From positions 492,923 to 556,922 of the forward strand of contig NZ_OESG01000014.1 in the NCBI RefSeq assembly GCF_900240945.1: 64,000 nucleotides of DNA, written 5' to 3'. Below the pieces are notes generated by a model. That model searched no databases. It saw only the letters and a program-made list of their open reading frames with translations, and was not told where the DNA came from. Below, in pieces: positions 1-64,000 of the stretch. Both the position numbers and the translations under genes were made by a program. How positions within the stretch are numbered: the first letter of the stretch is position 1; every line of letters starts with the position of its first letter. This stretch comes from Mycobacterium sp. 3519A (GTDB lineage Bacteria > Actinomycetota > Actinomycetes > Mycobacteriales > Mycobacteriaceae).

Positions 1-672
1 CAGGCCAACTACGCGGCCGCCAACGCGCTGCTCGACGGCCTTGTCGCGCAGCGACGGGCCAAAGGGCTGCCCGCCACGGGCATCAACTTCGGTCCGTGGG
101 GCCAGGGCGGTATGGCGTCGTCGGACGCCGCGACCGCCAACATCAGTGCCCAGGGCCTGGTACCGCTGGATCCGTCGGCCGCACTCAGCGCACTCGCCGA
201 GGTGGTGGCCAACGGCACCGGACAGGCCACGGTGCTCAAGGCCAACTGGCAGCGCGCCGCCAAGGTGCTCGGCAGTTCGCGGCCGCCGATCCTCGACCTG
301 GTGCTGCCGAGTGCGGCCGGCGAGGTGACCGGGGACAGCGAGTTGCTCAAGCAGTTGCAGGAGATCCCCGTGCCGCAGCGCGCCGCCTTCGTCACCGAGT
401 TCCTTCAGCGCGAGGTGCAGAACTTCCTGCGACTCGCGCAGCCGCCGGCCGCGAGCAGTCGGTTCCTGGACCTCGGCACGGACTCGCTGATGGCGATCGA
501 ACTCCGCAACCGGCTGCACAGCCAGTTCGGCGGCGCGTTCACGATCAATGCGACCGCGGTGTTCGACTACCCGACCATCGGTGGGCTCGCCGAGTATCTG
601 GTGAACCAGCTGCCCGACGCGGAACAGCCGGAGGAAGCGCAGCCCGCGGAGGTCAGTCAGCCCACCGGCTAG
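1..672 (+). CDS. Type I modular polyketide synthase, C-terminal end (KR remnant + ACP), 5'-truncated by window edge
   Basis: The reading frame is open from base 1 to a TAG stop, giving 223 residues of a larger protein. Residues 1-95 (QANYAAANALLDGL, then NFGPWGQGGM) are the end of a ketoreductase domain. Residues about 125-210 form an acyl carrier domain, with the phosphopantetheine site LGTDSL and its Ser at residue 162 of the fragment. There is no thioesterase after the ACP, so the chain is probably passed to a partner acyltransferase or ligase. A type I PKS beside a DapB-like gene and fadE5 matches my memory of the GPL lipid locus of M. smegmatis. That assignment is inference, because the upstream modules lie outside the window. 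Confidence 0.93.
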   Translation, partial: QANYAAANALLDGLVAQRRAKGLPATGINFGPWGQGGMASSDAATANISAQGLVPLDPSAALSALAEVVANGTGQATVLKANWQRAAKVLGSSRPPILDLVLPSAAGEVTGDSELLKQLQEIPVPQRAAFVTEFLQREVQNFLRLAQPPAASSRFLDLGTDSLMAIELRNRLHSQFGGAFTINATAVFDYPTIGGLAEYLVNQLPDAEQPEEAQPAEVSQPTG

Positions 673-1756
673 CTTCCACCTCGGGCGGTAGCACGGACTG
701 CATCGGCACGTCGAGGCCGTCGTAGATGCCTGGCTTCTGGTCGGCCAGCCAGTTCAGCGCGCCGAGCAGCCGGTTGGCGGCGGTGGTGTTGCCGCCGTCG
801 GCGCGGGTACCGCCGGGCACGTCGGCGCGGCTGACGATGGTCAGCTGCGGATCGCCGTCGATGAACACCCGGTGGTCGCCGACGCCACCCCGATCGGCGT
901 CGTCGGGATAGGGCCAGTCCGGCGCGCAGGACGCGTGGATGCGGGTGATGTGGTCGATGACGACGCGTTCGCGGCCCTTCGACTTGCCGATCACCTTGAG
1001 CCAGAACGCGCCCTGCGTGCCCTTCTCGAAGCGCCCCATGACGGTGTCGACGGACTGCTGAAGCGGCAGCCGCTCGACCTCCTCGGTGATCTCGTCGATC
1101 TCGATGCCGAGGCCGCGGCCGATCAGCCGGATGTTGCCGCCCCACACCATGGTCGGGATCGAGGGCAGCAGCATCATCGGCACAGGATCTTCTGGGCCCA
1201 TGGCCGTTCCGAAGCCACACGACACCTTGACCGCGTACGGCTGGTCGTAGGTGGAGTAGTCGAAGATCTCCTGGCAGTGGATGGTCTTGATCCGGGTGCA
1301 CAGCCCCGCGGCGATGACGGCCAGCGCGTCGTTGCCCCAGCCGGGGTCCACCCCGCTGACGAGCAGCGAGCCTCCGCCCTCGTCCGCGGCCGCGGCCAGC
1401 CGATGCACCCATTCGTCAGGCGCCGACCGCGGGTCGTAGAGCGAGTACAGCGACGGGGTGACGACGTGCTTACCCGCGCGCAGGCAGCGGACGATGTCGG
1501 CGACGGCGTCGTCGGGCCTGATGTCGCCGGACGCCATGTAGGCCACCGCGTCGCAGTCGGCCAGGACCGCGTCGACGTCGGTGCTGGCCGTGACGCCGGT
1601 GTCCGCGTCGAGGCGCGCGAACGTCGCGGCGTCCTTACCGTCCTTGTCGGCGGCGGACGTGATGACACCCGCCAGCCGTAGACCCGGAAACGCCACCGCC
1701 GACCTGATTGCCGTGGACCCCATATTGCCTGTTCCCCACACCGCCACCCGAAGCAT
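653..1756 (-). CDS. DapB-like NAD(P)-dependent dehydrogenase
   Basis: The 367-residue protein starts MLRVAVWGTGNMGS, a Rossmann nucleotide-binding turn (GxGxxG) like the N-terminal domain of dihydrodipicolinate reductase and 2,4-diaminopentanoate dehydrogenase. The C-terminal part (FDYSTYDQPYAV, then QGAFWLKVIGKSKGRERVV) is typical of the uncharacterised mycobacterial dihydrodipicolinate-reductase-like family, not of lysine-pathway DapB, which is only about 245 residues. The substrate is unknown. Its stop lies inside the 3' end of the convergent PKS gene (20 bp overlap). Its start faces fadE5 across 238 bp. Position beside the PKS suggests a role in the same lipid pathway, but the sequence does not prove this. 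Confidence 0.8.
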   Translation of the reverse strand: MLRVAVWGTGNMGSTAIRSAVAFPGLRLAGVITSAADKDGKDAATFARLDADTGVTASTDVDAVLADCDAVAYMASGDIRPDDAVADIVRCLRAGKHVVTPSLYSLYDPRSAPDEWVHRLAAAADEGGGSLLVSGVDPGWGNDALAVIAAGLCTRIKTIHCQEIFDYSTYDQPYAVKVSCGFGTAMGPEDPVPMMLLPSIPTMVWGGNIRLIGRGLGIEIDEITEEVERLPLQQSVDTVMGRFEKGTQGAFWLKVIGKSKGRERVVIDHITRIHASCAPDWPYPDDADRGGVGDHRVFIDGDPQLTIVSRADVPGGTRADGGNTTAANRLLGALNWLADQKPGIYDGLDVPMQSVLPPEVEASRWAD

Positions 1757-1904
1757 CCGGACACCCTATCGGCGGGCCGCGTGATCAACCTCACAATGGG
1801 TCAAACCGCCTGCTCAGACACCTGTCAACTGCGGTTTTGAGCTCCCGACCAACCACCCGGTTACTTAGGCAGGGGAAATGTCTCCGCGGGGGTTTGAGTT
1901 GTAG

Positions 1905-1947
1905 TTACTGATGGGTATAGTTCGGGCGAGTTACTGGTGGGTAACTT
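1905..1947 (+). promoter_or_regulatory. Tandem dyad operator/promoter region of fadE5
   Basis: Two copies of a TTACTGRTGGGTAW motif lie at 1905-1918 and 1931-1944, with centres 26 bp apart. The second is part of the 18-bp dyad AGTTACTGGTGGGTAACT (1929-1946). TAACTT at 1942-1947 fits a TANNNT minus-10 box and would give a leader of about 40 nt before fadE5. The outer half-sites TTACT/GTAA are shared with the TetR-type palindromes at 12095 and 18854, but the centres differ (10 of 14 positions match), so control by the same repressor is uncertain. Confidence 0.5.
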
Positions 1948-1994
1948 AGTCCAAAGTACCCAACCACATGTGGCTAACTCGACGAGGAGGAACC

Positions 1995-3830
1995 GTGAGC
2001 CACTACAAGAGCAACGTCCGCGACCAGGTATTCAACCTGTTCGAGGTGTTCGGCGTGGACAAGGCGTTCGGTGAGGGTGCTTTCACCGACCTGGACACCG
2101 ACACGGCGACCGAGATGCTGGGAGAGATCGCCCGGCTGGCCGAGGGTCCGATCGCAGAGTCCTTCGCCGACTCCGACCGCAACCCGCCGGTCTTCGACCC
2201 CAAGACCCATTCGGTGACACTGCCGGAGCCGTTCAAGAAGTCCATGCGTGCGCTGTTCGACGGCGGCTGGGACAAGATCGGCCTCGTCGAGGAGCTCGGT
2301 GGCATGCCGATGCCCCGCGCGCTGCAGTGGGCCCTGATCGAGCATGTGCTCGGCGCCAACCCCGCCGCGTACATGTACGCGATGGGTCCCGGCATGGCGC
2401 AGATCCTCTACAACCTCGGCACCGAGGAGCAGAAGAAGTGGGCCGTACTGGCCTCCGAGCGTGGCTGGACCGCCACCATGGTGCTGACCGAGCCCGACGC
2501 GGGTTCTGACGTCGGCGCCGGCCGGACCAAGGCCACCCAGCAGCCCGACGGCACCTGGCACATCGACGGTGTGAAGCGCTTCATCACCTCGGGTGACGCC
2601 GATGACCTGGGCGAGAACATCATGCATCTGGTGCTGGCCCGCCCCGAGGGCGCAGGCCCGGGCACCAAGGGGCTGTCGCTGTTCTTCGTGCCGAAGTTCC
2701 ACTTCGACCCCGAGACCGGTGAGCCCGGTGAGCGCAACGGCGTGTTCGTCACCAACGTCGAGCACAAGATGGGCCTTAAGGTTTCGGCCACCTGCGAGCT
2801 GTCGCTGGGACAGCACGGCGTTCCCGCTGTCGGCTGGCTGGTCGGCGAGGTGCACGACGGCATCGCGCAGATGTTCGACGTCATCGAGCAGGCTCGAATG
2901 ATGGTGGGCACCAAGGCAATTGCCACGCTGTCCACCGGCTACCTGAACGCCCTGGAGTACGCCAAGGAGCGTGTGCAGGGTGCCGACCTGACCCAGATGA
3001 CCGACAAGACCGCGCCGCGTGTGACCATCACGCACCACCCGGACGTGCGTCGCTCGCTGATGACGCAGAAGGCATACGCCGAGGGGCTGCGCGCGCTGTA
3101 CCTGTACACCGCGACGTTCCAGGATTCGGCGGTCGCCAAGGCGCTGCACGATGTGGACGCCGAACTGGCCGTGCGGGTCAACGACCTGATGCTGCCGATC
3201 GTCAAGGGTGTCGGCTCGGAGCAGGCCTACGCCAAGCTGACCGAGAGCCTGCAGACCTTCGGTGGGTCCGGCTTCCTGCAGGACTACCCGATCGAGCAGT
3301 ACATCCGTGACGCCAAGATCGACTCGCTGTACGAGGGCACCACGGCCATCCAGGCGCAGGACTTCTTCTTCCGCAAGATCGTCCGCGACAAGGGCCAGGC
3401 GCTGGCGTATGTGGCAGGCCAGGTCGAGTCGTTCGTCAAGAACGAGGCGGGCAACGGCAGGCTCAAGGCTGAGCGCGCGCTGCTGGCCACCGCGCTGGAG
3501 GATGTCCAGGCCATGGCCGCGTCGCTGACCGGCTACCTGATGGCCGCGCAGGAGAACCCCGCCGAGCTGTACAAGGTGGGCCTGGGTTCGGTGCGCTTCC
3601 TGATGAGCGTCGGCGACCTGGTTCTCGGCTGGCTGCTGGCCCAGCAGGCGGCGGTGGCCATCGAGGCGCTCGACGGCGGTGCCAGTGGTGACGACCGCGC
3701 CTTCTACGAGGGCAAGATCGCGGTGGCGTCGTTCTTCGCGAAGAACTTCCTGCCGATGCTGACCAGCACCCGCAGCATCATTGAGAACCTCGACAACGAG
3801 GTGATGGAACTGGACGAGGCGGCGTTCTAA
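1995..3830 (+). CDS. fadE5: Acyl-CoA dehydrogenase FadE5
   Basis: The 611-residue protein catalyses the first, FAD-dependent step of beta-oxidation. Its length and opening ([18 protein letters not shown]) agree with mycobacterial FadE5. The GTG start at 1995 follows GAGGAGG (1984-1990) closely; the open frame continues upstream but lacks a ribosome site. ACAD signatures are visible: [12 protein letters not shown] in the middle domain, then [21 protein letters not shown] and [17 protein letters not shown], where the Glu of YEGTT sits in the catalytic-base region. A roughly 100-residue C-terminal extension (ACAD_C type) is present. The gene is followed by a strong terminator, so it is probably monocistronic. 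Confidence 0.97.
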
Positions 3831-3851
3831 AGGAACCCCTTCGTACGCGAC

Positions 3852-3879
3852 AGGCCCCGGTCTCTTCCCGGGGCCTTTT
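3852..3879 (+). terminator. Intrinsic terminator of fadE5
   Basis: A perfect 9-bp stem (AGGCCCCGG / CCGGGGCCT) with a 7-nt loop is followed directly by TTTG, 21 bp after the fadE5 stop. It is one of only two convincing hairpin-plus-T-tract terminators in the window. Confidence 0.85.
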
Positions 3880-3959
3880 GCGTTGGGTAACCAAGAAATC
3901 GCCAAGGTCGCTTCTGCACGCTGATCGCAACAACGCGTCAGTGATGGAAGGCCCTTGCA

Positions 3960-5627
3960 ATGACAATTGTTTCGCCGCCTGTGGGGCGTGCAAGCCGCGG
4001 CGTGGCGCTCGCGCTGTTGTTCGGCCTGCTGGTGATCGTCGCGACTGCGGCAGGCGTCAGCATCAAGGCGATGGCCTCCCAACACCCGGCGCGCGACTCA
4101 GCGGTGTCGTACACCTCGCAGGACGTGCTGCCGTTCACGCGCCTCGGTCAGCCCTGGGGTGCGGCCGTCGACGGGGCAGGGAATCTGTACATCGCCGACC
4201 ATTCCTCCCACCAGCTGATGAAACTGACGGCGGGCGCCAGCGCGCCGACTCCTCTTCCGTCAGAGGGCCTTTCGAATCCGACAGGTGTGGCGGTCGACGG
4301 CGCTGGCAACGTCTATGTCACCGACAACGGCGCCGACAAGGTGTGGGAGCTCGCGGCGGGCACAGACAATCTGACCGCGCTGCCGTTCGATGGCCTCGAG
4401 GACCCCGATGGCGTGGCCGTCGACGCCGAGCGCAACGTGTACGTCACCGACTACAGCAACCGAAGGGTGTTGAAGCTCGCCGCGGGGACAACCTCCGCGT
4501 CGGTGCTGCCGTTCGGCACGCTGCGCGGCCCGGTCGGCGTGGCGGTGGACACCGCGCACAACGTCTACGTCACGGACAACGCGGCCAACCTGGTGCTGAA
4601 GCTCGCGGCGGGTGCGAGCCAGCCGGTCATGCTGCCCTTCGGCTCGCTGCACCACCCGACCGCGGTAGCAGTGGATGCCGTTGACAACGTCTATGTGCTG
4701 CAGATGAACCCCGACCCGGTGCTGAAGCTCGCCGCCGGTGCGGCGACTCCCGCGCCGCTGCCGATCTACGTCGGCAGCAAGGCCGCCGGGTTGGCGGTGG
4801 ACTCTCGCGGCACACTCGTCGTGACCGACTTCGGCGAGCGCAAGGTGATGCGCCTGGAGCCTGGGGCTCGCATGACCACGACCGTCTCGTTCACCGACCT
4901 GGTGTACCCCAACGGTGTGGCGGTCGACGGCGCGGGCACCGTGTACGTCACCGGCCAGGGCGAAAACCGGGCGTGGAAACTCGCGGCAGGCGCAGACACG
5001 CCGGCACCGCTGCCCTTCAGCGCCAAGGCCGATCCCGTCGGCGCCGCCGTCGATTCGTCGGGCAACCTCTATGTCGCGGACTTCGACCACCATCAGGTGC
5101 TGAAGCTTGCGCCCGGAGCGAGCAACCCAGTTCCATTGCTGCTCAAGGGGATCGAGCACCCGGCCGCTGTGGCCGTAGACAAGGCGGGCAACCTGTATGT
5201 CGCCGATTGGGCCGGGAATCGGGTGTGGAAGCTGGTCACCGGCGCGCAGAGTCCGATCATGCTGCCGTTCAGCGGTCTTCGCGACCCGCAGGGCGTAGCA
5301 GTCGATACCGCAGGCGACGTCTACGTCGTCGATAGCGGCAACAACCGGGTGCTCAGGCTCGCCGCGGGATCGAGCGCCGCAACGGTGCTGGCATTGGCCG
5401 AGTTGAACAGCCCCGCCGGTGTCGCGGTCGACGCCGCAGGCGATGTCTATGTCGCTGACCGCGGTAACAACCGTGTGGTGAGGATCGCCGCGGAGTCGAG
5501 TTCCGTCTCCGCGCTGCCCTTCACCGGACTCAACAGTCCCCAAGCGGTGGCCGTTGACAACGCCGGTGCGGTCTACGTCACCGACAGCGGTAACGCGCGT
5601 GTCGTGAAACTCGCAACCTCTCAATGA
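3960..5627 (+). CDS. Membrane-anchored NHL-repeat double beta-propeller protein
   Basis: 555 residues. Residues 1-15 are cytosolic and about 16-36 (GVALALLFGLLVIVATAAGV) form a signal anchor. The rest is twelve NHL repeats of about 42 residues, each with the core xAVDxxGxVYVxD. Twelve blades suggest two six-bladed propellers facing the outside. The repeats resemble the extracellular sensor propeller of the mycobacterial kinase PknD, but there is no kinase domain here. It is first in a tight three-gene unit: the lipoprotein frame follows after 19 bp and the MPT64-like gene 6 bp after that. Propellers of this type bind ligands or scaffold proteins; the ligand is unknown. Confidence 0.88.
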   Translation: MTIVSPPVGRASRGVALALLFGLLVIVATAAGVSIKAMASQHPARDSAVSYTSQDVLPFTRLGQPWGAAVDGAGNLYIADHSSHQLMKLTAGASAPTPLPSEGLSNPTGVAVDGAGNVYVTDNGADKVWELAAGTDNLTALPFDGLEDPDGVAVDAERNVYVTDYSNRRVLKLAAGTTSASVLPFGTLRGPVGVAVDTAHNVYVTDNAANLVLKLAAGASQPVMLPFGSLHHPTAVAVDAVDNVYVLQMNPDPVLKLAAGAATPAPLPIYVGSKAAGLAVDSRGTLVVTDFGERKVMRLEPGARMTTTVSFTDLVYPNGVAVDGAGTVYVTGQGENRAWKLAAGADTPAPLPFSAKADPVGAAVDSSGNLYVADFDHHQVLKLAPGASNPVPLLLKGIEHPAAVAVDKAGNLYVADWAGNRVWKLVTGAQSPIMLPFSGLRDPQGVAVDTAGDVYVVDSGNNRVLRLAAGSSAATVLALAELNSPAGVAVDAAGDVYVADRGNNRVVRIAAESSSVSALPFTGLNSPQAVAVDNAGAVYVTDSGNARVVKLATSQ

Positions 5628-5646
5628 GATTCGCAAAGGAAACAAC

Positions 5647-6880
5647 GTGAAACGAATCAGAACTGCGATTGGACTGGCCGCGGTGTCGGCAGTGATGCTG
5701 GCCGGATGCTCGTCGCCGAACGGTTCACCCACCGCGGCGCCAGCACCGCCCGCCGCCGCACGCGGGGCGGATGCCAGCGACCAGCGGTGTGCCCTGGTCG
5801 AAGGTCGGTGCTGGGTGGATGCTCGCCATGTGGAACCCGGTGACGCCGACCAGGCCGGGCGAGGCACCGGTCCCGGACCATCCCACGAGCGATGCGGCCA
5901 CCACGACGCTGTATCTGGTTGACCCGCAGGGCAATCGCTATCCGATAACGACCTTCGGCCCCGGCGCTGAGCCCGAGTTGATCGACTGGTCCGGCGATGG
6001 CAGCCACGCTCTGATCGAGCCGCAGGGATACAGATCACCGTCCGTTCTCTCGATCGATCTGCACACCGGTGCGCAGACGACGATTCCCGTCAAGGGCTAC
6101 GCCCGCTATACGCATCCAGACGGTAACGCGTTGCTGGTGTCGACCGACAATGGCGTGGACAAACCGGCGACGTTGACGCGCATCGATCTCTCCGGACATG
6201 AGCAGCAGACCTACCAGGCGGATTCGTCGGCCGGCGCAAGTCATTTCAACGGGCACTATCTCCAATCGGCGGACGGGACGCAGCTCGTCCTCGGGACCAC
6301 GACCATCGGCAGTCCCGGCGCGACGACGTCGGGCAGCGACATGGTCATGGTGAACAGTGACGGCAAGGTCATCCGCACGCTGCCATCGCCGATGTCCGAC
6401 GCAGAATGCGAACCTGTGCGGTGGTGGACTCCAACCGTGATCCTCGCGCACTGCGGAAACAACGCGGGAAAACAGCTTTGGGAGATTCCCGTCGACGGTG
6501 GGGCTGCAACTGCGCTCACCGCCGTCAACTCGAGCCAGCAGGACGACCCCGGCTTCGGCGGTGACCTCGACGACGGGATCGCCTTCCAACTGCCCAGTGG
6601 GACGTTTCTTCAGTCGCAGGGCGCCTGCGGTTCGATCTTCTTGTCCCGCTTGACACCTGACATGCACACCACCCGGGTCGACATCCCCGGTGTTTCGAAC
6701 AGCAGCGAACTGGTGGGTGCGACAGGAGACAAGCTGGTGCTGCTCGCCAAGGTGGGATGCGGTGGCACGACGTCGCTGCTGATCTTTGACCCGATCGCCA
6801 ACACCTCCACCGTGCTGCTCGGACCGCCGATCAACGGTGGCGGTGTGAGCAGCGCGCGACTCTACCCCGGACACGAGTAG
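5647..6880 (+). pseudogene. Propeller-type lipoprotein interrupted by a single-base frameshift
   Basis: A good ribosome site (AAAGGA, 5636-5641) precedes GTG at 5647. That frame encodes a lipoprotein signal peptide with lipobox LAGC (MKRIRTAIGLAAVSAVMLAG, then Cys), but it becomes nonsense after about 40 residues and stops near 5922. The sensible protein continues one frame over from about 5771 to 6880 (MPATSGVPWSKVGAGWMLAM, then YLVDPQGNRYPI, LLVSTDNGVDKPATLTRIDL). It reads like a TolB/WD40-type propeller. Removing one G from the GGGG run at 5764-5767 joins the two frames exactly. This is either a real mutation or a sequencing error. If translated from 5771, the protein would lack an export signal. 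Neighbours are other secreted proteins. Confidence 0.65.
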
Positions 6881-6886
6881 GCGACC

Positions 6887-7528
6887 GTGAAGAGTGCACT
6901 GATCACAGCGGTCGCGGGTGCGGCGTTGATCGCCGGAATGCCCTCAGCCAGTGCGCAATTGACGTGTGCGGAGCTCGGAGGGACGGTCGACGTCGACCAG
7001 GTCTGTCACGTGCACTCCACCGCGGCGGCGTACTCGATGGACATCGATTTCCCGCTGGGCTATCCCGACGAGCAGGCCGTGGCCGGCTACCTCGAGCAGA
7101 GCCGTGCCGATTTCCTTTCTTGGGTCGCCGAGTTCGGTGGTGGTCATCGCCGATACCTGCACGACGTCACCGCCGAGAAGTACCAGTCCTCGGGTACGCA
7201 ATCCCTGGTGCTGACCGTCCACGACGACACCGGCCTCGGACACGAGGATCACCCCGGCACCACATACCAGGCGTTCAACTACGACGCGGCCAAGCACGTA
7301 CCGATCACCGTCGACACGCTGTTCAAGCCGGGCACCGACCCCGTTCCCGTGCTCAACTCGATTGTCGGACGCAAATTGGACGGTCTCGACGCCACCACAT
7401 ACCGGAACTTCGCGATCACCGACGACGCGGTGATCTTCTTCTTCGGCGAAGACGAGATCGTCGCCGACAACGACGGACCCCACCAGGTCTCGGTGCCCCG
7501 AAGCGAACTGGCGCCGTTGCTGGCGTAG
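6887..7528 (+). CDS. Secreted MPT64-like protein (DUF3298/RsiV fold)
   Basis: 213 residues starting at GTG 6887, with a Sec signal peptide cleaved near ASA-Q (residues 21-24). The mature part aligns by eye with M. tuberculosis MPT64: FPLGYPDEQAVAGYLEQSR, YQSSGTQSLVLTV, HPGTTYQAFNYD, DTLFKPGTDPVPV, NFAITDDAVIFFF and SVPRSELAPLLA all have clear counterparts. MPT64 is a secreted antigen whose biochemical role is unsettled. Two cysteines near the start (TCAEL and QVCHV) could form a disulfide. It is the last gene of the NHL-lipoprotein unit, and its stop abuts the stop of the convergent response regulator. Confidence 0.88.
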   Translation: MKSALITAVAGAALIAGMPSASAQLTCAELGGTVDVDQVCHVHSTAAAYSMDIDFPLGYPDEQAVAGYLEQSRADFLSWVAEFGGGHRRYLHDVTAEKYQSSGTQSLVLTVHDDTGLGHEDHPGTTYQAFNYDAAKHVPITVDTLFKPGTDPVPVLNSIVGRKLDGLDATTYRNFAITDDAVIFFFGEDEIVADNDGPHQVSVPRSELAPLLA

Positions 7529-8188
7529 CTACACGGGTGAATCAGAATTGAGATAGGTGACCACCGCAAGCACGCGGCGGTGGTGCGCCTGCGACGGCGG
7601 CAGTTCCAGCTTGGTGAAGATCGCCGAAACGTGCTTCTCGACAGCCCGTTCGGTGATCGAAAGATGTTGAGCCAGGGCGTTGTTCGAATGTCCTTCGGCC
7701 ATCAGCTCGAGCACTTCGCGCTCACGCGGGGTGAGCCGGTCCAGCACCGACGCCTTGCGGTTGCCGCCGATCAGCTGACGCACCACCTCCGGGTCCAGGG
7801 CGGTGCCGCCCGCAGCCACCCGGCGCAACGCATCGTCGAATTCCGCGATGTCGGTCACCCGGTCCTTCAGCAGGTAGCCGACGCCTTCCGGTCTGCCCGC
7901 CAACAGTTCGGTGGCGTACCGGGTTTCGACCCACTGCGAAAACACCAGGACGCCGACGTCGGGATGCGACCGTCGTAACGACACCGCCGCCACCAGGCCT
8001 TCGTCGGTGAACGTCGGCGGCATGCGGATGTCGACGACGGCGACATCCGGGGTGAATTCATCGACGGCGGAGAGCAACTCGTCGGCATTGCCGATCTTGG
8101 CCACCACGTCGTGGCCGCGTTCGACGAGCAGTTGCACCAGGCCTTCACGCAGAATCGCAGAGTCCTCGGCGACGACGACGCGGGTCAC
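7529..8188 (-). CDS. NarL/FixJ-family response regulator
   Basis: 219 residues. The receiver domain (1-120) has acidic residues E8/D9 and phospho-acceptor Asp53 in AVVDIRMPP. The LuxR-type HTH is at the C terminus (LTPREREVLELMAEGHSNN, then ERAVEKHVSAIFTKLEL). It should bind DNA when phosphorylated by the sensor encoded just upstream: its GTG start overlaps the kinase stop as GTGA (8185-8188), a sign of translational coupling. No cognate binding site could be identified. The two-component pair converges on the secreted-protein unit at 3960-7528. Confidence 0.95.
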   Translation of the reverse strand: MTRVVVAEDSAILREGLVQLLVERGHDVVAKIGNADELLSAVDEFTPDVAVVDIRMPPTFTDEGLVAAVSLRRSHPDVGVLVFSQWVETRYATELLAGRPEGVGYLLKDRVTDIAEFDDALRRVAAGGTALDPEVVRQLIGGNRKASVLDRLTPREREVLELMAEGHSNNALAQHLSITERAVEKHVSAIFTKLELPPSQAHHRRVLAVVTYLNSDSPV

Positions 8189-9459
8189 TGTTCGCGTCCA
8201 GATGGCACCGTCACGGTCACGACGGTGGGCCCACCCGGTGGGCTGTCGATCTGCAATCGGCCGTCGAGCATCGCCAGCCGGTCGCGCAATCCCGTCAATC
8301 CCGAGCCGGTGCCGATCGTCGCGCCGCCGGAGCCGTTGTCCTCCACACTGATTCGTAGCTCGGCGGGGTCGCCGCTGATTCTCACCGCGGCATGGCTGGC
8401 ACCCGAGTGCCTTGAGACGTTGGCCAGCAGTTCGGCTACGCAGAAATAGGCCATGGTCTCCACACCGATCGACGGCTTCGCGTCGAGGCGGACCGCGACG
8501 TCGACAGGGATGGGGTTGCGAGCCGCCAGCGTCTGCACCGCCTCGCCGAGGCCGAGATCCAGTGCCGGGGGCCGGATTCCGCGGACGAGGTCGCGAAGCT
8601 CGGCGAGGGTGTCCTTGGTGTTGGCGAGGGCGTCGGACACCAGTTCGCGGCCGCGGGTGACGTTGGACGACGCGAAGTGCTCCTCGGCGCGTGCCAGCGC
8701 CATCGCGACGGTGATGAGCCTTGCCTGGGTGCCGTCGTGCAGGTCCCGTTCGACGCGGCGCAGCGTGGTGGCCGCGTCATCGACGACACCCGCACGGGCG
8801 CGCTGCAGTTGACCGACGCGCCGCTCCCGCTCGGTCGGGGCGAGCAGTGCGCGGGCCAGCCCCACGTGTGCACGAGTGAGCCCCAGCATCAACCAGCCCA
8901 ACAGGTAGAGCGCGACAAGGCCGCCGAGGGACAACAGCAGGTATGCGCCGAGCGAATCCACCGGCTCGCCGAGCGTCACGAACGGCTCCCCCATCGCCAA
9001 CCAGGCCACCGGCGAGATCACCAGCGCGCCGGACATCGCAACACCGACGATGACGAGGTATCCGACCGGCGTCATCAGCACCGCCTGTAACGCCAGAAAC
9101 CCGAGGCTGCGCCAGCCGACGGCGTCGGTCAGCGCTGCGGGGATCGTCTGCAAGCGCCCTGCCGGACGCACGAACGGCGGCGGGGCATCGATGTCCACGT
9201 CGAGTAGCCGGGCCAGCGATCGATACAACCGGTTCCACAGCCTGCCGGTCAGCACCACACCGGCCCCCAGGGGGATGCCGATGAGGGTGAGCAGCAGCAG
9301 TCCCGAACCGAGGCCGGCGAAGAACACGAACGCCACGCCTACGATCGCCAGAACGCTGGCCAGGACGAAGTACAAATAGGCCCGCCAGGCAGGCGCACGC
9401 AGGGGCGTCAGCAAGGTCCTGGACCAATCGGACTGGGTCACAACAGCAGTCGTCGTCAC
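8185..9459 (-). CDS. Sensor histidine kinase (HisKA_3 / NarX-DegS-like)
   Basis: 424 residues from GTG 9459; the longer open frame to 9540 has no ribosome site. Residues 25-200 hold about four membrane segments in two pairs, consistent with a DUF4153/DUF1707-like sensor region and no large external domain. The dimerisation/phosphotransfer motif RRVERDLHDGTQARL places the phosphorylated His at residue 241. The ATPase domain follows (ELLANVSRHSGASHAAV as N-box, then EDNGSGGA and GLTGLRDR). It phosphorylates the response regulator encoded immediately downstream. The signal sensed is unknown; an embedded membrane sensor suggests envelope stress or lipid status. Confidence 0.93.
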   Translation of the reverse strand: MTTTAVVTQSDWSRTLLTPLRAPAWRAYLYFVLASVLAIVGVAFVFFAGLGSGLLLLTLIGIPLGAGVVLTGRLWNRLYRSLARLLDVDIDAPPPFVRPAGRLQTIPAALTDAVGWRSLGFLALQAVLMTPVGYLVIVGVAMSGALVISPVAWLAMGEPFVTLGEPVDSLGAYLLLSLGGLVALYLLGWLMLGLTRAHVGLARALLAPTERERRVGQLQRARAGVVDDAATTLRRVERDLHDGTQARLITVAMALARAEEHFASSNVTRGRELVSDALANTKDTLAELRDLVRGIRPPALDLGLGEAVQTLAARNPIPVDVAVRLDAKPSIGVETMAYFCVAELLANVSRHSGASHAAVRISGDPAELRISVEDNGSGGATIGTGSGLTGLRDRLAMLDGRLQIDSPPGGPTVVTVTVPSGREQ

Positions 9460-9552
9460 GTCACCATCGTGGCCCGTCGCCGGGCTGGCACTCCATGGTG
9501 GTGTCAGGCGGATGTTCGGTGGGGCTAGCCACACCTTCACACAAAAATAGGG

Positions 9553-9648
9553 CGGGTTCGGGAGGACATTTGAGGGCGTCTCATTTAATTCTCGCGCGTC
9601 CGGCTTTCACCTCTTACCGGCACTTTGGACTGGTCACTCCCGAACCCG
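9553..9648. repeat. Intergenic 12-bp perfect inverted repeat enclosing 72 bp
   Basis: CGGGTTCGGGAG (9553-9564) and CTCCCGAACCCG (9637-9648) are exact reverse complements in the 243-bp gap between the histidine kinase start and the LLM-enzyme stop. The 96-bp unit has no open frame and no visible target-site duplication. It could be a folded RNA leader/trailer or a miniature element; the sequence does not decide. Confidence 0.45.
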
Positions 9649-9702
9649 TCGTGCGCTCGATCGTACGCTTGTGATTGCGGTCACACCAGAGTCTTTTCGG
9701 CG

Positions 9703-10635
9703 CTATTTGTCCTTCGTCCGCAGCAGCGCGCGGGTGCGCGCACGCCCCTCCGCGGAGGGGTCGAACGTGACGCCCGCGAACTCGTCGACACCCGCGGCGG
9801 CCAGCTCGTCGAGGCGCTTCCCGACGGTGTTCTCGTCGCCGATGATCGCGGCGTCCTCGGGCCCCTGATAGCCCTCGCGGTCGAGCATCGCCCGGTACGA
9901 CGGCAGCTGGCCGTAGATGGCGAACTCCTCGGCCGCCCGCGCCCGCAGACCCTCCACGTCGTCGGTGACGGCCACCGGCAACGACGCCGCGACCCGCACC
10001 GCAGTCTCGGGTCGGCCCGCCTCCGTGGCGGCCTGACGAAGCGTCGGGCCCACATGTTCGGCCAGCGTCTTGGGCCCGGTCATCCACGTCAGCGTGCCCG
10101 CAGTGCGCCGTCCGGCCAGTCGCAGCATCTGCGGGCCGAGCGCGGCGATGTACACCTGCGGCGTCGGCGCACCGGGAATGTGCAGCGCGCCTCGCGTCGT
10201 CCAGAACTCGCCGGTGGCGTCGGCGGCCTGTCCGGCCAGCAGCGGCTGCAGCCCGTCGAGGTATTCGCGCATCTGGCGGACGGGCCTGTCCCAGGACACG
10301 CCCCACATCTGTTCGGTGACCATCCGGTGGCTCATGCCGATGCCCAGCGTGAAGCGCCCGCCCGAGATCATGTTCAAGGTCAGCGCGCGCTGCGCCAGCT
10401 GCGTCGGATGCTGCACCTGGATCGGGATGACGCCGGAGCCGACCTCGATGGTGTCCACCTCGTGCAGTGCGACGGCGAGGAGGGTGGTCAGGTCCGGGTC
10501 GAACGGCAGCTGAGCCATCCACACCCGCCGGAACCCCTCGTCGCGTAGCTGCGCGAGGTTCGTCACCAGGGAATCGACGGGCGGACCGCCGGCGGGGTCG
10601 TTGAGTAATCCGACGAGGGTCAGGCTGATCTGCAT
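9703..10635 (-). CDS. LLM-class F420-dependent oxidoreductase
   Basis: 310 residues from ATG 10635 (MQISLTLVGLLNDP); the open frame to 10659 is less likely. It is a luciferase-like TIM barrel, with conserved segments LRDEGFRRVWMAQ, TIEVGSGVIPIQVQHPTQLA, GRFTLGIGMSH and QVYIAALGPQMLRLAGR. Mycobacterial relatives annotated TIGR03564-like use deazaflavin F420 to oxidise or reduce unknown small molecules. It lies downstream of fadA2 on the same strand, but a hairpin separates them and its own promoter region is short. The substrate is not predictable from sequence. Confidence 0.88.
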   Translation of the reverse strand: MQISLTLVGLLNDPAGGPPVDSLVTNLAQLRDEGFRRVWMAQLPFDPDLTTLLAVALHEVDTIEVGSGVIPIQVQHPTQLAQRALTLNMISGGRFTLGIGMSHRMVTEQMWGVSWDRPVRQMREYLDGLQPLLAGQAADATGEFWTTRGALHIPGAPTPQVYIAALGPQMLRLAGRRTAGTLTWMTGPKTLAEHVGPTLRQAATEAGRPETAVRVAASLPVAVTDDVEGLRARAAEEFAIYGQLPSYRAMLDREGYQGPEDAAIIGDENTVGKRLDELAAAGVDEFAGVTFDPSAEGRARTRALLRTKDK

Positions 10636-10674
10636 GCTGACCATCGAAGCACTCGACACTGAAAATTAAGAGCC

Positions 10675-10714
10675 CCGTATTACCGTCGGGTCGGGGGGTC
10701 AGACGGCAATACGG
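10675..10714 (-). terminator. Hairpin after fadA2 (probable terminator, minus strand)
   Basis: CCGTATTACCGTC (10675-10687) pairs with GACGGCAATACGG (10702-10714) with one A-C mismatch and a 14-nt loop. Read on the minus strand it lies about 60 bp past the fadA2 stop and is followed by GGCTCTTAATTTT, a loose T-rich tail. It could equally be a structured leader of the LLM gene, whose start is 40 bp beyond. Confidence 0.6.
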
Positions 10715-10773
10715 AGCTATGAGGTGTATCGAATGCCCGCTGCGGCCCGTTACAACCCTGCGGAAGTTTTTTC

Positions 10774-12081
10774 CTAGGCTTCCAGAATGGCGGCGACGCC
10801 CTGGCCGCCGGCCGCGCAGATCGAGATGAGGCCGCGGACCGGTTGGCCGGTCTCCTTCTTCTTCTCCGCGAGTTGCTTGGCGAGCTGCGCCACGATCCGC
10901 CCGCCGGTCGCGGCGAACGGGTGCCCCGCGGCCAGCGACGAACCGTTGACGTTGAGCTTCGACCGGTCGATCGAGCCGAGCGCCTTGTCCAAGCCGAGCC
11001 GTTCCTTGCAGTACTCCTCGGACTCCCACGCCTGCAGGTGCGCGAGCACCACCGACGCGAACGCCTCGTGGATCTCGTAGAAGTCGAAATCGCCGAGGCT
11101 CAAGCCGTTTCGGGCCAACAGCCGCGGCACGGCGTAGGTGGGCGCCATCAGCAGACCGTCCTTGCCGTTGACGTAGTCGACCGCCGCGGTCTCGGCGTCG
11201 ACGTAGTACGCCAGCGGCTCGATGCCGTGCTGTGCGGCCCAGTCCGGGGTGGCGAGCAGCGACACCGACGCGCCGTCGGTCAGCGGCGTCGAGTTGCCCG
11301 CCGTCATGGTGGCGTCACCGTTCTTCACGCCGAACACCGGCTTGAGTTTGGCGAGCTTCTCCGGCGACGAGTCCGCGCGCAGGTTGTTGTCCCGGTACAG
11401 CCCGAGGAACGGGGTGACCAGGTCGTCGAAGAATCCGCGGTCGTAGGCGGCGGCCATGTTGCGGTGGCTGGCGGCGGCCAGCTCGTCCTGATCGACGCGC
11501 TTGATGCCCATCTGCTTGGCCGTGATGGCCTGATGCTCGCCCATCGACAGACCGGTGCGCGGTTCGCTGTTGACGGGAATCTGGATGCCCAGTGAGGCGG
11601 GCAGTTTGCCGACCAGCTTGAGCCGCTCGAGGTTGGACTTGGAGCGGCGCAGTCCGAGCATCACGCGGCGCAGGTCGTCACCGAACGCGATGGGCGCGTC
11701 GGAGGCGGTGTCCACGCCACCCGCGGCGGCGACGTCGTAGCGGCCTGCGGCGATGCCGTCGGCGGCGGCGATGGTGGCCTGCAGACCGGTGCCGCAGGCC
11801 TGCTGGATGTCGAACGCGGGCGTGTAGGACGACAGCGAGCTGCCGAGCACGCACTCCCGCATCAGGTTGAAGTCGCGGCTGTGCTTGAGCACCGCACCGC
11901 CGATCACCGCGCCCAGCGTCTCGCCGTCGAGGTTGAAGCGGTCGATCAGTCCGCCCAGCGCCGCGGTGAACATGTCCTGGTTGGAGGCGTTGGCATACGC
12001 GCCGTCCGACCGTGCAAACGGAATCCTGTTGCCGCCGAGGATGGCGACGCGTCGGTGGGTATCACTAGCCATGAGCCCCAT
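10774..12081 (-). CDS. fadA2: Acetyl-CoA acetyltransferase / thiolase FadA2
   Basis: 435 residues. The last beta-oxidation step, or its reverse: thiolytic cleavage of 3-ketoacyl-CoA. Thiolase landmarks are the N-terminal nucleophile Cys in [14 protein letters not shown], the HEAF motif ([11 protein letters not shown]), [14 protein letters not shown] carrying the catalytic His, and [14 protein letters not shown] with the second Cys. ATG 12081 has AAGGG eight bases upstream; ATG 12072 (MASDTHRR) is the alternative. The promoter is shared with divergent fabG4 and contains a TetR-type palindrome at 12095-12110, placing both genes under common control. Order and orientation match Rv0243/Rv0242c. 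Confidence 0.95.
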
Positions 12082-12094
12082 ACTACGCACCCTT

Positions 12095-12110
12095 CTTACT
12101 CTGGAGTAAG
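12095..12110. promoter_or_regulatory. TetR-type operator in the fadA2/fabG4 divergent promoter
   Basis: A perfect 16-bp palindrome, CTTACTCTGGAGTAAG, sits between divergent starts at 12081 (minus) and 12120 (plus). On the plus strand its left half contains TACTCT (12097-12102), a TANNNT minus-10 match for fabG4 giving a start site about 10 nt before the ATG. The core TTACTC-NN-GAGTAA recurs exactly on the start codon of the TetR gene at 18854. Confidence 0.8.
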
Positions 12111-12119
12111 TTCGTCATC

Positions 12120-13469
12120 ATGGCTACCGATCTGTATTCGCAAATCGTCCACTCGGCGCCCGGATCGTTCCTCGCCAAGCAGCTCGGCATCCCGCAGCCG
12201 GAGACGCTGCGCCGGTACAAGCCCGGCGACCAGCCGCTGACGGGCACCCTGCTGATCGGCGGTGAGGGTCGCGTCGTCGAACCGTTGCGCGTCGCGCTGG
12301 CCGAGGACTACGACGTGGTGTCGGACAACCTCGGCGGCCGCTGGGCCGATTCGTTCGGCGGGCTGGTGTTCGACGCCACCGGCATCACCGACCCCGCCGG
12401 GCTGAAGGCGCTGTACAAGTTCTTCACGCCGCTGCTGCGCAACCTCGGGCCGTCCGGGCGCATCGTCGTGATCGGGACGACGCCCGAGGACGTCGGCGGG
12501 CACGAGCGGGTGGCGCAGCGGGCGCTCGAGGGGTTCACCCGGTCGCTGGCCAAGGAGATGCGGCGCGGCGCCACGGTGAACCTGGTGTACCTGTCGCCGG
12601 AGGCCAAGCCCGCGGCGACGGGGCTGGAGTCGACGGTGCGGTTCATCCTGTCCGGTAAGTCGGCCTACGTCGACGGGCAGGTGTTCCGGGTGGGCGCGGC
12701 CGATTCAGCGCCGCCCGCCAATTGGGACAAGCCGCTGGACGGCAAGGTGGCGATCGTGACGGGTGCGGCGCGTGGCATCGGCGCGACGATCGCGGAGGTC
12801 TTCGCGCGGGACGGGGCGAAGGTGGTGTGCATCGATGTCGAGAGCGCCGCCGATGCTCTCGGTAACACCGCGTCCAAGGTGGGCGGCACGGCGCTGACGC
12901 TGGACGTCACCGCCGAGGATGCCGTCGACAAGATCACTGAGCATCTGCGTGAGGTGCATGACGGTCGCGCCGACATCCTGGTCAACAACGCGGGAATCAC
13001 CCGGGACAAGCTGCTGGCCAACATGGACGAGGCGCGCTGGGATTCGGTGATCGCGGTGAATCTGCTTGCGCCGCTTCGGCTCACCGAAGGGCTGGTGGAG
13101 AACGGAAGCCTCGCCGATGGCGGCAGGGTCGTCGGGCTGTCGTCGATGGCGGGCATCGCGGGCAACCGCGGCCAGACGAACTACGCGGCCACCAAGGCAG
13201 GCATGATCGGGCTGACCGACACGTTGTCCGAGGCGTACGCGTCGAAGGGCATCACTGTCAACGCGGTCGCGCCCGGCTTCATCGAAACGAAGATGACGGA
13301 GGCGATTCCGCTGGCCACCCGTGAGGTGGGCAGGCGCCTCAACTCGCTGTATCAGGGCGGTCAGCCGGTCGACGTTGCCGAGACCATCGCCTACTTCGCG
13401 AGTCCCGCGTCGAATGCCGTGACCGGCAATACGATTCGGGTGTGTGGCCAGGCATGGTTGGGTGCATGA
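12120..13469 (+). CDS. fabG4: High-molecular-weight 3-oxoacyl reductase FabG4
   Basis: 449 residues, the long HMwFabG form. A degenerate N-terminal flavodoxin-like half (1-205) precedes a classical SDR half (210-449). The SDR half has TGAARGIG for cofactor binding, NNAG ([12 protein letters not shown]), catalytic Ser in VVGLSSMAG and YxxxK in [10 protein letters not shown], and PGFIETKM near the end. HMwFabG enzymes use NADH and reduce 3-ketoacyl-CoA/ACP. With htdX, starting 1 bp after its stop, and divergent fadA2, it forms a ketoreductase-dehydratase-thiolase set that could run fatty acid synthesis-like elongation or beta-oxidation. Confidence 0.96.
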
Positions 13470-13470
13470 C

Positions 13471-14313
13471 ATGACGCAACCGTCTGGCTTGATGAACCTG
13501 GTGCGCGCGGCGGCAGGTGCGCTGCCGCTGGTGCCGCGCGGCGACACGCTGCCGGAGCGCACGTTGACGGTCGACGAGTTGGGCATCGATGCGGCCAACG
13601 TCGCGGCGTATGCGAACGTGACGGGGTTGCGGTTCGGTGATGCGGTGCCGCTGACCTATCCGTTCGCGTTGACGTTCCCGACGGTGATGGCGCTGGTGAC
13701 CGGGTTCGACTTTCCGTTCGCCGCAATGGGTTCGGTGCACATCGAGAACCACATCACGCAGTACCGGCCGATCCTGGTGACCGATACCATGTCCGCGCAG
13801 GTGCACGCCGAGAATCTTCGTGAGCACCGGCGCGGGCTACTGGTGGACATCGTCACCGATATCAAGGTCGGCAACGAGCAGGCGTGGCATCAGGTGACCA
13901 CATTTCTGCATCAGCAGAAGACGAGCCTGTCCGACGAGCCGAAGCCGCCGCCGCAGAAGCAGCCCAAGCCCGGTCCGCCGAACGCGGTGCTTCGCATCAC
14001 GCCGGGGCAGATCCGGCACTACGCGTCGGTCGGAGGGGATCACAACCCGATCCACACCAACCCGATCGCCGCGAAGCTGTTCGGATTCCCGACGGTGATC
14101 GCGCACGGAATGTTCACCGCTGCAGCGGTTTTGGCGAACATCGAGGGGCAGCTGCCGGATGCGGTGAAGTATTCGGTGCGGTTCGCCAAGCCGGTGGTGC
14201 TGCCCGCACAGGCCGGTCTGCATGTCGACCGCATCTCCGACGGGTGGCAGTTGACGCTGCGCAACCTGAAGAAGGGCGATCCGCACCTGACGGGAACGGT
14301 GACGGCGCTATAG
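13471..14313 (+). CDS. htdX: (3R)-hydroxyacyl-ACP/CoA dehydratase HtdX (MaoC hotdog)
   Basis: 280 residues from ATG 13471, one base past the fabG4 stop; the length equals that recalled for Rv0241c. It is a double-hotdog hydratase 2 enzyme. The signature is in the C-terminal half (YASVGGDHNPIHTN, with catalytic Asp and His, then FPTVIAHGMFTAAAV). It interconverts (3R)-hydroxyacyl and trans-2-enoyl thioesters, the step after FabG4. The operon link to fabG4 is strong (1-bp spacing). Its 3' end overlaps the convergent L,D-transpeptidase gene by 6 bp. Confidence 0.96.
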   Translation: MTQPSGLMNLVRAAAGALPLVPRGDTLPERTLTVDELGIDAANVAAYANVTGLRFGDAVPLTYPFALTFPTVMALVTGFDFPFAAMGSVHIENHITQYRPILVTDTMSAQVHAENLREHRRGLLVDIVTDIKVGNEQAWHQVTTFLHQQKTSLSDEPKPPPQKQPKPGPPNAVLRITPGQIRHYASVGGDHNPIHTNPIAAKLFGFPTVIAHGMFTAAAVLANIEGQLPDAVKYSVRFAKPVVLPAQAGLHVDRISDGWQLTLRNLKKGDPHLTGTVTAL

Positions 14314-14952
14314 CGTCGGGCTTCCGACGCCGATGGTGATGACCGGCGACGCCGACGGGTCGAGCCAGTTCAACACGCTGCGCATGTCGTCGCGGTTGAT
14401 GGCCACGCAACCCCAGGTCGGGCTGCCGTCGGTGACGTGCAAGAAGATTCCGGAGACGCGGCCCGGAATGCGTTGCGGATTCACCGCGATGTTGACCGCG
14501 TAGTCGTAGACAGGTCCGGAGTCGTAGAGGTTCTCGGCGATCGACGAGGGACTGCCGGAGCGGCGCACGTGGGTGTTGTAGCTGGGTGATCGGGCGTCCT
14601 CGTCCCACCAATCCTGTTGGGTGGCTTGGAAGTAGGGCATCTTGGTGCCGGGGTTGGGTTGTCGGCCGAAGGCCTGGTCGAATCTGAACGTCCCGACGGG
14701 CGTGCGATGCACACCGTCGGCAGGAGCGCCGACACCGAGCTCACCGACTTTGGCGGGCACCGGGCCCAGCACCACCTTCCACTGCTGACTGACGCGTTGG
14801 TAGGCGGTCAGAGTTCCCGTGGTGGCGTGTGCCGCTGGCACGCCGACGACGATCCACTGGGCGGGTTGGCCTGCGGGATCCGCTGCCGCGGGCGCGGCAA
14901 GGGGAAGGCTGAGCATTGCCAGTCCCAGCCACAGTGTCTTGGCGAACCTCAC
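14308..14952 (-). CDS. Secreted YkuD-family L,D-transpeptidase-like protein
   Basis: 214 residues from GTG 14952, with a Sec signal peptide (MRFAKTLWLGLAMLSLPLAA, cleavage near AAA-DP). The catalytic signature is at the C terminus: GIFLHVTDGSPTWGCVAIN, with His, Ser, Gly and the nucleophilic Cys of YkuD/ErfK enzymes. Typical roles are 3-3 cross-linking of peptidoglycan or attaching proteins to it. There is no Ig-like domain, unlike LdtMt1/2, so it belongs to the short stand-alone group. Its start overlaps the stop of the small upstream gene as GTGA (14949-14952), implying coupled translation. Confidence 0.88.
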   Translation of the reverse strand: MRFAKTLWLGLAMLSLPLAAPAAADPAGQPAQWIVVGVPAAHATTGTLTAYQRVSQQWKVVLGPVPAKVGELGVGAPADGVHRTPVGTFRFDQAFGRQPNPGTKMPYFQATQQDWWDEDARSPSYNTHVRRSGSPSSIAENLYDSGPVYDYAVNIAVNPQRIPGRVSGIFLHVTDGSPTWGCVAINRDDMRSVLNWLDPSASPVITIGVGSPTL

Positions 14953-15107
14953 AAGGGCGGCATCTTCGCCGATAACCAGTCGTTGATGGCGTCTTGGCCG
15001 ATCTGGTGAGCTTGCACGGCTTGTGATGCCGACCTTGGCTGCCCGGTGCTGTCGAAATGCGACTGCAATACGCTAAGGATCGCGCTGTACAGGTCCTTGT
15101 CGGTCAC
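14949..15107 (-). CDS. Small 52-residue protein coupled to the L,D-transpeptidase gene
   Basis: GTG 15107 is preceded by GAGAGGAAG (minus strand), a good ribosome site. The product starts MTDKDLYSAILSVLQSHF and ends DWLSAKMPPL. It has no signal peptide or membrane segment and is probably helical. The longer open frame running upstream to 15599 passes through the intergenic repeats and looks non-coding. The 4-bp stop/start overlap with the transpeptidase is the best support for it being real. Function unknown; I do not recognise the family. Confidence 0.6.
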   Translation of the reverse strand: MTDKDLYSAILSVLQSHFDSTGQPRSASQAVQAHQIGQDAINDWLSAKMPPL

Positions 15108-15200
15108 TGCTTCCTCTCGTCCGCCAACCAGCTTCCGTCGCATTCTTGCGACGCGACGTGTCACTGAAGGCAAGCTCCGATAACGATTCGACGGCGAGGC

Positions 15201-15334
15201 GAAAGGCACTTGTCGTTTTGCCCACGTACACAGCGACAACGCCGCCGTACCGAACGGGACCTTCCCGAACGCTTCCACCGCACGGCCCGAGGAAAGGCAC
15301 TTGTCATTTTGCCCACGTACACAGCGACAACGCC
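15201..15334 (+). repeat. 43-bp direct repeat, two copies
   Basis: Copies at 15201-15243 and 15292-15334 match at 42 of 43 positions (G to A at 15215/15306), 91 bp apart. Each contains TTGCCCACGTACACAGCGAC, which in reverse orientation closely matches the 3' end of the PfkB gene repeated at 15323-15485. The 345-bp gap 15108-15453 holds these repeats and no convincing gene. Confidence 0.85.
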
Positions 15335-15485
15335 AGGTGTCGGTCAGTTGTCGCTCAGTACGTGGGCATTTCGCCGACCCACCCCCCTGGCCGCGGAAAC
15401 CACACAACCCCAGCCAGAGCGAGCGACAACACCAGCTGTCGGTCAGTTGTCGCTCAGTACGTGGGCATTTCGCCGATCCACCCCC
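15323..15485 (+). repeat. 64-bp direct repeat including the PfkB gene 3' end, two copies with internal hairpins
   Basis: Copies at 15323-15386 and 15422-15485 match at 61 of 64 positions. The second copy carries the last codons and stop (15454) of the PfkB gene; the first repeats them outside the gene. Each copy starts with a hairpin: AGCGACAAC pairs with GTTGTCGCT (10 bp with the flanking G/C in the second copy), overlapping the stop codon. No T-tract follows on the minus strand. Confidence 0.85.
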
Positions 15486-16404
15486 GGGCCGTGGGAGCCG
15501 CAAAGGCGTCCGCGGCCGCCAAGTCGAACTCGCCGTGATCACTACCCAAGCCCTGCGCAACAAGCGCCGCGACCGCGCTACCGAGCACCGCGGCCTCACC
15601 CGGCGTCCTGCCCAAGCTCATGCCGCACACGAAGCCCGCCGAGAACGCGTCCCCGCAGCCCGTCGTGTCCACGGCCTCGACCGCGAACGCCGGAACCTGT
15701 TGCATGCCTTCCCGACTGACCACCAGCACCCCGTCGGCTCCACATGTGACCGCCAACAACCCCACCCCCGCGTCGAGCAGGCGCCGACAACCCTCGTCGA
15801 GGTCCGTGGCACCGGTGAACCCGAGCACCTGATCCTCGTTGGGCAACAGATAGTCGGTGTGCGCCAACGCCCGTGCGATCAGATCGAACGTTCCCATACC
15901 GCCAGGCGCGATCAGATCCAGCGACGTCGTGACCCCATTTTCCTTGGCGTGCTGCAGAACTCGCGCCGCGAAGTCCGAGCCGAGCATTTCCACACCCCCG
16001 AGGTGGACATGGTCTGCCGCTGAGATAGCACCCCAGCCTACGTCGTCCAGACCATAGGTGAGGTTGGCGCCGAGCAGATGCAGCGCCGGTCGTTCGCCGT
16101 TTGGCCGGATCGGCAGCACCGACATCGACGTCGCCACATCCGGTTTGCGCACCACCAGCTGAGTGTCGACACCCGCGCGGGCGAGCAGCGACAGCAGCAG
16201 GTCACCCGCAGGATCCTCGCCGATCGCGCCAGCCGTACTCACCGCCGCACCCAGTTTGGCGAACGTCAAGGCAGTGCCCGCGGCCGTGCCCGCCGCCGTC
16301 ATCCGTATCTGCTCGACCAACGCCGTGTCCTGCCCCGGCGGTATATCCGTGACCGGACGCACCAGCACATCGAGGATGTGCGCCCCCATACAGATGACGT
16401 TCAT
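15454..16404 (-). CDS. PfkB/ribokinase-family carbohydrate kinase
   Basis: 316 residues from ATG 16404 (MNVICMGAHILDVLVRPV). The PfkB signature 2, DTTGCGDAFSAGF, supplies the anion hole and the catalytic Asp; the N-terminal GTAAGTALTFAKLGA corresponds to signature 1. It phosphorylates a sugar or nucleoside with ATP; the substrate is not deducible. The ATG overlaps the ABC transporter stop as ATGA (16401-16404), so it is the last gene of lpqI-tetR-ABC-pfkB. Because LpqI releases amino sugars from the wall, a role in sugar salvage is possible (inference). The gene's last codons are duplicated downstream. Confidence 0.9.
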   Translation of the reverse strand: MNVICMGAHILDVLVRPVTDIPPGQDTALVEQIRMTAAGTAAGTALTFAKLGAAVSTAGAIGEDPAGDLLLSLLARAGVDTQLVVRKPDVATSMSVLPIRPNGERPALHLLGANLTYGLDDVGWGAISAADHVHLGGVEMLGSDFAARVLQHAKENGVTTSLDLIAPGGMGTFDLIARALAHTDYLLPNEDQVLGFTGATDLDEGCRRLLDAGVGLLAVTCGADGVLVVSREGMQQVPAFAVEAVDTTGCGDAFSAGFVCGMSLGRTPGEAAVLGSAVAALVAQGLGSDHGEFDLAAADAFAAPTARGWIGEMPTY

Positions 16405-18221
16405 CGGTACACCAGATCGGGGTCGACGTTCTGCGCGTCGTACAACCGCTTGTACAGCCCGCCCGCCGCCATCAGCGTGCGGTGATCGCCCACCTGCGCG
16501 ATCCGCCCGTTCTCGAGCACCAGGATCCGATCCGCAACCGCGGCAATGAAATCCATGTCGTGGCTGATCACCACGCACGTGCGGTCGCGGGCATAATCTC
16601 GAATCACACTGGTCAGCCTGGCCCGTTGATCGGCGTCGAGATTCTCTGTCGGCTCGTCCAGCAGCAACACCTCGGGTTTGCGTAACAGGCAGCGCGCCAG
16701 CGCGATCAACCGCTTCTGCCCACCGGACGGCACCTGCACATCCATCACCGTGTCATAGCCGTCGCGCATCTTCGTCGGATCGGTGATGACCTCGTGCACA
16801 TGCGCCTGCCTGCAGGCCTCCTCGACATCGGCGTCGGTCGCGTCCGGACGTGCCAGTCGAATGTTCTCCCGAATCGTGTCTTTGGTGAAGAACGGAAACT
16901 GCGCGAGCTTGGACACCTGGTCACGCAGCGACGCGATGGTCACACCGGTGACGTCGTGCCCGTCGAGCAGTATCCGTCCGCCCTGCGGATCCAGGAATCG
17001 CAGCAGCAGGTTGAACACCGTCGACTTGCCCGACCCGATGCCACCCACGAGCGCCACCGTCTCACCCTCGCTGATCGAGAACGACAACCCTTGAAGCACG
17101 GCATGTTCCGGGGCATAACCGAACGTCACGTCCTCGAACACGACATTGCCGTGTACCTCACCGATCGGGGTGGCGCCGGCACGGTCCGAAACGCTCGGGC
17201 GGGTGTCGAGCAACTCGTACGTCGAGGCCGCACTCGGCAGCACCGACTGGTAAGTCGTGTACGCGCCCATCACCCGTTGCGCCGCACCGAACATCGTCGG
17301 GACCATCCCCGCGAACACCATCAGGCCCGCGAACGTCAACCCGAAGCCCGCACTGAAGCCCACGCCGACAAGCAACACCACCACAGTGCTGAGCGCGACG
17401 AACACCTGAGACCCGTTGGCGGTGGCCTGCATCCAGACCACACTCGACGCGTCGCTGGCCGCCGCCGCCTCCGACGCCTCGCGGAATCGCCTGCTGCGGA
17501 TGGGCTCCGCATTGAACGTCTGGATCTCGGCGATCCCATTCACCGTCTGCTCGAGTTCAGCGGACATCAGCCGGTCCGCGTTGATCACCCGCTGTATCGC
17601 GCTCTGCACATGACGGCCCGCGAACCTCAGCGTCACCAACGCCAACGGCGTGAGCACCAGCGCGGCGATCGTCATCTGCCACGAGATGGCCAGCAGATAA
17701 GCCACCGCCACCACCAACACCAGCGCATCGATCAGCGGAGCCAGCAGGCAGTCCATCAAAAGCCGTTGCACGCCAGCCGATTCCACCGTCACCCGCGGTA
17801 TCAGCGCACCGCTGCTCGACCCGGCGAAGAAGTCCAGCGACAGCGTCTGGATGTGGTCGTGCACCCGCTGCCGGATGTCGGTGACGAGTATTCGTTGCGC
17901 CCTCACCCGCACCGCAGCGTTCACCAGATACATGAACTGGGTGAGCAGCAGCGAGGCGCCCCACGTCGCGAGCAGCACCGCGAACGGCACCGGACCCGCC
18001 AGCGCGGCCAGCAGACCGTCCTCGCGGGCGACCAACGGCCCCCGCAAATCCCATACCCCGCTGAGGTTTCCACTGGCACCCGCGTCGGCGACGACCTGCA
18101 TCATGGGCCCGAACGCAGCCGCCGTGATGTACGGCAGCGCCGAGGCGATCACACCGAGAACCAGCAGGGCCACGATCAGGCCACGCACCGACCGCAACAG
18201 GCCCAGGCTGCGCCACACCAC
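16401..18221 (-). CDS. ABC exporter, fused permease-ATPase half transporter
   Basis: 606 residues from GTG 18221. An N-terminal domain with six membrane helices (about 15-320) is followed by a nucleotide-binding domain. Walker A is GGIGSGKST and Walker B is EVLLLDEPTENLD with its catalytic Glu. The signature is PSGGQ in place of LSGGQ. The switch His is in CVVISHDMDF. This is the architecture of type IV exporters such as MsbA or CydC-like proteins, working as a dimer. It starts 10 bp after the tetR stop and overlaps the kinase start, so it belongs to the lpqI-tetR unit. Cargo unknown. Confidence 0.92.
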   Translation of the reverse strand: MVWRSLGLLRSVRGLIVALLVLGVIASALPYITAAAFGPMMQVVADAGASGNLSGVWDLRGPLVAREDGLLAALAGPVPFAVLLATWGASLLLTQFMYLVNAAVRVRAQRILVTDIRQRVHDHIQTLSLDFFAGSSSGALIPRVTVESAGVQRLLMDCLLAPLIDALVLVVAVAYLLAISWQMTIAALVLTPLALVTLRFAGRHVQSAIQRVINADRLMSAELEQTVNGIAEIQTFNAEPIRSRRFREASEAAAASDASSVVWMQATANGSQVFVALSTVVVLLVGVGFSAGFGLTFAGLMVFAGMVPTMFGAAQRVMGAYTTYQSVLPSAASTYELLDTRPSVSDRAGATPIGEVHGNVVFEDVTFGYAPEHAVLQGLSFSISEGETVALVGGIGSGKSTVFNLLLRFLDPQGGRILLDGHDVTGVTIASLRDQVSKLAQFPFFTKDTIRENIRLARPDATDADVEEACRQAHVHEVITDPTKMRDGYDTVMDVQVPSGGQKRLIALARCLLRKPEVLLLDEPTENLDADQRARLTSVIRDYARDRTCVVISHDMDFIAAVADRILVLENGRIAQVGDHRTLMAAGGLYKRLYDAQNVDPDLVYR

Positions 18222-18230
18222 TCGGCGAGC

Positions 18231-18854
18231 CTAGTTTGACGCCACCGCCTGCGTGTCCTTATCGGACGGCGTGCCCTTCAAGCCGCGCCAGAACAGGTTG
18301 ATCATCAACTCGGCGGCCTCGTTCACGTCGGCGTCGCCGGTGCTGACCCTGGTGGCCACCGCCTCACCGGCACCCACCAACGCGACGGCCATCATGTCGA
18401 AATCGGTGTCCGGTTCCGGATGGCGGGTGCCCGACCGCAGCAACCTGCCGACCAGATCGATGATGCGTTCGCGACCCTCGCGCACGGTGTGGGCGAACGC
18501 CTGCGAACTGGTGGCCTGGTTGTAGAGCACCATCCACGACGCCCGGTTCGAGTCGATGTAGGTCAGGAACGCGAGAACAGCGTTGCGCAGCAGATCCTTT
18601 GGACTCTGCGAGAAGTCGATCTTGCTTCGCACATCTTCGACGAACCGCGTCAACTCGCGGTCAAGGCACGCGCCGAACAGTTCTTCCTTCGACCCGTAGT
18701 ACAGATACAGCATCGGTTTGGAGATCTCGGCCTCGGCGGCGATCGCGTCCATCGACGTCTCGTGATAGCCGTTGACAGAGAAGATCTGCACCGCGGCGTC
18801 GAGCATCTGCTGTTCGCGCACGGCGCGCGGCAAACGCTTGGTGCCTCCGGCCAT
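18231..18854 (-). CDS. TetR-family transcriptional regulator (Rv0238-like)
   Basis: 207 residues. The N-terminal HTH (MLDAAVQIFSVNGYHETSMD, then AEISKPMLYLYYGSKEELF) is standard TetR; the C-terminal domain binds an unknown ligand, possibly an acyl-CoA given its likely targets. The ATG at 18854 has no ribosome site: the palindrome TTACTC-AA-GAGTAA ends on its first base, and TACTCT at minus 12 to minus 7 fits a minus-10 box. A leaderless, self-repressed transcript is therefore likely. The same operator occurs at fadA2/fabG4. Readthrough from lpqI (34 bp upstream) is also possible. Confidence 0.93.
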   Translation of the reverse strand: MAGGTKRLPRAVREQQMLDAAVQIFSVNGYHETSMDAIAAEAEISKPMLYLYYGSKEELFGACLDRELTRFVEDVRSKIDFSQSPKDLLRNAVLAFLTYIDSNRASWMVLYNQATSSQAFAHTVREGRERIIDLVGRLLRSGTRHPEPDTDFDMMAVALVGAGEAVATRVSTGDADVNEAAELMINLFWRGLKGTPSDKDTQAVASN

Positions 18855-18867
18855 TACTCAAGAGTAA
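18854..18867. promoter_or_regulatory. TetR auto-operator on the tetR start codon
   Basis: A perfect palindrome, TTACTCAAGAGTAA, whose last base on the minus strand is the A of the tetR ATG. It has the same 6-bp arms as the 12095-12110 site and differs only in the two central bases. Repressor binding here would cover both the predicted minus-10 box and the leaderless start. Confidence 0.85.
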
Positions 18868-18888
18868 GCAATAGCCGACGATTCAGCG

Positions 18889-20061
18889 TCAGCAGCGCGC
18901 ATTGGGTCCCTTCAGCGCCGCCATCCGCAGCACCGACCCATCCACCTGCGCCTGCGTCAACTCACCGGCGGACAGCGCCTTCTCCAGCCGGTCCAGCACC
19001 GCGGGGACTTCGTCGGTGGTCACCCACAGCGCGACGTCGGCGCCGGCCTGCAACCCGCGCAGCGCCGCCTCGGCGACGCCCATCCGGTCGCTGATCGCCT
19101 GCATGCTCGACAGGTCGTCGGTGAACACCGGGCCGCCGAACGGCGGGCCGCCGTAGTCGCCCGACCGCAGCAGCGCGTACGCCGCCGGGCTCAGGCTGGC
19201 CGGGTCGCTGCCGGTGAGGCCGGGCACCTGGAGGTGGCCGACCATCACGCCGACCGGGCCTTGGGTGGTCAGCGTGCGGTACGGGATCAGGTCGTTGGCC
19301 TGCAGGTCCGCGAGCGGCGGGGTGGTCACGCTGCCGGTGTGGGGGTCCCCGGATCCATGGCCGTGGCCCGGGAAGTGCTTGAGCACCGGCAGCAGTCCGG
19401 CGTCGCGCAGGCCGCGCGCGTACGCGCCCGCGTAGTCGGTCACGACGGTCGGGTCGGCGCCGAACGAGCGGTCGCCGATCACGGTGTCGTCGGGGGCGTT
19501 GGTGACGTCGGCGACCGGGGCGAAGTCGATGGTGATGCCGAGCTTGCGCATCGCCTGGCCGCGGGTGAGCGCGATGTTGTACACCTCGTCTGGGGTGTGG
19601 GTGGCGGCCAGCACCCGCGCCGACGGCTGAGTGCCGATCAACGAGGAAAGCCGCGACACCCGGCCGCCCTCCTCGTCGACGCTGACGGCGAGCGGCAGCG
19701 GACCCGTCTGCTCGATGCTGGCCAACGTCCCGTCCGAGAGCATCGACAGATCGGTCCAGCTTCCGATGAAGATGCCGCCGACGTGGTGGTTCTCCACCAC
19801 CGCGCGGGCGTCGGCCGCGCCGGTGACGCCGACCATCAGCAGTTGGGCGAGTTTGTCGCGGTTCGTCATGCTGGCCAGCAGCGCGGGCCCGTTGCCGCAG
19901 GCCGGTGTGGCGGGATCGGCAGCGGGTGCAGGGGCGACGGTCGCGGCCATGGTCGGAGCGGATGTCGCCGACGGTTTGGCGGGCTGCTCCGCGGGCGTCG
20001 AGCAGGCCGCCACAATCAAGGACAGCGCAGCCAGGACCGAAAGTCGACGGGGCAAAGCCAT
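18889..20061 (-). CDS. lpqI: Lipoprotein beta-N-acetylglucosaminidase LpqI (NagZ-type GH3)
   Basis: 390 residues with a lipoprotein signal peptide (MALPRRLSVLAALSLIVAAC) and lipobox Cys20. The GH3 domain contains SVDEEGGRVSRL, the flexible-loop general acid region KHFPGHGHGSGDPHTG and the nucleophile Asp in VFTDDLSSMQAI, equivalent to the FSDDLSM motif of NagZ. It removes N-acetylglucosamine from muropeptides, outside the cytoplasmic membrane in mycobacteria. It heads the minus-strand cluster that continues into tetR, an ABC exporter and a sugar kinase. Its start is 53 bp from that of the divergent patatin gene. Confidence 0.95.
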   Translation of the reverse strand: MALPRRLSVLAALSLIVAACSTPAEQPAKPSATSAPTMAATVAPAPAADPATPACGNGPALLASMTNRDKLAQLLMVGVTGAADARAVVENHHVGGIFIGSWTDLSMLSDGTLASIEQTGPLPLAVSVDEEGGRVSRLSSLIGTQPSARVLAATHTPDEVYNIALTRGQAMRKLGITIDFAPVADVTNAPDDTVIGDRSFGADPTVVTDYAGAYARGLRDAGLLPVLKHFPGHGHGSGDPHTGSVTTPPLADLQANDLIPYRTLTTQGPVGVMVGHLQVPGLTGSDPASLSPAAYALLRSGDYGGPPFGGPVFTDDLSSMQAISDRMGVAEAALRGLQAGADVALWVTTDEVPAVLDRLEKALSAGELTQAQVDGSVLRMAALKGPNARC

Positions 20062-20114
20062 GTCGCCATGCTGTCATGTGCGCCAAGCGGCCGCTTCGTG
20101 GGTATTCACCACGC

Positions 20115-20942
20115 ATGTCGTGCCAGGCGTTTGTGCTGGGCGGGGGTGGTCTACTCGGCGCCGCCGAGGCAGGCATGGCCAGTGCGCTGCTGGATGCGGG
20201 TGTGCGGCCCGACGTGGTGTGCGGCACCTCGGTCGGCGCGATCAACGGTGCGGCCATCGCCGCGGATCCCACACCGGCCGGCGCGCAGCAGTTGATGGCG
20301 TTCTGGGCGGCATTGCCGAACGAGGGCGCCCTCGACGGATCGGTGCTGCGACGGGCCGCCGAGGTGGTGCGCCGCAGGACGTCGCTGCACGGCAACGGTG
20401 AACTCCGCCGGCTGCTGCACGAATACCTGCCCGCCCGCACCTTCGAAGAGCTCGCCGTGCCGTTCGAATGCGTCGCCGCCAGCATCGAGGCCGCGCGCGA
20501 GCACTGGTTCAACAGCGGCGACCTGATCGAACCGGTGCTGGCCTCCTGCGCGCTGCCCGGCGTTTTCCCGCCGGTGCGGATCGGCGACGAGCACTTCTTC
20601 GACGGCGGCCTCGTCAACAGCATTCCGCTGGACCGGGCGGTGCAGCACGGTGCGGACACCATCTGGGTGTTGCACGTCGGCCGGCTCGAAGAGGCCCTCG
20701 CGCCGCCGCGGTTTCTGTGGGAGGTCGGCTTCACCGCGTTCGAGATCTCCCGCAGGCACCGGTTCCACAGCGATCTCGAGCGGGTCGGTCCCGGGGTCAC
20801 CGTCCACGTTCTTCCGAGCGGCTTACCGCAGCGCCAGGCCGCGACGTGGTCCAACCTGCGCTACCGCGACACCCGGCGCATCGCACGCCGGGCCGAGTTG
20901 GCCTACCAAGCGACCAAGGACTATCTGGAGGCGTTGCGATGA
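20115..20942 (+). CDS. Patatin-like phospholipase
   Basis: 275 residues from ATG 20115 (MSCQAFVLGGGGLLGAAEAG). Patatin features are the glycine-rich oxyanion loop GGGGLLG, the nucleophile Ser in GTSVG and the DGG motif (FFDGGLVNSIPL) that completes the Ser-Asp dyad. It hydrolyses acyl ester bonds in lipids. There is no signal peptide, so it is probably cytosolic or peripheral at the inner membrane. Its TGA overlaps the ATG of the next gene, a PlsC-like acyltransferase, so deacylation and reacylation activities are made together, suggesting phospholipid or lipid remodelling. Confidence 0.92.
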   Translation: MSCQAFVLGGGGLLGAAEAGMASALLDAGVRPDVVCGTSVGAINGAAIAADPTPAGAQQLMAFWAALPNEGALDGSVLRRAAEVVRRRTSLHGNGELRRLLHEYLPARTFEELAVPFECVAASIEAAREHWFNSGDLIEPVLASCALPGVFPPVRIGDEHFFDGGLVNSIPLDRAVQHGADTIWVLHVGRLEEALAPPRFLWEVGFTAFEISRRHRFHSDLERVGPGVTVHVLPSGLPQRQAATWSNLRYRDTRRIARRAELAYQATKDYLEALR

Positions 20943-21880
20943 AGTGGCTGCGCCGGGCGATCACCGTGCCGCTGGCGACCGTCGTGATGATCGGCATCCT
21001 CGCGGTGTGGCCGCTGCTGCTGGTCATCGGCGGCGTCGCAGGACTGATCGGCAGGTCGAGTCTTCCGGTGCGGACACTGGGCGTGCTGATGGCGTACGCG
21101 CTGCTCGAACTGCGGGCGCTGTGGCAGCTGATGCGCGGCGGCCTCGACTGCGACGACTTCATGCGCGACGTGCTGGAACGGGCCCACACCGTCGGGCGCC
21201 GAACTCTACATCTCGACGTACAACTCGACGACGCCTCGCTCACGCCAGAACAACTCCCGCGCGACCGACCGGTGATCGTGCTGGCGCGGCATTGCGGACC
21301 GGGCGACACCCTGCTGGTGGCCTGGCTGCTCAGCATTCATTACGGGCTGCAGCTGCGGATCGTGCTCAAGTCACTGCTGCGGTGCGAACCCGTCCTCGAT
21401 TTCGCCGACGATCTGGGTTGCCTGTGCTTCCTGAAACACCGAGGCAGCAAGGCGCGCAAGCAGATTCGCGATCTCACCGCGTCGTTGGTCGGCGGGCAGG
21501 CGCTGCTGCTGTTCCCCGAAGGCGGGAACTTCACCTGGGCGCGGTGGCGGGAGGCGATCGTGCGGCTTCGATCGACCGGCCGGCTGCGCGAAGCACGACG
21601 GGCCTGGCGTCAGACCTACACGCTGCCCCCGCGCACCGGCGGCACCGCCGCGGCGTTGTCGGGAGCGCCGCACGCCAACGTCCTGGTGCTCACCCACACC
21701 GGCTTCTCGCCCGACGGCCGCGCCCGGGCGTGGTGGCGGCTGCCGATGAACCGTCGGCTGCTGGTCCGCACGGAGTTGGTGCCCGCTGCCGACCTGCCCC
21801 CATCCGATCAACTGGGTCCCTGGCTCGAGCGGACGTGGACCGGGGTCGACGCGTGGGTGGCCGAACACGTCACCCGTTAG
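20939..21880 (+). CDS. PlsC-like acyltransferase, membrane-anchored
   Basis: 313 residues; ATG 20939 overlaps the patatin stop (ATGA). Residues 8-40 form a hydrophobic hairpin or anchor (ITVPLATVVMIGILAVWPLL). The acyltransferase HX4D motif is RHCGPGD, and FPEGGNFT is the substrate-binding EGT-like block. It should transfer an acyl chain from CoA or ACP to a lysophospholipid or other hydroxyl acceptor on the inner leaflet. Coupling with the patatin gene and closeness to aftD suggest envelope lipid turnover; the acceptor is not predictable. Confidence 0.85.
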   Translation: MKWLRRAITVPLATVVMIGILAVWPLLLVIGGVAGLIGRSSLPVRTLGVLMAYALLELRALWQLMRGGLDCDDFMRDVLERAHTVGRRTLHLDVQLDDASLTPEQLPRDRPVIVLARHCGPGDTLLVAWLLSIHYGLQLRIVLKSLLRCEPVLDFADDLGCLCFLKHRGSKARKQIRDLTASLVGGQALLLFPEGGNFTWARWREAIVRLRSTGRLREARRAWRQTYTLPPRTGGTAAALSGAPHANVLVLTHTGFSPDGRARAWWRLPMNRRLLVRTELVPAADLPPSDQLGPWLERTWTGVDAWVAEHVTR

Positions 21881-21965
21881 GTGCAGAACCCAACCGTGCA
21901 GGTGAGGGCGCCAGAAGACTCGTCGGCCGGCGGGCACGCAAAACATCGTCTGCTACTTTGGCCGC

Positions 21966-22139
21966 ATGGATCGGTTCATCGTTCCCGCCGCAGCCAGCGT
22001 CGTTGTGGGGCTGCTGCTGGGAGCGGCCGCCATTTTCGGGGTGACCCTGATGGTGCAGCAGGACACCAAGCCGCCGCTGCAGCCAGGCGATCCCGCATCG
22101 TCAGTGCTCAACAGGGTTGAGTACGGCGACAGGACGTAG
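21966..22139 (+). CDS. Small DUF2613 membrane/secreted protein (Rv0236A-like)
   Basis: 57 residues from ATG 21966 (MDRFIVPAAASVVVGLLLGA). A single hydrophobic helix occupies about residues 5-28 and the rest is a short hydrophilic tail (LQPGDPASSVLNRVEYGDRT). Its stop codon lies directly against the aftD ATG at 22140, so the two are co-translated. In M. tuberculosis the equivalent is the small secreted protein Rv0236A, also next to aftD. A role as an AftD accessory subunit is plausible from the constant pairing, but no function is established to my knowledge. Confidence 0.88.
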   Translation: MDRFIVPAAASVVVGLLLGAAAIFGVTLMVQQDTKPPLQPGDPASSVLNRVEYGDRT

Positions 22140-25100
22140 ATGAGGGCGCCGCTCTCGCGGCGCTGGCTGTCGGTAGTCGCGGTTGCGGCGCTCATCCTGA
22201 CGTTCGCCCAGTCGCCGGGAAAGATCTCGCCCGACACCAAGCTCGACCTGACCGCGAACCCGATGCGGTTCCTGGCTCGGGCGTTCAATCTGTGGAACAG
22301 CGAGTTGCCGTTCGGGCAGGCGCAGAACCAGGCATACGGCTACCTGTTTCCGCACGGTGCGTTCTTTCTGGCCGGCGACGTGCTCGGCGTGCCGGGGTGG
22401 GTGACCCAGCGACTGTGGTGGGCGCTGCTGCTGACCGTCGGATTCTGGGGGCTGCTGCGGGTCGCCGAGGCGCTCGGCATCGGCAGCCCGACGTCGCGCC
22501 TGATCGCCGCGACCGCGTTCGCGTTGTCCCCCCGGGTGCTGACCACATTGGGCGCGATCTCGTCGGAGACGCTGCCGATGATGCTGGCGCCGTGGGTGCT
22601 GCTGCCGGTCATCCTGGCGCTGCGGGGGCAGTCCTCGGTGCGGGTGTTGGCCGCGCGGTCCGCGGTGGCCATCGCCCTGATGGGTGCGGTGAACGCGGTC
22701 GCGACGCTGACGGCCTGCCTGGCCGCCGCCATCTGGCTGGCCTGCCACCGGCCGAACCGGTTGTGGTGGCGCTTCACCGCGTGGTGGGCGGTCTGCATCG
22801 TGCTCGCCGTGTTGTGGTGGGTGATCGCGCTGGTCATGCTGGGCCGGATCAGCCCGCCGTTCCTCGATTTCATCGAGTCCTCCGGCGTCACCACACAATG
22901 GATGTCGCTGACCGAGATGCTGCGCGGCACCGACGCGTGGACGCCGTACGTCGCGCCGAACGCGACGGCGGGCGCCTCGCTGGTGACAGGGTCGGTCGCG
23001 GTGCTGGCGACGACGTTGGTGGCGGCCGCGGGCATGGCAGGCCTCGCGATGCGCACGATGCCGGCGCGCAGCCGGCTCATCGTCATCATGCTCACCGGCG
23101 TCGTGCTGCTGGCGCTCGGCTACTCGGGCGGGCTGGGATCGCCTGTCGCGCAACATGTTCAGGCGTTCCTGGACGCCGACGGCACCCCGCTGCGCAACAT
23201 CCACAAACTCGAGCCGTTGCTGCGGTTACCGCTGGCGCTCGGCCTCGCCCATCTGCTCGGCCGAATCCCGTTGCCGGGCAGCGCACCCCGCAGGGAATGG
23301 GTGTACGCGTTCGCGCACCCTGAACGCGACAAGCGGGTGGCGGTCGGCGTGGTGGTGCTGGTAGCGCTGGCGGCAGGCACGTCGCTGGCGTGGACCGGCA
23401 GGCTCACACCACCCGGCGCGTTCGACGCGATCCCGCAGTACTGGCACCAGACCGCCGACTGGCTCGACGAACACAACACCGATCGGGGTCGCGTTTTGGT
23501 GGCGCCCGGTGCCCCGTTCGCGACCCAGGTGTGGGGCAACAGCCACGACGAACCCCTGCAGGTGCTCGGCAGCAGCCCGTGGGGTGTGCGTGACTCGATT
23601 CCGCTGACGCCACCGGAAACCATCCGCGCGCTCGACTCGGTGCAGCGGCTGTTCGCGGCGGGCAGGCCCTCCGCCGGCCTTGCGGATACACTTGCCCAAC
23701 AAGGCATTTCATATGTGGTGCTGCGCAACGACCTCGATCCCGAGTCGTCGCGGTCGGCGCGGCCGATACTCGTGCACCGGGCCATCGAAGGATCGCCGGG
23801 CCTGACGAAGGTGGCCCAGTTCGGTGAGCCCGTCGGCCCCGGCACGCTGGCAGGCTTCATCACCGACAGCGGTCTGCGGCCGCGGTATCCCGCGGTGGAG
23901 ATCTACCGCGTCGACGGCTCGCCTGGCATGCATCCCTACCTCGTCGACACCGACTCGATGGCCCGCGTCGACGGCGGACCCGAGGCGCTGCTGCGCCTCA
24001 ACGAGCGCCGCAGGCTGTTGGGGCAGGCACCGCTGGGACCGATGCTGCTGACCGGTGACGCGAAACGCGCCGGGTTGCCCGCGCCGGTGGTGACCGTGAC
24101 CGACACCCCGCTGGCCCGCGAAACCGACTACGGCCGGGTCGACGACCACTCGTCGGCGATCCGCACCCCCGACGATCCGCGGCACACGTTCAACCGCGTC
24201 CCCGACTATCCGGCCGTCGGCGCCGAAACCGTTTACGGGCAATGGAACGGCGGTCGCATCTCGGTGTCGAGTTCGGCAGCCGATTCGACCGCTCTGCCCA
24301 ATGTGGCCCCCGCGACCGGGCCCGCGGCGGCCATCGACGCCGACCCCTCGACCAGTTGGGTGTCCAACGCGTTGCAGGCGGCGGTCGGCCAGTGGCTGCA
24401 GGTCGACTTCGACCATCCGGTCACCAATGCGACCATCACCGTCACGCCGAGCGCCACCGCCGTCGGGGCACAGGTGCGACGCATCGAGGTGTCGACCGCC
24501 AACGGCACCAGCACGTTGCGCTTCGATCAGGCAGGTAAACCGCTGACCATCGCGCTGCCCTATGGCGAGACGCCGTGGGTGCGGCTGACCGCAGCGGCCA
24601 CCGACGACGGCTCCGCCGGAGTGCAGTTCGGCATCACCGACTTCACCGTCACCCAGTACGACGCCAACGGGTTCGCCCATCCGGTCAACCTGCGCCACAC
24701 CGTGGTCGTACCCCCGCCACCGCCGAATTCAACTGTGGCGCAATGGGATCTGGGGCCGGAACTGCTGGGCAGGCCCGGCTGTGCGCAGGGCCCCACCGGA
24801 ACCCGGTGCGCCGCCTCGATGGCGCTATCCCCGGAGGAACCCGTCAACCTGAGCCGGACGCTGCACGTACCGGCGCCGACCGCGGTCTCGCCGACGGTGT
24901 GGGTGCGCGCCCGCCAGGGCCCCCATCTCGCCGACCTGATCAGTCAGCCCGGTGCGGCGCGTGCGCTCGGCGACGCCGACCCGATCGACGTGCTCGGCTC
25001 GGCCTACGCCGCCGCCGACGGCGATCCCGGCACCGCGTGGACCGCGCCGCAGAGCGTCGTGCAACGCAAGAGCCCGCCGACCCTGACGCTCAAGTTGCCC

Positions 25101-26405
25101 ACCCGCACCGAGGTGACCGGACTGCGGATCACGCCGAGTTCCGCTGTGCTGCCTGCCCATCCGACGCTGGTGGCGATCGACCTCGGCGCCGGTCCCGAAG
25201 TGCGGGCGCTGTCGGCCGACGGCGGGACACAGAAGGTCAGCCTGCATCCGGTGGTCACCGACACCGTCAAGGTGTCCCTGCTGAATTGGAACGACGTCAT
25301 CGACCGCACGGCGCTGGGTTTCGACCAACTCAAACCGCCGGGCCTTGCCGAGGTGACGGCGCTGGACACCAAGGGCATGCCGATCGCCGCCGCCGACGCC
25401 GCGCACAACCGGGCGCGGACCATCGACCTGCCGTGCGGCAAAGGGCCGATCATCGGCATTGCCGGGCAGTTCGTCCAGACCTCCGTCACCACCACCGTCG
25501 GCGCACTGCTCGACGGCGACCCGGTGGCCGCCACACCGTGCCGGTCCGAGCCCATCACCCTGCCCAAGGGCGAGCAGGAACTCGTGGTCAGCCCCGGCGC
25601 CGCGTTCGTGGTCGACGGCGTCAAGTTGGCGGGCCCACTGGCCAACCAACTTCATTCCGCCACAACGACTCCCGCGACCACCCGGGACTGGACCGCCGAC
25701 CACCGCACGGTGGACGTGACGGGTTCGGCGTCGTCGCGGATCCTGGTCGTGCCGGAAAGTATCAGTCCCGGGTGGACGGCGCACACCGCGACCGGCACCG
25801 CGCTGACCCCGGTGACTGTCAACGGGTGGCAACAGGGTTGGGTGCTGCCGCCGGGCACCACCGGACCCGTCACGCTCACCTTCGGGTCGAACACCACCTA
25901 CCGCGCGGGTCTGATCGGCGGGTTGGCGCTGCTGCCGTTGCTTGCCCTGCTGGCGTTCCTCCCCGCGCGCAGACCCAAGCCCGACGCGCCACCCGCCCGG
26001 CCGTGGCGGCCGGGTCCGGCGACGACCGCCGTCGCGGTGGTGGTGGTCGCGGCCGCGATCTCGGGATTCGCAGGCGCGGTCGTGGGCGGTGCGGCGCTCG
26101 GTCTGCGCTATCTCCTGCGGCGACGCGAAAAGCTCTGCGAGGCAATCACAATCGGCATCACCGCGGGTGGTCTGATCCTGGCGGGCGCCGTGCTCAGCCA
26201 GTACCCATGGCGCTCCGTCGACGGCTACGTCGGCCATTCGTGGGCTGTCCAGCTGCTGGCGCTGGCCTCGGTGGCGATGCTGGCCGCGTCGACGGTCACC
26301 GTCGTTGGTACCGGAAAGCCGCCCGCCTCACAGACGGGCGACCTAGCATCGGACCGGTGCCCAACCTCAACACCGCACGGGGAGCAATCGATACCGCAGA
26401 TCTAG
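22140..26405 (+). CDS. aftD: Alpha-(1,3)-arabinofuranosyltransferase AftD
   Basis: 1421 residues, the size of mycobacterial AftD (Rv0236c). It is a GT-C membrane enzyme that adds alpha-1,3 arabinofuranose branches from decaprenyl-phosphoryl-arabinose to arabinogalactan and lipoarabinomannan. Residues 1-430 contain about ten membrane spans; the first external loop (PGKISPDTKLDL) carries acidic residues typical of GT-C active sites. Residues about 450-1230 are a large periplasmic part containing at least two discoidin/F5-8C-like carbohydrate modules (IDADPSTSWVSNALQ and AADGDPGTAWTAPQ). Four membrane spans close the protein (1250-1400). The last 49 bp overlap the php start. Confidence 0.97.
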   Translation: MRAPLSRRWLSVVAVAALILTFAQSPGKISPDTKLDLTANPMRFLARAFNLWNSELPFGQAQNQAYGYLFPHGAFFLAGDVLGVPGWVTQRLWWALLLTVGFWGLLRVAEALGIGSPTSRLIAATAFALSPRVLTTLGAISSETLPMMLAPWVLLPVILALRGQSSVRVLAARSAVAIALMGAVNAVATLTACLAAAIWLACHRPNRLWWRFTAWWAVCIVLAVLWWVIALVMLGRISPPFLDFIESSGVTTQWMSLTEMLRGTDAWTPYVAPNATAGASLVTGSVAVLATTLVAAAGMAGLAMRTMPARSRLIVIMLTGVVLLALGYSGGLGSPVAQHVQAFLDADGTPLRNIHKLEPLLRLPLALGLAHLLGRIPLPGSAPRREWVYAFAHPERDKRVAVGVVVLVALAAGTSLAWTGRLTPPGAFDAIPQYWHQTADWLDEHNTDRGRVLVAPGAPFATQVWGNSHDEPLQVLGSSPWGVRDSIPLTPPETIRALDSVQRLFAAGRPSAGLADTLAQQGISYVVLRNDLDPESSRSARPILVHRAIEGSPGLTKVAQFGEPVGPGTLAGFITDSGLRPRYPAVEIYRVDGSPGMHPYLVDTDSMARVDGGPEALLRLNERRRLLGQAPLGPMLLTGDAKRAGLPAPVVTVTDTPLARETDYGRVDDHSSAIRTPDDPRHTFNRVPDYPAVGAETVYGQWNGGRISVSSSAADSTALPNVAPATGPAAAIDADPSTSWVSNALQAAVGQWLQVDFDHPVTNATITVTPSATAVGAQVRRIEVSTANGTSTLRFDQAGKPLTIALPYGETPWVRLTAAATDDGSAGVQFGITDFTVTQYDANGFAHPVNLRHTVVVPPPPPNSTVAQWDLGPELLGRPGCAQGPTGTRCAASMALSPEEPVNLSRTLHVPAPTAVSPTVWVRARQGPHLADLISQPGAARALGDADPIDVLGSAYAAADGDPGTAWTAPQSVVQRKSPPTLTLKLPTRTEVTGLRITPSSAVLPAHPTLVAIDLGAGPEVRALSADGGTQKVSLHPVVTDTVKVSLLNWNDVIDRTALGFDQLKPPGLAEVTALDTKGMPIAAADAAHNRARTIDLPCGKGPIIGIAGQFVQTSVTTTVGALLDGDPVAATPCRSEPITLPKGEQELVVSPGAAFVVDGVKLAGPLANQLHSATTTPATTRDWTADHRTVDVTGSASSRILVVPESISPGWTAHTATGTALTPVTVNGWQQGWVLPPGTTGPVTLTFGSNTTYRAGLIGGLALLPLLALLAFLPARRPKPDAPPARPWRPGPATTAVAVVVVAAAISGFAGAVVGGAALGLRYLLRRREKLCEAITIGITAGGLILAGAVLSQYPWRSVDGYVGHSWAVQLLALASVAMLAASTVTVVGTGKPPASQTGDLASDRCPTSTPHGEQSIPQI

Positions 26406-27334
26406 GCGTCACGCTGATGCACGAACACGTGTTCATCATGACCACCGAGATCCTGCAGAACTATCCGGAAGCGTGGGGCGACGAGTCCAAACGCATCGAC
26501 GACGCCGTCGCCCGCCTGAACGAACTGAAGTCCCGCGGCGTCGACACCATCGTCGACCTCACCGTGGTCGGCCTCGGCCGGTACATCCCGAGGATCGCCC
26601 GCGTCGCCGCGCAGACCGACCTCAACATCGTCGTCGCAACCGGCCTGTACACCTACAACGACGTGCCGTTCTACTTCCACTACACGGGGCCCGGCACCGC
26701 CCTGGACGGCCCGGAGACCATGACCGAAATGTTCGTCCGCGACATCGAGCAGGGCATCGCCGACACCGGGATCAAGGCGGCGATCCTCAAGTGCGCGACC
26801 GACGAACCCGGTGTCACACCCGGCGTCGAGCGGGTGCTGCGCGCTGTCGCGCAGGCGCACCGCCGCACCGGTGTGCCGATCTCCACCCACACCCATGCCG
26901 CCACCCGGCGGGGACTCGAACAGCAAGCCATCTTCGCCGAAGAAGGCGTCGACCTGTCCCGCGTGGTGATCGGCCACTCCGGGGACACCACCGATCTCGA
27001 CTACCTCGAGGAGCTGATCGCCAACGGCTCCTACATCGGCATGGACAGGTTCGGCGTCGACGTCTACCTGCCGTTCGAGGACCGGGTCGCCACCGTCGCC
27101 AAGATGTGCGAGCGCGGGCACGCCGACAAGATGGTGCTGTCCCACGACGCGTCGTGCTACTTCGACGCGCTGCCGGAGGAGACGCTGCCGATCGCGCTGC
27201 CCAATTGGCACTACCTGCACATCCACAACGACGTCATCCCGGCGCTGAAGCAGCGCGGCGTCACCGACGAACAGCTCACCACGATGCTCGTCGACAACCC
27301 GCGCAAGATCTTCGAGAGGCAGGGCGGGTACTGA
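26357..27334 (+). CDS. php: Phosphotriesterase-family metallohydrolase (Php, Rv0230c-like)
   Basis: 325 residues from GTG 26357, placed inside the aftD 3' end because the conserved start (PNLNTARGAIDTADLGVTLM) lies there. The binuclear metal site is complete: HEH (MHEHVFI), the carbamylated Lys region AAILKCATDE, His in STHTHAAT and VIGHSGDT, and Asp in SHDAS. Family members have weak phosphotriesterase but good lactonase activity, so N-acyl homoserine lactone or other lactones are likely natural substrates. Its stop overlaps the next ATG (TGATG-type, 1 bp), indicating an operon with the acyl-CoA ligase. Confidence 0.93.
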   Translation: MPNLNTARGAIDTADLGVTLMHEHVFIMTTEILQNYPEAWGDESKRIDDAVARLNELKSRGVDTIVDLTVVGLGRYIPRIARVAAQTDLNIVVATGLYTYNDVPFYFHYTGPGTALDGPETMTEMFVRDIEQGIADTGIKAAILKCATDEPGVTPGVERVLRAVAQAHRRTGVPISTHTHAATRRGLEQQAIFAEEGVDLSRVVIGHSGDTTDLDYLEELIANGSYIGMDRFGVDVYLPFEDRVATVAKMCERGHADKMVLSHDASCYFDALPEETLPIALPNWHYLHIHNDVIPALKQRGVTDEQLTTMLVDNPRKIFERQGGY

Positions 27335-28806
27335 TGACCACACCCATCGCGCCGATCGGCGCCGAATTCTCCCGGCTGGCCGCGCTCGCGCCGGACGAAC
27401 CGGCCGTCACCGCCGGTGGCCGCACGCTGACCAGGGGCGAACTCGACAAGGCGACCAACCGGCTGGCGCGGGCCTACGCCGAACTCGGGGTGCGCCAAGG
27501 CGATTACGTGACGATCGTGCTGCCCAACTCGATCGAATGGATCCAGGCCGCGCTGGCCGCGTGGAAACTCGGCGCGGTGCCCCAACCGCTGTCGGCGCGG
27601 TTGCCCGACGCCGAACTCGAGGGTCTGCTCGACCTGAAGCCGCGGTCGCTGATCGTGGGCCGCGATGACCCGCGCGGCGTGATCCCCAGCGTGCCCGGCG
27701 ATTTCACCGGCGACCCCGCCCTGTCCGACGCCCCGCTGCCCGAGGCGGTGTCGCCGGCGTGGAAGGCGCTGGGCTCCGGTGGCAGCACCGGGCGGCCGAA
27801 ACTCATCGAGGCGGGCGGTGACAGCCGATTCCCCGGGGCGCTCGCCGGTTACGGGATGGGCGCCGCCGAGGGCGACACCCAGTTGATCGCGGTGCCGCTG
27901 AGCCACAACACCGGCATGACCACCGCGACCATCGGCCTGCTGATGCGGCACCACCTGGTGCTGATGCCGAGGTTCGACGCCGCGGAGTTCTTCCGGTTGA
28001 TCGCCGAACATCGCGTCAGCTTCATGGTGGTGGTGCCGACGATCATGCAGCGACTCCTACGGGTGTACGAGGCCGGCCGCGACGCGTACGACCTGTCGTC
28101 GGTGCGGCGGCTATGGCACGTCGGGGCGGCCTGCCCGCCCGCCGTCAAGGAGGCGTGGATCGACATCCTCGGGCCGGAGGTGGTGTGGGAGTTGTACGGC
28201 GGCACCGAACTTCAGGCTCTGACGTTCATCAGCGGGACTCAGTGGCTGGAGCACCGCGGCTCGGTCGGCGTCGTGGTCGCCGGCGAGATGAAGGTGCTCG
28301 ACGACGACGGCAACGAGTGCCCGCCAGGGGTGGTCGGTGAGGTCTACATGCGGCCCGCACCGGGCAGCGCGCCGACGTACCGCTACGTCGGGGCCACCGC
28401 GAAGAGTCGCGACGGGTGGGATTCGCTCGGCGATCTCGGTTATTTCGACGCCGACGGTTTCCTGTATCTGAACGACCGGCGGGTGGACATGTTCACCGTC
28501 GGCGGCCGCAACGTGTACCCGGCCGAGATCGAGTCGGCGCTGTCAGCGCACCCGAAGGTGTTGTCCTGCTTGGTCGTTGGCGTGCCGCACGAGGATCTCG
28601 GCCAGGTGCCGTACGCGATCGTGGAAGCCGACGGGCTCGACGAAGACGACGTGATCGGTTTCCTGTCCGAGCGGATCGCGTCCTACAAGGTGCCGACCGC
28701 CGTCGAGTTCAGCGACACACCGTTGCGCGACGACGCGGGTAAGGCGCGCAGGTCGGCGGTGCGCGACGAGATCATCTCGCGACGGCAGGCTCAGGCGCGT
28801 CGGTGA
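27334..28806 (+). CDS. AMP-forming acyl-CoA ligase (bile-acid-CoA-ligase-like)
   Basis: 490 residues from ATG 27334. It belongs to the ANL superfamily: the P-loop variant GSGGSTGRPKLIEAGG, LYGGTE, GDLGYFDADGFLYLNDRR (motif with Asp/Arg binding ATP), hinge GGRNVYPAEIE and the C-terminal Lys region DDAGKARR. It activates a carboxylic acid with ATP and CoA. The shortened linker before the P-loop and the motif set resemble mycobacterial proteins labelled bile acid-CoA ligase, which often act on steroid or branched acids. Its 3' end overlaps the convergent acyltransferase gene by 35 bp. Confidence 0.9.
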   Translation: MTTPIAPIGAEFSRLAALAPDEPAVTAGGRTLTRGELDKATNRLARAYAELGVRQGDYVTIVLPNSIEWIQAALAAWKLGAVPQPLSARLPDAELEGLLDLKPRSLIVGRDDPRGVIPSVPGDFTGDPALSDAPLPEAVSPAWKALGSGGSTGRPKLIEAGGDSRFPGALAGYGMGAAEGDTQLIAVPLSHNTGMTTATIGLLMRHHLVLMPRFDAAEFFRLIAEHRVSFMVVVPTIMQRLLRVYEAGRDAYDLSSVRRLWHVGAACPPAVKEAWIDILGPEVVWELYGGTELQALTFISGTQWLEHRGSVGVVVAGEMKVLDDDGNECPPGVVGEVYMRPAPGSAPTYRYVGATAKSRDGWDSLGDLGYFDADGFLYLNDRRVDMFTVGGRNVYPAEIESALSAHPKVLSCLVVGVPHEDLGQVPYAIVEADGLDEDDVIGFLSERIASYKVPTAVEFSDTPLRDDAGKARRSAVRDEIISRRQAQARR

Positions 28807-29938
28807 CCGAACTGTCAAGCGGCGCTGGATCATTGCGCCGCTCCCAGCGCCGCAATGCGTTACGGCACGGCGATTCGATCAGCGCGTAGCTGACCGCCGC
28901 GATGGCGAAGCCGAAAAGCACGGTGAGCACCAGCACCACCGGCATGTGCCCGTTGAACGCGAACTCGCCGATGATGGGGAACACCATCCACAGCGCCGCC
29001 AGGTGCCAGACGAACAGGCCGTAGGACCATCTGCCCAGCGTCACCATCGTGGTGTTGCCGAGCATCCGGTGGCCGGTGTCCGGCGGGTCCAGTACCAGCG
29101 GGGCGATCAGGGCGGCCGCGAGCACCGCACCCATCGCGGTCTTCACGATGAACTGGCTCACCGTGCCGGGTGTCAGCCCTTCGGGCCCGGCGACCGGTGA
29201 GGCCGCGACCAGAAACGCCACCACGGCGACGGCCGCCATCAGCACCCGCCGCCGCGCCAACCGGTGCGGCCAGCCGACCTCGCTGACGGTCAACTCGGCC
29301 AGGAGCATGCCCGTGGCGAACCACGAGAAGAAGGCGGGCGGCCAGTTCAACGGGTTGACCCCGAACGGCGTGTGGATCGGCAACAGCGCCCAGCCGAGGC
29401 TGGCGACCGCCACCGCCGCGATCACCGGGATCCTGGCGCGCACCGGCAGTCGCCGCGCCAGCAGCGCCAGTAACGGCAACGCCAGGTAGAAGGCGACCTC
29501 CACGGACAGGCTCCACATCTGGGTCAGCCCGGCGGTCAGCGTCAGCGGCACATAGATCTGAGTGAGCGACAGATTCGCCAACCACACCGTCAGGTCGGCC
29601 TTGGCGTCCGGCAGCAGCGTGAGAATCACCACGACCGCGACCAGGTAGCCCGGCATGATGCGGACCAGCCGGGACCGCAGGTAGTGCCCGGTCGGAGGCC
29701 GCGTCCGCAAGCCCCGGGCGGCGGCGGCGTGGCCGCGCCACAACAAGAAGCCCGACAACGCGAAGAAGACCGCGACGGCCAAGTCGAACCGGCCGAACAG
29801 CCTGCCGGTGATTCCGCCGCTGTGACCGGTCTGAAACGCGACGTGGGTGATGACGACGCCCACCGCGGCGCATGCGCGCATGCCTTCGAGCGCGGGCAGG
29901 AAACCACGCGTCCCACCGACCGCTGGGGCTTGCGTCAC
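28772..29938 (-). CDS. Acyltransferase-3 (OafA-type) integral membrane protein
   Basis: 388 residues from GTG 29938. About ten membrane helices fill the protein. The family's landmark residues are present: ALEGMRACAAVGVVITHV (His in the first helix), FFALSGFLLWRG and RSRLVRIMPGYLVAV, with its conserved Arg. OafA-like enzymes move acetyl, succinyl or longer acyl groups across the inner membrane onto glycans or lipids. The equivalent is Rv0228 of M. tuberculosis. Its location between aftD and the DUF3068 gene points to acyl decoration of the envelope, e.g. arabinan or lipid-linked glycan (inference). Confidence 0.93.
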   Translation of the reverse strand: MTQAPAVGGTRGFLPALEGMRACAAVGVVITHVAFQTGHSGGITGRLFGRFDLAVAVFFALSGFLLWRGHAAAARGLRTRPPTGHYLRSRLVRIMPGYLVAVVVILTLLPDAKADLTVWLANLSLTQIYVPLTLTAGLTQMWSLSVEVAFYLALPLLALLARRLPVRARIPVIAAVAVASLGWALLPIHTPFGVNPLNWPPAFFSWFATGMLLAELTVSEVGWPHRLARRRVLMAAVAVVAFLVAASPVAGPEGLTPGTVSQFIVKTAMGAVLAAALIAPLVLDPPDTGHRMLGNTTMVTLGRWSYGLFVWHLAALWMVFPIIGEFAFNGHMPVVLVLTVLFGFAIAAVSYALIESPCRNALRRWERRNDPAPLDSSVTDAPEPAVAR

Positions 29939-30118
29939 GACGACCAGTGTGCCGTGCTGGTCCGCCGACTGAAAAACGGGTAGTCAAGCGGCCGTTGGCC
30001 AATGCATTCGTAGTAAGGATCGGCTTTAGTTTGGGCTGTTAGGGTCGAACGGGTTTGCCGCCAGTCCCTGGTCGGGGTGGGGGCGAAGTGGTCTGTCGGG
30101 AAAGTGAAGGAGGGCGGC

Positions 30119-31315
30119 TTGAACCGCACCGTGGCGATGCGCATAGCAGCCTGCGGAATCTTGGGGCTGGGGGCCGCCCTGTTGATTGCCGCGCTGCTGC
30201 TGTCCACGTACACCAAGGGCAAGATCGCCAAGATCCCGCTGAACCTGGATACCACCCTGGTCGCCGACGGTACCGGCACCGTGTTCGATCCCGAGTCGCT
30301 GAACTCCGACAAGTTCGTGATCAACAAGAACGTCCCGGTGGTGCAGCAGCAGCAGATCAGCGTCGAGGCGCCGTCCAACGCCGACGTCGTCACCCTGCAG
30401 GTCGGCAACACGCTGCGCCGCACCGACAAGCAGCAGGACGCGGGCCTGTTGCTGGCGCTCGTCGACACGGTGACGGTCAACCGCAAGACCGCGACCGCGG
30501 TCTCCAGCGAAAGCAACCCGGGCGGCGCCGTGCAGAAGCCGCGCGCCGTCGACGACACCGTGCCGCCGACCAACATCGCCCTTCCACACGACGGGCTGGC
30601 CTACCGGTTCCCGTTCGACACCGAGAAGCGCACGTATCCGGTGTTCGACCCGATCGCGCAGAAGGCGTTCGACGCCAACTACGACGGTGAGGAAGACGTC
30701 AACGGGCTGACCACCTACAAGTTCAGCCAGAACGTCGGATACGACGCCGACGGCAAGCTGGTCGAGCCGGTCAAGTACTCGTCGCTGTACGACGACGACG
30801 CCGACGCCGAGGTCACCGCCCGGGCGTCACTGTGGGGGCTGCCGGGCAACCCGGACGAGTCGATCACCCTGACCCGGTACTACGCCGCGCAGCGCACCTT
30901 CTGGGTGGACCCGGTGTCCGGCACGATCGTCAAGCAGAAAGATCACGGCTTCCACTACTACGCGCGTGAGCCGCTCAAGCCCGAGGTGACGTTCGCGGAC
31001 TACACCGTCACCTCCACCGAGGACACCGTGGAATCCCAGGTGGCCAGCGCGCACGACGAGCGCGACAAGCTGGGGCTGTGGGGCCGCATCCTGCCGATCA
31101 CGTTCACCGCGATCGGGTTGGTGGCCGTTGTCGGCGGCGCGTTGCTCGGGTCGTTCAGCCTGCGGGCGGAGTCGGCGCTGATCGATCCCGGGCTCGACGA
31201 GGCGGATCACAACTTCTTCGACACCCGGGGCATCCAGGTTCCCGGCGCCGAGGCGAAGACCGAGAAGCTGCCCGCGCCGAGGCCGACGGATCTGCCTCCG
31301 GACAGACCGGTCTGA
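30119..31315 (+). CDS. pgfA: DUF3068 membrane protein, PgfA-like
   Basis: 398 residues from TTG 30119, preceded by AAGGAGGG (30107-30114); GTG 30131 and ATG 30137 are alternatives. One N-terminal helix (about 8-32) and one C-terminal helix (about 325-348, PITFTAIGLVAVVGGALLGS) enclose a large external beta-rich domain. DUF3068 proteins of this locus (MSMEG_0317/Rv0227c by recall) are needed for lipomannan maturation and polar growth and bind trehalose lipids with the MmpL3 system. The downstream membrane protein starts at or before its stop, so they form an operon. Confidence 0.88.
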   Translation: MNRTVAMRIAACGILGLGAALLIAALLLSTYTKGKIAKIPLNLDTTLVADGTGTVFDPESLNSDKFVINKNVPVVQQQQISVEAPSNADVVTLQVGNTLRRTDKQQDAGLLLALVDTVTVNRKTATAVSSESNPGGAVQKPRAVDDTVPPTNIALPHDGLAYRFPFDTEKRTYPVFDPIAQKAFDANYDGEEDVNGLTTYKFSQNVGYDADGKLVEPVKYSSLYDDDADAEVTARASLWGLPGNPDESITLTRYYAAQRTFWVDPVSGTIVKQKDHGFHYYAREPLKPEVTFADYTVTSTEDTVESQVASAHDERDKLGLWGRILPITFTAIGLVAVVGGALLGSFSLRAESALIDPGLDEADHNFFDTRGIQVPGAEAKTEKLPAPRPTDLPPDRPV

Positions 31316-32991
31316 TCAGCCGCCTCCTCGCGCCTGCGTACGCGCTGGCGCTCGCTCTGCTGGTGACGGGGCCGCTGCTGGCGCCCGGATATCTGTTGCT
31401 GCGCGACGCGGTGTCGACGCCGCGGTCGTATGTGTCCGATGCGGCGCTGGGGTTGTCGGAAGCCGCGCCGCGGGCGCTGCCGCAGGACTTCGCGATCGCG
31501 ATGGCCACCGAGGTCCTCGACGGCGGCCTGGTGGTCAAGGCGCTGTTGGTGGGCGGGCTCTTCCTGGCGGGCTGGGGCGCGGCCAGGTTGGCGTCGGTCG
31601 TACTGCCGGAGGCAGGGGTGGCCGGTCAGGTCGTCGCGGTGACCATCGCGATCTGGAATCCCTATGTCGCCGAACGGCTTCTGCAGGGGCATTGGAGCTT
31701 GATGGTCGGCTACGGCTGCTTGCCGTGGGTCGCGACCACGATGCTGCGACTGCGGACGCCGGACGTCACACCGTGGGTCGAGGTGTGCGCGTTGGTGTTC
31801 TGGATCGGATTGGCCGGGTTGACGCCCACCGGGCTGATGCTGGCCGCGACGGTCGCGTTGACGTGTGTCTTCGCGCCAGGCGCGGGCCGCCCGCGATGGT
31901 GGTGCGCGACGGTGGCGCTGGCCGCCTCAGTCGTGGTGGCGCTGCCGTGGCTGACCGCCGCCGCGCTGGCCGGGTCGTTGTCGTCGACGCAAGCCGAGGG
32001 CGTCGGCGCGTTCGCCGCAAGGGCCGAACCGGGTCTCGGCACGTTGGGCAGCCTGGCCAGCCTCGGCGGAATGTGGAACGCCGATGCTGTACCCGCTTCA
32101 CGCTCAACAGCTTTCGCGATCGTCTCCGCGGCGGTGTTGCTTTCCGTGGTGGCGCTGGGTTTGCGCACCGTCGTCCGTCGACCGCAGGCGGTCCCGCTGT
32201 TGATCCTCGCGGCGGTGGCCGTCGTGGTGCCCGCGACCATGGCGACCGGTCCGGGGATGGCCGTCGCGGAAGCCGCCATCCGCGCGCTGCCCGGCCTCGG
32301 TGTGGTGCGTGACGCACAGAAGTGGGTGGCGCTTGCCGTGCCCGCCTACTCGCTGGCGGGTGCCGCCGCGGTGATGGCGGTGCGGCATCGGATTCCGGCC
32401 GCGGCCACCGCCGTCGTCTGTTGTGCCGCACTACTCGCCACGCTGCCGGATCTGGCGTGGGGCGTCGGCGGCAGGATGACGGCGGTGCATTACCCGCCGG
32501 GATGGGCGCGGACGGCGGCGCTGATCAACGCCGATCCGCGGCCCGTCGCGGTGTTACCCGTCGACAGCATGCGACGTTTCGCGTGGGCCGGCGCCGCCCC
32601 GGTGCTCGACCCGCTGCCGCGCTGGGTGCGCGCCGATGTGTTGACGACGGGTGATCTGACCATCGGGGGCCGCACCATTCCCGGCGAGGGCAACCGGGCC
32701 CGCGAGGTTCAGCAGTTGGTGCTGGACGGGGCGGATCGCGACAGGTTGGCGGCCGCGGGCGTGGGCTGGGTCGTCGTCGAAAACATCTGGCACACAGGGT
32801 GGTCCCCACCGCAGCTGCCGCTGCCGGTGGCCTATCGCGACGGCGATCTCACGCTGTACCGGGTCGGCGGCGACCATCCGGTCGCGGCGGGCCGCGGCGT
32901 GCTGGTGGGTGTGCACTGGGTGTGGTTGTCCGCGATCGCGGTGGGGCTGGCCGGGTTGGCGGTGGGGCGCCTGCGCAGACCGGTCAGGTAG
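31312..32991 (+). CDS. Polytopic membrane protein, GT-C-like (Rv0226c-like)
   Basis: About 560 residues with some 12 hydrophobic segments and a soluble C-terminal part (PVAVLPVDSMRRFAWAGAAP, then GDLTIGGRTIPGEGNRAR). The organisation recalls the membrane domain plus periplasmic tail of AftD and other GT-C glycosyltransferases, but no catalytic DxD/DE pair could be assigned with confidence. The start is uncertain. CTG 31312 overlaps the preceding TGA and keeps the first helix whole; GTG 31363 would cut it; the frame stays open upstream to 31078. Operon with the pgfA-like gene implies a shared role in lipoglycan synthesis. Confidence 0.8.
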   Translation: MISRLLAPAYALALALLVTGPLLAPGYLLLRDAVSTPRSYVSDAALGLSEAAPRALPQDFAIAMATEVLDGGLVVKALLVGGLFLAGWGAARLASVVLPEAGVAGQVVAVTIAIWNPYVAERLLQGHWSLMVGYGCLPWVATTMLRLRTPDVTPWVEVCALVFWIGLAGLTPTGLMLAATVALTCVFAPGAGRPRWWCATVALAASVVVALPWLTAAALAGSLSSTQAEGVGAFAARAEPGLGTLGSLASLGGMWNADAVPASRSTAFAIVSAAVLLSVVALGLRTVVRRPQAVPLLILAAVAVVVPATMATGPGMAVAEAAIRALPGLGVVRDAQKWVALAVPAYSLAGAAAVMAVRHRIPAAATAVVCCAALLATLPDLAWGVGGRMTAVHYPPGWARTAALINADPRPVAVLPVDSMRRFAWAGAAPVLDPLPRWVRADVLTTGDLTIGGRTIPGEGNRAREVQQLVLDGADRDRLAAAGVGWVVVENIWHTGWSPPQLPLPVAYRDGDLTLYRVGGDHPVAAGRGVLVGVHWVWLSAIAVGLAGLAVGRLRRPVR

Positions 32992-34768
32992 GCCACCGGC
33001 TGTCGAAGACGTCGAGGATGTTCGGCAGCTTGGCGCGGTACCGCGCGCGGTCGGCAGCCTTGAACGGCGCCCACCACGGCGCCTGGAACAGTTCGACGAT
33101 CTTGACCATCGGTCCGCCGTAACCGGCCGCCTGCAGCACGCCGTTGGCGGCGTAGCGGCCGCCTTCGTTGGCGCCTTCCATCGTGGTCACGTTCTGGTCG
33201 GTCTTGATCCACTCGCCCGCGAGGAACAGGTTGTCGATCCCGGTGACCGCCTCGGGCCGCCTGGTCCACGAGCCGGGGTCCTGGATGAACAGCGGCTCGT
33301 CGTTGCGGACGTTCGGTGTCCCGGAATCGATGATCGCGGGATCCAGGAACCAGGAGTGCAGCAGCGCGTCCTCGAGCACCTTGTCGGTGTCGTTGAGGTG
33401 GGCCTTGATCTGCGTCCACGCCTCCTTGGCGATCTCCTGCGGCGTGCAGTCCCGTGCGCTCTTCCTGTTGAAATTGCCGGGGGTGGTCCAGTCCGAAATG
33501 ATCGCCGACAGACAGTCTTTCACCGTGCCGTCGCCGTAGCTGGTCAGGCTCTTCTTCCAGAACTGCTCCTCGCTGATCGAGGTGATCGCCCAGCCGGAGT
33601 CGACGTAGTTGACGTGTCCCTTCGTGACGTCCACCCGCTTCTTGAGGAAGAACATCAGCCCGTTCATCCACTCGGTGCGCAGCAGCGCGACGTTGGCCAA
33701 CCTGGGGTCTGCGGCGATGACGTCGTCGGTCAACACGGCGGCGAGCTTTTCGCACGGCACCGCGGAGACGTACCAGTCGGCGGTGACCGTGCGCGGCAGA
33801 CCCGCGGCGTCGACGACGGTGGCCGAGGCGATGTGCCTGCCGTTCGGCGTGAACTTCGACAGCGCCTGCCCCAGTTCGAATTTCACACCAAGACTCTTTA
33901 GATGCGTCACCCAGGGATCGATCCACTGCGCACTCGTCGGTCCGTTGAGGACCCTGTCGAACCCCTTGCAGTCGTAGTCGTTGCCCAGCAGCAGAATGGA
34001 CCACACCGACGCCTCGCCGACCAGCCCGATCGAATGTGCGCTGGCGTCACGGGATTTCGAGGCCGCGAGGTTGCGGATGATTCCGTCGGCGAGGTAGCGG
34101 TTGTACTCGCGGGATTTGTTGTTCGCGCCGATGTAGTCCTCCCACGTCATCTGGTCCCACTGGCCGAGCTTTCGTTCGTCACAACTGGTGACGTAGACGG
34201 CCAGTTTCTGCGCGGCGTACAGCGCCTCCGGTGGCGGCAGCCGAAGCAGCGTCTCGAACACTGTGGCCACCGAGTCGGTGAACGCCTTGGGCGTGATCGG
34301 GTTCGGCAGAGTCGGCAGCGGAAACGGCAGCGGGATGGTCAGGTCGTGCCGACCCATCCCGGAATGCAGATAAGACGTTGCGCGGGTGAGGTTTTCCCAC
34401 ACGCCGTGGGAGTTGCCCGCAAACGGGATCCGCCGCATCGTGTCGGTGACATTGCGGTAGAAGCCGGGAAAGAACCGGAACCCGTGCTCGGCGGGCAACG
34501 GTTCGGCGCCCGAATTGGGCACCGCGATCGAGCGGGCCTTACCGCCCAGTGCCTTCCGCTCGTACACGGTGACCGCGAATCCGCGCTCGGCGAGTTCGTG
34601 CGCGGCGGTCAACCCCGCGACGCCCGCGCCGAACACCGCGACCGACTTACCCGGCGGCGCGGCCTTCGCGGATGCCGCGGGGGTCAACGCGGCGGCCACC
34701 CCTGCCGTCGTCATACCGCGCAGAAATGTCCTGCGCGGCACGCGCACCGACTCGGCCCGACCCGCCAT
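32984..34768 (-). CDS. Tat-exported FAD-dependent oxidoreductase (phytoene desaturase/HpnE-like)
   Basis: 594 residues. A twin-arginine signal is present (PRRTFLRGMTTAGVAAAL) with a cleavage region AASAKA. Next comes the dinucleotide-binding motif VFGAGVAGLTAAHELAERGF ending in VYE. The C-terminal FAD contact is NLFLAGEWIKTDQNVTTMEG, with the flavin-amine-oxidase-like Gly-rich end. The family holds carotene desaturases and hydroxysqualene dehydroxylases, so an isoprenoid or polyprenyl lipid substrate is likely, handled outside the cytoplasm after folded export with bound FAD. It converges on the GT-C-like gene with an 8-bp overlap. Confidence 0.88.
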   Translation of the reverse strand: MAGRAESVRVPRRTFLRGMTTAGVAAALTPAASAKAAPPGKSVAVFGAGVAGLTAAHELAERGFAVTVYERKALGGKARSIAVPNSGAEPLPAEHGFRFFPGFYRNVTDTMRRIPFAGNSHGVWENLTRATSYLHSGMGRHDLTIPLPFPLPTLPNPITPKAFTDSVATVFETLLRLPPPEALYAAQKLAVYVTSCDERKLGQWDQMTWEDYIGANNKSREYNRYLADGIIRNLAASKSRDASAHSIGLVGEASVWSILLLGNDYDCKGFDRVLNGPTSAQWIDPWVTHLKSLGVKFELGQALSKFTPNGRHIASATVVDAAGLPRTVTADWYVSAVPCEKLAAVLTDDVIAADPRLANVALLRTEWMNGLMFFLKKRVDVTKGHVNYVDSGWAITSISEEQFWKKSLTSYGDGTVKDCLSAIISDWTTPGNFNRKSARDCTPQEIAKEAWTQIKAHLNDTDKVLEDALLHSWFLDPAIIDSGTPNVRNDEPLFIQDPGSWTRRPEAVTGIDNLFLAGEWIKTDQNVTTMEGANEGGRYAANGVLQAAGYGGPMVKIVELFQAPWWAPFKAADRARYRAKLPNILDVFDSRWPT

Positions 34769-34857
34769 GGTGTCACTAAGTTAATCGCCATTCCGCAATG
34801 GAGACGTCAATGCCCTCCGGTGTGTCGGCATCTCAGCCCGATAAGTGAACTTCGGAT

Positions 34858-34875
34858 CCGCTGTGGGCACAGCGG
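34858..34875. promoter_or_regulatory. Perfect 8-bp-arm palindrome in a divergent promoter
   Basis: CCGCTGTGGGCACAGCGG has perfect 8-bp arms around GG. It lies in the 194-bp region between the FAD oxidoreductase (start 34768, minus) and the SnoaL-like gene (start 34963, plus), a good place for an operator of an unidentified regulator. No other copy was noticed in the window. Confidence 0.5.
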
Positions 34876-34962
34876 TCTCCTGATCGCGGGATCATTTCAC
34901 CCGGTTTGCACCTTTAGTGTGTGCAGGACTGCGATACGACACGGGAAGAAGAGGTGAAGTCG

Positions 34963-35481
34963 ATGGCCGAACACGACCTCGCTGCATTGTGGGATGCGCA
35001 CTGCAGGGCCGAGTTCGAGACCCGCGACGTCGACGCCACCATGGCGACCATGGTGGCCGAGCCGTACGTGAACCACATTCCGACGATGACCGGCGGGGTC
35101 GGCTTCACGAAGCTGCGTGAGTTCTACGCCAACCATTTCATCGGGTTGAACCCCGATGACATGGAGCTGTTCCCGGTGAGCCGCACCGTGGGTGAGAGTT
35201 CCGTCGTCGACGAGTTCATCCTGCGGTTCACCCACACCACCCGGATCGACTGGATGCTGCCAGGGATCGAGCCCACCGGGCGTTGGGTCGAGGTGCCGAT
35301 GGTCGCGGTGGTGCAGTTCGAGGGCGACAAGCTCACCCATGAACACATCTACTGGGACCAGGCCAGTGTGCTCGTCCAGTTGGGCTTGCTCGACCCGCAC
35401 GGGCTGCCGGTGGCCGGGGTGGAAACCGCGCACAAGGTGCTCGACGCTTCGCTGCCAAGCAACGCGCTGATGACTGGCTAG
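34963..35481 (+). CDS. SnoaL/NTF2-like fold protein
   Basis: 172 residues from ATG 34963, with GAAGAAGAGG just upstream. It has the cone-shaped NTF2/SnoaL pattern: LWDAHCRAEFETRDVDATMA, then YVNHIPTMTGG, TGRWVEVPMVAVVQFEGDKL and THEHIYWDQASVLVQLGLL. Relatives are annotated as polyketide-cyclase-like or carboxymethylenebutenolidase-associated proteins, usually of unknown substrate. There is no signal peptide. It is alone on its strand; the convergent glycosyltransferase stop shares CTAG with its own stop (35478-35481). Confidence 0.85.
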   Translation: MAEHDLAALWDAHCRAEFETRDVDATMATMVAEPYVNHIPTMTGGVGFTKLREFYANHFIGLNPDDMELFPVSRTVGESSVVDEFILRFTHTTRIDWMLPGIEPTGRWVEVPMVAVVQFEGDKLTHEHIYWDQASVLVQLGLLDPHGLPVAGVETAHKVLDASLPSNALMTG

Positions 35482-36635
35482 ATAACTCCGCTGACGATCC
35501 GGCGCGCGTGCACGGACTCCAGCACGGTGCGCATCGCCTCCGCGCTTTGGCGCCAGGAGAATTCACTGCTGCGGGCCTGCGCCTTGGCGCCGAGTTGGTC
35601 GCGCAGCACCCGGTCGGTCAACAACCGGTGCAGCACCTCGACGAGGTCGTCACGGTCGTCGACCAGCAGCCCGGTCACCCCGTCGACGATCGAGTCCGTC
35701 AACCCGCCCGAGGACCGGTAGCCGATCGTGGGCACGCAATGCTGCCCCGCCTCAGGCACGGCCAAGGCCCATCCTTCCTTGCGGGACGGCAGCACCTGCA
35801 CCCAAGACTGTTGCAGCACTTGGTGTTTGGTCTCGTCGTCGACGTGGCCGTGGAACGTCACCGCGTCGGAGATGCCCAGCAGCGCGGCGTGTTCGACCAG
35901 CGGCTGCTGCCACCACCCGCCGCCGAGGATGTCCAGGTGCAGATCCGGCAGCCTTGGCCGCAGCGCGGCGACCGCTTCGAGTGCGTCCTCGATCTGCTTG
36001 TGCGGCACCAGCCGCGACAGCACGACCACACGCGGCGTCGTCGACCGCGGCACGGTCAGCGTCTGCGGGGGCGCCTCGTCAAGACCGTTGCGCACCACCG
36101 CGATCTGAGTGGGCCGCACACCGAGACCGGTGAGGTCCCGCGCGGACGGCAGTGACACCGTGACGTACTGATTGCGGCGGTGCACCCGAGGCGACAGCCT
36201 CGACTCGACGAACCAGCCGATCCTGCCCAACACCGGACCCGCCACCGGCCACTGCTCGCGGTGGCAGTGGTGCACCAGCACCGCGACCCGACTGCCGAAC
36301 GCCCACCGCGCCATGAACGGCAGGCCGTTCTGGGTGTCGATGACGACGTCCGGCCTCGCGTTGCGAAGCGGGCCGAGGCCGATGCGCGCCAGCACCATCG
36401 CCAGCCCGGCCCAGATGTAGACGGTGTACGGCCCGCCGGCGCGGCTGATCTGCACGCCGTCTTTGACCTCGCGCCGTCGAGCGCCCGGATAGTGGGCGGT
36501 GCGCAGCGTGACCCGCACGCCGGATGCGGCCAGTCGGGCACCGATGCGCTCCAGGTAGGCCTCGCTGCCGCCGCCTTGCGGGTGCCCGGTGTCGCGCCAG
36601 CAGAGCAGCAACACGGAGCGGACGGGTGCAGACAT
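35478..36635 (-). CDS. GT4-family glycosyltransferase (Rv0225-like)
   Basis: 385 residues. It has two Rossmann-like domains of the GT-B fold. Near the start, HPQGGGSEAYLERIGARLA is the acceptor-side Gly-rich loop; in the C-terminal half, VVVLSRLVPHKQIEDALEA and VPEAGQHCVPTIGYRSSGGL form the nucleotide-sugar site with the conserved acidic residue. It is cytosolic or peripheral at the membrane. It likely transfers a hexose such as mannose from GDP- or UDP-sugar in envelope glycolipid synthesis; the exact donor and acceptor are unknown. Its start is 36 bp from that of the divergent methyltransferase. Confidence 0.92.
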   Translation of the reverse strand: MSAPVRSVLLLCWRDTGHPQGGGSEAYLERIGARLAASGVRVTLRTAHYPGARRREVKDGVQISRAGGPYTVYIWAGLAMVLARIGLGPLRNARPDVVIDTQNGLPFMARWAFGSRVAVLVHHCHREQWPVAGPVLGRIGWFVESRLSPRVHRRNQYVTVSLPSARDLTGLGVRPTQIAVVRNGLDEAPPQTLTVPRSTTPRVVVLSRLVPHKQIEDALEAVAALRPRLPDLHLDILGGGWWQQPLVEHAALLGISDAVTFHGHVDDETKHQVLQQSWVQVLPSRKEGWALAVPEAGQHCVPTIGYRSSGGLTDSIVDGVTGLLVDDRDDLVEVLHRLLTDRVLRDQLGAKAQARSSEFSWRQSAEAMRTVLESVHARRIVSGVI

Positions 36636-36671
36636 CGCCGCCCAGACTAACCGCTGGCTAGGGTCTGGTTG

Positions 36672-37436
36672 ATGGCCGTGACCGATGTCTTCGCCCGGAG
36701 GGCGAACCTACGCCGGTCGCTGCGGCTGGCGAGCCAGTTCCGCTACGAGCAGCCCGACCCCGCCCGGTTCTACGGCGCACTCGCCGAGGACACCGCGACG
36801 ATGGTGGGCGACCTGTGGCGCGGAGTCGGCGGCGCGGCGCCTGCGGGCCGGACCGTCCTCGATATCGGCGGTGGCCCAGGCTATTTCGCAGATGCGTTCC
36901 AAGGCGCGGGGATGCGCTACATCGGAGTGGAGCCGGATCCGGCCGAGATGCACGCCGGCCCTGCCGCAGGCGACCGCCGAACCCCGTACGTGCGGGCGTC
37001 CGGCACAGCGCTGCCGTTCGCGGACGCCAGCGTCGACATCTGCCTGTCGTCCAACGTCGCCGAGCATGTGCCGCAACCTTGGCGACTGGGCCACGAAATG
37101 CTGCGGGTGACCAGGCCCGGCGGCCTGGCGGTGCTGTCGTACACCGTGTGGCTGGGCCCGTTCGGCGGCCACGAGATGGGCCTGACGCACTACCTCGGCG
37201 GCGTCCGCGCCGCAGCGCGCTACACCCGCAAACACGGCCATCGACCCAAGAATGACTACGGATCGTCGTTGTTCGCGGTGTCGGTGTCCGACGGCCTGCA
37301 GTGGGCCGCGAGCACCGGCGCGCTCGTCGCCGCATTTCCCCGCTACCACCCGCGATGGGCCTGGTGGCTGACCGCCGTTCCAGGGCTGAGGGAATTCACC
37401 GTCAGCAATCTGGTGCTGGTGCTGCGGCCGTCGTGA
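36672..37436 (+). CDS. SAM-dependent methyltransferase (Rv0224c-like)
   Basis: 254 residues from ATG 36672, the same length as recalled for Rv0224c. The class I methyltransferase fold is shown by motif I VLDIGGGPGYFADAF, the acidic VEPDPAE after beta-2, and CLSSNVAEHVPQPWRLGHEM as motif post-I. The acceptor is unknown; methylation of a lipid or glycan is suggested by the neighbouring glycosyltransferase. The spacing to the divergent GT is only 36 bp, so promoters overlap. A KstR-like site lies just after it but is positioned for the next gene. Confidence 0.92.
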   Translation: MAVTDVFARRANLRRSLRLASQFRYEQPDPARFYGALAEDTATMVGDLWRGVGGAAPAGRTVLDIGGGPGYFADAFQGAGMRYIGVEPDPAEMHAGPAAGDRRTPYVRASGTALPFADASVDICLSSNVAEHVPQPWRLGHEMLRVTRPGGLAVLSYTVWLGPFGGHEMGLTHYLGGVRAAARYTRKHGHRPKNDYGSSLFAVSVSDGLQWAASTGALVAAFPRYHPRWAWWLTAVPGLREFTVSNLVLVLRPS

Positions 37437-37446
37437 GCGGCTGAAC

Positions 37447-37460
37447 TGGAACAGGTTCTC
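37447..37460. promoter_or_regulatory. KstR-type operator before the aldehyde dehydrogenase gene
   Basis: TGGAACAGGTTCTC fits the KstR consensus TNNAACNNGTTNNA except for the last base. It ends 31 bp before the ATG at 37492. In M. tuberculosis the equivalent gene Rv0223c is, to my knowledge, a member of the KstR cholesterol regulon, which supports the call. Confidence 0.75.
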
Positions 37461-37491
37461 GTTTCCTCCATCTGTAGGTAATGTGACGCTC

Positions 37492-38982
37492 ATGACAAGT
37501 GTGACCCCGGCTACCTCTGAGGCCTACAAGACCGAATACGACAAGCTGTTCATCGGCGGCAAGTGGGTCGAACCATCATCCGCAGAGGTCATCGAGGTGT
37601 TTTCGCCCGCGACGGGTGAGAAGGTCGGACAGGTGCCGCTGGCCGCCGAGGCCGACGTGAACGCCGCCTGCGCCGCCGCGCGTGAGGCGTTCGACGAGGG
37701 CCCGTGGCCGCAGACGCCGCCCGCCGAGCGGGCCGCGGTGATCGGCCGCGCGCTCAAGCTGCTCGAGGATCGCGCCGATCTGTTCAAGCACCTGCTGAAG
37801 CTGGAGACCGGCCAGCCGCCGACGATCATCGACATGATGCAGTACGGCGCGTCGGTATCGACGCTGCAGTACTACGCGGGCGCCGCGGACAAGTACACCT
37901 GGAACGAGATCCGTGACGGCGTCTACGGCCAGACGCTGGTCACCAAGGAGCCCGTCGGCGTGGTCGGCGCGGTGGTCGCGTGGAACGTCCCGCTGTTCCT
38001 GGCGGTCAACAAGCTGGGCCCCGCGTTGCTGGCCGGGTGCACCGTCGTGCTCAAGCCTGCCGCCGAAACCCCGCTGTCCACCAACGCTTTGGCTGAGGTG
38101 TTCGCCGAGGCCGGTCTGCCCGAGGGGGTGCTGTCGGTGGTGCCCGGCGGCCCCGAGACCGGGCGCGCGCTGACCGCCAACCCGGAATTGGACAAGTTCA
38201 CGTTCACTGGAAGCTCCGCGGTGGGCAAGGAGATCGGCAAGCTCGCCGCCGAGAAGCTCAAGGCGTGCACGCTCGAACTCGGCGGCAAGTCCGCGGCGAT
38301 CATCCTCGAGGACGCCGACCTGGATTCGACGCTGCCGATGCTGGTGTTCTCCGGGCTGATGAACTGCGGGCAGGCCTGCGTCGGCCAGACCCGCATCCTC
38401 GCGCCGCGGTCGCGCTACGACGAGGTGGTCGAGAAGGTGTCGGCCGCCGTCGCGGCGACGCCGGTCGGCCTGCCCGATGATCCGGCGGCGATGATCGGCC
38501 CGCTGATCTCCGAGAAGCAGCGCGAGCGCGTCGAGGGCTACATCCGAAAGGGCGTCGAGGAGGGCGCGCGGATCGTCACCGGCGGCGGCAGGCCGGAAGG
38601 CCTCGACGGCGGCTGGTTCGTCCAGCCGACGGTGTTCGCCGATGTGGACAACTCGATGACCATCGCCCAGGAGGAGATTTTCGGACCGGTGCTGGCGATC
38701 ATCCCGTTCGACACCGAGGAGGACGCGATCCGCATCGCCAACGACTCGGTCTACGGGTTGGCGGGCAGCGTGTTCACCACCGACTTCGGTAAGGCCGTCG
38801 ACATCGCCAAGAAGATCCGCACCGGCACGTACGCGGTCAACATGTACGCGTTCGATCCGGGCGCCCCATTCGGCGGATACAAGAACTCGGGCCTCGGCCG
38901 CGAGAACGGTCCGGAAGGCATCGAGCAGTACTGCGAGGCCAAGAGCATCCTGCTGCCGTTCGGCTACACGCCGGAGATCTAG
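37492..38982 (+). CDS. NAD(P)-dependent aldehyde dehydrogenase (Rv0223c-like)
   Basis: 496 residues from ATG 37492; GTG 37483 is a possible in-frame alternative. All ALDH landmarks are present: the Rossmann contact FTGSSAVGKEIG, the general base Glu in LELGGKSA, the catalytic Cys in NCGQACVGQTR and EEIFGPVLAI. It oxidises an aldehyde to the acid. A KstR-type site in its promoter suggests a substrate from sterol side-chain or sterol-ring breakdown rather than general aldehyde detoxification. It has no close downstream partner on its strand. Confidence 0.95.
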   Translation: MTSVTPATSEAYKTEYDKLFIGGKWVEPSSAEVIEVFSPATGEKVGQVPLAAEADVNAACAAAREAFDEGPWPQTPPAERAAVIGRALKLLEDRADLFKHLLKLETGQPPTIIDMMQYGASVSTLQYYAGAADKYTWNEIRDGVYGQTLVTKEPVGVVGAVVAWNVPLFLAVNKLGPALLAGCTVVLKPAAETPLSTNALAEVFAEAGLPEGVLSVVPGGPETGRALTANPELDKFTFTGSSAVGKEIGKLAAEKLKACTLELGGKSAAIILEDADLDSTLPMLVFSGLMNCGQACVGQTRILAPRSRYDEVVEKVSAAVAATPVGLPDDPAAMIGPLISEKQRERVEGYIRKGVEEGARIVTGGGRPEGLDGGWFVQPTVFADVDNSMTIAQEEIFGPVLAIIPFDTEEDAIRIANDSVYGLAGSVFTTDFGKAVDIAKKIRTGTYAVNMYAFDPGAPFGGYKNSGLGRENGPEGIEQYCEAKSILLPFGYTPEI

Positions 38983-39002
38983 CGTCCTGTTCCTCGCGCG
39001 CG

Positions 39003-39248
39003 TCAGTGGCCGAACGTCGCCCTCGGCTTCGTGGGCCGCGGCTGGTTCTGCGCGAAGCCGGTGCATGTGCCGAGATGCCCGGCCACACACGGCACACCGT
39101 TCACGGTCGGCACCGGGCCGCCCGACACCGGGGTCGGCGCACCGTTGTAGCCGTTCTGATCCAGCGGAGCAGCGCCAGCCGTCGGGGTGCCCAGCACCGC
39201 GGCGGCACACAAAGCGGCCGTGAACGACCTGCACAGACGCGCGGTCAT
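39003..39248 (-). CDS. Small secreted protein
   Basis: 81 residues from ATG 39248. A clear Sec signal peptide (MTARLCRSFTAALCAAAVLG, cleavage near AGAAP) leaves a mature peptide of about 50 residues rich in Pro, Gly, Asn and Thr, with two cysteines (VPCVAGHLGTCTGF) that could form a disulfide. The frame upstream to 39296 lacks a ribosome site and is probably untranslated. Mycobacteria encode many such short exported proteins of unknown role. It converges on the aldehyde dehydrogenase gene with a 20-bp gap. Confidence 0.72.
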   Translation of the reverse strand: MTARLCRSFTAALCAAAVLGTPTAGAAPLDQNGYNGAPTPVSGGPVPTVNGVPCVAGHLGTCTGFAQNQPRPTKPRATFGH

Positions 39249-39447
39249 GGTTGTCACCCTACGCATCCGGGGCGGTCTGAACTGCGAACACACCAATTAT
39301 GCTTTCGACCATAATGTGGGCTTGGCCAGGAGGCTCAACACGGCATTCACCTGCGCGTGACCTGAAGCGAATGTGATGGGGAATACATTCGTTGCGCTCA
39401 TGTGTTGCCAAGTTTTATGGTGTTTGGCATAGACAGGGAGGCACCCG

Positions 39448-39579
39448 ATGTGGATCGTTGAGGTCAACTTCGCCGGCCGCCGGTTCACGCACGAGGTGCA
39501 CGGACCCCGTCGCCGGTTGTTCCACTTCAGCCCGCGCCCCTTCAGCTGGCGTCCGTCGCAGCTGAGGCGCGCCGCCTGA
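39448..39579 (+). CDS. Small basic hypothetical protein (43 residues)
   Basis: ATG 39448 is preceded by GGGAGG with an 8-base spacer, a strong ribosome site. The product (MWIVEVNFAGRRFTHEVHGP and then an Arg-rich tail) is very basic, with 11 Arg among 43 residues, and has no membrane segment. It ends 7 bp before the TTG candidate start of the TetR gene, so it may be a leader peptide or coupled upstream cistron. I do not recognise it. Confidence 0.5.
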   Translation: MWIVEVNFAGRRFTHEVHGPRRRLFHFSPRPFSWRPSQLRRAA

Positions 39580-39586
39580 TCGAGCG

Positions 39587-40222
39587 TTGGAGGTAGTTCT
39601 GTCCACCGCGACCAAGACCGGGCCCAAACGCGGGTCGACGCGCACCAAGATGTTGATCAGCGCCGCCGAAGTGCTGCGCGAGCGCGGAGCGGCCGGCGTC
39701 ACCATCGACGAGGTGCTCGCCCGCAGCGGCGCGCCGCGCGGTTCGGTGTATTACCACTTCCCCGATGGCCGCAACCAGATACTGACCGAGGCGTTGCAGT
39801 ACGCCAGCGGTCTTGTCTCCGATGTCATCGACGAGGCCGCCGCCAAGGGCGGCATGTACCTCGTTCGCAGGTTCGTCACGTTCTGGGAGGACCTGCTCGT
39901 TGAAAGCGACTTCACCGCAGGCTGTCCCGTGGTGGCCGCGGCGATCGGGTCGGCCGCCGACGAACCTGCGCTGACCACCGTCGCGGGCAGCATCTTCACT
40001 CGGTGGCGCGATGCGCTCACCCGCGCATTCGTCAGCGACGGCTTCGACGAGCCGTGTGCCGCGTCGTTGGCCATCACGTGCATCGCGTCGTTGGAGGGCG
40101 CGGTGCTGCTGTGCCGGTCGACGCGCAAGGTCGACCCGTTGCGGGACGTCGCCGCGGAGCTCGAATTCCTGATCAAGTCAAGGGAATTCGTCCGCCGCTA
40201 CGGACTGCCCGGCCACGACTGA
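39587..40222 (+). CDS. TetR-family regulator with LmrA/YxaF-type C-terminal domain
   Basis: Up to 211 residues. The start is ambiguous: TTG 39587 opens the frame, but GGAGG (39588-39592) is better placed for CTG 39599 (STATKTGPKRGSTR). The HTH is clear (MLISAAEVLRERGAAGVTID and ARSGAPRGSVYYHFPDGRNQ). The C-terminal domain contains AGCPVVAAAIGSAADEP, typical of the YxaF/LmrA group that often controls exporters or redox genes. The convergent neighbour, a RibD-like reductase, overlaps its end by 25 bp. Targets unknown; no TetR-type palindrome was seen in its own short leader. Confidence 0.85.
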   Translation: MEVVLSTATKTGPKRGSTRTKMLISAAEVLRERGAAGVTIDEVLARSGAPRGSVYYHFPDGRNQILTEALQYASGLVSDVIDEAAAKGGMYLVRRFVTFWEDLLVESDFTAGCPVVAAAIGSAADEPALTTVAGSIFTRWRDALTRAFVSDGFDEPCAASLAITCIASLEGAVLLCRSTRKVDPLRDVAAELEFLIKSREFVRRYGLPGHD

Positions 40223-40740
40223 GCTTTGCGCCACCGCGCGCAGACGAAGTCGCCGTTGACGCCGGATTCGACCAGCGCCCACTCGGATCGCATCGGTAGC
40301 AGGCGCGAGCCACCGCCGAGCGAGCACGGGGTGTACGTCACGATCATCTCGTCGATCAGGCCTGCCGCGACGAACTGTGCGGCCGTCTGGCCGCCGCCGA
40401 CCACCCACACGTCCTTACCGGCCGCCGCCGCAACCAGTTTGGGATGCAACTCGGCGACGGCGCCGTCGAACACCTGCACCGGATGTCCGTCCGCGATGAT
40501 CTGCGGGCGGTGGGTCAGCACCCAGGACGGCTGCTCGTACATCCAGTCACCGGGCTGGTTGTTCTTCACCCATTCGTAGGTCGCCGAGCCCATCACCAGC
40601 GCGCCGACACCCTTGATGAAAGCCTCATATCCGAACGGTCCGTCGGCGTCGATTGCACGAGATGTCAACCAGTCCAAGCTGTCTGCTTCGTCCACGATGT
40701 AGCCGTCCAGGCTCGACGCGGTGAAGTAAACGGTTGCCAT
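40198..40740 (-). CDS. DHFR-fold (RibD C-terminal-like) reductase
   Basis: 180 residues. The fold is recognised from MATVYFTASSLDGYI at the start, ALVMGSATYEWVK in the middle and VWVVGGGQTAAQFVAAGLID for NADPH binding, as in YyaP/YwjB-like reductases. The substrate is unknown; the group is related to RibD and dihydrofolate reductase but lacks the full catalytic set of either. It starts one base after the stop of the AraC-like/DinB gene and is co-transcribed with it, so the regulator may respond to the molecule this enzyme reduces. Confidence 0.9.
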   Translation of the reverse strand: MATVYFTASSLDGYIVDEADSLDWLTSRAIDADGPFGYEAFIKGVGALVMGSATYEWVKNNQPGDWMYEQPSWVLTHRPQIIADGHPVQVFDGAVAELHPKLVAAAAGKDVWVVGGGQTAAQFVAAGLIDEMIVTYTPCSLGGGSRLLPMRSEWALVESGVNGDFVCARWRKAQSWPGSP

Positions 40741-40741
40741 G

Positions 40742-41653
40742 TCAGTTTCCTCTCATCCAGTCCAGCGGGTCGCCGTGCCTGGTCCGCACGCCGTGGCGGG
40801 CCAGCATCGCGCGTGCGAGTTCGCGCCGGTGCGCCGAGTAGGTCAGCACGTGCGCGACGATGCCGTACAGCTGAAACGATTCGGGTGGGTCGCATAGGGC
40901 GTCGATCACCGTGTCACCGAGCCGGCCGTCCGCTGTGTACTCGGAAACCATTGCAGTCCAACGTCTTCCGATCTCGCCGTGGTGGGTGGCGAGCGCTTGC
41001 GGGGTGGTCGACTGGGTGGCCGCCCGACTCGGGAAGTCGCGGCCTTCGATGGTCGCCAGCCACACCTCCTTGGCCCAGACGATCGCACCGAGCACCGCGC
41101 CGACGCTGGGTTCGGGACCGTCCCAGTCCAGAATCACCTGTCCCGGCGAGATCTCCTGTGTCCATTGCGCTTCGGGCAACTGGGCGGCCTGTTCGATCAG
41201 GTACGCGGTATCGGCGACGTCGTGGGCGACCATGAGTGCGGAGATGTCGGGCTCCTTGCTGTCGCCGTCACTGTCCAGCCACAGTGACTGAGGCGGATGG
41301 AAGTGCAGACCGTTGGGTGCGGGCAGCCGGAAACCGACCTCGGCGGCGCGCGACGGCGGCACGCCGAACGTGCGGCTGAAGGCTCGGGAGAACACCTCTG
41401 CCGACGACCACTGTTCGTCGGCTGCGACCGCGGTCACCGACTCGCCGCGGTGCAGGCGCCAGGCCGCGCGCTCGAGCATGATCCTGCGCCGCAGCGCGGC
41501 CGGGGATTCGCCGGTCAGCCGCCGCACCTCTCGGGAGAAATGGAACTCCGAGGCGTAGCTGCTGCGTGCCATGTCGCCGACGTCAGTGTTGTCGGCGTCG
41601 ACGACCGCATCGAGCAGTTCGCGCAGTCGGTCCCGGCGTGCTGGATCGGTCAC
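40742..41653 (-). CDS. AraC-type HTH fused to a DinB/MDMPI-like C-terminal domain
   Basis: 303 residues from GTG 41653. The N-terminal part carries a double helix-turn-helix (SSYASEFHFSREVRRLTGES, then EQWSSAEVFSRAFSRTFGVP). The C-terminal part, from about residue 135, is a four-helix DinB-like bundle (AVLGAIVWAKEVWLATIEG, HHGEIGRRW and HVLTYSAHRRELARAML) with His residues in the metal-ligand positions of that family. A DNA-binding domain joined to a possible thiol-dependent or metal enzyme fold suggests a one-component sensor. It is in an operon with the RibD-like reductase (1-bp gap). Confidence 0.82.
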   Translation of the reverse strand: MTDPARRDRLRELLDAVVDADNTDVGDMARSSYASEFHFSREVRRLTGESPAALRRRIMLERAAWRLHRGESVTAVAADEQWSSAEVFSRAFSRTFGVPPSRAAEVGFRLPAPNGLHFHPPQSLWLDSDGDSKEPDISALMVAHDVADTAYLIEQAAQLPEAQWTQEISPGQVILDWDGPEPSVGAVLGAIVWAKEVWLATIEGRDFPSRAATQSTTPQALATHHGEIGRRWTAMVSEYTADGRLGDTVIDALCDPPESFQLYGIVAHVLTYSAHRRELARAMLARHGVRTRHGDPLDWMRGN

Positions 41654-41735
41654 GGTTACCGAGTATGGTCGGCGGCCCGCGGTCGGGACATGACAATTCT
41701 TGCTGCGTTGGCGGCTCACTAGACTCTGGTGCCCA

Positions 41736-42875
41736 GTGAGCGAATTCGATGCGTTGTGCGCCAACGACGGCGAACTGGGCCGGCTGCGAAGTGCGGTCCG
41801 CGAGTTCCTGGCCGCCGATCGCGCGCGGTTCGGCTGGGAACCCGCCGTCGACTGCTGGCTGGCGAAATGGGACCCGGACTTCTCCGGCCGACTGGCCGAC
41901 GCCGGATTCGTCGGCCTGACGATTCCGACTCAGTACGGCGGACGCGGGCTCGGCTATCTGCACCGGTACGTCGTCACCGAGGAACTGCTCGCGCACGGCG
42001 CGCCCGTCGCCGCGCACTGGATCGCCGACCGGCAGGTCTCGCCCGCGCTGCTGTCGTACGGCACCGAGGAACAGCGGCGCCGACTGCTGCCGCGGATCGC
42101 CGCAGGGCGGCTGTACTCGGCGATCGGAATGAGCGAGCACGGCGCAGGCTCGGACCTCGCCGCCGCGCAGACCAGAGCCACCCGCACCGACGACGGCTGG
42201 GTGCTCAACGGAACGAAGGTGTGGACCAGCGGCGCGCACGTCGCGCATCAGATCGTCGTGCTGGCGCGAACAAGCCCGCCGGACCCGCAACATCGGCACG
42301 CGGGCTTCTCGCAGTTCATCGTGCAGACCTCGACGCCGGGCATCACGATCAGCCCGATCAAGTTGCTCAACGGCGAGCACCACTTCAACGAGGTGCTCTT
42401 CACCGACGTGTTCATCCCCGACGAGGACGTGCTTGGGCAGATCGGCGACGGCTGGCACCAGGTCACCGCCGAGTTGGGCTTCGAGCGCAGCGGCCCGGAG
42501 CGGATCCTGTCCACCGCGACACTGATCTTCGGTGTGATCCGCGCGCTGGGGGACGTCGACGACGGCGTCGCCGCCGACGTGGGTGACCTGGTGGCTCGGC
42601 TGATTTCGTTGCGACAGCTGTCGATCTCGGTGGCCCGCACGCTCGCCGACGGTCAGGACGCGGCCACCAGGGCGGCGCTGGTGAAGGATCTGGGCACGCG
42701 TTTCGAGCAGGATTCCGTCGAACTGGTCGCGGACCTGCTCGACTACGTCGAGGAGCCGGAACCGTTGCGCGCGTTGCTGTCCGCCGCACGGGTGCATTCA
42801 CCGTTGTTCACGCTGCGAGGTGGGACGAACGAGGTGCTGCGCGGCGTGGTGGCCAAGAGCATGGGGGCGCGATGA
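41736..42875 (+). CDS. Acyl-CoA dehydrogenase, alpha-type subunit of a split pair
   Basis: 379 residues from GTG 41736. ACAD domains in order: an N-terminal helical part, the middle beta domain (YSAIGMSEHGAGSDLAAAQ, then TKVWTSGAHVAH and EHHFNEVLFTDVFIPDEDVL) and the C-terminal helical part ending FTLRGGTNEVLRGVVAKSMG. It keeps the motifs of the catalytic FAD-binding type. The next gene overlaps it by 4 bp (ATGA) and encodes a second, shorter ACAD-like protein. Such pairs form alpha2-beta2 heterotetramers in mycobacteria, often acting on steroid or branched acyl-CoA. Compare the fused enzyme at 55859. Confidence 0.9.
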   Translation: MSEFDALCANDGELGRLRSAVREFLAADRARFGWEPAVDCWLAKWDPDFSGRLADAGFVGLTIPTQYGGRGLGYLHRYVVTEELLAHGAPVAAHWIADRQVSPALLSYGTEEQRRRLLPRIAAGRLYSAIGMSEHGAGSDLAAAQTRATRTDDGWVLNGTKVWTSGAHVAHQIVVLARTSPPDPQHRHAGFSQFIVQTSTPGITISPIKLLNGEHHFNEVLFTDVFIPDEDVLGQIGDGWHQVTAELGFERSGPERILSTATLIFGVIRALGDVDDGVAADVGDLVARLISLRQLSISVARTLADGQDAATRAALVKDLGTRFEQDSVELVADLLDYVEEPEPLRALLSAARVHSPLFTLRGGTNEVLRGVVAKSMGAR

Positions 42876-43816
42876 GCGAGTTGGCGCAACTGGTCGACGA
42901 CCTGTGTAGTCGCTCGACCGGTGACGATCTGTGGCGCAACCTCGAGGACACCGGGCTGGCCCGGCTGACCAGCCGGCAGGACGCCGGGCCTGCGGACGCG
43001 GCGGTGGTGTTGTCCGGATTGGCGAAACATGCTGCGGCCGTGCCGATTGCGGAGACGGACCTGCTCGCGGTGTGGCTCGCGGATACCGCCGGGCAGGCGG
43101 TGCCCGCGGCGGGACCGCTGACCGTGGCGATCGCCGACGCCACCGAGCACGATGGTCGTCTCACGGGGACCGCCCGGCACGTGCCCTGGCCCGCGAGCAC
43201 CGTCGTGCTGGCGGCACGGACGTCCTCGGCATTGCACGTCGCGCTCATGGACGGAGTGGTGCAGGGCTCGTTTGCGTTCGACATCCCGGTCAGTGACACC
43301 CGCGTCGCCGACGTCGAGGTCGCCGACGAACTGACCCGGCGCGGCGCATGGGCGCGGTGCAACCAGATCGTCGGCGCGCTGGACGGGGCGTGCGCGCTCA
43401 CCGTCGCGCACACCGCGGAGCGGGTGCAGTTCGGCCGCACGCTCAACAAGTTCCAGGCCGTACAGCACTCGCTCGCCGCCATGGCGGGTGAGATCGAACG
43501 CGCCCGCGCGGCAACGGCATTGGCGGTCGCGGCCGCGGCAGACCACGGTTTTGGCCATGCCGCGACCGACTACGCGGTGACGGTCGCGAAGGTGGCGGTC
43601 GGCCGCGCGGTCGATCCGGTGACGACGATCGCCCACCAACTGCACGGCGCCATCGGTGTCACGGCGGAACACCGACTGTGGCTGTACACGATGCCTGCCC
43701 GCGGATGGGTCGACGAATTCGGCACGACGGCGACCCATGCGCGGCGCCTGGGTCGGATGGCGCTGGCGGCGACCGACCCGTGGGACGTGGTGGTCAGCTG
43801 TCCAGCACCTCGGTGA
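42872..43816 (+). CDS. Acyl-CoA dehydrogenase, beta-type subunit of a split pair
   Basis: 314 residues from ATG 42872, overlapping the alpha gene. The N-terminal half is degenerate. The C-terminal helical domain is conserved (HTAERVQFGRTLNKFQAVQH and TIAHQLHGAIGVTAEHRLWL), supplying the FAD-contact RxQFGRxxxxFQAxQH motif. The typical middle-domain substrate motif is missing, as in the non-catalytic partner of heteromeric dehydrogenases. It most likely completes the FAD site of its upstream partner. The 3' end overlaps the convergent nat gene by 23 bp. Confidence 0.88.
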   Translation: MSELAQLVDDLCSRSTGDDLWRNLEDTGLARLTSRQDAGPADAAVVLSGLAKHAAAVPIAETDLLAVWLADTAGQAVPAAGPLTVAIADATEHDGRLTGTARHVPWPASTVVLAARTSSALHVALMDGVVQGSFAFDIPVSDTRVADVEVADELTRRGAWARCNQIVGALDGACALTVAHTAERVQFGRTLNKFQAVQHSLAAMAGEIERARAATALAVAAAADHGFGHAATDYAVTVAKVAVGRAVDPVTTIAHQLHGAIGVTAEHRLWLYTMPARGWVDEFGTTATHARRLGRMALAATDPWDVVVSCPAPR

Positions 43817-44615
43817 TGCGCGCCTCGACGTCAGCACGGTCGCCGAGGTCGGCCACGTCGATGCCGAAGCGGTCGGTCAAGGCGGTGAGCACATCCGCCG
43901 CAGTATCGAAGGTGATCTGCTCGGTGCCGTCCGCGCGATGGATCGCCAGGTGACGGCCGCGCAGGTTGTACCTGGCGTCGTCGTGCACCACAGCGGCGGT
44001 CAGTCCGGTGACGAATCGCGACTCGGGATACGTTGACACATACCAACTTCCGACTTCGAGGTCGATGCGAGGTTGCGGGCGGGTGGTGAACATGTACAGG
44101 GCTTGCCACGCGCCACGAATCTGGGCCTCCAGTTGGTAGCCCTCTTCCCGCTCGGTGAGGCGGTACGGCTCGTGTCGGGTCTCCTGTGCAGGGCCTGCCT
44201 CCAACCGGATCGGCGAGGTCAGTGTCTGCCCGCCGAAGCCGACGTCGACCAGCAGCCGTCCGTCGCTCCGTGGCATGGTCACGCCAAGCACCTGATGCGT
44301 CTGTGCGGGCAGCGGACCGTCGGGATTCATCCACACCACCCGCCCCGCGAAACGTTCGACGCCGAAGCCCAACTCTTCCAGGACGTAGCCCATCAGTCCG
44401 TTGTGTTCGTAGCAGTAGCCGCCGCGGCGGCGGTGCACCAGCTTGTCGGTGAGTGCGGCGGCGCTGAGGTCGACGACGGGGATGCCGAGCACCGGGTCGA
44501 GGTTCTCGAACGGGATGGACCGGTTGTGCGCGGCGACCAGTGCGCGCACGGTGTCGACCGTCGAGTCCGCTGGGCCGCGGTAACCGATCCGGTCGAAGTA
44601 GGCGGCGACATCCAT
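43794..44615 (-). CDS. nat: Arylamine N-acetyltransferase
   Basis: 273 residues from ATG 44615. The catalytic triad is Cys68 (HRRRGGYCYEHNG), His107 (LPAQTHQVLGV) and Asp124 (LLVDVGFGGQTLTSPIRLEA). It acetylates arylamines and hydrazines such as isoniazid using acetyl-CoA. The sequence is very close to M. smegmatis NAT as I remember it. In M. tuberculosis nat sits in the sterol-catabolism operon; here it stands alone, convergent with the split ACAD pair and divergent from an HD-domain gene (57-bp gap). Confidence 0.96.
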   Translation of the reverse strand: MDVAAYFDRIGYRGPADSTVDTVRALVAAHNRSIPFENLDPVLGIPVVDLSAAALTDKLVHRRRGGYCYEHNGLMGYVLEELGFGVERFAGRVVWMNPDGPLPAQTHQVLGVTMPRSDGRLLVDVGFGGQTLTSPIRLEAGPAQETRHEPYRLTEREEGYQLEAQIRGAWQALYMFTTRPQPRIDLEVGSWYVSTYPESRFVTGLTAAVVHDDARYNLRGRHLAIHRADGTEQITFDTAADVLTALTDRFGIDVADLGDRADVEARITEVLDS

Positions 44616-44672
44616 GACGTCATCCTGCGGCCTCAATATGGGTTGAGGTCAACCCGGTGCAACACTGGCGTG

Positions 44673-45245
44673 GTGGCCGCCCATCTGACTGAGGAATTAC
44701 GCGAGGATCTGCTGGCGCGGTGGTCGGAGACGCACCGCAGACATCACAACGTGGCGCATCTGCACGAGATGCTCGACGCGATCGGCCAGCTCGCCGATGC
44801 GGGCATCGAGTTCGACCGTGAGGCGGTGGAACTCGCGGCGTGGTTCCACGATGCGATCTACGACGTCGGCCGCGACGACAACGAGGACCGGTCGGCGGAG
44901 TTGGCGCGCGACCTGTTGGCGTCGGCGCCGATCCGCGACGAGGTGGCCCGGATGGTGCTCGTCACCAAGACGCACAAGGTCGCCGAGGACGACGTCAACG
45001 GTGCGGTGCTCAGCGACGCCGACCTGTCGGTGCTGGGCAGTGAGCCGATGCGATACCTGGCGTACGCGCAGGCGGTCCGCGAGGAGTACGCCGCCGTCCC
45101 CGACGAGGTCTTCAAACCCGCGCGGGCGCAGGTACTTTCGGCGCTGCTCGACGGGCCGTTGTTCCACACCGCGGAAGGGCGTGAGCGGTGGGAGGAACGC
45201 GCCCGCCGCAACATCGCCGAGGAGATCGTCGCACTGACGGGCTGA
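44673..45245 (+). CDS. HD-domain metal-dependent phosphohydrolase-like protein
   Basis: 190 residues from GTG 44673; an adjacent GTG at 44670 is equally possible. His and Asp residues of the HD superfamily are visible: HHNVAHLHEMLDAI, then AAWFHDAIYDVGRDDNEDRS, with the HD doublet in WFHDAIYD. This predicted metal-dependent hydrolase group (COG4339) is found in many bacteria, with unknown nucleotide or phosphoester substrates. It has no partner genes on its strand apart from the unrelated 13E12 gene, which has its own SOS-type promoter. Confidence 0.88.
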   Translation: MAAHLTEELREDLLARWSETHRRHHNVAHLHEMLDAIGQLADAGIEFDREAVELAAWFHDAIYDVGRDDNEDRSAELARDLLASAPIRDEVARMVLVTKTHKVAEDDVNGAVLSDADLSVLGSEPMRYLAYAQAVREEYAAVPDEVFKPARAQVLSALLDGPLFHTAEGRERWEERARRNIAEEIVALTG

Positions 45246-45285
45246 CCGCTTCGCCTGTGGATAACTTTCTGCACCTGTCGGCGAT

Positions 45286-45301
45286 TCGAACTAACGTTCG
45301 A
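45286..45301. promoter_or_regulatory. LexA (SOS) box
   Basis: TCGAACTAACGTTCGA is a perfect match to the mycobacterial SOS box TCGAAC-N4-GTTCGA. It ends three bases before the ATG of the 13E12/HNH gene, so LexA binding would block both promoter and start. LexA boxes before 13E12 family genes are established in M. tuberculosis. Confidence 0.93.
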
Positions 45302-45304
45302 TGT

Positions 45305-46687
45305 ATGAGGACGCGCGTCATAGGGGATCCAGCGGCCATCGTCGCCGCGGTGGACCGGTTCGACGCGGCCCAGGCCGACCTCGCGGCGCTGTCGTTCGAC
45401 GTCCTCGACGGTGCGCAGACATTGGCGGTCAAAGACCGCCTGGAAACGGTCGCCCGCCGCCAGTGCGCTGTCGATCACCGCCTCACTGCGCAGTTGGTGA
45501 CCCAGACCAGCCCGGCACAACTCGGAGGCACGTCATGGGCCGACGTGTTGTCCAATCGGCTGCGCATCGCTTCGGCAACCGCCCACAAACTGTTGGATGA
45601 AGCAGCCGATCTCGGCCCCCGCACTGCGATCACCGGCGAGCCGCTGGCACCGGTACTGCCGAATGTCGCCGCGGCTCAAGCCGCAGGAGCAATCGGCGCC
45701 GACCATGTGCGAATCATTCGCCAGTTCTTCACCGACCTGCCTGACGCCGTTGATCCCGAAACCCGTCAACAGTGCGAAGCCACCTTGGCGAGCGTCGCGG
45801 CCGAACACACCCCGGACACGCTACGCAAGGCTGCTGAGCGGTTGATGGCCCTCGTGCATCCGGATGGCGACTTCTCCGACGTCGACCGGGCCAAGCGCAG
45901 AGGCATGACCGTCGGGAAACAAGAGGCCGACGGCACCAGCACCATCACCGGTCGGCTCGACCCTGAAGCGAGGGCCACCTTGGACGCGGTCCTGTCGAAG
46001 TTGGCGGCGCCGGGGATGTGTAATCCTGACGACGAAACCCCCTGCGTTACGGGCACACCCAGCCAACAGCAGATCGACAACGACCATCGGTCGCAAGCCC
46101 AGCGCAACCACGACGCGTTGAAAGCCATGGGCCGCATGCTCTTGAGTTCCGGTGAGCTCGGTCAACACAATGGCCTGCCAGTGACCATCGTCGTCTCGAC
46201 CACGCTGCAGGAACTCGAAGCCGGCTGCGGCCAAGCGGTCACCGCCACCGGAACGCTGCTGCCCATGCCGACGGTGATCAGGTTGGCCAGCCACGCGTAT
46301 CACTACCTGTCGATCTTCGACAAGCACACCGGTCGGGCGCTGTACCTGGGCCGGACAAGGCGAATCGCCTCGGCGGATCAACGCATCGTGTTGTTGGCAA
46401 GGGATCGTGGCTGCACCCGTCCCGGTTGCACCGTCGCGGGGGCGAACTGTCATTCACACCACGCGGTTGACGACTGGGCCGACAACGGCCGGACCGACGT
46501 CGACGACCTCGCGCTCAGCTGCCCCAAAGACAACCGGGCCGTCAAGCCCGGCGGCTGGACTACAAGAAAACGCCACGACGGCCGCACCGAATGGATTCCA
46601 CCACCGCACCTCGACAGTGGGCAATCGCGGGTGAATGACTACCACCACCCGGAGAACCTGCTGCGTCCGGACGGTGACGGTGACTAG
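45305..46687 (+). CDS. 13E12-repeat family protein: DUF222 + HNH nuclease domain
   Basis: 460 residues from ATG 45305. The DUF222 helical domain occupies about residues 25-330 (AALSFDVLDGAQTLAVKDRL, then ARRQCAVDHRLTAQLV). The HNH domain at 380-440 has Cys pairs and His residues (RDRGCTRPGCTVAGANCHSH, then HAVDDWADNGRTDVDDL and LSCPKDNRAV). The last His of the classical motif is replaced, as in many family members. Genes of this family are repeated in mycobacterial genomes and behave like mobile or homing elements, although mobility of this copy is not shown. The LexA box directly before it predicts induction by DNA damage. Confidence 0.92.
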   Translation: MRTRVIGDPAAIVAAVDRFDAAQADLAALSFDVLDGAQTLAVKDRLETVARRQCAVDHRLTAQLVTQTSPAQLGGTSWADVLSNRLRIASATAHKLLDEAADLGPRTAITGEPLAPVLPNVAAAQAAGAIGADHVRIIRQFFTDLPDAVDPETRQQCEATLASVAAEHTPDTLRKAAERLMALVHPDGDFSDVDRAKRRGMTVGKQEADGTSTITGRLDPEARATLDAVLSKLAAPGMCNPDDETPCVTGTPSQQQIDNDHRSQAQRNHDALKAMGRMLLSSGELGQHNGLPVTIVVSTTLQELEAGCGQAVTATGTLLPMPTVIRLASHAYHYLSIFDKHTGRALYLGRTRRIASADQRIVLLARDRGCTRPGCTVAGANCHSHHAVDDWADNGRTDVDDLALSCPKDNRAVKPGGWTTRKRHDGRTEWIPPPHLDSGQSRVNDYHHPENLLRPDGDGD

Positions 46688-47007
46688 GGGCGCCCCCGCG
46701 ACGGCGTCTGGTTCGCCACGCCGTGCCGCAGCGGGGTGCCGGGTTCGGCGGCGGTCGATTCACTGACCGTGGAGCCGTGCGGCGTATGCGCGGCGCCAGG
46801 TGCATTGGCCGGGTCACCCGGCGACGGCTCGGCGCCGTGCGTCAACTCCCGCAACCGGGCGTGCAGCAACTCGAGCACGGGGATGCGGTTGCCGTGTGCC
46901 TCCTCGTGTGCGAAGAGGCCGCGCAGCTGTTCCTCGTCGAGGCTGCGGATCCGATGCCGCAGTTCGGTCAGTGGCAGCTGGTCGTAGTCCGGTAGTGGCA
47001 GTTCCAT
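46684..47007 (-). CDS. Hypothetical conserved protein (MELPLPDYD family)
   Basis: 107 residues from ATG 47007; the longer frame to 47094 enters echA1. The N-terminal half is compact and helical (MELPLPDYDQLPLTELRHRI, then SLDEEQLRGLFAHEEAHGNR and VLELLHARLREL). The C-terminal half is a disordered Pro/Ala/Thr tail. The LPxPDYDxLP start is seen in small mycobacterial proteins of unknown function, some linked to lipid droplets; that link is a weak memory. It is 37 bp downstream of echA1 and likely co-transcribed with it. Its stop overlaps that of the 13E12 gene by 4 bp. Confidence 0.75.
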   Translation of the reverse strand: MELPLPDYDQLPLTELRHRIRSLDEEQLRGLFAHEEAHGNRIPVLELLHARLRELTHGAEPSPGDPANAPGAAHTPHGSTVSESTAAEPGTPLRHGVANQTPSRGRP

Positions 47008-47044
47008 TCCCACCGGTTGCCCGCCGCGCCGCCCCGGAAAACCG

Positions 47045-47818
47045 TCAGGTGCCCGTCCATTTCGGCGCGCGCTTCTCGGCGAACGCGATCGCACCTTCCT
47101 TGGCGTCGTTGCTGCTGAACACCGGCATCATGATGCGGGTCTGCTTCGCCCACATCTCATCGGGGCTCCAGCCGCGCGACTCGACGATGATGCGCTTGGT
47201 CGCCGCGACTGCGAGCGGCCCGTTGACGGTGATTCGCTCGGCGAGTTCGATCGCGGCCTCCAACACGTGGCCGGGCTCGGCGAGGGCGTTGACCAGGCCG
47301 AGGTCCAACGCGCGCTGCGCGGGCAGCCGATCGCCGGTCAACGCCAACTCCATGGCGATGGCGGGCGGGATACGCTGCGGCAGCCGCAACAGCCCGCCGC
47401 CGCCCGCGACCAGGCCGCGCTTGACCTCCGGGATGCCGAACGCGCCGTCCTTCGACGCGACGATCAGATCGCAGGCAAGGGCCAACTCCATACCGCCTGC
47501 GAGTCCGAAACCTTCGACCGCAGCGATCAACGGCTTGACCGGCGGGCGTTCGGTGAAGCCCAGGCCGCGGCCCTCGACCACCACGTTCTCGCCACGCGCA
47601 AACGCTTTGAGATCCATGCCCGCACAGAACGAACCGCCAGCGCCGGTGACGATGCCCACGGAAAGGCCTGGATCGTCATCGAGCCTGACGACAGCATCCG
47701 CCAACCCCCGACTCACCGCGGCGTTCACGGCGTTCTTCGCCTCCGGGCGGTTGATGGTGATGATCAGGATCCGGTCGCGCTGCTCGACCAGGACTACATT
47801 TTCGCTGTTGTCTGTCAC
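47045..47818 (-). CDS. echA1: Enoyl-CoA hydratase EchA1-like
   Basis: 257 residues in the crotonase fold. The oxyanion hole is formed by SFCAGMDLKAFARG and FGLAGGMELALACDL; the second catalytic Glu is in PEVKRGLVAGGGGLLRLPQR. The first catalytic Glu position is occupied by Met/Glu in GGMELALACD. It hydrates trans-2-enoyl-CoA in beta-oxidation. It follows the pseudokinase gene by 24 bp on the same strand, an unusual pairing, and both lie downstream of a perfect KstR site, so sterol- or lipid-dependent expression is possible. Confidence 0.93.
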   Translation of the reverse strand: MTDNSENVVLVEQRDRILIITINRPEAKNAVNAAVSRGLADAVVRLDDDPGLSVGIVTGAGGSFCAGMDLKAFARGENVVVEGRGLGFTERPPVKPLIAAVEGFGLAGGMELALACDLIVASKDGAFGIPEVKRGLVAGGGGLLRLPQRIPPAIAMELALTGDRLPAQRALDLGLVNALAEPGHVLEAAIELAERITVNGPLAVAATKRIIVESRGWSPDEMWAKQTRIMMPVFSSNDAKEGAIAFAEKRAPKWTGT

Positions 47819-47842
47819 GCCGGTGATGCTAGCCCGACCCGT

Positions 47843-49252
47843 TCACGCGGGCGGCGACGCAGCCTCCAACTCGATCTCGGAAATGGCGGACCGGCTCTTC
47901 CCGTCCGCCGAGCCCAGGGTGGAGATCCACACCACGACGTTCGCAACCGGTGCCGAGGCGCTCACCGGAATCCGGTTGTGTCCCGGCTGCATCGGCGTCG
48001 GTGCGGTGAGTTCGCCTGTGTCGGTCAGCGCCGCCGGTTGGTTGTTCGCCGCCGCCCGCACCTGCACGACGGTGCCGGTGCTGTTCAGGTCGACGGTGAC
48101 CGCGCTGATCGCGGCCGGTCGTTCCAGTTGCACCAACAGCCCGATGCCGGGCTTGAACTTGGGGAACGGTTCGGCGTCGTAGTACGTGTCGGTCGACCAG
48201 GCGGTCGCCGGGTTGCCGTCGATCGCCGCCCCGGCTTCGGCGGGGCTGTCGGGCGAACCGCCTGGCGAGAACACCGCCGCTGCCGCGAGCGGCACCCGTT
48301 CGCCGGGCGCCGGTGCGCTGGCCACGGCCCGCGGCGGCGGTGGCGCGACCGTCGATGTGTTCAAGCCCAGTTTCTCGGTGTCGAGTCCGCCGGCGTTTCG
48401 GTCCTCGTCGAGGATGCTGTTCAGGCTCGATCCCAGACCCGCGAGTGCGAGCGCGGCGATCACTGCCGTCGTCACCAGGCCCACCCGCATCACCCCGCGG
48501 CGCGCGGCGGCGGCCCGCTCCTGCGGCCCGAAGTTCCTGAAGTCCGCGTACTGGCCCGGCGGGGGCGTCGGCAGCGGCGGCATCACCCTGGCGCCGCCGG
48601 TCTCGTTGTCGGTGGCCGCTCGCAGCAACGTCAAAAGCGTTGCAGCGCTGGCGATTCCGTTCTCCTCCTGGTGCAGGCCCGCGAGCGTGGTGGCGACCAG
48701 GTACGGCAGCTCGGCCTCGCGGTTCAGCAGCACCCTCATCACGTCGCCGATGCCGCGGAGGTCGGCGGCCACCGTCGCGTCCGGCAGTGTCGCGGGGAAC
48801 GCCAGCGCCGCGTGGCCGTCGACGCCGACGCGCACCCGCGCCGGGCAGTCGATCGACAGCAGCAGCCCGGCCCGGTGGGCGGCATCCGCGGCGGCGGCCA
48901 GTGACTGCATCGCGCTGGCCACGCCGATGGCCGAAGGCGCGGTGGCCGCGATCTCCTCGAGGCTGCCGCCGTCGATCCACTCGGCCACCACGACGCCGAA
49001 CCGTCCGGTGTGGAACACCTCGATCACCGGCGCGAGGCCGGGCATGTCGACACCTTTGAGGCGGACCGTTCGCGCGAGGATCTCGTGCACGAACTCTTCC
49101 GGCAGCGCGCCGTCAGGGTCGACGAGCGTCACCGCCACCTCGCGGCCCGTCGCCTGGTCGACGGCCTGCCAGAACCGCAGGTGCGACCATGCGCCGTGGG
49201 CAGCCACCAACCGGTAGCGGCCGTTTCCCACGGTGGCGCCTGGCGTCGTCAT
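47843..49252 (-). CDS. MviN-like pseudokinase with transmembrane helix and external discoidin-like domain
   Basis: 469 residues. Residues 10-215 resemble a Ser/Thr kinase fold (VGNGRYRLVAAHGAWSHLRF, then EWIDGGSLEEIA) but lack catalytic residues: the beta-3 Lys of VAVK is Thr (REVAVTLVD), the HRD loop reads LLLSIDCPARV, and no DFG exists. One membrane helix lies at about 256-276. The outside part (330-469) looks like an F5/8C carbohydrate module (AAAIDGNPATAWSTDTYYDA). This order equals the C-terminal half of the mycobacterial lipid II flippase MviN (Rv3910), whose pseudokinase is a docking site for FhaA; here no flippase domain is attached. Confidence 0.82.
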   Translation of the reverse strand: MTTPGATVGNGRYRLVAAHGAWSHLRFWQAVDQATGREVAVTLVDPDGALPEEFVHEILARTVRLKGVDMPGLAPVIEVFHTGRFGVVVAEWIDGGSLEEIAATAPSAIGVASAMQSLAAAADAAHRAGLLLSIDCPARVRVGVDGHAALAFPATLPDATVAADLRGIGDVMRVLLNREAELPYLVATTLAGLHQEENGIASAATLLTLLRAATDNETGGARVMPPLPTPPPGQYADFRNFGPQERAAAARRGVMRVGLVTTAVIAALALAGLGSSLNSILDEDRNAGGLDTEKLGLNTSTVAPPPPRAVASAPAPGERVPLAAAAVFSPGGSPDSPAEAGAAIDGNPATAWSTDTYYDAEPFPKFKPGIGLLVQLERPAAISAVTVDLNSTGTVVQVRAAANNQPAALTDTGELTAPTPMQPGHNRIPVSASAPVANVVVWISTLGSADGKSRSAISEIELEAASPPA

Positions 49253-49314
49253 TTGTCGACGTGGTAGCCCTGCATCGGCGGTTCTAAACCGAACGGCCGC
49301 TCATGTACCCTAAC

Positions 49315-49328
49315 TAGAACACGTTCTA
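49315..49328. promoter_or_regulatory. Perfect KstR operator in a divergent promoter
   Basis: TAGAACACGTTCTA matches TNNAACNNGTTNNA fully and is a complete 14-bp palindrome. It is 19 bp before the acyltransferase ATG (49347, plus) and 63 bp before the pseudokinase ATG (49252, minus), so KstR could repress both units. Confidence 0.88.
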
Positions 49329-49346
49329 ATTTTGAGGGGGAACCGG

Positions 49347-50156
49347 ATGGCCTCGACAGGCGCCGAACCATCGCAGCTCACGAAGTGGGATCCCGAACTC
49401 ACCCAGCGGGTCATGGGCCTCACCCGGCCGTTCCTCAAACGCTACTTCCGCTCGGAAGTGCGCGGCCTGGAGAACATGCCCGCAGGCGGTGCGCTGCTGG
49501 TCAGCAACCACTCCGGCGGGATGCTGCCGATGGACGTGCCGATCCTGTCGGCCCACTACTACGAGAAGCACGGCTACGACCGACCGCTGTACACGCTCAG
49601 CCACGACATGCTGTCGGTAGGGCCGACGGGAGAGTTCTTCAAGAAGATCGGCTACATCAGCGCCAACCACGAGAACGCCGACGAGGCGTTGCGCTCCGGC
49701 GGCCTGGTGGTGGTGTTCCCCGGCGGCGACTACGACGTGTATCGCCCGACGTTCTCGGAGAACAAGATCGACTTCGGCGGCCGCACCGGCTACGTGAAGG
49801 CCGCATTGAACGCGGGCGTGCCGATCGTGCCGACGGTCGGCATCGGCGGGCAGGAAACACAGATCTTCCTTTCCCGCGGCACCTGGTTGGCCAAGCGACT
49901 TGGCCCGATCGCGCGGTTGGCCCGCACCAAGATCGTGCCGATTTCGTTCGGCTTCCCGTTCGGCCTGAGCCTGGTGATCCCGCCGAACATTCCGCTGCCC
50001 TCGAAGATCGTCATGCAGGTACTGCCGCCGATCGACATCGTCGCCGAGTTCGGCGAGGACCCCGACATCGACGAGGTCGACGCGCACGTCCGGCACGTCA
50101 TGCAGCGGGCGCTGGACGAACTGGCCGCGCAGCGCACGCTTCCCGTGTTGGGCTGA
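49347..50156 (+). CDS. PlsC-type acyltransferase (Rv1428c-like)
   Basis: 269 residues from ATG 49347 with GAGGGGG upstream; ATG 49332 is a weaker choice. The acyltransferase motif is degenerate: the usual HX4D appears as NHSGGMLPMD (His followed by Gly-Gly-Met-Leu-Pro-Met-Asp), and VVVFPGGDYDVYRP replaces the EGTR block with PGGDYD. These are features of a mycobacterial subfamily close to DGAT/MGAT enzymes (LPLAT_MGAT-like). It likely acylates a glycerolipid or alcohol. It is first in an operon with fadD12 and lipO (4-bp and minus-8-bp spacings), under a perfect KstR site. Confidence 0.88.
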   Translation: MASTGAEPSQLTKWDPELTQRVMGLTRPFLKRYFRSEVRGLENMPAGGALLVSNHSGGMLPMDVPILSAHYYEKHGYDRPLYTLSHDMLSVGPTGEFFKKIGYISANHENADEALRSGGLVVVFPGGDYDVYRPTFSENKIDFGGRTGYVKAALNAGVPIVPTVGIGGQETQIFLSRGTWLAKRLGPIARLARTKIVPISFGFPFGLSLVIPPNIPLPSKIVMQVLPPIDIVAEFGEDPDIDEVDAHVRHVMQRALDELAAQRTLPVLG

Positions 50157-50160
50157 GCTC

Positions 50161-51795
50161 ATGGCGATCACCGACCGGCTCACCGAAACGCTCGGCGTCG
50201 TCGCGACCATGAGTCGCGCCCGCCTGCTCGCGCCGATGCGCCCCGACAAGTACCTGCGGATCGCGCAGGCGATGCAACGCGAAAACATGGCGGTCACTTC
50301 GGGATTCGCCGTCGCTGCGCAACGCTGCCCGGACCGGCCCGGCCTGGTCGACGAACTCGGCACGCTGACCTGGCGGCAGATCGACCAGCGCGCGGACGCG
50401 TTGGCCGCGGCACTGCAGGCGCTGCCGGGCGGGCAACCGAACGTGCTGGGCCTGATGGCGCGCAACCACCGCGGTTTCGTCGAGTCGCTGATCGCCGCCA
50501 ACCGGATCGGCGCCGACGTGCTGCTGCTCAACACGTCGTTCGCCGGGCCCGCACTGGCCGAGGTCGTGCAGCGCGAAGGGGTGAACGCGGTCATCTACGA
50601 CGAGGAGTTCACCGACACCGTCGACCGCGCGCTCGCCGACAACCCGGGCGCGACGCGGATCGTCGCCTGGACCGACGCGCCATCCGACGGCCTGACGGTC
50701 GAGAAGCTGATCACCGAACACGAAGGTCGCGAACCGCGACGCACCGATACGAAAAGCAAAGTCATCCTGCTGACGTCGGGCACCACCGGAACTCCCAAGG
50801 GCGCCAAGCACTCCGGCGGTACCGATGGCGGACCGGGCATCCTCAAGGCGATCCTGGACCGCACCCCGTGGCGCGCCGAGGAGACCGTCGTGGTCGTCGC
50901 GCCGATGTTTCATGCCTGGGGCTTCTCGCAGTTGATCTTCGCCGCGTCGATGGCGTGCACCGTCGTCACCCGCCGCAAGTTCGATCCCGAGGCCACTCTC
51001 GAACTCGTCGACCGGCATCGCGCCACCGGCTTGTGCGTGGTGCCGGTGATGTTCGACCGCATCATGGAACTGCCCGACGAAGTGCGCAACAAATACAGCG
51101 GGCGGTCACTGCGGTTCGCTGCCGCATCCGGTTCGCGGATGCGGCCCGACGTCGTGATCAGCTTCATGGATCAGTTCGGCGACGTCATCTACAACAACTA
51201 CAACGCCACCGAGGCGGGCATGATCGCCACCGCGACCCCACAAGATCTGCGCGCCGCGCCCGACACCGCGGGCAAGCCGGCAGGCGGCACCGAAATCCGG
51301 ATCCTCGACGGTGATTTCAACGAAGTGCCCCGAGGCGGGACGGGCAGCATCTACGTCCGCAACTCCACCCAGTTCGACGGCTACACCTCGGGCAAGACCA
51401 AGGATTTCCACGACGGCTTCATGTCGTCGGGGGATGTCGGTTATCTCGACGAGGCCGGACGGCTGTTCGTCGTGGGCCGCGACGACGAGATGATCGTCTC
51501 CGGCGGCGAGAACGTCTACCCGATCGAGGTCGAGAAGACGCTGACCGCCCACCCCGACGTGGCGGACGCGTCCGTGATCGGGGTCGACGACGAGCAGTTC
51601 GGTCAGCGGTTGGCCGCGTTCGTGGTTTTGACCGAGGGCGCGGCGGCTACCCCGGACGTACTCAAGCAGCATGTCCGCGACAACTTGGCGAATTACAAGG
51701 TGCCCAGGGAAATCACGATTCTCGACGAACTACCGCGCAACAGCACGGGCAAGATCGTGCGCCGCGAACTGCAGGAGCGCGCGGCCCGTGCGTAG
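50161..51795 (+). CDS. fadD12: Long-chain fatty-acid-CoA ligase (FadD12-like)
   Basis: 544 residues from ATG 50161. ANL motifs in order: LLTSGTTGTPKGAKHS (P-loop), YNNYNATEAGMIA, GDVGYLDEAGRLFVVGRDDE, VSGGENVYPIEVE (hinge) and the C-terminal catalytic Lys in RNSTGKIVRREL. It makes acyl-CoA from free fatty acid and ATP. It starts 4 bp after the acyltransferase stop and overlaps the lipase start by 8 bp. The set acyltransferase-FadD-lipase, convergent with a WS/DGAT, matches Rv1428c-Rv1425 of M. tuberculosis and fits synthesis and turnover of storage lipid. Confidence 0.93.
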   Translation: MAITDRLTETLGVVATMSRARLLAPMRPDKYLRIAQAMQRENMAVTSGFAVAAQRCPDRPGLVDELGTLTWRQIDQRADALAAALQALPGGQPNVLGLMARNHRGFVESLIAANRIGADVLLLNTSFAGPALAEVVQREGVNAVIYDEEFTDTVDRALADNPGATRIVAWTDAPSDGLTVEKLITEHEGREPRRTDTKSKVILLTSGTTGTPKGAKHSGGTDGGPGILKAILDRTPWRAEETVVVVAPMFHAWGFSQLIFAASMACTVVTRRKFDPEATLELVDRHRATGLCVVPVMFDRIMELPDEVRNKYSGRSLRFAAASGSRMRPDVVISFMDQFGDVIYNNYNATEAGMIATATPQDLRAAPDTAGKPAGGTEIRILDGDFNEVPRGGTGSIYVRNSTQFDGYTSGKTKDFHDGFMSSGDVGYLDEAGRLFVVGRDDEMIVSGGENVYPIEVEKTLTAHPDVADASVIGVDDEQFGQRLAAFVVLTEGAAATPDVLKQHVRDNLANYKVPREITILDELPRNSTGKIVRRELQERAARA

Positions 51796-53035
51796 ACACT
51801 TCCCGCTGCTGCGTGCCTGCGCAGAACTGCTGAACGCGGCCAACGGCGTGCGGCCGATCGGCCGCGAGGGCTACATCACGCTGCCGGTGTTCGCGTTCGG
51901 CTGGCCGACGACCGAGATGTCGGCGGTGTATCTCGCCGCGTCGATGCTCGACGCGGCACGGCGCGGGCTGCGTGGCGACTTCCGCGGCACGAGGGGCCGA
52001 ATCGCCTTGCTGCTCACCGTGATCGCGTGGGCGCTGCTCTGGGTGATCCAGCGCCGCAACGTGGCGTCCAGACCGTACTTCGAGGAGCCGCTGCGCCAGA
52101 CGTTGGGCGACGACTACGAGCGGATCGCGGCGCAATCGCAACCGGCAAGGGCGCGTCGGATGATCGGGGTATGGCCCAGCGAACTGGTCCGTCGCCGCTA
52201 CGTCGGAAAGGCCAATACGGTGCGCTACGGCCCGCATCGCAGGGCCAACTGCGCAGATATCTGGCGGCGGGCCGACCTGCCCCGCGACGGCAAAGCGCCG
52301 GTGCTGCTGCAGGTGCCGGGCGGCGCGTGGGCCATCGGCATGCGGCGGCCGCAGGCCTATCCGCTGTTGAGCCATCTCGCCGAGCGCGGCTGGGTCTGCG
52401 TGTCGATCGACTACCGGGTCAGCCCGCGCCACACCTGGCCCGACCACATCGTCGACGTGAAGCGGGCGCTGGCGTGGGTCAAGGAGAACATCGCCGACTA
52501 CGGCGGCGACCCGGACTTCGTCGCGATCACCGGCGGTTCGGCGGGCGGACACCTGTGCGCGCTGGCCGCGTTGACGCCTGACGATCCGCAGTATCAGCCG
52601 GGTTTCGAAGACGCCGATACCTCGGTGGCCGCGGCCGTGCCGATCTACGGCCGCTACGACTGGGTGACGGCCAGGGGCTCCGGCCGTCGCGAGTTCATCG
52701 CGTTTCTGCAGAAGTTCGTGGTGAAGAAGCGCATCGCCGAGCACAAGCAGATCTATGTCGACGCGTCGCCGATCATGCGGTTACGGCCCGACGCCCCACC
52801 GTTTTTCATCCTGCACGGCGCCGACGACTCGATCATCCCTGTCGCGGAGGGGCGTGAGTTCGCGGCCGCGATGAAAGACACCTCGACGAATGTCGTCGCC
52901 TACGCCGAGATCCCGCACGCCCAGCACGCGTTCGACTTCTACTACGGCTCACCGCGCGGGCACTACACCGCCCAGGCGGTGGAGACGTTCCTGTCCTGGG
53001 TGCACGCCACCCGCGTAGACGCTACTGCGCCATAG
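51788..53035 (+). CDS. lipO: Alpha/beta-hydrolase esterase (LipO-like)
   Basis: 415 residues from GTG 51788, overlapping the fadD12 stop by 8 bp. An N-terminal extension of about 120 residues with a membrane segment (IALLLTVIAWALLWVIQR) precedes the hydrolase domain. The oxyanion loop is QVPGGAWAIG (HGGG variant), the nucleophile Ser is in TGGSAGGHLCA, and the acid and base are in LHGADDSIIP and PHAQHAFDF. It hydrolyses carboxyl esters, probably lipids, near the membrane. It is closely related to lipC at 54465, with which it shares the extension, indicating an old duplication around the WS/DGAT gene. Confidence 0.92.
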   Translation: MRRHFPLLRACAELLNAANGVRPIGREGYITLPVFAFGWPTTEMSAVYLAASMLDAARRGLRGDFRGTRGRIALLLTVIAWALLWVIQRRNVASRPYFEEPLRQTLGDDYERIAAQSQPARARRMIGVWPSELVRRRYVGKANTVRYGPHRRANCADIWRRADLPRDGKAPVLLQVPGGAWAIGMRRPQAYPLLSHLAERGWVCVSIDYRVSPRHTWPDHIVDVKRALAWVKENIADYGGDPDFVAITGGSAGGHLCALAALTPDDPQYQPGFEDADTSVAAAVPIYGRYDWVTARGSGRREFIAFLQKFVVKKRIAEHKQIYVDASPIMRLRPDAPPFFILHGADDSIIPVAEGREFAAAMKDTSTNVVAYAEIPHAQHAFDFYYGSPRGHYTAQAVETFLSWVHATRVDATAP

Positions 53036-54440
53036 CCTTCTCGACGACCGTCAGCTCTTCGGAAAGCCCTGCGGCACGCCGGATTTCGATGAATGACTGG
53101 ACCATCGCATCGGTCAACTCGTGCGGGTCGGCCAGCGTGGCGCCGTCGGAGAGCACCGAGATGTTGAGTTGGTCGACGTAACTCCACACGGTGATGTTCA
53201 GCCCGCTGCCGGTGGTGAGCGGCCCGACGGAGTAGATCTCCGTCACCAGCGCTCCGCCGACCCGGCCCGGTTCACGCGGCCCAGGCACATTCGAGATCGG
53301 GATGTTGAGCACCTTGTTCTGGCCGTCCTTGTCGGCCAGCCAATGGAACAACCGCTCGGCGGGCGCAGGCGGAAAGTACGCCGCCCACCTGCTCACCAGT
53401 TCGGGGCCGAGCAGGTGATGCGCCTCCTTGGCGTCGACCGCCCCGTCATGCACGGCGCGCACCCGCTCCAGCGGATCGTCGAGGTGGATGGGCACCACCA
53501 TCATCACGCCGGTGAAGTAGTTGCCCGAGATCCGTTCCGGCGAGAAGTCGAAACTGACTGGGACAGAAGCCAACAGCGGATGGTCGGCAGCTCCGTCGTA
53601 GGCCAGCGACAGTTCGCGCAGCGCTCCCGCCGAGATGGCGAGCACCATGTCGTTGATGGTCACGCCGAGGTGCTTGGCGGTCTGCTTGATGTCGGCGAGC
53701 GCCAATGTGGCGGTGGCGAACTTGCGCTGCGCGTCGACGCGGTGGTTCATGAACGACGGCGGCGGGGTGAACGGTCGCGTCAGATCGGGCGACAATTTGC
53801 GTGAACTCTTCCTGACCCGCTGGATGCCCTGCGCGGTGTAGCGCACCACGCCGGGGAAGCGGCCGATGTGGCGCATGTGGTCGGCGAACGCCGAACGCAA
53901 CAACTCGCCTCTGGTCGGCGCAGGATCGGTGGCATACGAATCGCGGTCGTTCTGCGGGCCCTGTTGCAGATCCATGCCGCGGGCCAGCAGATTGGCCGAG
54001 GCCACCCCGTCGGCGAGGGCGTGATGGATCTTGCCGAGCACCGCGATCCTGCCGTTGGCCAGGCCTTCGATGAAGTACATCTCCCACAGCGGTTTGGTGC
54101 GGTCCAGCGGGCTGCTCGCGATCTCGGAGACCGCCTCGTCGAGTTGACGACGGCCGCCCGGGGCCTTCACCCGGTAGGGCCGGATGTGGTACCCGAGGTC
54201 CACTTCGCAGTTCTCGCGCCACATCGGGTGGTGCAACTTGGCAGGCACCTCGACGAGTTGATAGCGGAACGGATCGAGCTTGTGCAGCCGACCGTGGATT
54301 ACCTTGCGGAACTCGTCGACGCCGAAGTTGCGGCCGCCGAGGTCGTCGAGTTCGATCACCGCCAACTTGAGGGTGTGCATGTGCACGGTGGGCGTCTCGC
54401 TGTACAACAACACAGCGTCCCACCCGCTAAGCCTTTTCAC
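53022..54440 (-). CDS. Wax ester synthase/diacylglycerol acyltransferase (WS/DGAT)
   Basis: 472 residues from GTG 54440. The active-site motif HHxxxDG is present (GKIHHALADGVASANLL, about residue 140), as are the family's N-terminal SGWDAVLLYSETPTVHMH and the C-terminal NVPGPREP block. It makes triacylglycerol or wax esters from acyl-CoA. It follows lipC by 24 bp on the same strand, so a synthase and a lipase are made from one mRNA, and it overlaps lipO by 14 bp on the other strand. Equivalent to Rv0221 or Rv1425 of M. tuberculosis. Confidence 0.95.
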   Translation of the reverse strand: MKRLSGWDAVLLYSETPTVHMHTLKLAVIELDDLGGRNFGVDEFRKVIHGRLHKLDPFRYQLVEVPAKLHHPMWRENCEVDLGYHIRPYRVKAPGGRRQLDEAVSEIASSPLDRTKPLWEMYFIEGLANGRIAVLGKIHHALADGVASANLLARGMDLQQGPQNDRDSYATDPAPTRGELLRSAFADHMRHIGRFPGVVRYTAQGIQRVRKSSRKLSPDLTRPFTPPPSFMNHRVDAQRKFATATLALADIKQTAKHLGVTINDMVLAISAGALRELSLAYDGAADHPLLASVPVSFDFSPERISGNYFTGVMMVVPIHLDDPLERVRAVHDGAVDAKEAHHLLGPELVSRWAAYFPPAPAERLFHWLADKDGQNKVLNIPISNVPGPREPGRVGGALVTEIYSVGPLTTGSGLNITVWSYVDQLNISVLSDGATLADPHELTDAMVQSFIEIRRAAGLSEELTVVEKAMAQ

Positions 54441-54464
54441 CGCGCTCCTCCCTGTGGGGGAAGC

Positions 54465-55688
54465 TTAGATCACCTGCTTGGCCCGCGTGAGCGATCGGTT
54501 GCGGTGAATCTGGTTGAGAAACAGGCCGATTGCAGTCGCCATGGATCCGGTCCTGGCCCCGTCGATCATGTCGAATGCGTGCCCGGCGCCGGGCAGTTCG
54601 ACATAGCTGACCACCGAGTGCGACGCCTCCCGTAGCGTCTCGACGAAACTGCGCGCCTGCTCGACGGGGATGACGCTGTCGCCGGTGCCGTGGATGACCA
54701 AGAACGGCGGCGCATCCTGGTGCACCCGCGCTATCGGCGACGCCTTGCGGAACACGTCGGGATGCTTGGCGATCTTGCGTTTGACCACGACGCGTTCCAG
54801 GAAGTCGACGAAGCGTGCCCGTTCCGCCGTCGACCGATCTTCCCAGTCGTAGCGGCCGTAAATCCCGACGACCGCGTCGACGGAGGTGTCCGAGCCTTCC
54901 GGCAGGTCGCCCTGCATCTCGGGATCGTTCGCGGTCAGACCGGCCAGCGCCGACAGGTGTCCACCGGCCGAACATCCCGCTATCGCAACGAAATTGCGGT
55001 CGCCGCCGAACTTGTCGACGTTCGCGCGCGCCCACGCGATCGCCGTCTTGACGTCGGTGATGTGCGCAGGCCAACGATGGTGCGGCGCCACCCGGTAGTC
55101 GATCGACAGGCAGACCCAGCCCATCTCCGCCAGGTGCGACATCAACGCGTAGCCCTGCAGCATCCTGCTGCCGTGTACCCATGCCCCGCCCGGCACGAAC
55201 AGCAGCACGGGCGCCGGTTCAGCGGGCAGATCCTTCCTGCGCCACACGTCGAGCAGTTGCGGTTCAAGGTTGCCGTAGCGCACCGATGTGCGGTGCACGC
55301 TTCTGCGGTGCTGCCGGAACTTCCACAGCGGCGGGACGCTTTCGGGCGCCGGCCAGTCGATCGCGAGGTCCTTGGCGGCGACGACGCCGCGCAGTGCGGC
55401 CTCCGTGACGGTGTTGGTGGCGTCGCGTTCCTGCTGGCGCAGTTCTGCGTTGCCGGGCTCGAACCAGGAACGTGCGGTCGCGCCGAGGAAATCGGGCACG
55501 TGCCGATAACCCCAGACGCCCATCGCAGCCACGGCACCAAGGGGCTCAAGGTGTTTCCCGATCACGGGCAGGGAAGCAGATGCGACGCTCATGGCGAGCA
55601 TGTAGTCGGACGGACCTGCGTTCAGCAACCATCGGGCACGTGTCCACAACGTCGGGCCTGGATACCGGGTGTCCGGTCGTGCCGTCAT
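54465..55688 (-). CDS. lipC: Alpha/beta-hydrolase lipase LipC
   Basis: 407 residues from ATG 55688; the frame to 55730 lacks a good start context. It has the same plan as LipO: an N-terminal helical extension with hydrophobic stretches (about 35-75), then the hydrolase with FVPGGAWVHGS, nucleophile Ser in AGCSAGGHLSAL, Asp in IHGTGDSVIP and His in LPGAGHAFDM. LipC (Rv0220) of M. tuberculosis is a surface-associated esterase. Its divergent promoter with the fused FadE carries a CRP-like site 82 bp upstream, so cAMP-dependent control is possible. It precedes the WS/DGAT gene. Confidence 0.92.
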   Translation of the reverse strand: MTARPDTRYPGPTLWTRARWLLNAGPSDYMLAMSVASASLPVIGKHLEPLGAVAAMGVWGYRHVPDFLGATARSWFEPGNAELRQQERDATNTVTEAALRGVVAAKDLAIDWPAPESVPPLWKFRQHRRSVHRTSVRYGNLEPQLLDVWRRKDLPAEPAPVLLFVPGGAWVHGSRMLQGYALMSHLAEMGWVCLSIDYRVAPHHRWPAHITDVKTAIAWARANVDKFGGDRNFVAIAGCSAGGHLSALAGLTANDPEMQGDLPEGSDTSVDAVVGIYGRYDWEDRSTAERARFVDFLERVVVKRKIAKHPDVFRKASPIARVHQDAPPFLVIHGTGDSVIPVEQARSFVETLREASHSVVSYVELPGAGHAFDMIDGARTGSMATAIGLFLNQIHRNRSLTRAKQVI

Positions 55689-55769
55689 TGCGCGACTGTA
55701 CCCCGGTCGCCCAGCGCTAAACGACAACATCGGTGAATGTGTCTACTGATCGCATATCCAAGATCGTCC

Positions 55770-55785
55770 TGTGACCTGCATCACG
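55770..55785. promoter_or_regulatory. CRP-like binding site between lipC and fadE
   Basis: TGTGACCTGCATCACG matches the mycobacterial CRP consensus TGTGANNNNNNTCACA at nine of ten fixed positions. It lies 74 bp before the fadE start (55859) and 82 bp before the lipC start (55688) in their 170-bp shared region. Confidence 0.6.
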
Positions 55786-55858
55786 TCTATAGGCGGTCAC
55801 GGCGCTGCGGGTTAGCTTCGGTCTGCAAACGTCGAACACGCTTCAGGGGACTTCCACC

Positions 55859-58021
55859 GTGAGTAAGTCAGCTCTCGCCATCACCGAGGAACACACCGAC
55901 CTGGCCGACGCCGCTCTCGGGCAGCTCAACCGGTTGAACAGCCGCGCCGCCGCACGCGCCGCGCTGGACAACGGATCGGCGCATCCGTCGGAGATCTGGT
56001 CGGCGGGCGCCGACCTCGGCTGGAACGGCCTCGCCGTGGCCGAGGAGTACGGCGGGTCGGGTTTCGGGCTCGCCGAGTTGGCGGTCGTGCTGGAGGCGCA
56101 GGGTCGCGAGCTGTCCCCAGGCCCGTTCCTTCCGTCGGTCGCGGCCGCGGTGGTGATCGACCGCTGCGCATCCGAAAGCGTTCGCGCGCAAGTGCTTCCG
56201 GGACTGGCCGACGGCACCAGCGTCGGTGCGCTGGCACTGTCGGGCAACGTCACGATCGGCTCGGACCTGGTGCTCACCGGCGAGAGCCCCGCGGTGCTCG
56301 CAGCGCCGGACGCCGATGTGCTGGTGATCGCCGCCGGTGCGGATGTCGCCATCGTCGACGCGAAAGCCGACGGGGTGACCGTGACGGCGCTGGAGTCGCT
56401 CGACCCCACCCGCAGCGTCGGATCGGTCGCGCTGCGCGGGGTCGCAGTCGCCCAGGACCGGGTCATTCGCGGCGCCGCGCGCAAGGCACGCACGGTGTTC
56501 CGGATCCTGGCGTCGGCCGAGGCGGTGGGCGTCAGTTGGGCGGCGCTCGACATGGCCGTCGAATACGCCAAGGTGCGCGAGCAGTTCGGCAGGACCATCG
56601 GCACCTTCCAGGCCGTCAAGCATCACGCCGCGAACATGTTGGTCAACGCCGAGGAGACCACCGCGGCGACATGGGACGCCGCGCGCGCCGACGACCTCGA
56701 CAGCGCCTGGTTCCCCGCAGCGGTGGCGGCTGCGCACGCGATTCGCACTCAGATCTTCAACGCGCAGTACAACATTCAGCTGCACGGCGGGATCGCATAC
56801 ACCTGGGAGCACGACGCGCATCTGTACCTGCGGCGAGCCAGGACGCTGGCCGCACTGATGGAGGAGGCCGGCGATCCGCTGCTCGACGTGGTCGAGGGCC
56901 AGCGCAGCGGTCAGGCCCATGGCGCGTCGTTCACGCTGCCGCCCGAGGCCGACACCTACCGCAGCCAGGCCAGGGACGCGGTCGGGAGATTGCAGTCGCT
57001 CCCCGAGGACAAGCGCCGCGATTTCCTCGTCGACTCCGGTTACCTGGTGCCGCATTGGCCGAAACCGTGGGGCCGCGCCGCCGATGTGCTCGAGCAGTTG
57101 GTGATCGAGGAGGAGTTCGCGGACATCGACCGACCGGACATGGGCATCACCGGGTGGGTGGCGCTGACGATCGCGCAGGCGGGCACCGACGATCAGCGTG
57201 AACGCTGGGTCGAGCCCGTGCTGCGGGGCAAGGTGATGTGGTGCCAGCTGTTCTCCGAACCCGGCGCGGGCTCCGACGCCGCCGCGGTCCGCACGGCCGC
57301 CAAGAAGGTCGACGGCGGCTGGCGGGTCACCGGACAGAAGGTGTGGACGAGCCTGGCGCAGTACTGCCAGTGGGGTCTGGCGACGGTGCGCACCGATCCC
57401 GACGCGCCCAAGCACGCCGGCGTGACGATGATGGCGATCGACATGAAAGCCCCTGGCGTGACTGTCAATCCGCTACGCGGCATCACCGGTGACTCACACT
57501 TCAACGAGGTGTTCTTCGACGACGTGTTCGTACCGGACGATGACGTCGTCGGTGATGTGAACAAGGGTTGGCTGGTGGCGCGCGCGACCCTGGGCAACGA
57601 ACGCGTCTCCATCGGCGGCGGTTCCGGCGGCGCGTCCGGGTTCACGGCGGAGGACCTCATCAAGCTGCTCGACGCCTCCCCCGCCGCGGCCAACTACGTG
57701 CGTCGGGCGGGCGAGTGCATCGCGGAGACGCACACCTTGCGGCTGCTGAATCTGCGCCGGGCCAGTCGGGCCATCGCGGGCGCGGAGCCGGGACCGGAGG
57801 GCAACGTCACCAAGCTGCTGGTCGCCGAGGCCGGACAGCGGATCACCGAACTCGGCATGGAGTTGTCGGGGTCTGCGGCGGTCACCGGCCAGGCGCCGAA
57901 GCTGCTGCGCAGCTATCTCGGCAATCGGGCGATGACCATCGCGGGCGGCACGTCGGAGATCACGCGCAACACGATCGCCGAGCGGATCCTCGGCTTGCCG
58001 CGCGACCCGCTGCTCAAGTAG
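55859..58021 (+). CDS. Fused double acyl-CoA dehydrogenase (FadE34/FadE6-like)
   Basis: 720 residues from GTG 55859, preceded by CAGGGGAC. The N-terminal half (1-340) is a beta-type ACAD domain (EYAKVREQFGRTIGTFQAVK, then NIQLHGGIAYTWEHDAHLYL). The C-terminal half (380-720) is the alpha type with FAD and substrate motifs (MWCQLFSEPGAGSDAAAVRT, QKVWTSLAQ, DSHFNEVFFDDVFVPDDDVV and TIAGGTSEITRNTIAERILG). Such fusions correspond to the two subunits of heteromeric ACADs, here joined beta-alpha, the reverse of the split genes at 41736-43816. Members include steroid side-chain dehydrogenases; the substrate here is not known. Confidence 0.93.
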   Translation: MSKSALAITEEHTDLADAALGQLNRLNSRAAARAALDNGSAHPSEIWSAGADLGWNGLAVAEEYGGSGFGLAELAVVLEAQGRELSPGPFLPSVAAAVVIDRCASESVRAQVLPGLADGTSVGALALSGNVTIGSDLVLTGESPAVLAAPDADVLVIAAGADVAIVDAKADGVTVTALESLDPTRSVGSVALRGVAVAQDRVIRGAARKARTVFRILASAEAVGVSWAALDMAVEYAKVREQFGRTIGTFQAVKHHAANMLVNAEETTAATWDAARADDLDSAWFPAAVAAAHAIRTQIFNAQYNIQLHGGIAYTWEHDAHLYLRRARTLAALMEEAGDPLLDVVEGQRSGQAHGASFTLPPEADTYRSQARDAVGRLQSLPEDKRRDFLVDSGYLVPHWPKPWGRAADVLEQLVIEEEFADIDRPDMGITGWVALTIAQAGTDDQRERWVEPVLRGKVMWCQLFSEPGAGSDAAAVRTAAKKVDGGWRVTGQKVWTSLAQYCQWGLATVRTDPDAPKHAGVTMMAIDMKAPGVTVNPLRGITGDSHFNEVFFDDVFVPDDDVVGDVNKGWLVARATLGNERVSIGGGSGGASGFTAEDLIKLLDASPAAANYVRRAGECIAETHTLRLLNLRRASRAIAGAEPGPEGNVTKLLVAEAGQRITELGMELSGSAAVTGQAPKLLRSYLGNRAMTIAGGTSEITRNTIAERILGLPRDPLLK

Positions 58022-58045
58022 TGCTCCCCCGCGAGGGCCAGTACC

Positions 58046-58105
58046 GCGAGCAGACGCAAAGCGCCCATTTGCGCCGGCGTGTCGGGGCTTTTTGCGTCTG
58101 CTCGC
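58046..58105. terminator. 15-bp perfect inverted repeat between convergent fadE and luxR-type genes
   Basis: GCGAGCAGACGCAAA (58046-58060) and TTTGCGTCTGCTCGC (58091-58105) are exact complements around a 30-nt loop. The gap is between convergent stops at 58021 and 58112. A T-run (58089-58093) lies in the descending arm rather than after it. The arm sequence looks like a family of palindromic intergenic repeats common in fast-growing mycobacteria (recalled, unverified), acting as a two-way terminator. Confidence 0.65.
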
Positions 58106-58111
58106 CGAGTT

Positions 58112-60868
58112 CTATTGACCTGAGGTGCCCATGATCCGGCCGAGTTCGGCGCGGGTGTGGATGTCGAATTTCCGGTAGATCCGCGTCAGGTTCGCCTCGA
58201 CCGTCTTCGGGCTGACACACAGACGTGCCGCGACGTCGGCGGTGGTCATGCCTGCTCCGGCGAGTTCTGCCACCCGCCGCTCGGACGGGGTGAGGTCGGC
58301 GCCGCGGGTCGGGCCGACGTTCGCACGCTCCAGTTCGGCGTGGGCACGCTGCACCCACAGCGCACTGCCCATCTGCTCGAACGTCCGCAACGCCTCGCCG
58401 AGCGTCGCTTCGGTCGCCATCTTCTGGCGCCTGCGCCGCTGCAACTGACCGAGCAACAACTGGGTACGGGCCCGCTCGAACGGCATCGGCAGCCTGCCGA
58501 ACTCGGTAAGTGCCTGGCGCGCAGCCTGTTCCGCCGCCTCGACCTCGCCCTGCGCGGCCAGCATCATGGCGCGGCATCGCCCGCCGACCGCCAGCATCCA
58601 CGGCCGGTCGAACAGTGCGCCGTTGTGCTCCAGCGCCTTGATCATCGGTTCGGCGTCGGCCTGCCTGCCGAGTGCGATCAGCGCCTCGACCGCGTCCGGG
58701 ATGAACGACGCGGTGACGATCTCGGTGCCCGGCATCTCGGGGAAGTCGTCGCAGCACTGCGACAACGCCGCCGCCGCTTCGGCGTGGTTGCCCAACGACA
58801 CCTCGAGAAAACCGAGGACGGACATCGGCCAGTACGCCAATCCCGTCGTGCCGCACCGTTCGACGGCCGCCATCGCACCCTCGATGTCGGCGCGTGCATC
58901 GCTTTCCCGGCCCGCGTACGCGGCGGCGGCCGCGCGCATGGTCTTGGCGACGGACACCATCTGGTCACCGCCGAGTTCCTCGGCGAGACGAACGGCTTCC
59001 GTTGCCGCCTGCCCTGCGTCGGTGAACCGGCCCCGCCAGATCTCGACCAGCGCGGTGTGCACGGCGACGAAGATGAGGTCGCTGTCCGCTCCGTGGTCGA
59101 TGCAGCGCCGCCGTACCCGCTCCCATTCGACCCTGGCCTCGTCGAGTCTTCCGGTCCACGCCAACAACTGGGCCTTGGCGGCACTGGCCATGAATGGCGC
59201 GGACACGTCCTGGCCGAGGTCGTCCAATTCGAGCGCCCTATCCAGCGCCACTTCGTCAATCCCGTTGCCGTCCAACGCATTGATCGTCACGTAGTTGGCC
59301 AGGGCCTTGCTGACCAAGGCGGGGACACCGAGTTTCTCGGCTTTGCCGACCGCCCGCTTGGCGATCTGCAGCGCCTCGTCGTAGCAGCCCGCGAGGCTCT
59401 GCGCGAACGACAGCGCGAGTAGCGTCGGGAGCAGCATCTGCGGGCTGTCCTCGGCCTCGCCGACCGCACGCTGCAACAGCGCCGCCGCCTTGTCGACGCT
59501 GCTGCTGAACGCCGTGGTCCCGGCCAGCAGGTTCAGCGCGAAAGCCCGCTGGGGACCCGGCGGCAGTTGGTCGATCACGGGAGCGACCAGATCACCGGCC
59601 CGCGCAGCGTCACCGGCCCGAAGGTGGTTCTCCGCCGCGTGGATTCGTCGCGACGGCGTGTCGCCGCCGAGTTTGATTGCCAGATCCAGCAATTCGGCCG
59701 CCGCGGCGGGTGAACCCTTGGCCCGCGCAGAGCACGCCGCCTTGTCGAGGGCCCGCAACAGTTCGGGATCGGCGGTCGACGCGGCCAGCGCCATGTGCCT
59801 GGCCTTGAGTTCCGGTTGCGTGACGACGTCGGCCAGCCTGCCGTGCATCTCGCGGCGCAGCGCAGGCGCGGTGGTGGAGTACACGCCCTTGGCCAACAGC
59901 GGATGGCGGTAGTGCACCCTGTTGCCGTGCACGACGATGACGCCTTGGCGCTCCGCGTCGTCGAGCAGTTCCAGTGTTCGCCGCACCGACGTCCCGGTCG
60001 CGCGTGCAAGCGCTTCGACAGTCGGGTCTGCGACACAGGCGGCGGCGAGCAGCACTCGCCAGGTGTCGTCGCTGAGGTCCTCCACCCGGATCCGCACCAG
60101 GTCGGCCAATGTTCGCGGAAGCTCCGCCTCGCTGCCGGACGACCCGTTGTCGATGGCGCGCGCCAGTTCGAGCGCGAAGAACGGGTTGCCCGCCGAGATC
60201 TCGGTGATGCGCCGCATCGTCGGGCGGGGGAAACACCGCCCCAACCGCACAGCGAGCAGCTCATGCAGTTCCGCCATGCCTATCGGCCCTACCCGGATCC
60301 GGCGGATCCCGTCGGGCGACTCCAGCTCGAGCCACGACACCGCGCTCGCGCCCCCCGCCTCCGGTCGCTCGGTGAGCAGCAGAGCCGTGCGCCGCCGCAA
60401 CCGCCGCGCCACATATGCGAGCACCGCGCGACTGCGCTCGTCGAGCCACTGCAGATCGTCGATGCCGATCATCACCGGGCCGCGCCTGCCGAGTCTCTGC
60501 ACAACAGACAACAGCGCCGCAGCGACCGAGTGCACGTCGGCGCTCGAGGCGTCACTGCCGCCCCGCAACAGCACCCGATCGACGGCGGCCCGCTGCAGCT
60601 CCGGCAATCCGGTCAACACTTCGGCGTCGACCTCGGCGAACAGATCGGCCACCGTGCCGTACGCCATGTCCGCCTCGACCTTCGCAGCGCGCGCCGACAA
60701 CGTGTGGAAGCCACGTTCACCCGCTTGCGCGAGCGCGGCGAGCCAGAGCGTCGTCTTGCCGATGCCCTCCTCGCCCTCGATGAGCAGCGCCGACGCGGAT
60801 GTGCACGCGTCCCCCAAGTAGTTGGCTATCGCTCTGAGATCATCCGAACGGCCTACAACTGCCCCCAT
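58112..60868 (-). CDS. Large ATP-binding LuxR-family regulator (LAL/MalT-type)
   Basis: 918 residues from ATG 60868 (MGAVVGRSDDLRAIANYLGD); TTG 60892 is an alternative and neither has a strong ribosome site. An AAA/STAND module leads, with Walker A EGEEGIGKTTLW and Walker B MIGIDDLQWLD. A long helical TPR-like region (about 350-840) follows, and the LuxR HTH is at the end (LTPSERRVAELAGAGMTTAD, then SPKTVEANLTRIYRKFDI). LAL proteins act as ligand- and ATP-driven activators. Its start is only about 105 bp from the divergent lipase gene, a likely target. Inducer unknown. Confidence 0.93.
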   Translation of the reverse strand: MGAVVGRSDDLRAIANYLGDACTSASALLIEGEEGIGKTTLWLAALAQAGERGFHTLSARAAKVEADMAYGTVADLFAEVDAEVLTGLPELQRAAVDRVLLRGGSDASSADVHSVAAALLSVVQRLGRRGPVMIGIDDLQWLDERSRAVLAYVARRLRRRTALLLTERPEAGGASAVSWLELESPDGIRRIRVGPIGMAELHELLAVRLGRCFPRPTMRRITEISAGNPFFALELARAIDNGSSGSEAELPRTLADLVRIRVEDLSDDTWRVLLAAACVADPTVEALARATGTSVRRTLELLDDAERQGVIVVHGNRVHYRHPLLAKGVYSTTAPALRREMHGRLADVVTQPELKARHMALAASTADPELLRALDKAACSARAKGSPAAAAELLDLAIKLGGDTPSRRIHAAENHLRAGDAARAGDLVAPVIDQLPPGPQRAFALNLLAGTTAFSSSVDKAAALLQRAVGEAEDSPQMLLPTLLALSFAQSLAGCYDEALQIAKRAVGKAEKLGVPALVSKALANYVTINALDGNGIDEVALDRALELDDLGQDVSAPFMASAAKAQLLAWTGRLDEARVEWERVRRRCIDHGADSDLIFVAVHTALVEIWRGRFTDAGQAATEAVRLAEELGGDQMVSVAKTMRAAAAAYAGRESDARADIEGAMAAVERCGTTGLAYWPMSVLGFLEVSLGNHAEAAAALSQCCDDFPEMPGTEIVTASFIPDAVEALIALGRQADAEPMIKALEHNGALFDRPWMLAVGGRCRAMMLAAQGEVEAAEQAARQALTEFGRLPMPFERARTQLLLGQLQRRRRQKMATEATLGEALRTFEQMGSALWVQRAHAELERANVGPTRGADLTPSERRVAELAGAGMTTADVAARLCVSPKTVEANLTRIYRKFDIHTRAELGRIMGTSGQ

Positions 60869-60972
60869 GTCGGTAATCGTTGCATTCAGCAAATGTTTCG
60901 GTGGACAAATCGCGAAAATATTTGACGAAAACGAAAGTTTGGGCGGTGTCGCGTGCAGGTAATACTTCTCGC

Positions 60973-61869
60973 GTGTCCACGGAGTTTCACCCCGACCTGC
61001 GTCGCGTCGCCCGCCAACTCCCCAGGCAGATCATCACACCGGCCACTGTGCCGTTCCTCCGCGCGGCGGAACGTTTGCTCTGGCGGCGCACCCCCAAGGA
61101 CGTCGAAGTGCTCACGTTGGCGTCCGGCGTCGGGATCCGACTGTTCCGACCCGCAGGCGTGAGCGGGCCGACGCCCGCGCTGCTGTGGATCCACGGCGGC
61201 GGCTACGTCATCGGCAAGGCGGCCCAGGACGACGCACTGTGTCGGCGGTATGCGCGCGAAGTCGGCGCCATCGTTGCCTCGGTCGACTATCGGCTTGCAC
61301 CGGAAAACCCCTATCCCGCAGCACTGGAGGACTGCTACTCGGCGCTGCGGTGGCTGGTGCGACTGCCGTCGGTGAACCCGGACCTGGTGGCGATCGGCGG
61401 GGCCAGCGCGGGCGGTGGACTGGCCGCCGCGCTCGCTTTGCTCACCCGTGACCGCGGCGAGATTCCTTTGGCTGCACAGCTTTTGGTGTATCCCATGCTC
61501 GACGACCGCACCGTGGGACGACATCACGACCACCCCGGCTTGCGGTTGTGGAATCAGTCGAGCAACAAATACGGATGGTCGGCCTACCTCGGCGGCGCCG
61601 ACCCGGAGGTCGCCGTGCCCGCCCGGCGCGAGGACCTCAGCGGCCTGCCGCCGGCATGGCTTGGCGTCGGCACCCTTGACCTGTTCCACGACGAAGATCT
61701 GGCCTACGCCGAACGGCTCAGGGCCGCCGGGGTGCGCTGCGACGTCGAAGTCGTCGAGGGCGCGTTCCATGGCTTCGACGGCATAGCCCCCAAAGCAGAT
61801 GTGTCGCAGCGGTTTTTCGACAGCCAGTGCGCGCTGCTGCGCGAGATGTTGGCGCCCAAAGCCGCCTAA
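60973..61869 (+). CDS. HSL-family alpha/beta-hydrolase (LipW/LipH-like)
   Basis: 298 residues from GTG 60973 (STEFHPDLRRVARQLP); the frame to 60880 enters the regulator leader. It belongs to the hormone-sensitive lipase group: HGGG motif LLWIHGGGYVIG, YRLAPENPYPAALEDC, nucleophile Ser in IGGASAGGGLAAALAL, Asp in VGTLDLFHDED and His in GAFHGFDGIAPKA. It hydrolyses short- to medium-chain esters in the cytosol. It is divergent from the LAL regulator. Its stop overlaps the convergent MmgE/PrpD stop by 4 bp. Closest by memory to M. tuberculosis LipW. Confidence 0.92.
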   Translation: MSTEFHPDLRRVARQLPRQIITPATVPFLRAAERLLWRRTPKDVEVLTLASGVGIRLFRPAGVSGPTPALLWIHGGGYVIGKAAQDDALCRRYAREVGAIVASVDYRLAPENPYPAALEDCYSALRWLVRLPSVNPDLVAIGGASAGGGLAAALALLTRDRGEIPLAAQLLVYPMLDDRTVGRHHDHPGLRLWNQSSNKYGWSAYLGGADPEVAVPARREDLSGLPPAWLGVGTLDLFHDEDLAYAERLRAAGVRCDVEVVEGAFHGFDGIAPKADVSQRFFDSQCALLREMLAPKAA

Positions 61870-63233
61870 TCCTCCTGTGGCGCGGCCAGGCGCAGCACGG
61901 CGCGGATGTCGTCGTGGTCGAGCAGCTTCCAGCATGCTTCGGCCAGTTCGTCGGTGCGGCCACGGCCGAGCACCGGCGTGGCCAGCGCGGTGAACTTCTC
62001 CTGCAGTTGCGCGTCGGACATCGGGTTGTCGGGCGTGCCGAGGTTGTGCGCGACGTGGCGCTGCAGCGTGCGACCGTCGCGCAACGCCACCACCACCAAC
62101 GCCGAATCCTTGGTCTGTTCGGGGTCGACGTGGACGTGGATCCGCTCACGCAGTGGCACCAGCGCCGGGTCGGCGACGCGTTCGTCGGTGAACTGCTCGA
62201 GCAGTGCCGCGCCGTCAGCGAGCGCGACCGCGAGCACGTGGTAGATGCTGAACTTGCCTTCCAGGCCCGTGCGCGGCTCGGTGAGCCCGGTCGTCGTCTT
62301 CACGTAGTCGTGGACGTAGGCGTCGACCGATGCGACGTCGGCGGCGGTCAGCCCGTACTCGGAGCGCAATTCGAGCAGCGCCTGGGCGGGCGGATGGGTC
62401 AGCGAGCCGCACGCGTACGGCTTGAAGCCGTCGCGGGGCAGATACCAAGTTTCACCGATGCCCTCGACCGCCCGCTCGGGCACCGGATCCGGCGAGAACA
62501 GATGCAGAAATCCGCGATGCCCCTCGATCGGCACGGTGCTCGATGTGAAGCCGTCGCGGGCGAGGAAACCCGACAGCAGTCCGTCGGAGGCGGCCTTGCC
62601 GGCGTGTAACGACTTGCCCATCGAGCCGTAGACCACCTTCATCCCTGCCGACTGCGTGGCGCCGGTGCCCATGGCGGCGAGCGTCTGTTCCGGCGGCAGG
62701 CCAAGCACTCGCGCAGTGGCCGCCGCGGCGCCGATGTGTCCCACCGTCCCCGTCACGTGCCACCCGACGTCGTAGTGGCCGGGTCCGGCAGCCACCGCAA
62801 CGCGGGTCTGCACCTCGAAGCCGGCAACGAACGCTTCGGCAGCCAGCTTGCCTGTCACCGGGACCAGTTCGGCCGCCGCCGCGATCGCCGGCCACAGCGG
62901 GGCACTGCCGTGGATGGTGGTGCGGTCCGGGTTGAACGTGTCGTCGAAGTCGAGCACGTGCGCGGCGATCCCGTTGGCGAGCGCGGCCTGCCCGGCCGCC
63001 GCGCGCTCCGCGGTGCCCACGATGCCAGCGGCCCGCGAGCCGTCGGGATCCATCGTCCGGATCGCGGCGCGGACCCGGGCGCTCTCCGGCGCCACCGCGC
63101 CTGCAATGGTGCAGCCGAGCCAGTCGACAAGACACCGCACGGCCTGGTGCACGACGTCATCGGGGAGGGACTCGACCCGCACACCGGACGCGAAGGAGGC
63201 CAGTGCGCCGCTGACAGAGGACTGATCGCTCAC
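61866..63233 (-). CDS. MmgE/PrpD-family protein
   Basis: 455 residues from GTG 63233 (SDQSSVSGALASFASG); the frame upstream to 63332 is unlikely because it crosses the operator and the divergent start. Family blocks: CLVDWLGCTIAGAVAPESAR, HVLDFDDTFNPDRTTIHGSA, WHVTGTVGHIGAAAATARVL, SMGKSLHAGKAASDGLLSGF and SLTHPPAQALLEL. MmgE/PrpD proteins include 2-methylcitrate dehydratase and cis-aconitate decarboxylase; the fold fits dehydration or decarboxylation of small polyacids. A paralogue is divergent from it across 50 bp containing a double operator. Confidence 0.92.
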   Translation of the reverse strand: MSDQSSVSGALASFASGVRVESLPDDVVHQAVRCLVDWLGCTIAGAVAPESARVRAAIRTMDPDGSRAAGIVGTAERAAAGQAALANGIAAHVLDFDDTFNPDRTTIHGSAPLWPAIAAAAELVPVTGKLAAEAFVAGFEVQTRVAVAAGPGHYDVGWHVTGTVGHIGAAAATARVLGLPPEQTLAAMGTGATQSAGMKVVYGSMGKSLHAGKAASDGLLSGFLARDGFTSSTVPIEGHRGFLHLFSPDPVPERAVEGIGETWYLPRDGFKPYACGSLTHPPAQALLELRSEYGLTAADVASVDAYVHDYVKTTTGLTEPRTGLEGKFSIYHVLAVALADGAALLEQFTDERVADPALVPLRERIHVHVDPEQTKDSALVVVALRDGRTLQRHVAHNLGTPDNPMSDAQLQEKFTALATPVLGRGRTDELAEACWKLLDHDDIRAVLRLAAPQED

Positions 63234-63244
63234 CGAGAGACTCC

Positions 63245-63281
63245 AGTCTGTATCACGGAAAGAAATTCTGTTATACAGACT
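63245..63281. promoter_or_regulatory. Tandem GntR-like operator between divergent MmgE/PrpD genes
   Basis: The 50-bp gap holds a long imperfect dyad: AGTCTGTATCACGGAA (63245-63260) and TTCTGTTATACAGACT (63266-63281) pair at 14 of 16 positions. Within it are two TCTGTNNNACAGA-type sites, TCTGTATCACGGA (63247-63259, one mismatch) and TCTGTTATACAGA (63267-63279, perfect), with centres 20 bp apart. The TGTNNNACA core is the pattern bound by FadR/VanR-type GntR regulators. Confidence 0.7.
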
Positions 63282-63283
63282 AC

Positions 63284-64000
63284 ATGGCATCTGACTCGGG
63301 AAGCTATGACGATCGCACTTCTGTCGAGACACGTACGCTGCTCGACTTCGTCTGCCACACCAGTGCCGCGGAGATCCCCGCCGAGGTGCTACACGAGAGC
63401 GCCAGATGCCTGCTCGACCATGTCGGTCTTGCCGTCGCGGGCGCGCAGGAGCCTGCCGCGCGGATCGTCCGCGAGCAGTGCGCCGTGCTCGGCGGCGAGC
63501 AGCAGGCCCTTGCGCTCGGCACCACCGAGCGACTGCGCGTCACCGATGCCGCGTTGGCCAATGGGATCGCCTGCCACGCTTTGGATTTCGACGACACGCA
63601 CGTCCCGACGATCCTGCATCCGACCACCCCGCTCTACGCCGCGGGCACGCCGCTGGCGCAGTGGCGTGCTACGAGCGGTGTCGATCTGCTGGCCGCGCAC
63701 GCGCTGGGCTACGAACTCGCGGCCAGGGCCAGCAACGCGCTGTATCCCGAGCACTACGACGCCGGTTGGCACATGACGGGCACCACCGGCGCGCTTGCCG
63801 CCGCGACCGTCGCGATCAGGCTGCTCGGTCTCACCGGTATCGCGGCCACCCATTGCCTGAGCATCGCCGCGACACAGGCCGCAGGCCATCGCGAGCAGTT
63901 CGGCACCATGACCAAACCGTTCCACGCCGGCCACGCCGCGGCGTCGGGTGTCTGGGCCGGCCTGCTCGCCGCGGGCGGGTTCACCGGGGCGCCCGACCCG
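63284..64000 (+). CDS. MmgE/PrpD-family protein, 3'-truncated by window edge
   Basis: The frame runs open from ATG 63284 to the last base (239 codons). It starts MASDSGSYDDRTSVETRTLL, and the family blocks align with those of the divergent neighbour: CLLDHVGLAVAGAQEPAARI, CHALDFDDTHVPTILHPTTP, WHMTGTTGALAAATVAIRLL and TMTKPFHAGHAAASGVWAGL. About half of the usual 450 residues is present. It is a paralogue of the gene at 61866-63233, facing away from it and presumably controlled by the same double operator, whose right arm ends three bases before this ATG. The start codon lacks a ribosome site, so leaderless translation is possible. Confidence 0.9.
   Translation, partial: MASDSGSYDDRTSVETRTLLDFVCHTSAAEIPAEVLHESARCLLDHVGLAVAGAQEPAARIVREQCAVLGGEQQALALGTTERLRVTDAALANGIACHALDFDDTHVPTILHPTTPLYAAGTPLAQWRATSGVDLLAAHALGYELAARASNALYPEHYDAGWHMTGTTGALAAATVAIRLLGLTGIAATHCLSIAATQAAGHREQFGTMTKPFHAGHAAASGVWAGLLAAGGFTGAPDP

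Follow-up and report, generated by a model that had tools for sequence, protein, structure and literature searches.

The palindrome TTACTC-NN-GAGTAA is, as judged from sequence, very probably the operator of a TetR-type repressor that controls genes of fatty-acid breakdown and its own gene in mycobacteria and related genera. In the window, that is, the whole stretch of 64,000 nucleotides (64 kb) analysed, TTACTCNNGAGTAA occurs in perfect form at 12096-12109 and at 18854-18867, which confirms at exact positions the two copies with perfect arms that an earlier, sequence-only reading had reported. When up to two mismatches are allowed, the window holds three matches, compared with a mean of 0.20 in shuffles. 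The genome-wide scan proposed by the same reading detected three perfect copies in the 7.3 Mb genome, where 0.043 would be expected from the base composition of the window, and no perfect copy of the control pattern, which is the palindrome read backward. With two mismatches or fewer, the palindrome is found 32 times in this genome and the control 19 times, and a two-mismatch match without conservation is therefore weak evidence by itself. Among the genomes of the genus, at least one perfect palindrome is present in 191 of 198, and the control in 3 of 198. The predicted operator is more widespread than was first seen: the earlier list of sites included both perfect copies and missed the one at 1931-1944 in front of fadE5, the operator set being larger.

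The first perfect copy is located between two divergent genes (gene starts were taken from a simple caller; for fadA2 the ATG at 12072 was preferred to the upstream GTG at 12090 of the ORF listing):

10774-12072, minus strand: fadA2, thiolase, with the chosen ATG start
12080-12085, minus strand: probable fadA2 -10 box, TAGTAT, 10 bp beyond O1
12096-12109, no strand: candidate operator O1, TTACTCTGGAGTAA, in the gap separating the divergent genes fadA2 and fabG4
12107-12112, plus strand: probable fabG4 -10 box, TAAGTT, sharing 3 bp with the end of O1
12120-13469, plus strand: fabG4, 3-oxoacyl reductase
13444-14313, plus strand: htdX, MaoC-like hydratase, beginning before fabG4 ends

Conservation was followed in the best-matching 80 of 570 genus loci and in 40 family loci, which, like the 60 site loci mentioned below, were hand-picked from listings and are not random. 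O1 is perfect in all 68 genus loci (from the best 80 of 570) that hold the divergent fadA2/fabG4 pair, and in other genera its counterpart lies within two mismatches in 34 of 34 loci; 12 of the 80 and 6 of the 40 loci were left out of these counts because the pair fell outside the retrieved DNA. Footprinting at this promoter, which the sequence-only reading had suggested, thus bears out the site. In each of the 68 loci O1 is fixed between the two divergent -10 boxes, with TANNNT at a fixed position for fabG4 and starting exactly 10 bp beyond O1 for fadA2. At fadA2, 7 nt separate the box from the ATG (12072), and since the fabG4 box is also 7 nt before its ATG, fabG4 is probably leaderless here. 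It had been assumed that TACTCT of the palindrome serves as the -10 box; at fadA2/fabG4 this is not supported, the invariant boxes in 68/68 loci being TAAGTT and the TANNNT 10 bp off O1, whereas at tetR it is plausible. The placement of the predicted sites at promoters is consistent with the related proposal that a bound protein could block RNA polymerase.

A second promoter in the window carries weaker candidates:

1905-1918, no strand: partner site, TTACTGATGGGTAT, its start 26 bp upstream of that of O3
1931-1944, no strand: candidate operator O3, TTACTGGTGGGTAA, two mismatches, 50 bp from its end to the fadE5 start
1995-3830, plus strand: fadE5-like acyl-CoA dehydrogenase, 611 aa

TTAC-N6-GTAA is present upstream of fadE5 in all 42 loci that have this region, and a TTAC-N6-GTAT-like partner at -25/-26 accompanies it in 29 of the 35 copies displayed with context (42 found). 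The same type of operator precedes fadE24, etfBA, etfD, a DUF4442 gene and fadE5, and predicted sites are thereby found at the fatty-acid degradation genes fadA2/fabG4, fadE24, fadE5, etfBA and etfD (fadE24, fadE23, fadE5, etfD, rpsJ and lpqI are presumed names, in part by resemblance). The regions upstream of fadE24, etfD and etfB were tested in 30 loci each, from 60, 57 and 31 matching genomes, respectively; the shuffles preserve nothing but base composition, and for the control gene htdX the region taken as upstream consists of fabG4 coding sequence. The strict core is found in 23 of 29 fadE24 loci (one locus was dropped, compared with 30 in the parallel test), and TTAC-N6-GTAA is absent from 11 of 30 etfD regions (30 loci of the 57 genomes with a match). 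Among DUF4442 relatives, 7 of 21 have no site within two mismatches, and no clear fatty-acid neighbour is seen at 7 of the 60 site loci. Cluster c0 is labelled acyl-CoA dehydrogenase on the basis of single-linkage clustering, with a Pfam check of a few members.

The second perfect copy is located at the gene of the regulator itself:

15454-16410, minus strand: PfkB-family kinase, following the ABC gene
16401-18221, minus strand: ABC transporter, directly downstream of tetR
18231-18854, minus strand: tetR, Rv0238-like, probable FdmR orthologue, with TetR_N and TetR_C_46
18854-18867, no strand: candidate operator O2, TTACTCAAGAGTAA, extending to the A of the tetR start codon (ATG)
18861-18866, minus strand: probable tetR -10 box, TACTCT, inside O2
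18889-20061, minus strand: presumed lpqI, upstream of tetR and in the same orientation

The protein belongs to the TetR family (PF00440, 1.1e-16; PF21943, 4.5e-28) with a helix-turn-helix in TetR_N, and its predicted model, which is all-helical with a mean pLDDT of 84, resembles the acyl-CoA-binding FasR and FadR in fold. As the -10 box is 6 nt before the ATG, tetR is probably leaderless. O2 is perfect in the tetR promoter of the window and at the same place in three further loci (L004, L005, L006). TTAC-N6-GTAA precedes tetR in 28 of 40 family loci, with self-sites recurring in distant genera, but in only 11 of 80 genus loci; with up to three mismatches, a match near the tetR start is found in 32 and none in 48 of these 80 (best 80 of 570). 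The proposed self-repression of tetR is backed by the perfect O2 here and by the core in the family, and within the genus a site before tetR is patchy. A general self-operator of tetR across mycobacteria was also considered and is only partly true, owing to the 48 genus loci without a recognisable site. The idea of one operator common to tetR and the fadA2/fabG4-htdX promoter gains support from the conservation of the sites across the family. The ABC transporter gene is probably co-transcribed with tetR; a relative of it is present in only 8 of the 80 genus loci (best 80 of 570). Readthrough into lpqI, the ABC gene and the kinase gene had also been suggested, and since lpqI precedes tetR in the direction of transcription, readthrough could reach only the ABC and kinase genes, for which it is positionally possible.

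We consider it highly likely, from these sequence comparisons, that the palindrome is the operator of an autoregulated, probably acyl-CoA-released TetR repressor of beta-oxidation. We infer that the TetR encoded at 18231-18854 would bind TTACTC-NN-GAGTAA as a dimer, with TTAC-N6-GTAA as its looser target, and would cover the promoters of fadA2, fabG4-htdX, fadE24-fadE23, fadE5, etfBA, etfD and tetR, resulting in repression of fatty-acid beta-oxidation and its electron transfer chain. By analogy with its structural relatives, the protein would probably be released from DNA when long-chain acyl-CoA, or another acyl thioester, enters the C-terminal pocket, and the pathway would thus be switched on by its own substrate. 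Tight repression would be expected at the best sites (fadA2/fabG4, fadE24), and weaker sites or pairs spaced by 25 bp (etfD, fadE5, some fadE24) could provide graded control. Beta-oxidation of fatty acids is central to mycobacterial life and persistence, and the operator sequence rule would allow likely targets of the repressor to be listed in any genome of the family and would predict which promoters are tightly held and which graded. It also offers a reason why FadA2, FabG4, FadE23 and FadE24 rise together in published proteomes.

The regulator has probably been described before, which limits novelty. The FdmR of M. marinum, whose locus we take to be MMAR_0501, is reportedly (Dong et al., PNAS, 2021, cited in PMC8728441) a TetR-type repressor of fatty-acid catabolism that responds to long-chain acyl-CoA. 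In the same species fabG4 is MMAR_0503 and fadA2 is MMAR_0504 (PMC10699116). The presumed FdmR locus is near these two, and its place therefore fits an Rv0238 orthologue; judging by this locus numbering, the TetR studied here is very probably the orthologue of FdmR. If so, the earlier statement that no motif is described for the Rv0238-like regulator is probably outdated, and the footprint outside mycobacteria may go beyond the FdmR paper. A literature search, in which the name FdmR was not among the queries, returned no paper joining fadE24, fadA2 and fabG4 and none with three of Rv3139, Rv0243, Rv0238, Rv0242c and Rv0681; among 20 listed of 82 papers containing both half-sites as letters no title concerned this regulator, which does not imply novelty. 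The FadR (YsiA) of Bacillus is about 20% identical to this TetR, which is outside the Bacillus-type FadR family (NCBIfam FadR, 61.6 bits, cut-off 200), and its operator differs from the palindrome. KstR and MftR are mycobacterial TetR repressors of lipid-linked genes, and the KstR site is also a 14-bp palindrome with a 2-bp centre. The models of MftR and KstR score far below cut-off for this TetR (46 of 225 and 37 of 280 bits). According to PMC8728441, MftR is released by long-chain acyl-CoA, and its palindrome, T-N2-GGCA-N5-TGCC-N2-A, differs from TTACTC-NN-GAGTAA.

It is possible, if rather doubtful, that FasR reads the same or an overlapping TTAC-N6-GTAA and that the etfD, etfB, fadE5 and fas sites are FasR's or common to both proteins. 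FasR (Rv3208, fas-acpS) activates synthesis, whereas the TetR studied here is the proposed repressor of breakdown and, with 100.2 bits against a cut-off of 330 in the NCBIfam FasR model, is not FasR. On the one hand, no named protein is closer to it in sequence than FasR, which also ranks among its nearest relatives in fold, both carry SKP-x-LY in the recognition helix, and TTACCGATCAGTAA and TTACTCAACCGTAA precede the presumed start of the fas gene of the same genome, in which the FAS domain was found, by about 490 and 320 bp; three inverted repeats in the fas promoter are FasR binding sites according to PMC7382501. Moreover, sites are present in a genome (G204) without such a TetR, whose FasR-like protein scores 285 bits (cut-off 330). 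On the other hand, the tetR neighbourhood and the self-sites point to the TetR, helix residues 51-53 are L-Y-Y here and Q-H-F or Q-Y-F in FasR, and two genomes (G201, G231) have FasR-like proteins (179-180 bits), no TetR of this type and no perfect site, though the target genes may be missing there. More speculatively still, the two paralogues, one a repressor of breakdown and the other an activator of synthesis, might read one code, TTAC-N6-GTAA, with the inner bases and the 25-bp pairing deciding the winner at each promoter. If this were true, a single acyl-CoA signal would, throughout the family, turn synthesis one way and breakdown the other. The question is thereby raised of regulators of synthesis and breakdown competing for the same DNA sites.

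That another regulator binds the fadA2/fabG4 palindrome, with tetR as merely one more target, appears improbable. It would agree with the 48 of 80 genus tetR genes (best 80 of 570) without a recognisable site, where the fadA2 site is perfect whenever retrieved, and with G204, which keeps sites without this TetR. However, a Pfam scan of 20 of the proteins flanking the 60 site loci revealed one regulator, seen once (HTH_31, L208), and self-sites recur in distant genera. In G204 and G233, which lack this TetR, the best matches are 29% identical and FasR-like; in G204, a fadE5-like gene is preceded by a perfect site and etfD by one with a single mismatch. The G204 sites, those upstream of fas and the 48 siteless tetR genes count against the acyl-CoA-released repressor proposed above, as do the etfD regions and DUF4442 relatives without a site and the 7 site loci without a clear fatty-acid neighbour. 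Considerably less credible is a promoter element, such as a -35-like box, in place of an operator: counted from the fadA2 ATG as +1, O1 spans roughly -37 to -24, and its spacing to both -10 boxes is fixed, yet both arms are symmetric and invariant, the palindrome overlaps the start codon at tetR, and elsewhere distances vary and pairs are 25 bp apart. Recurrence by chance can practically be discounted, for although the two-mismatch count is not far above its control, the three perfect copies against 0.043 expected and the family-wide conservation refute it.

Another one-mismatch site in G204 (L410) has no called gene start nearby. In a genome that is 66% complete (G211), seemingly without the TetR, sites are located close to etfB, etfD, rpsJ and a FadD-like gene of the AMP-binding type; owing to its incompleteness, this genome is uninformative on the absence of TetR. 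Of six further one-mismatch sites retrieved from G002 and G012, fadA2/fabG4, tetR and an acyl-CoA dehydrogenase gene account for one each; L411 (biotin-carboxylase-like, by eye) and L412 (flavin monooxygenase-like, by eye) have no obvious fatty-acid fit. Absence of the system from genomes without a perfect site was considered and set aside: all seven such genus genomes have one-mismatch sites. No query matched L227, the sole one-mismatch site of G126, or L233 in G165; nine one-mismatch sites, spread over six of these genomes, matched the fadA2/fabG4, fadE24, etfD or DUF4442 queries.

The palindrome that the sequence-only reading had placed twice in the window is indeed found there with perfect arms, once in the gap between the divergent fadA2 and fabG4 genes (O1) and once at the start of tetR, which encodes an Rv0238-like protein (O2). 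The genome-wide scan proposed in that reading recovered three perfect copies in the strain's own 7.3 Mb genome, against 0.043 expected from base composition and none for the reversed control, in which the pattern is read backwards. At least one perfect copy is present in 191/198 genomes of the genus (reversed control 3/198) and in 103/151 genomes of the family as the tool defines it (reversed control 3/151). All seven genus genomes lacking a perfect copy carry one-mismatch sites, and in six of them nine such sites were traced to the same target genes. When up to two mismatches are allowed, the own genome yields 32 matches versus 19 for the control, and weak matches therefore count only where they are conserved.

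Predicted operators and associated promoter elements
12096-12109, palindrome: predicted operator O1, TTACTCTGGAGTAA, from sequence
18854-18867, palindrome: predicted operator O2, TTACTCAAGAGTAA, from sequence
12080-12085, minus strand: probable fadA2 -10 box, 7 nt before ATG; TANNNT in 68/68 loci
12107-12112, plus strand: probable fabG4 -10 box TAAGTT, 7 nt before ATG; TANNNT in 68/68 loci
L001:1501-1514 (C13:630229): third perfect copy of the own genome, 0.3 kb upstream of rpsJ

A genome collection was scanned with the TetR protein and the best 80 of 570 confirmed loci were kept, 68 of which have the divergent fadA2/fabG4 pair within the fetched DNA. Footprinting of these homologues upheld the predicted conservation, as every one of the 68 has a perfect site between the two genes. 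In all of them a TANNNT starts exactly 10 bp past the site on the fadA2 side, and another overlaps the final three site bases on the fabG4 side. These two are the conserved boxes of this promoter, instead of the TACTCT that had been proposed as its -10. Their distance from the ATG suggests that both messages are probably leaderless. The site spans about -37 to -24 of fadA2 (ATG = +1) and overlaps the fabG4 -10, and a protein at O1 would shut both promoters. In other genera the gap, where present, has a site with at most two mismatches (34/34). In two genomes of other genera (loci L358 and L359) the operator centres a 38-bp perfect palindrome.

O2 overlaps the tetR start codon and a TACTCT at 18861-18866 (minus strand), which here remains a plausible -10, as first suggested. 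Footprinting before tetR bore out the prediction in part: among the best 80 of 570 genus loci, 32 have a site within three mismatches (four perfect, four with one mismatch) and 48 have nothing recognisable, whereas the upstream stretches of the control genes have none within three mismatches (lpqI 0/75, htdX 0/71). Among 40 tetR loci of other genera, many from lineages without the perfect motif, 28 have the looser core TTAC-N6-GTAA before tetR, in most cases between -35 and -65, and there are five perfect sites. The recognition helix SKPMLYLY is unchanged in 39/39 aligned proteins. ABC transporter and PfkB kinase genes lie closely downstream of tetR (15454-18221); since a relative of the ABC gene is found in just 8 of the best 80 genus loci, any regulatory effect on this pair would be restricted to certain lineages.

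Sixty perfect-site loci taken from the listings were fetched: 16 lie at fadA2/fabG4, 26 beside acyl-CoA dehydrogenase cluster genes, six by a DUF4442 (hotdog) gene, two by a gene for an EtfD-like iron-sulphur protein, two by etfB, one at tetR and seven elsewhere. Upstream of fadE24, 30/30 loci have a site with at most one mismatch (19 perfect), and the DUF4442 gene is preceded by a site within two mismatches in 14/21 loci and by none in 7/21. The core, which composition shuffles yield in about 0.2%, precedes etfB in 29/30 loci, etfD in 19/30 and fadE5 in 42/42 (41 of the genus, one of another genus). The etfD sites are paired in 18 of the 19 (17 pairs at 25 bp, one at 24), and 29 of the 35 fadE5 copies displayed have a TTAC-N6-GTAT-like partner 25 or 26 bp off. 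A third predicted operator of the window (1905-1944), including a partner starting 26 bp earlier, precedes a fadE5-like gene (1995-3830).

The window's TetR is the probable binder, judging by its gene neighbourhood, by the self-sites found in distant genera and by its co-occurrence with the motif (perfect copy in 101/136 genomes with this TetR versus 2/15 without). A counter-example is genus g8, whose genomes G204 and G233 have FasR-like proteins alone (scoring 285 and 266 bits with the FasR model, against a cut-off of 330). The perfect-match scan found no site in G233; in G204 a fadE5-like gene and etfD still have sites. Together with two TTAC-type sites upstream of the own genome's fas and the three inverted repeats reportedly bound by FasR at the fas promoter (PMC7382501), the G204 sites make it a live alternative that the weaker sites are operators common to this TetR and FasR.

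According to PMC4482099, Rv0238 is among five TetR regulators kept in all mycobacteria examined, including M. leprae; that text names it once, and not in its motif table. PMC8648758 gives it as one example of regulators that are essential for growth on glycerol and not otherwise, which fits a repressor of breakdown. Joint rises are described for FabG4, FadA2 and FadE23 in one mutant proteome (PMC10999552) and for FadA2, FadE23 and FadE24 in starved BCG (PMC11250799). FadE23-FadE24 are stated in PMC11980559 to be isoniazid-induced and under SigE, and this TetR therefore cannot be their sole regulator. The present analysis adds promoter geometry, a loose operator class, 25-bp pairing, reach into other genera and a possible FasR overlap.

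FdmR of M. marinum, reportedly described by Dong et al. in PNAS in 2021 (a paper cited in PMC8728441), is said to be a TetR-type repressor that controls fatty-acid catabolism in response to long-chain acyl-CoA. Its locus is presumably MMAR_0501. PMC10699116 gives fabG4 as MMAR_0503 and fadA2 as MMAR_0504, which would put FdmR where the Rv0238 orthologue is expected. If the two are orthologous, the regulator is already known, and probably its motif too.

The own genome has 16 TTACYNNNNRGTAA sites (reversed control 0). Single sites lie at fadA2/fabG4, tetR, fadE5, etfBA, another acyl-CoA dehydrogenase, malate synthase G, a fatty-acid desaturase and an MFS transporter. Another two form a pair at etfD, 25 bp apart, and single sites also lie upstream of fas (about 0.5 kb away), rpsJ (about 0.3 kb) and a polyketide-synthase-like gene (0.26 kb). 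Two one-mismatch sites, also 25 bp apart, precede fadE24. At malate synthase G (L401, C12:149451) TTACCCAGCGGTAA is centred about 33 bp before the gene, which suggests a possible link to the glyoxylate shunt. The perfect site near rpsJ adjoins a DUF4442 gene in other species (divergent from rpsJ in locus L235), and a search of the own genome for this gene found nothing at E 1e-30; the site thus looks like an orphan, either a relic of a lost gene or an operator that acts on the S10 operon. The remaining three sites precede related, probably exported proteins (L215, L216, L405) with an N-terminal AGIALVGASVIAV-like stretch and no Pfam match at E 0.1. Each of the three begins 53-57 bp ahead of the ATG and continues into GTT, forming a TAAGTT box identical to that of fabG4.
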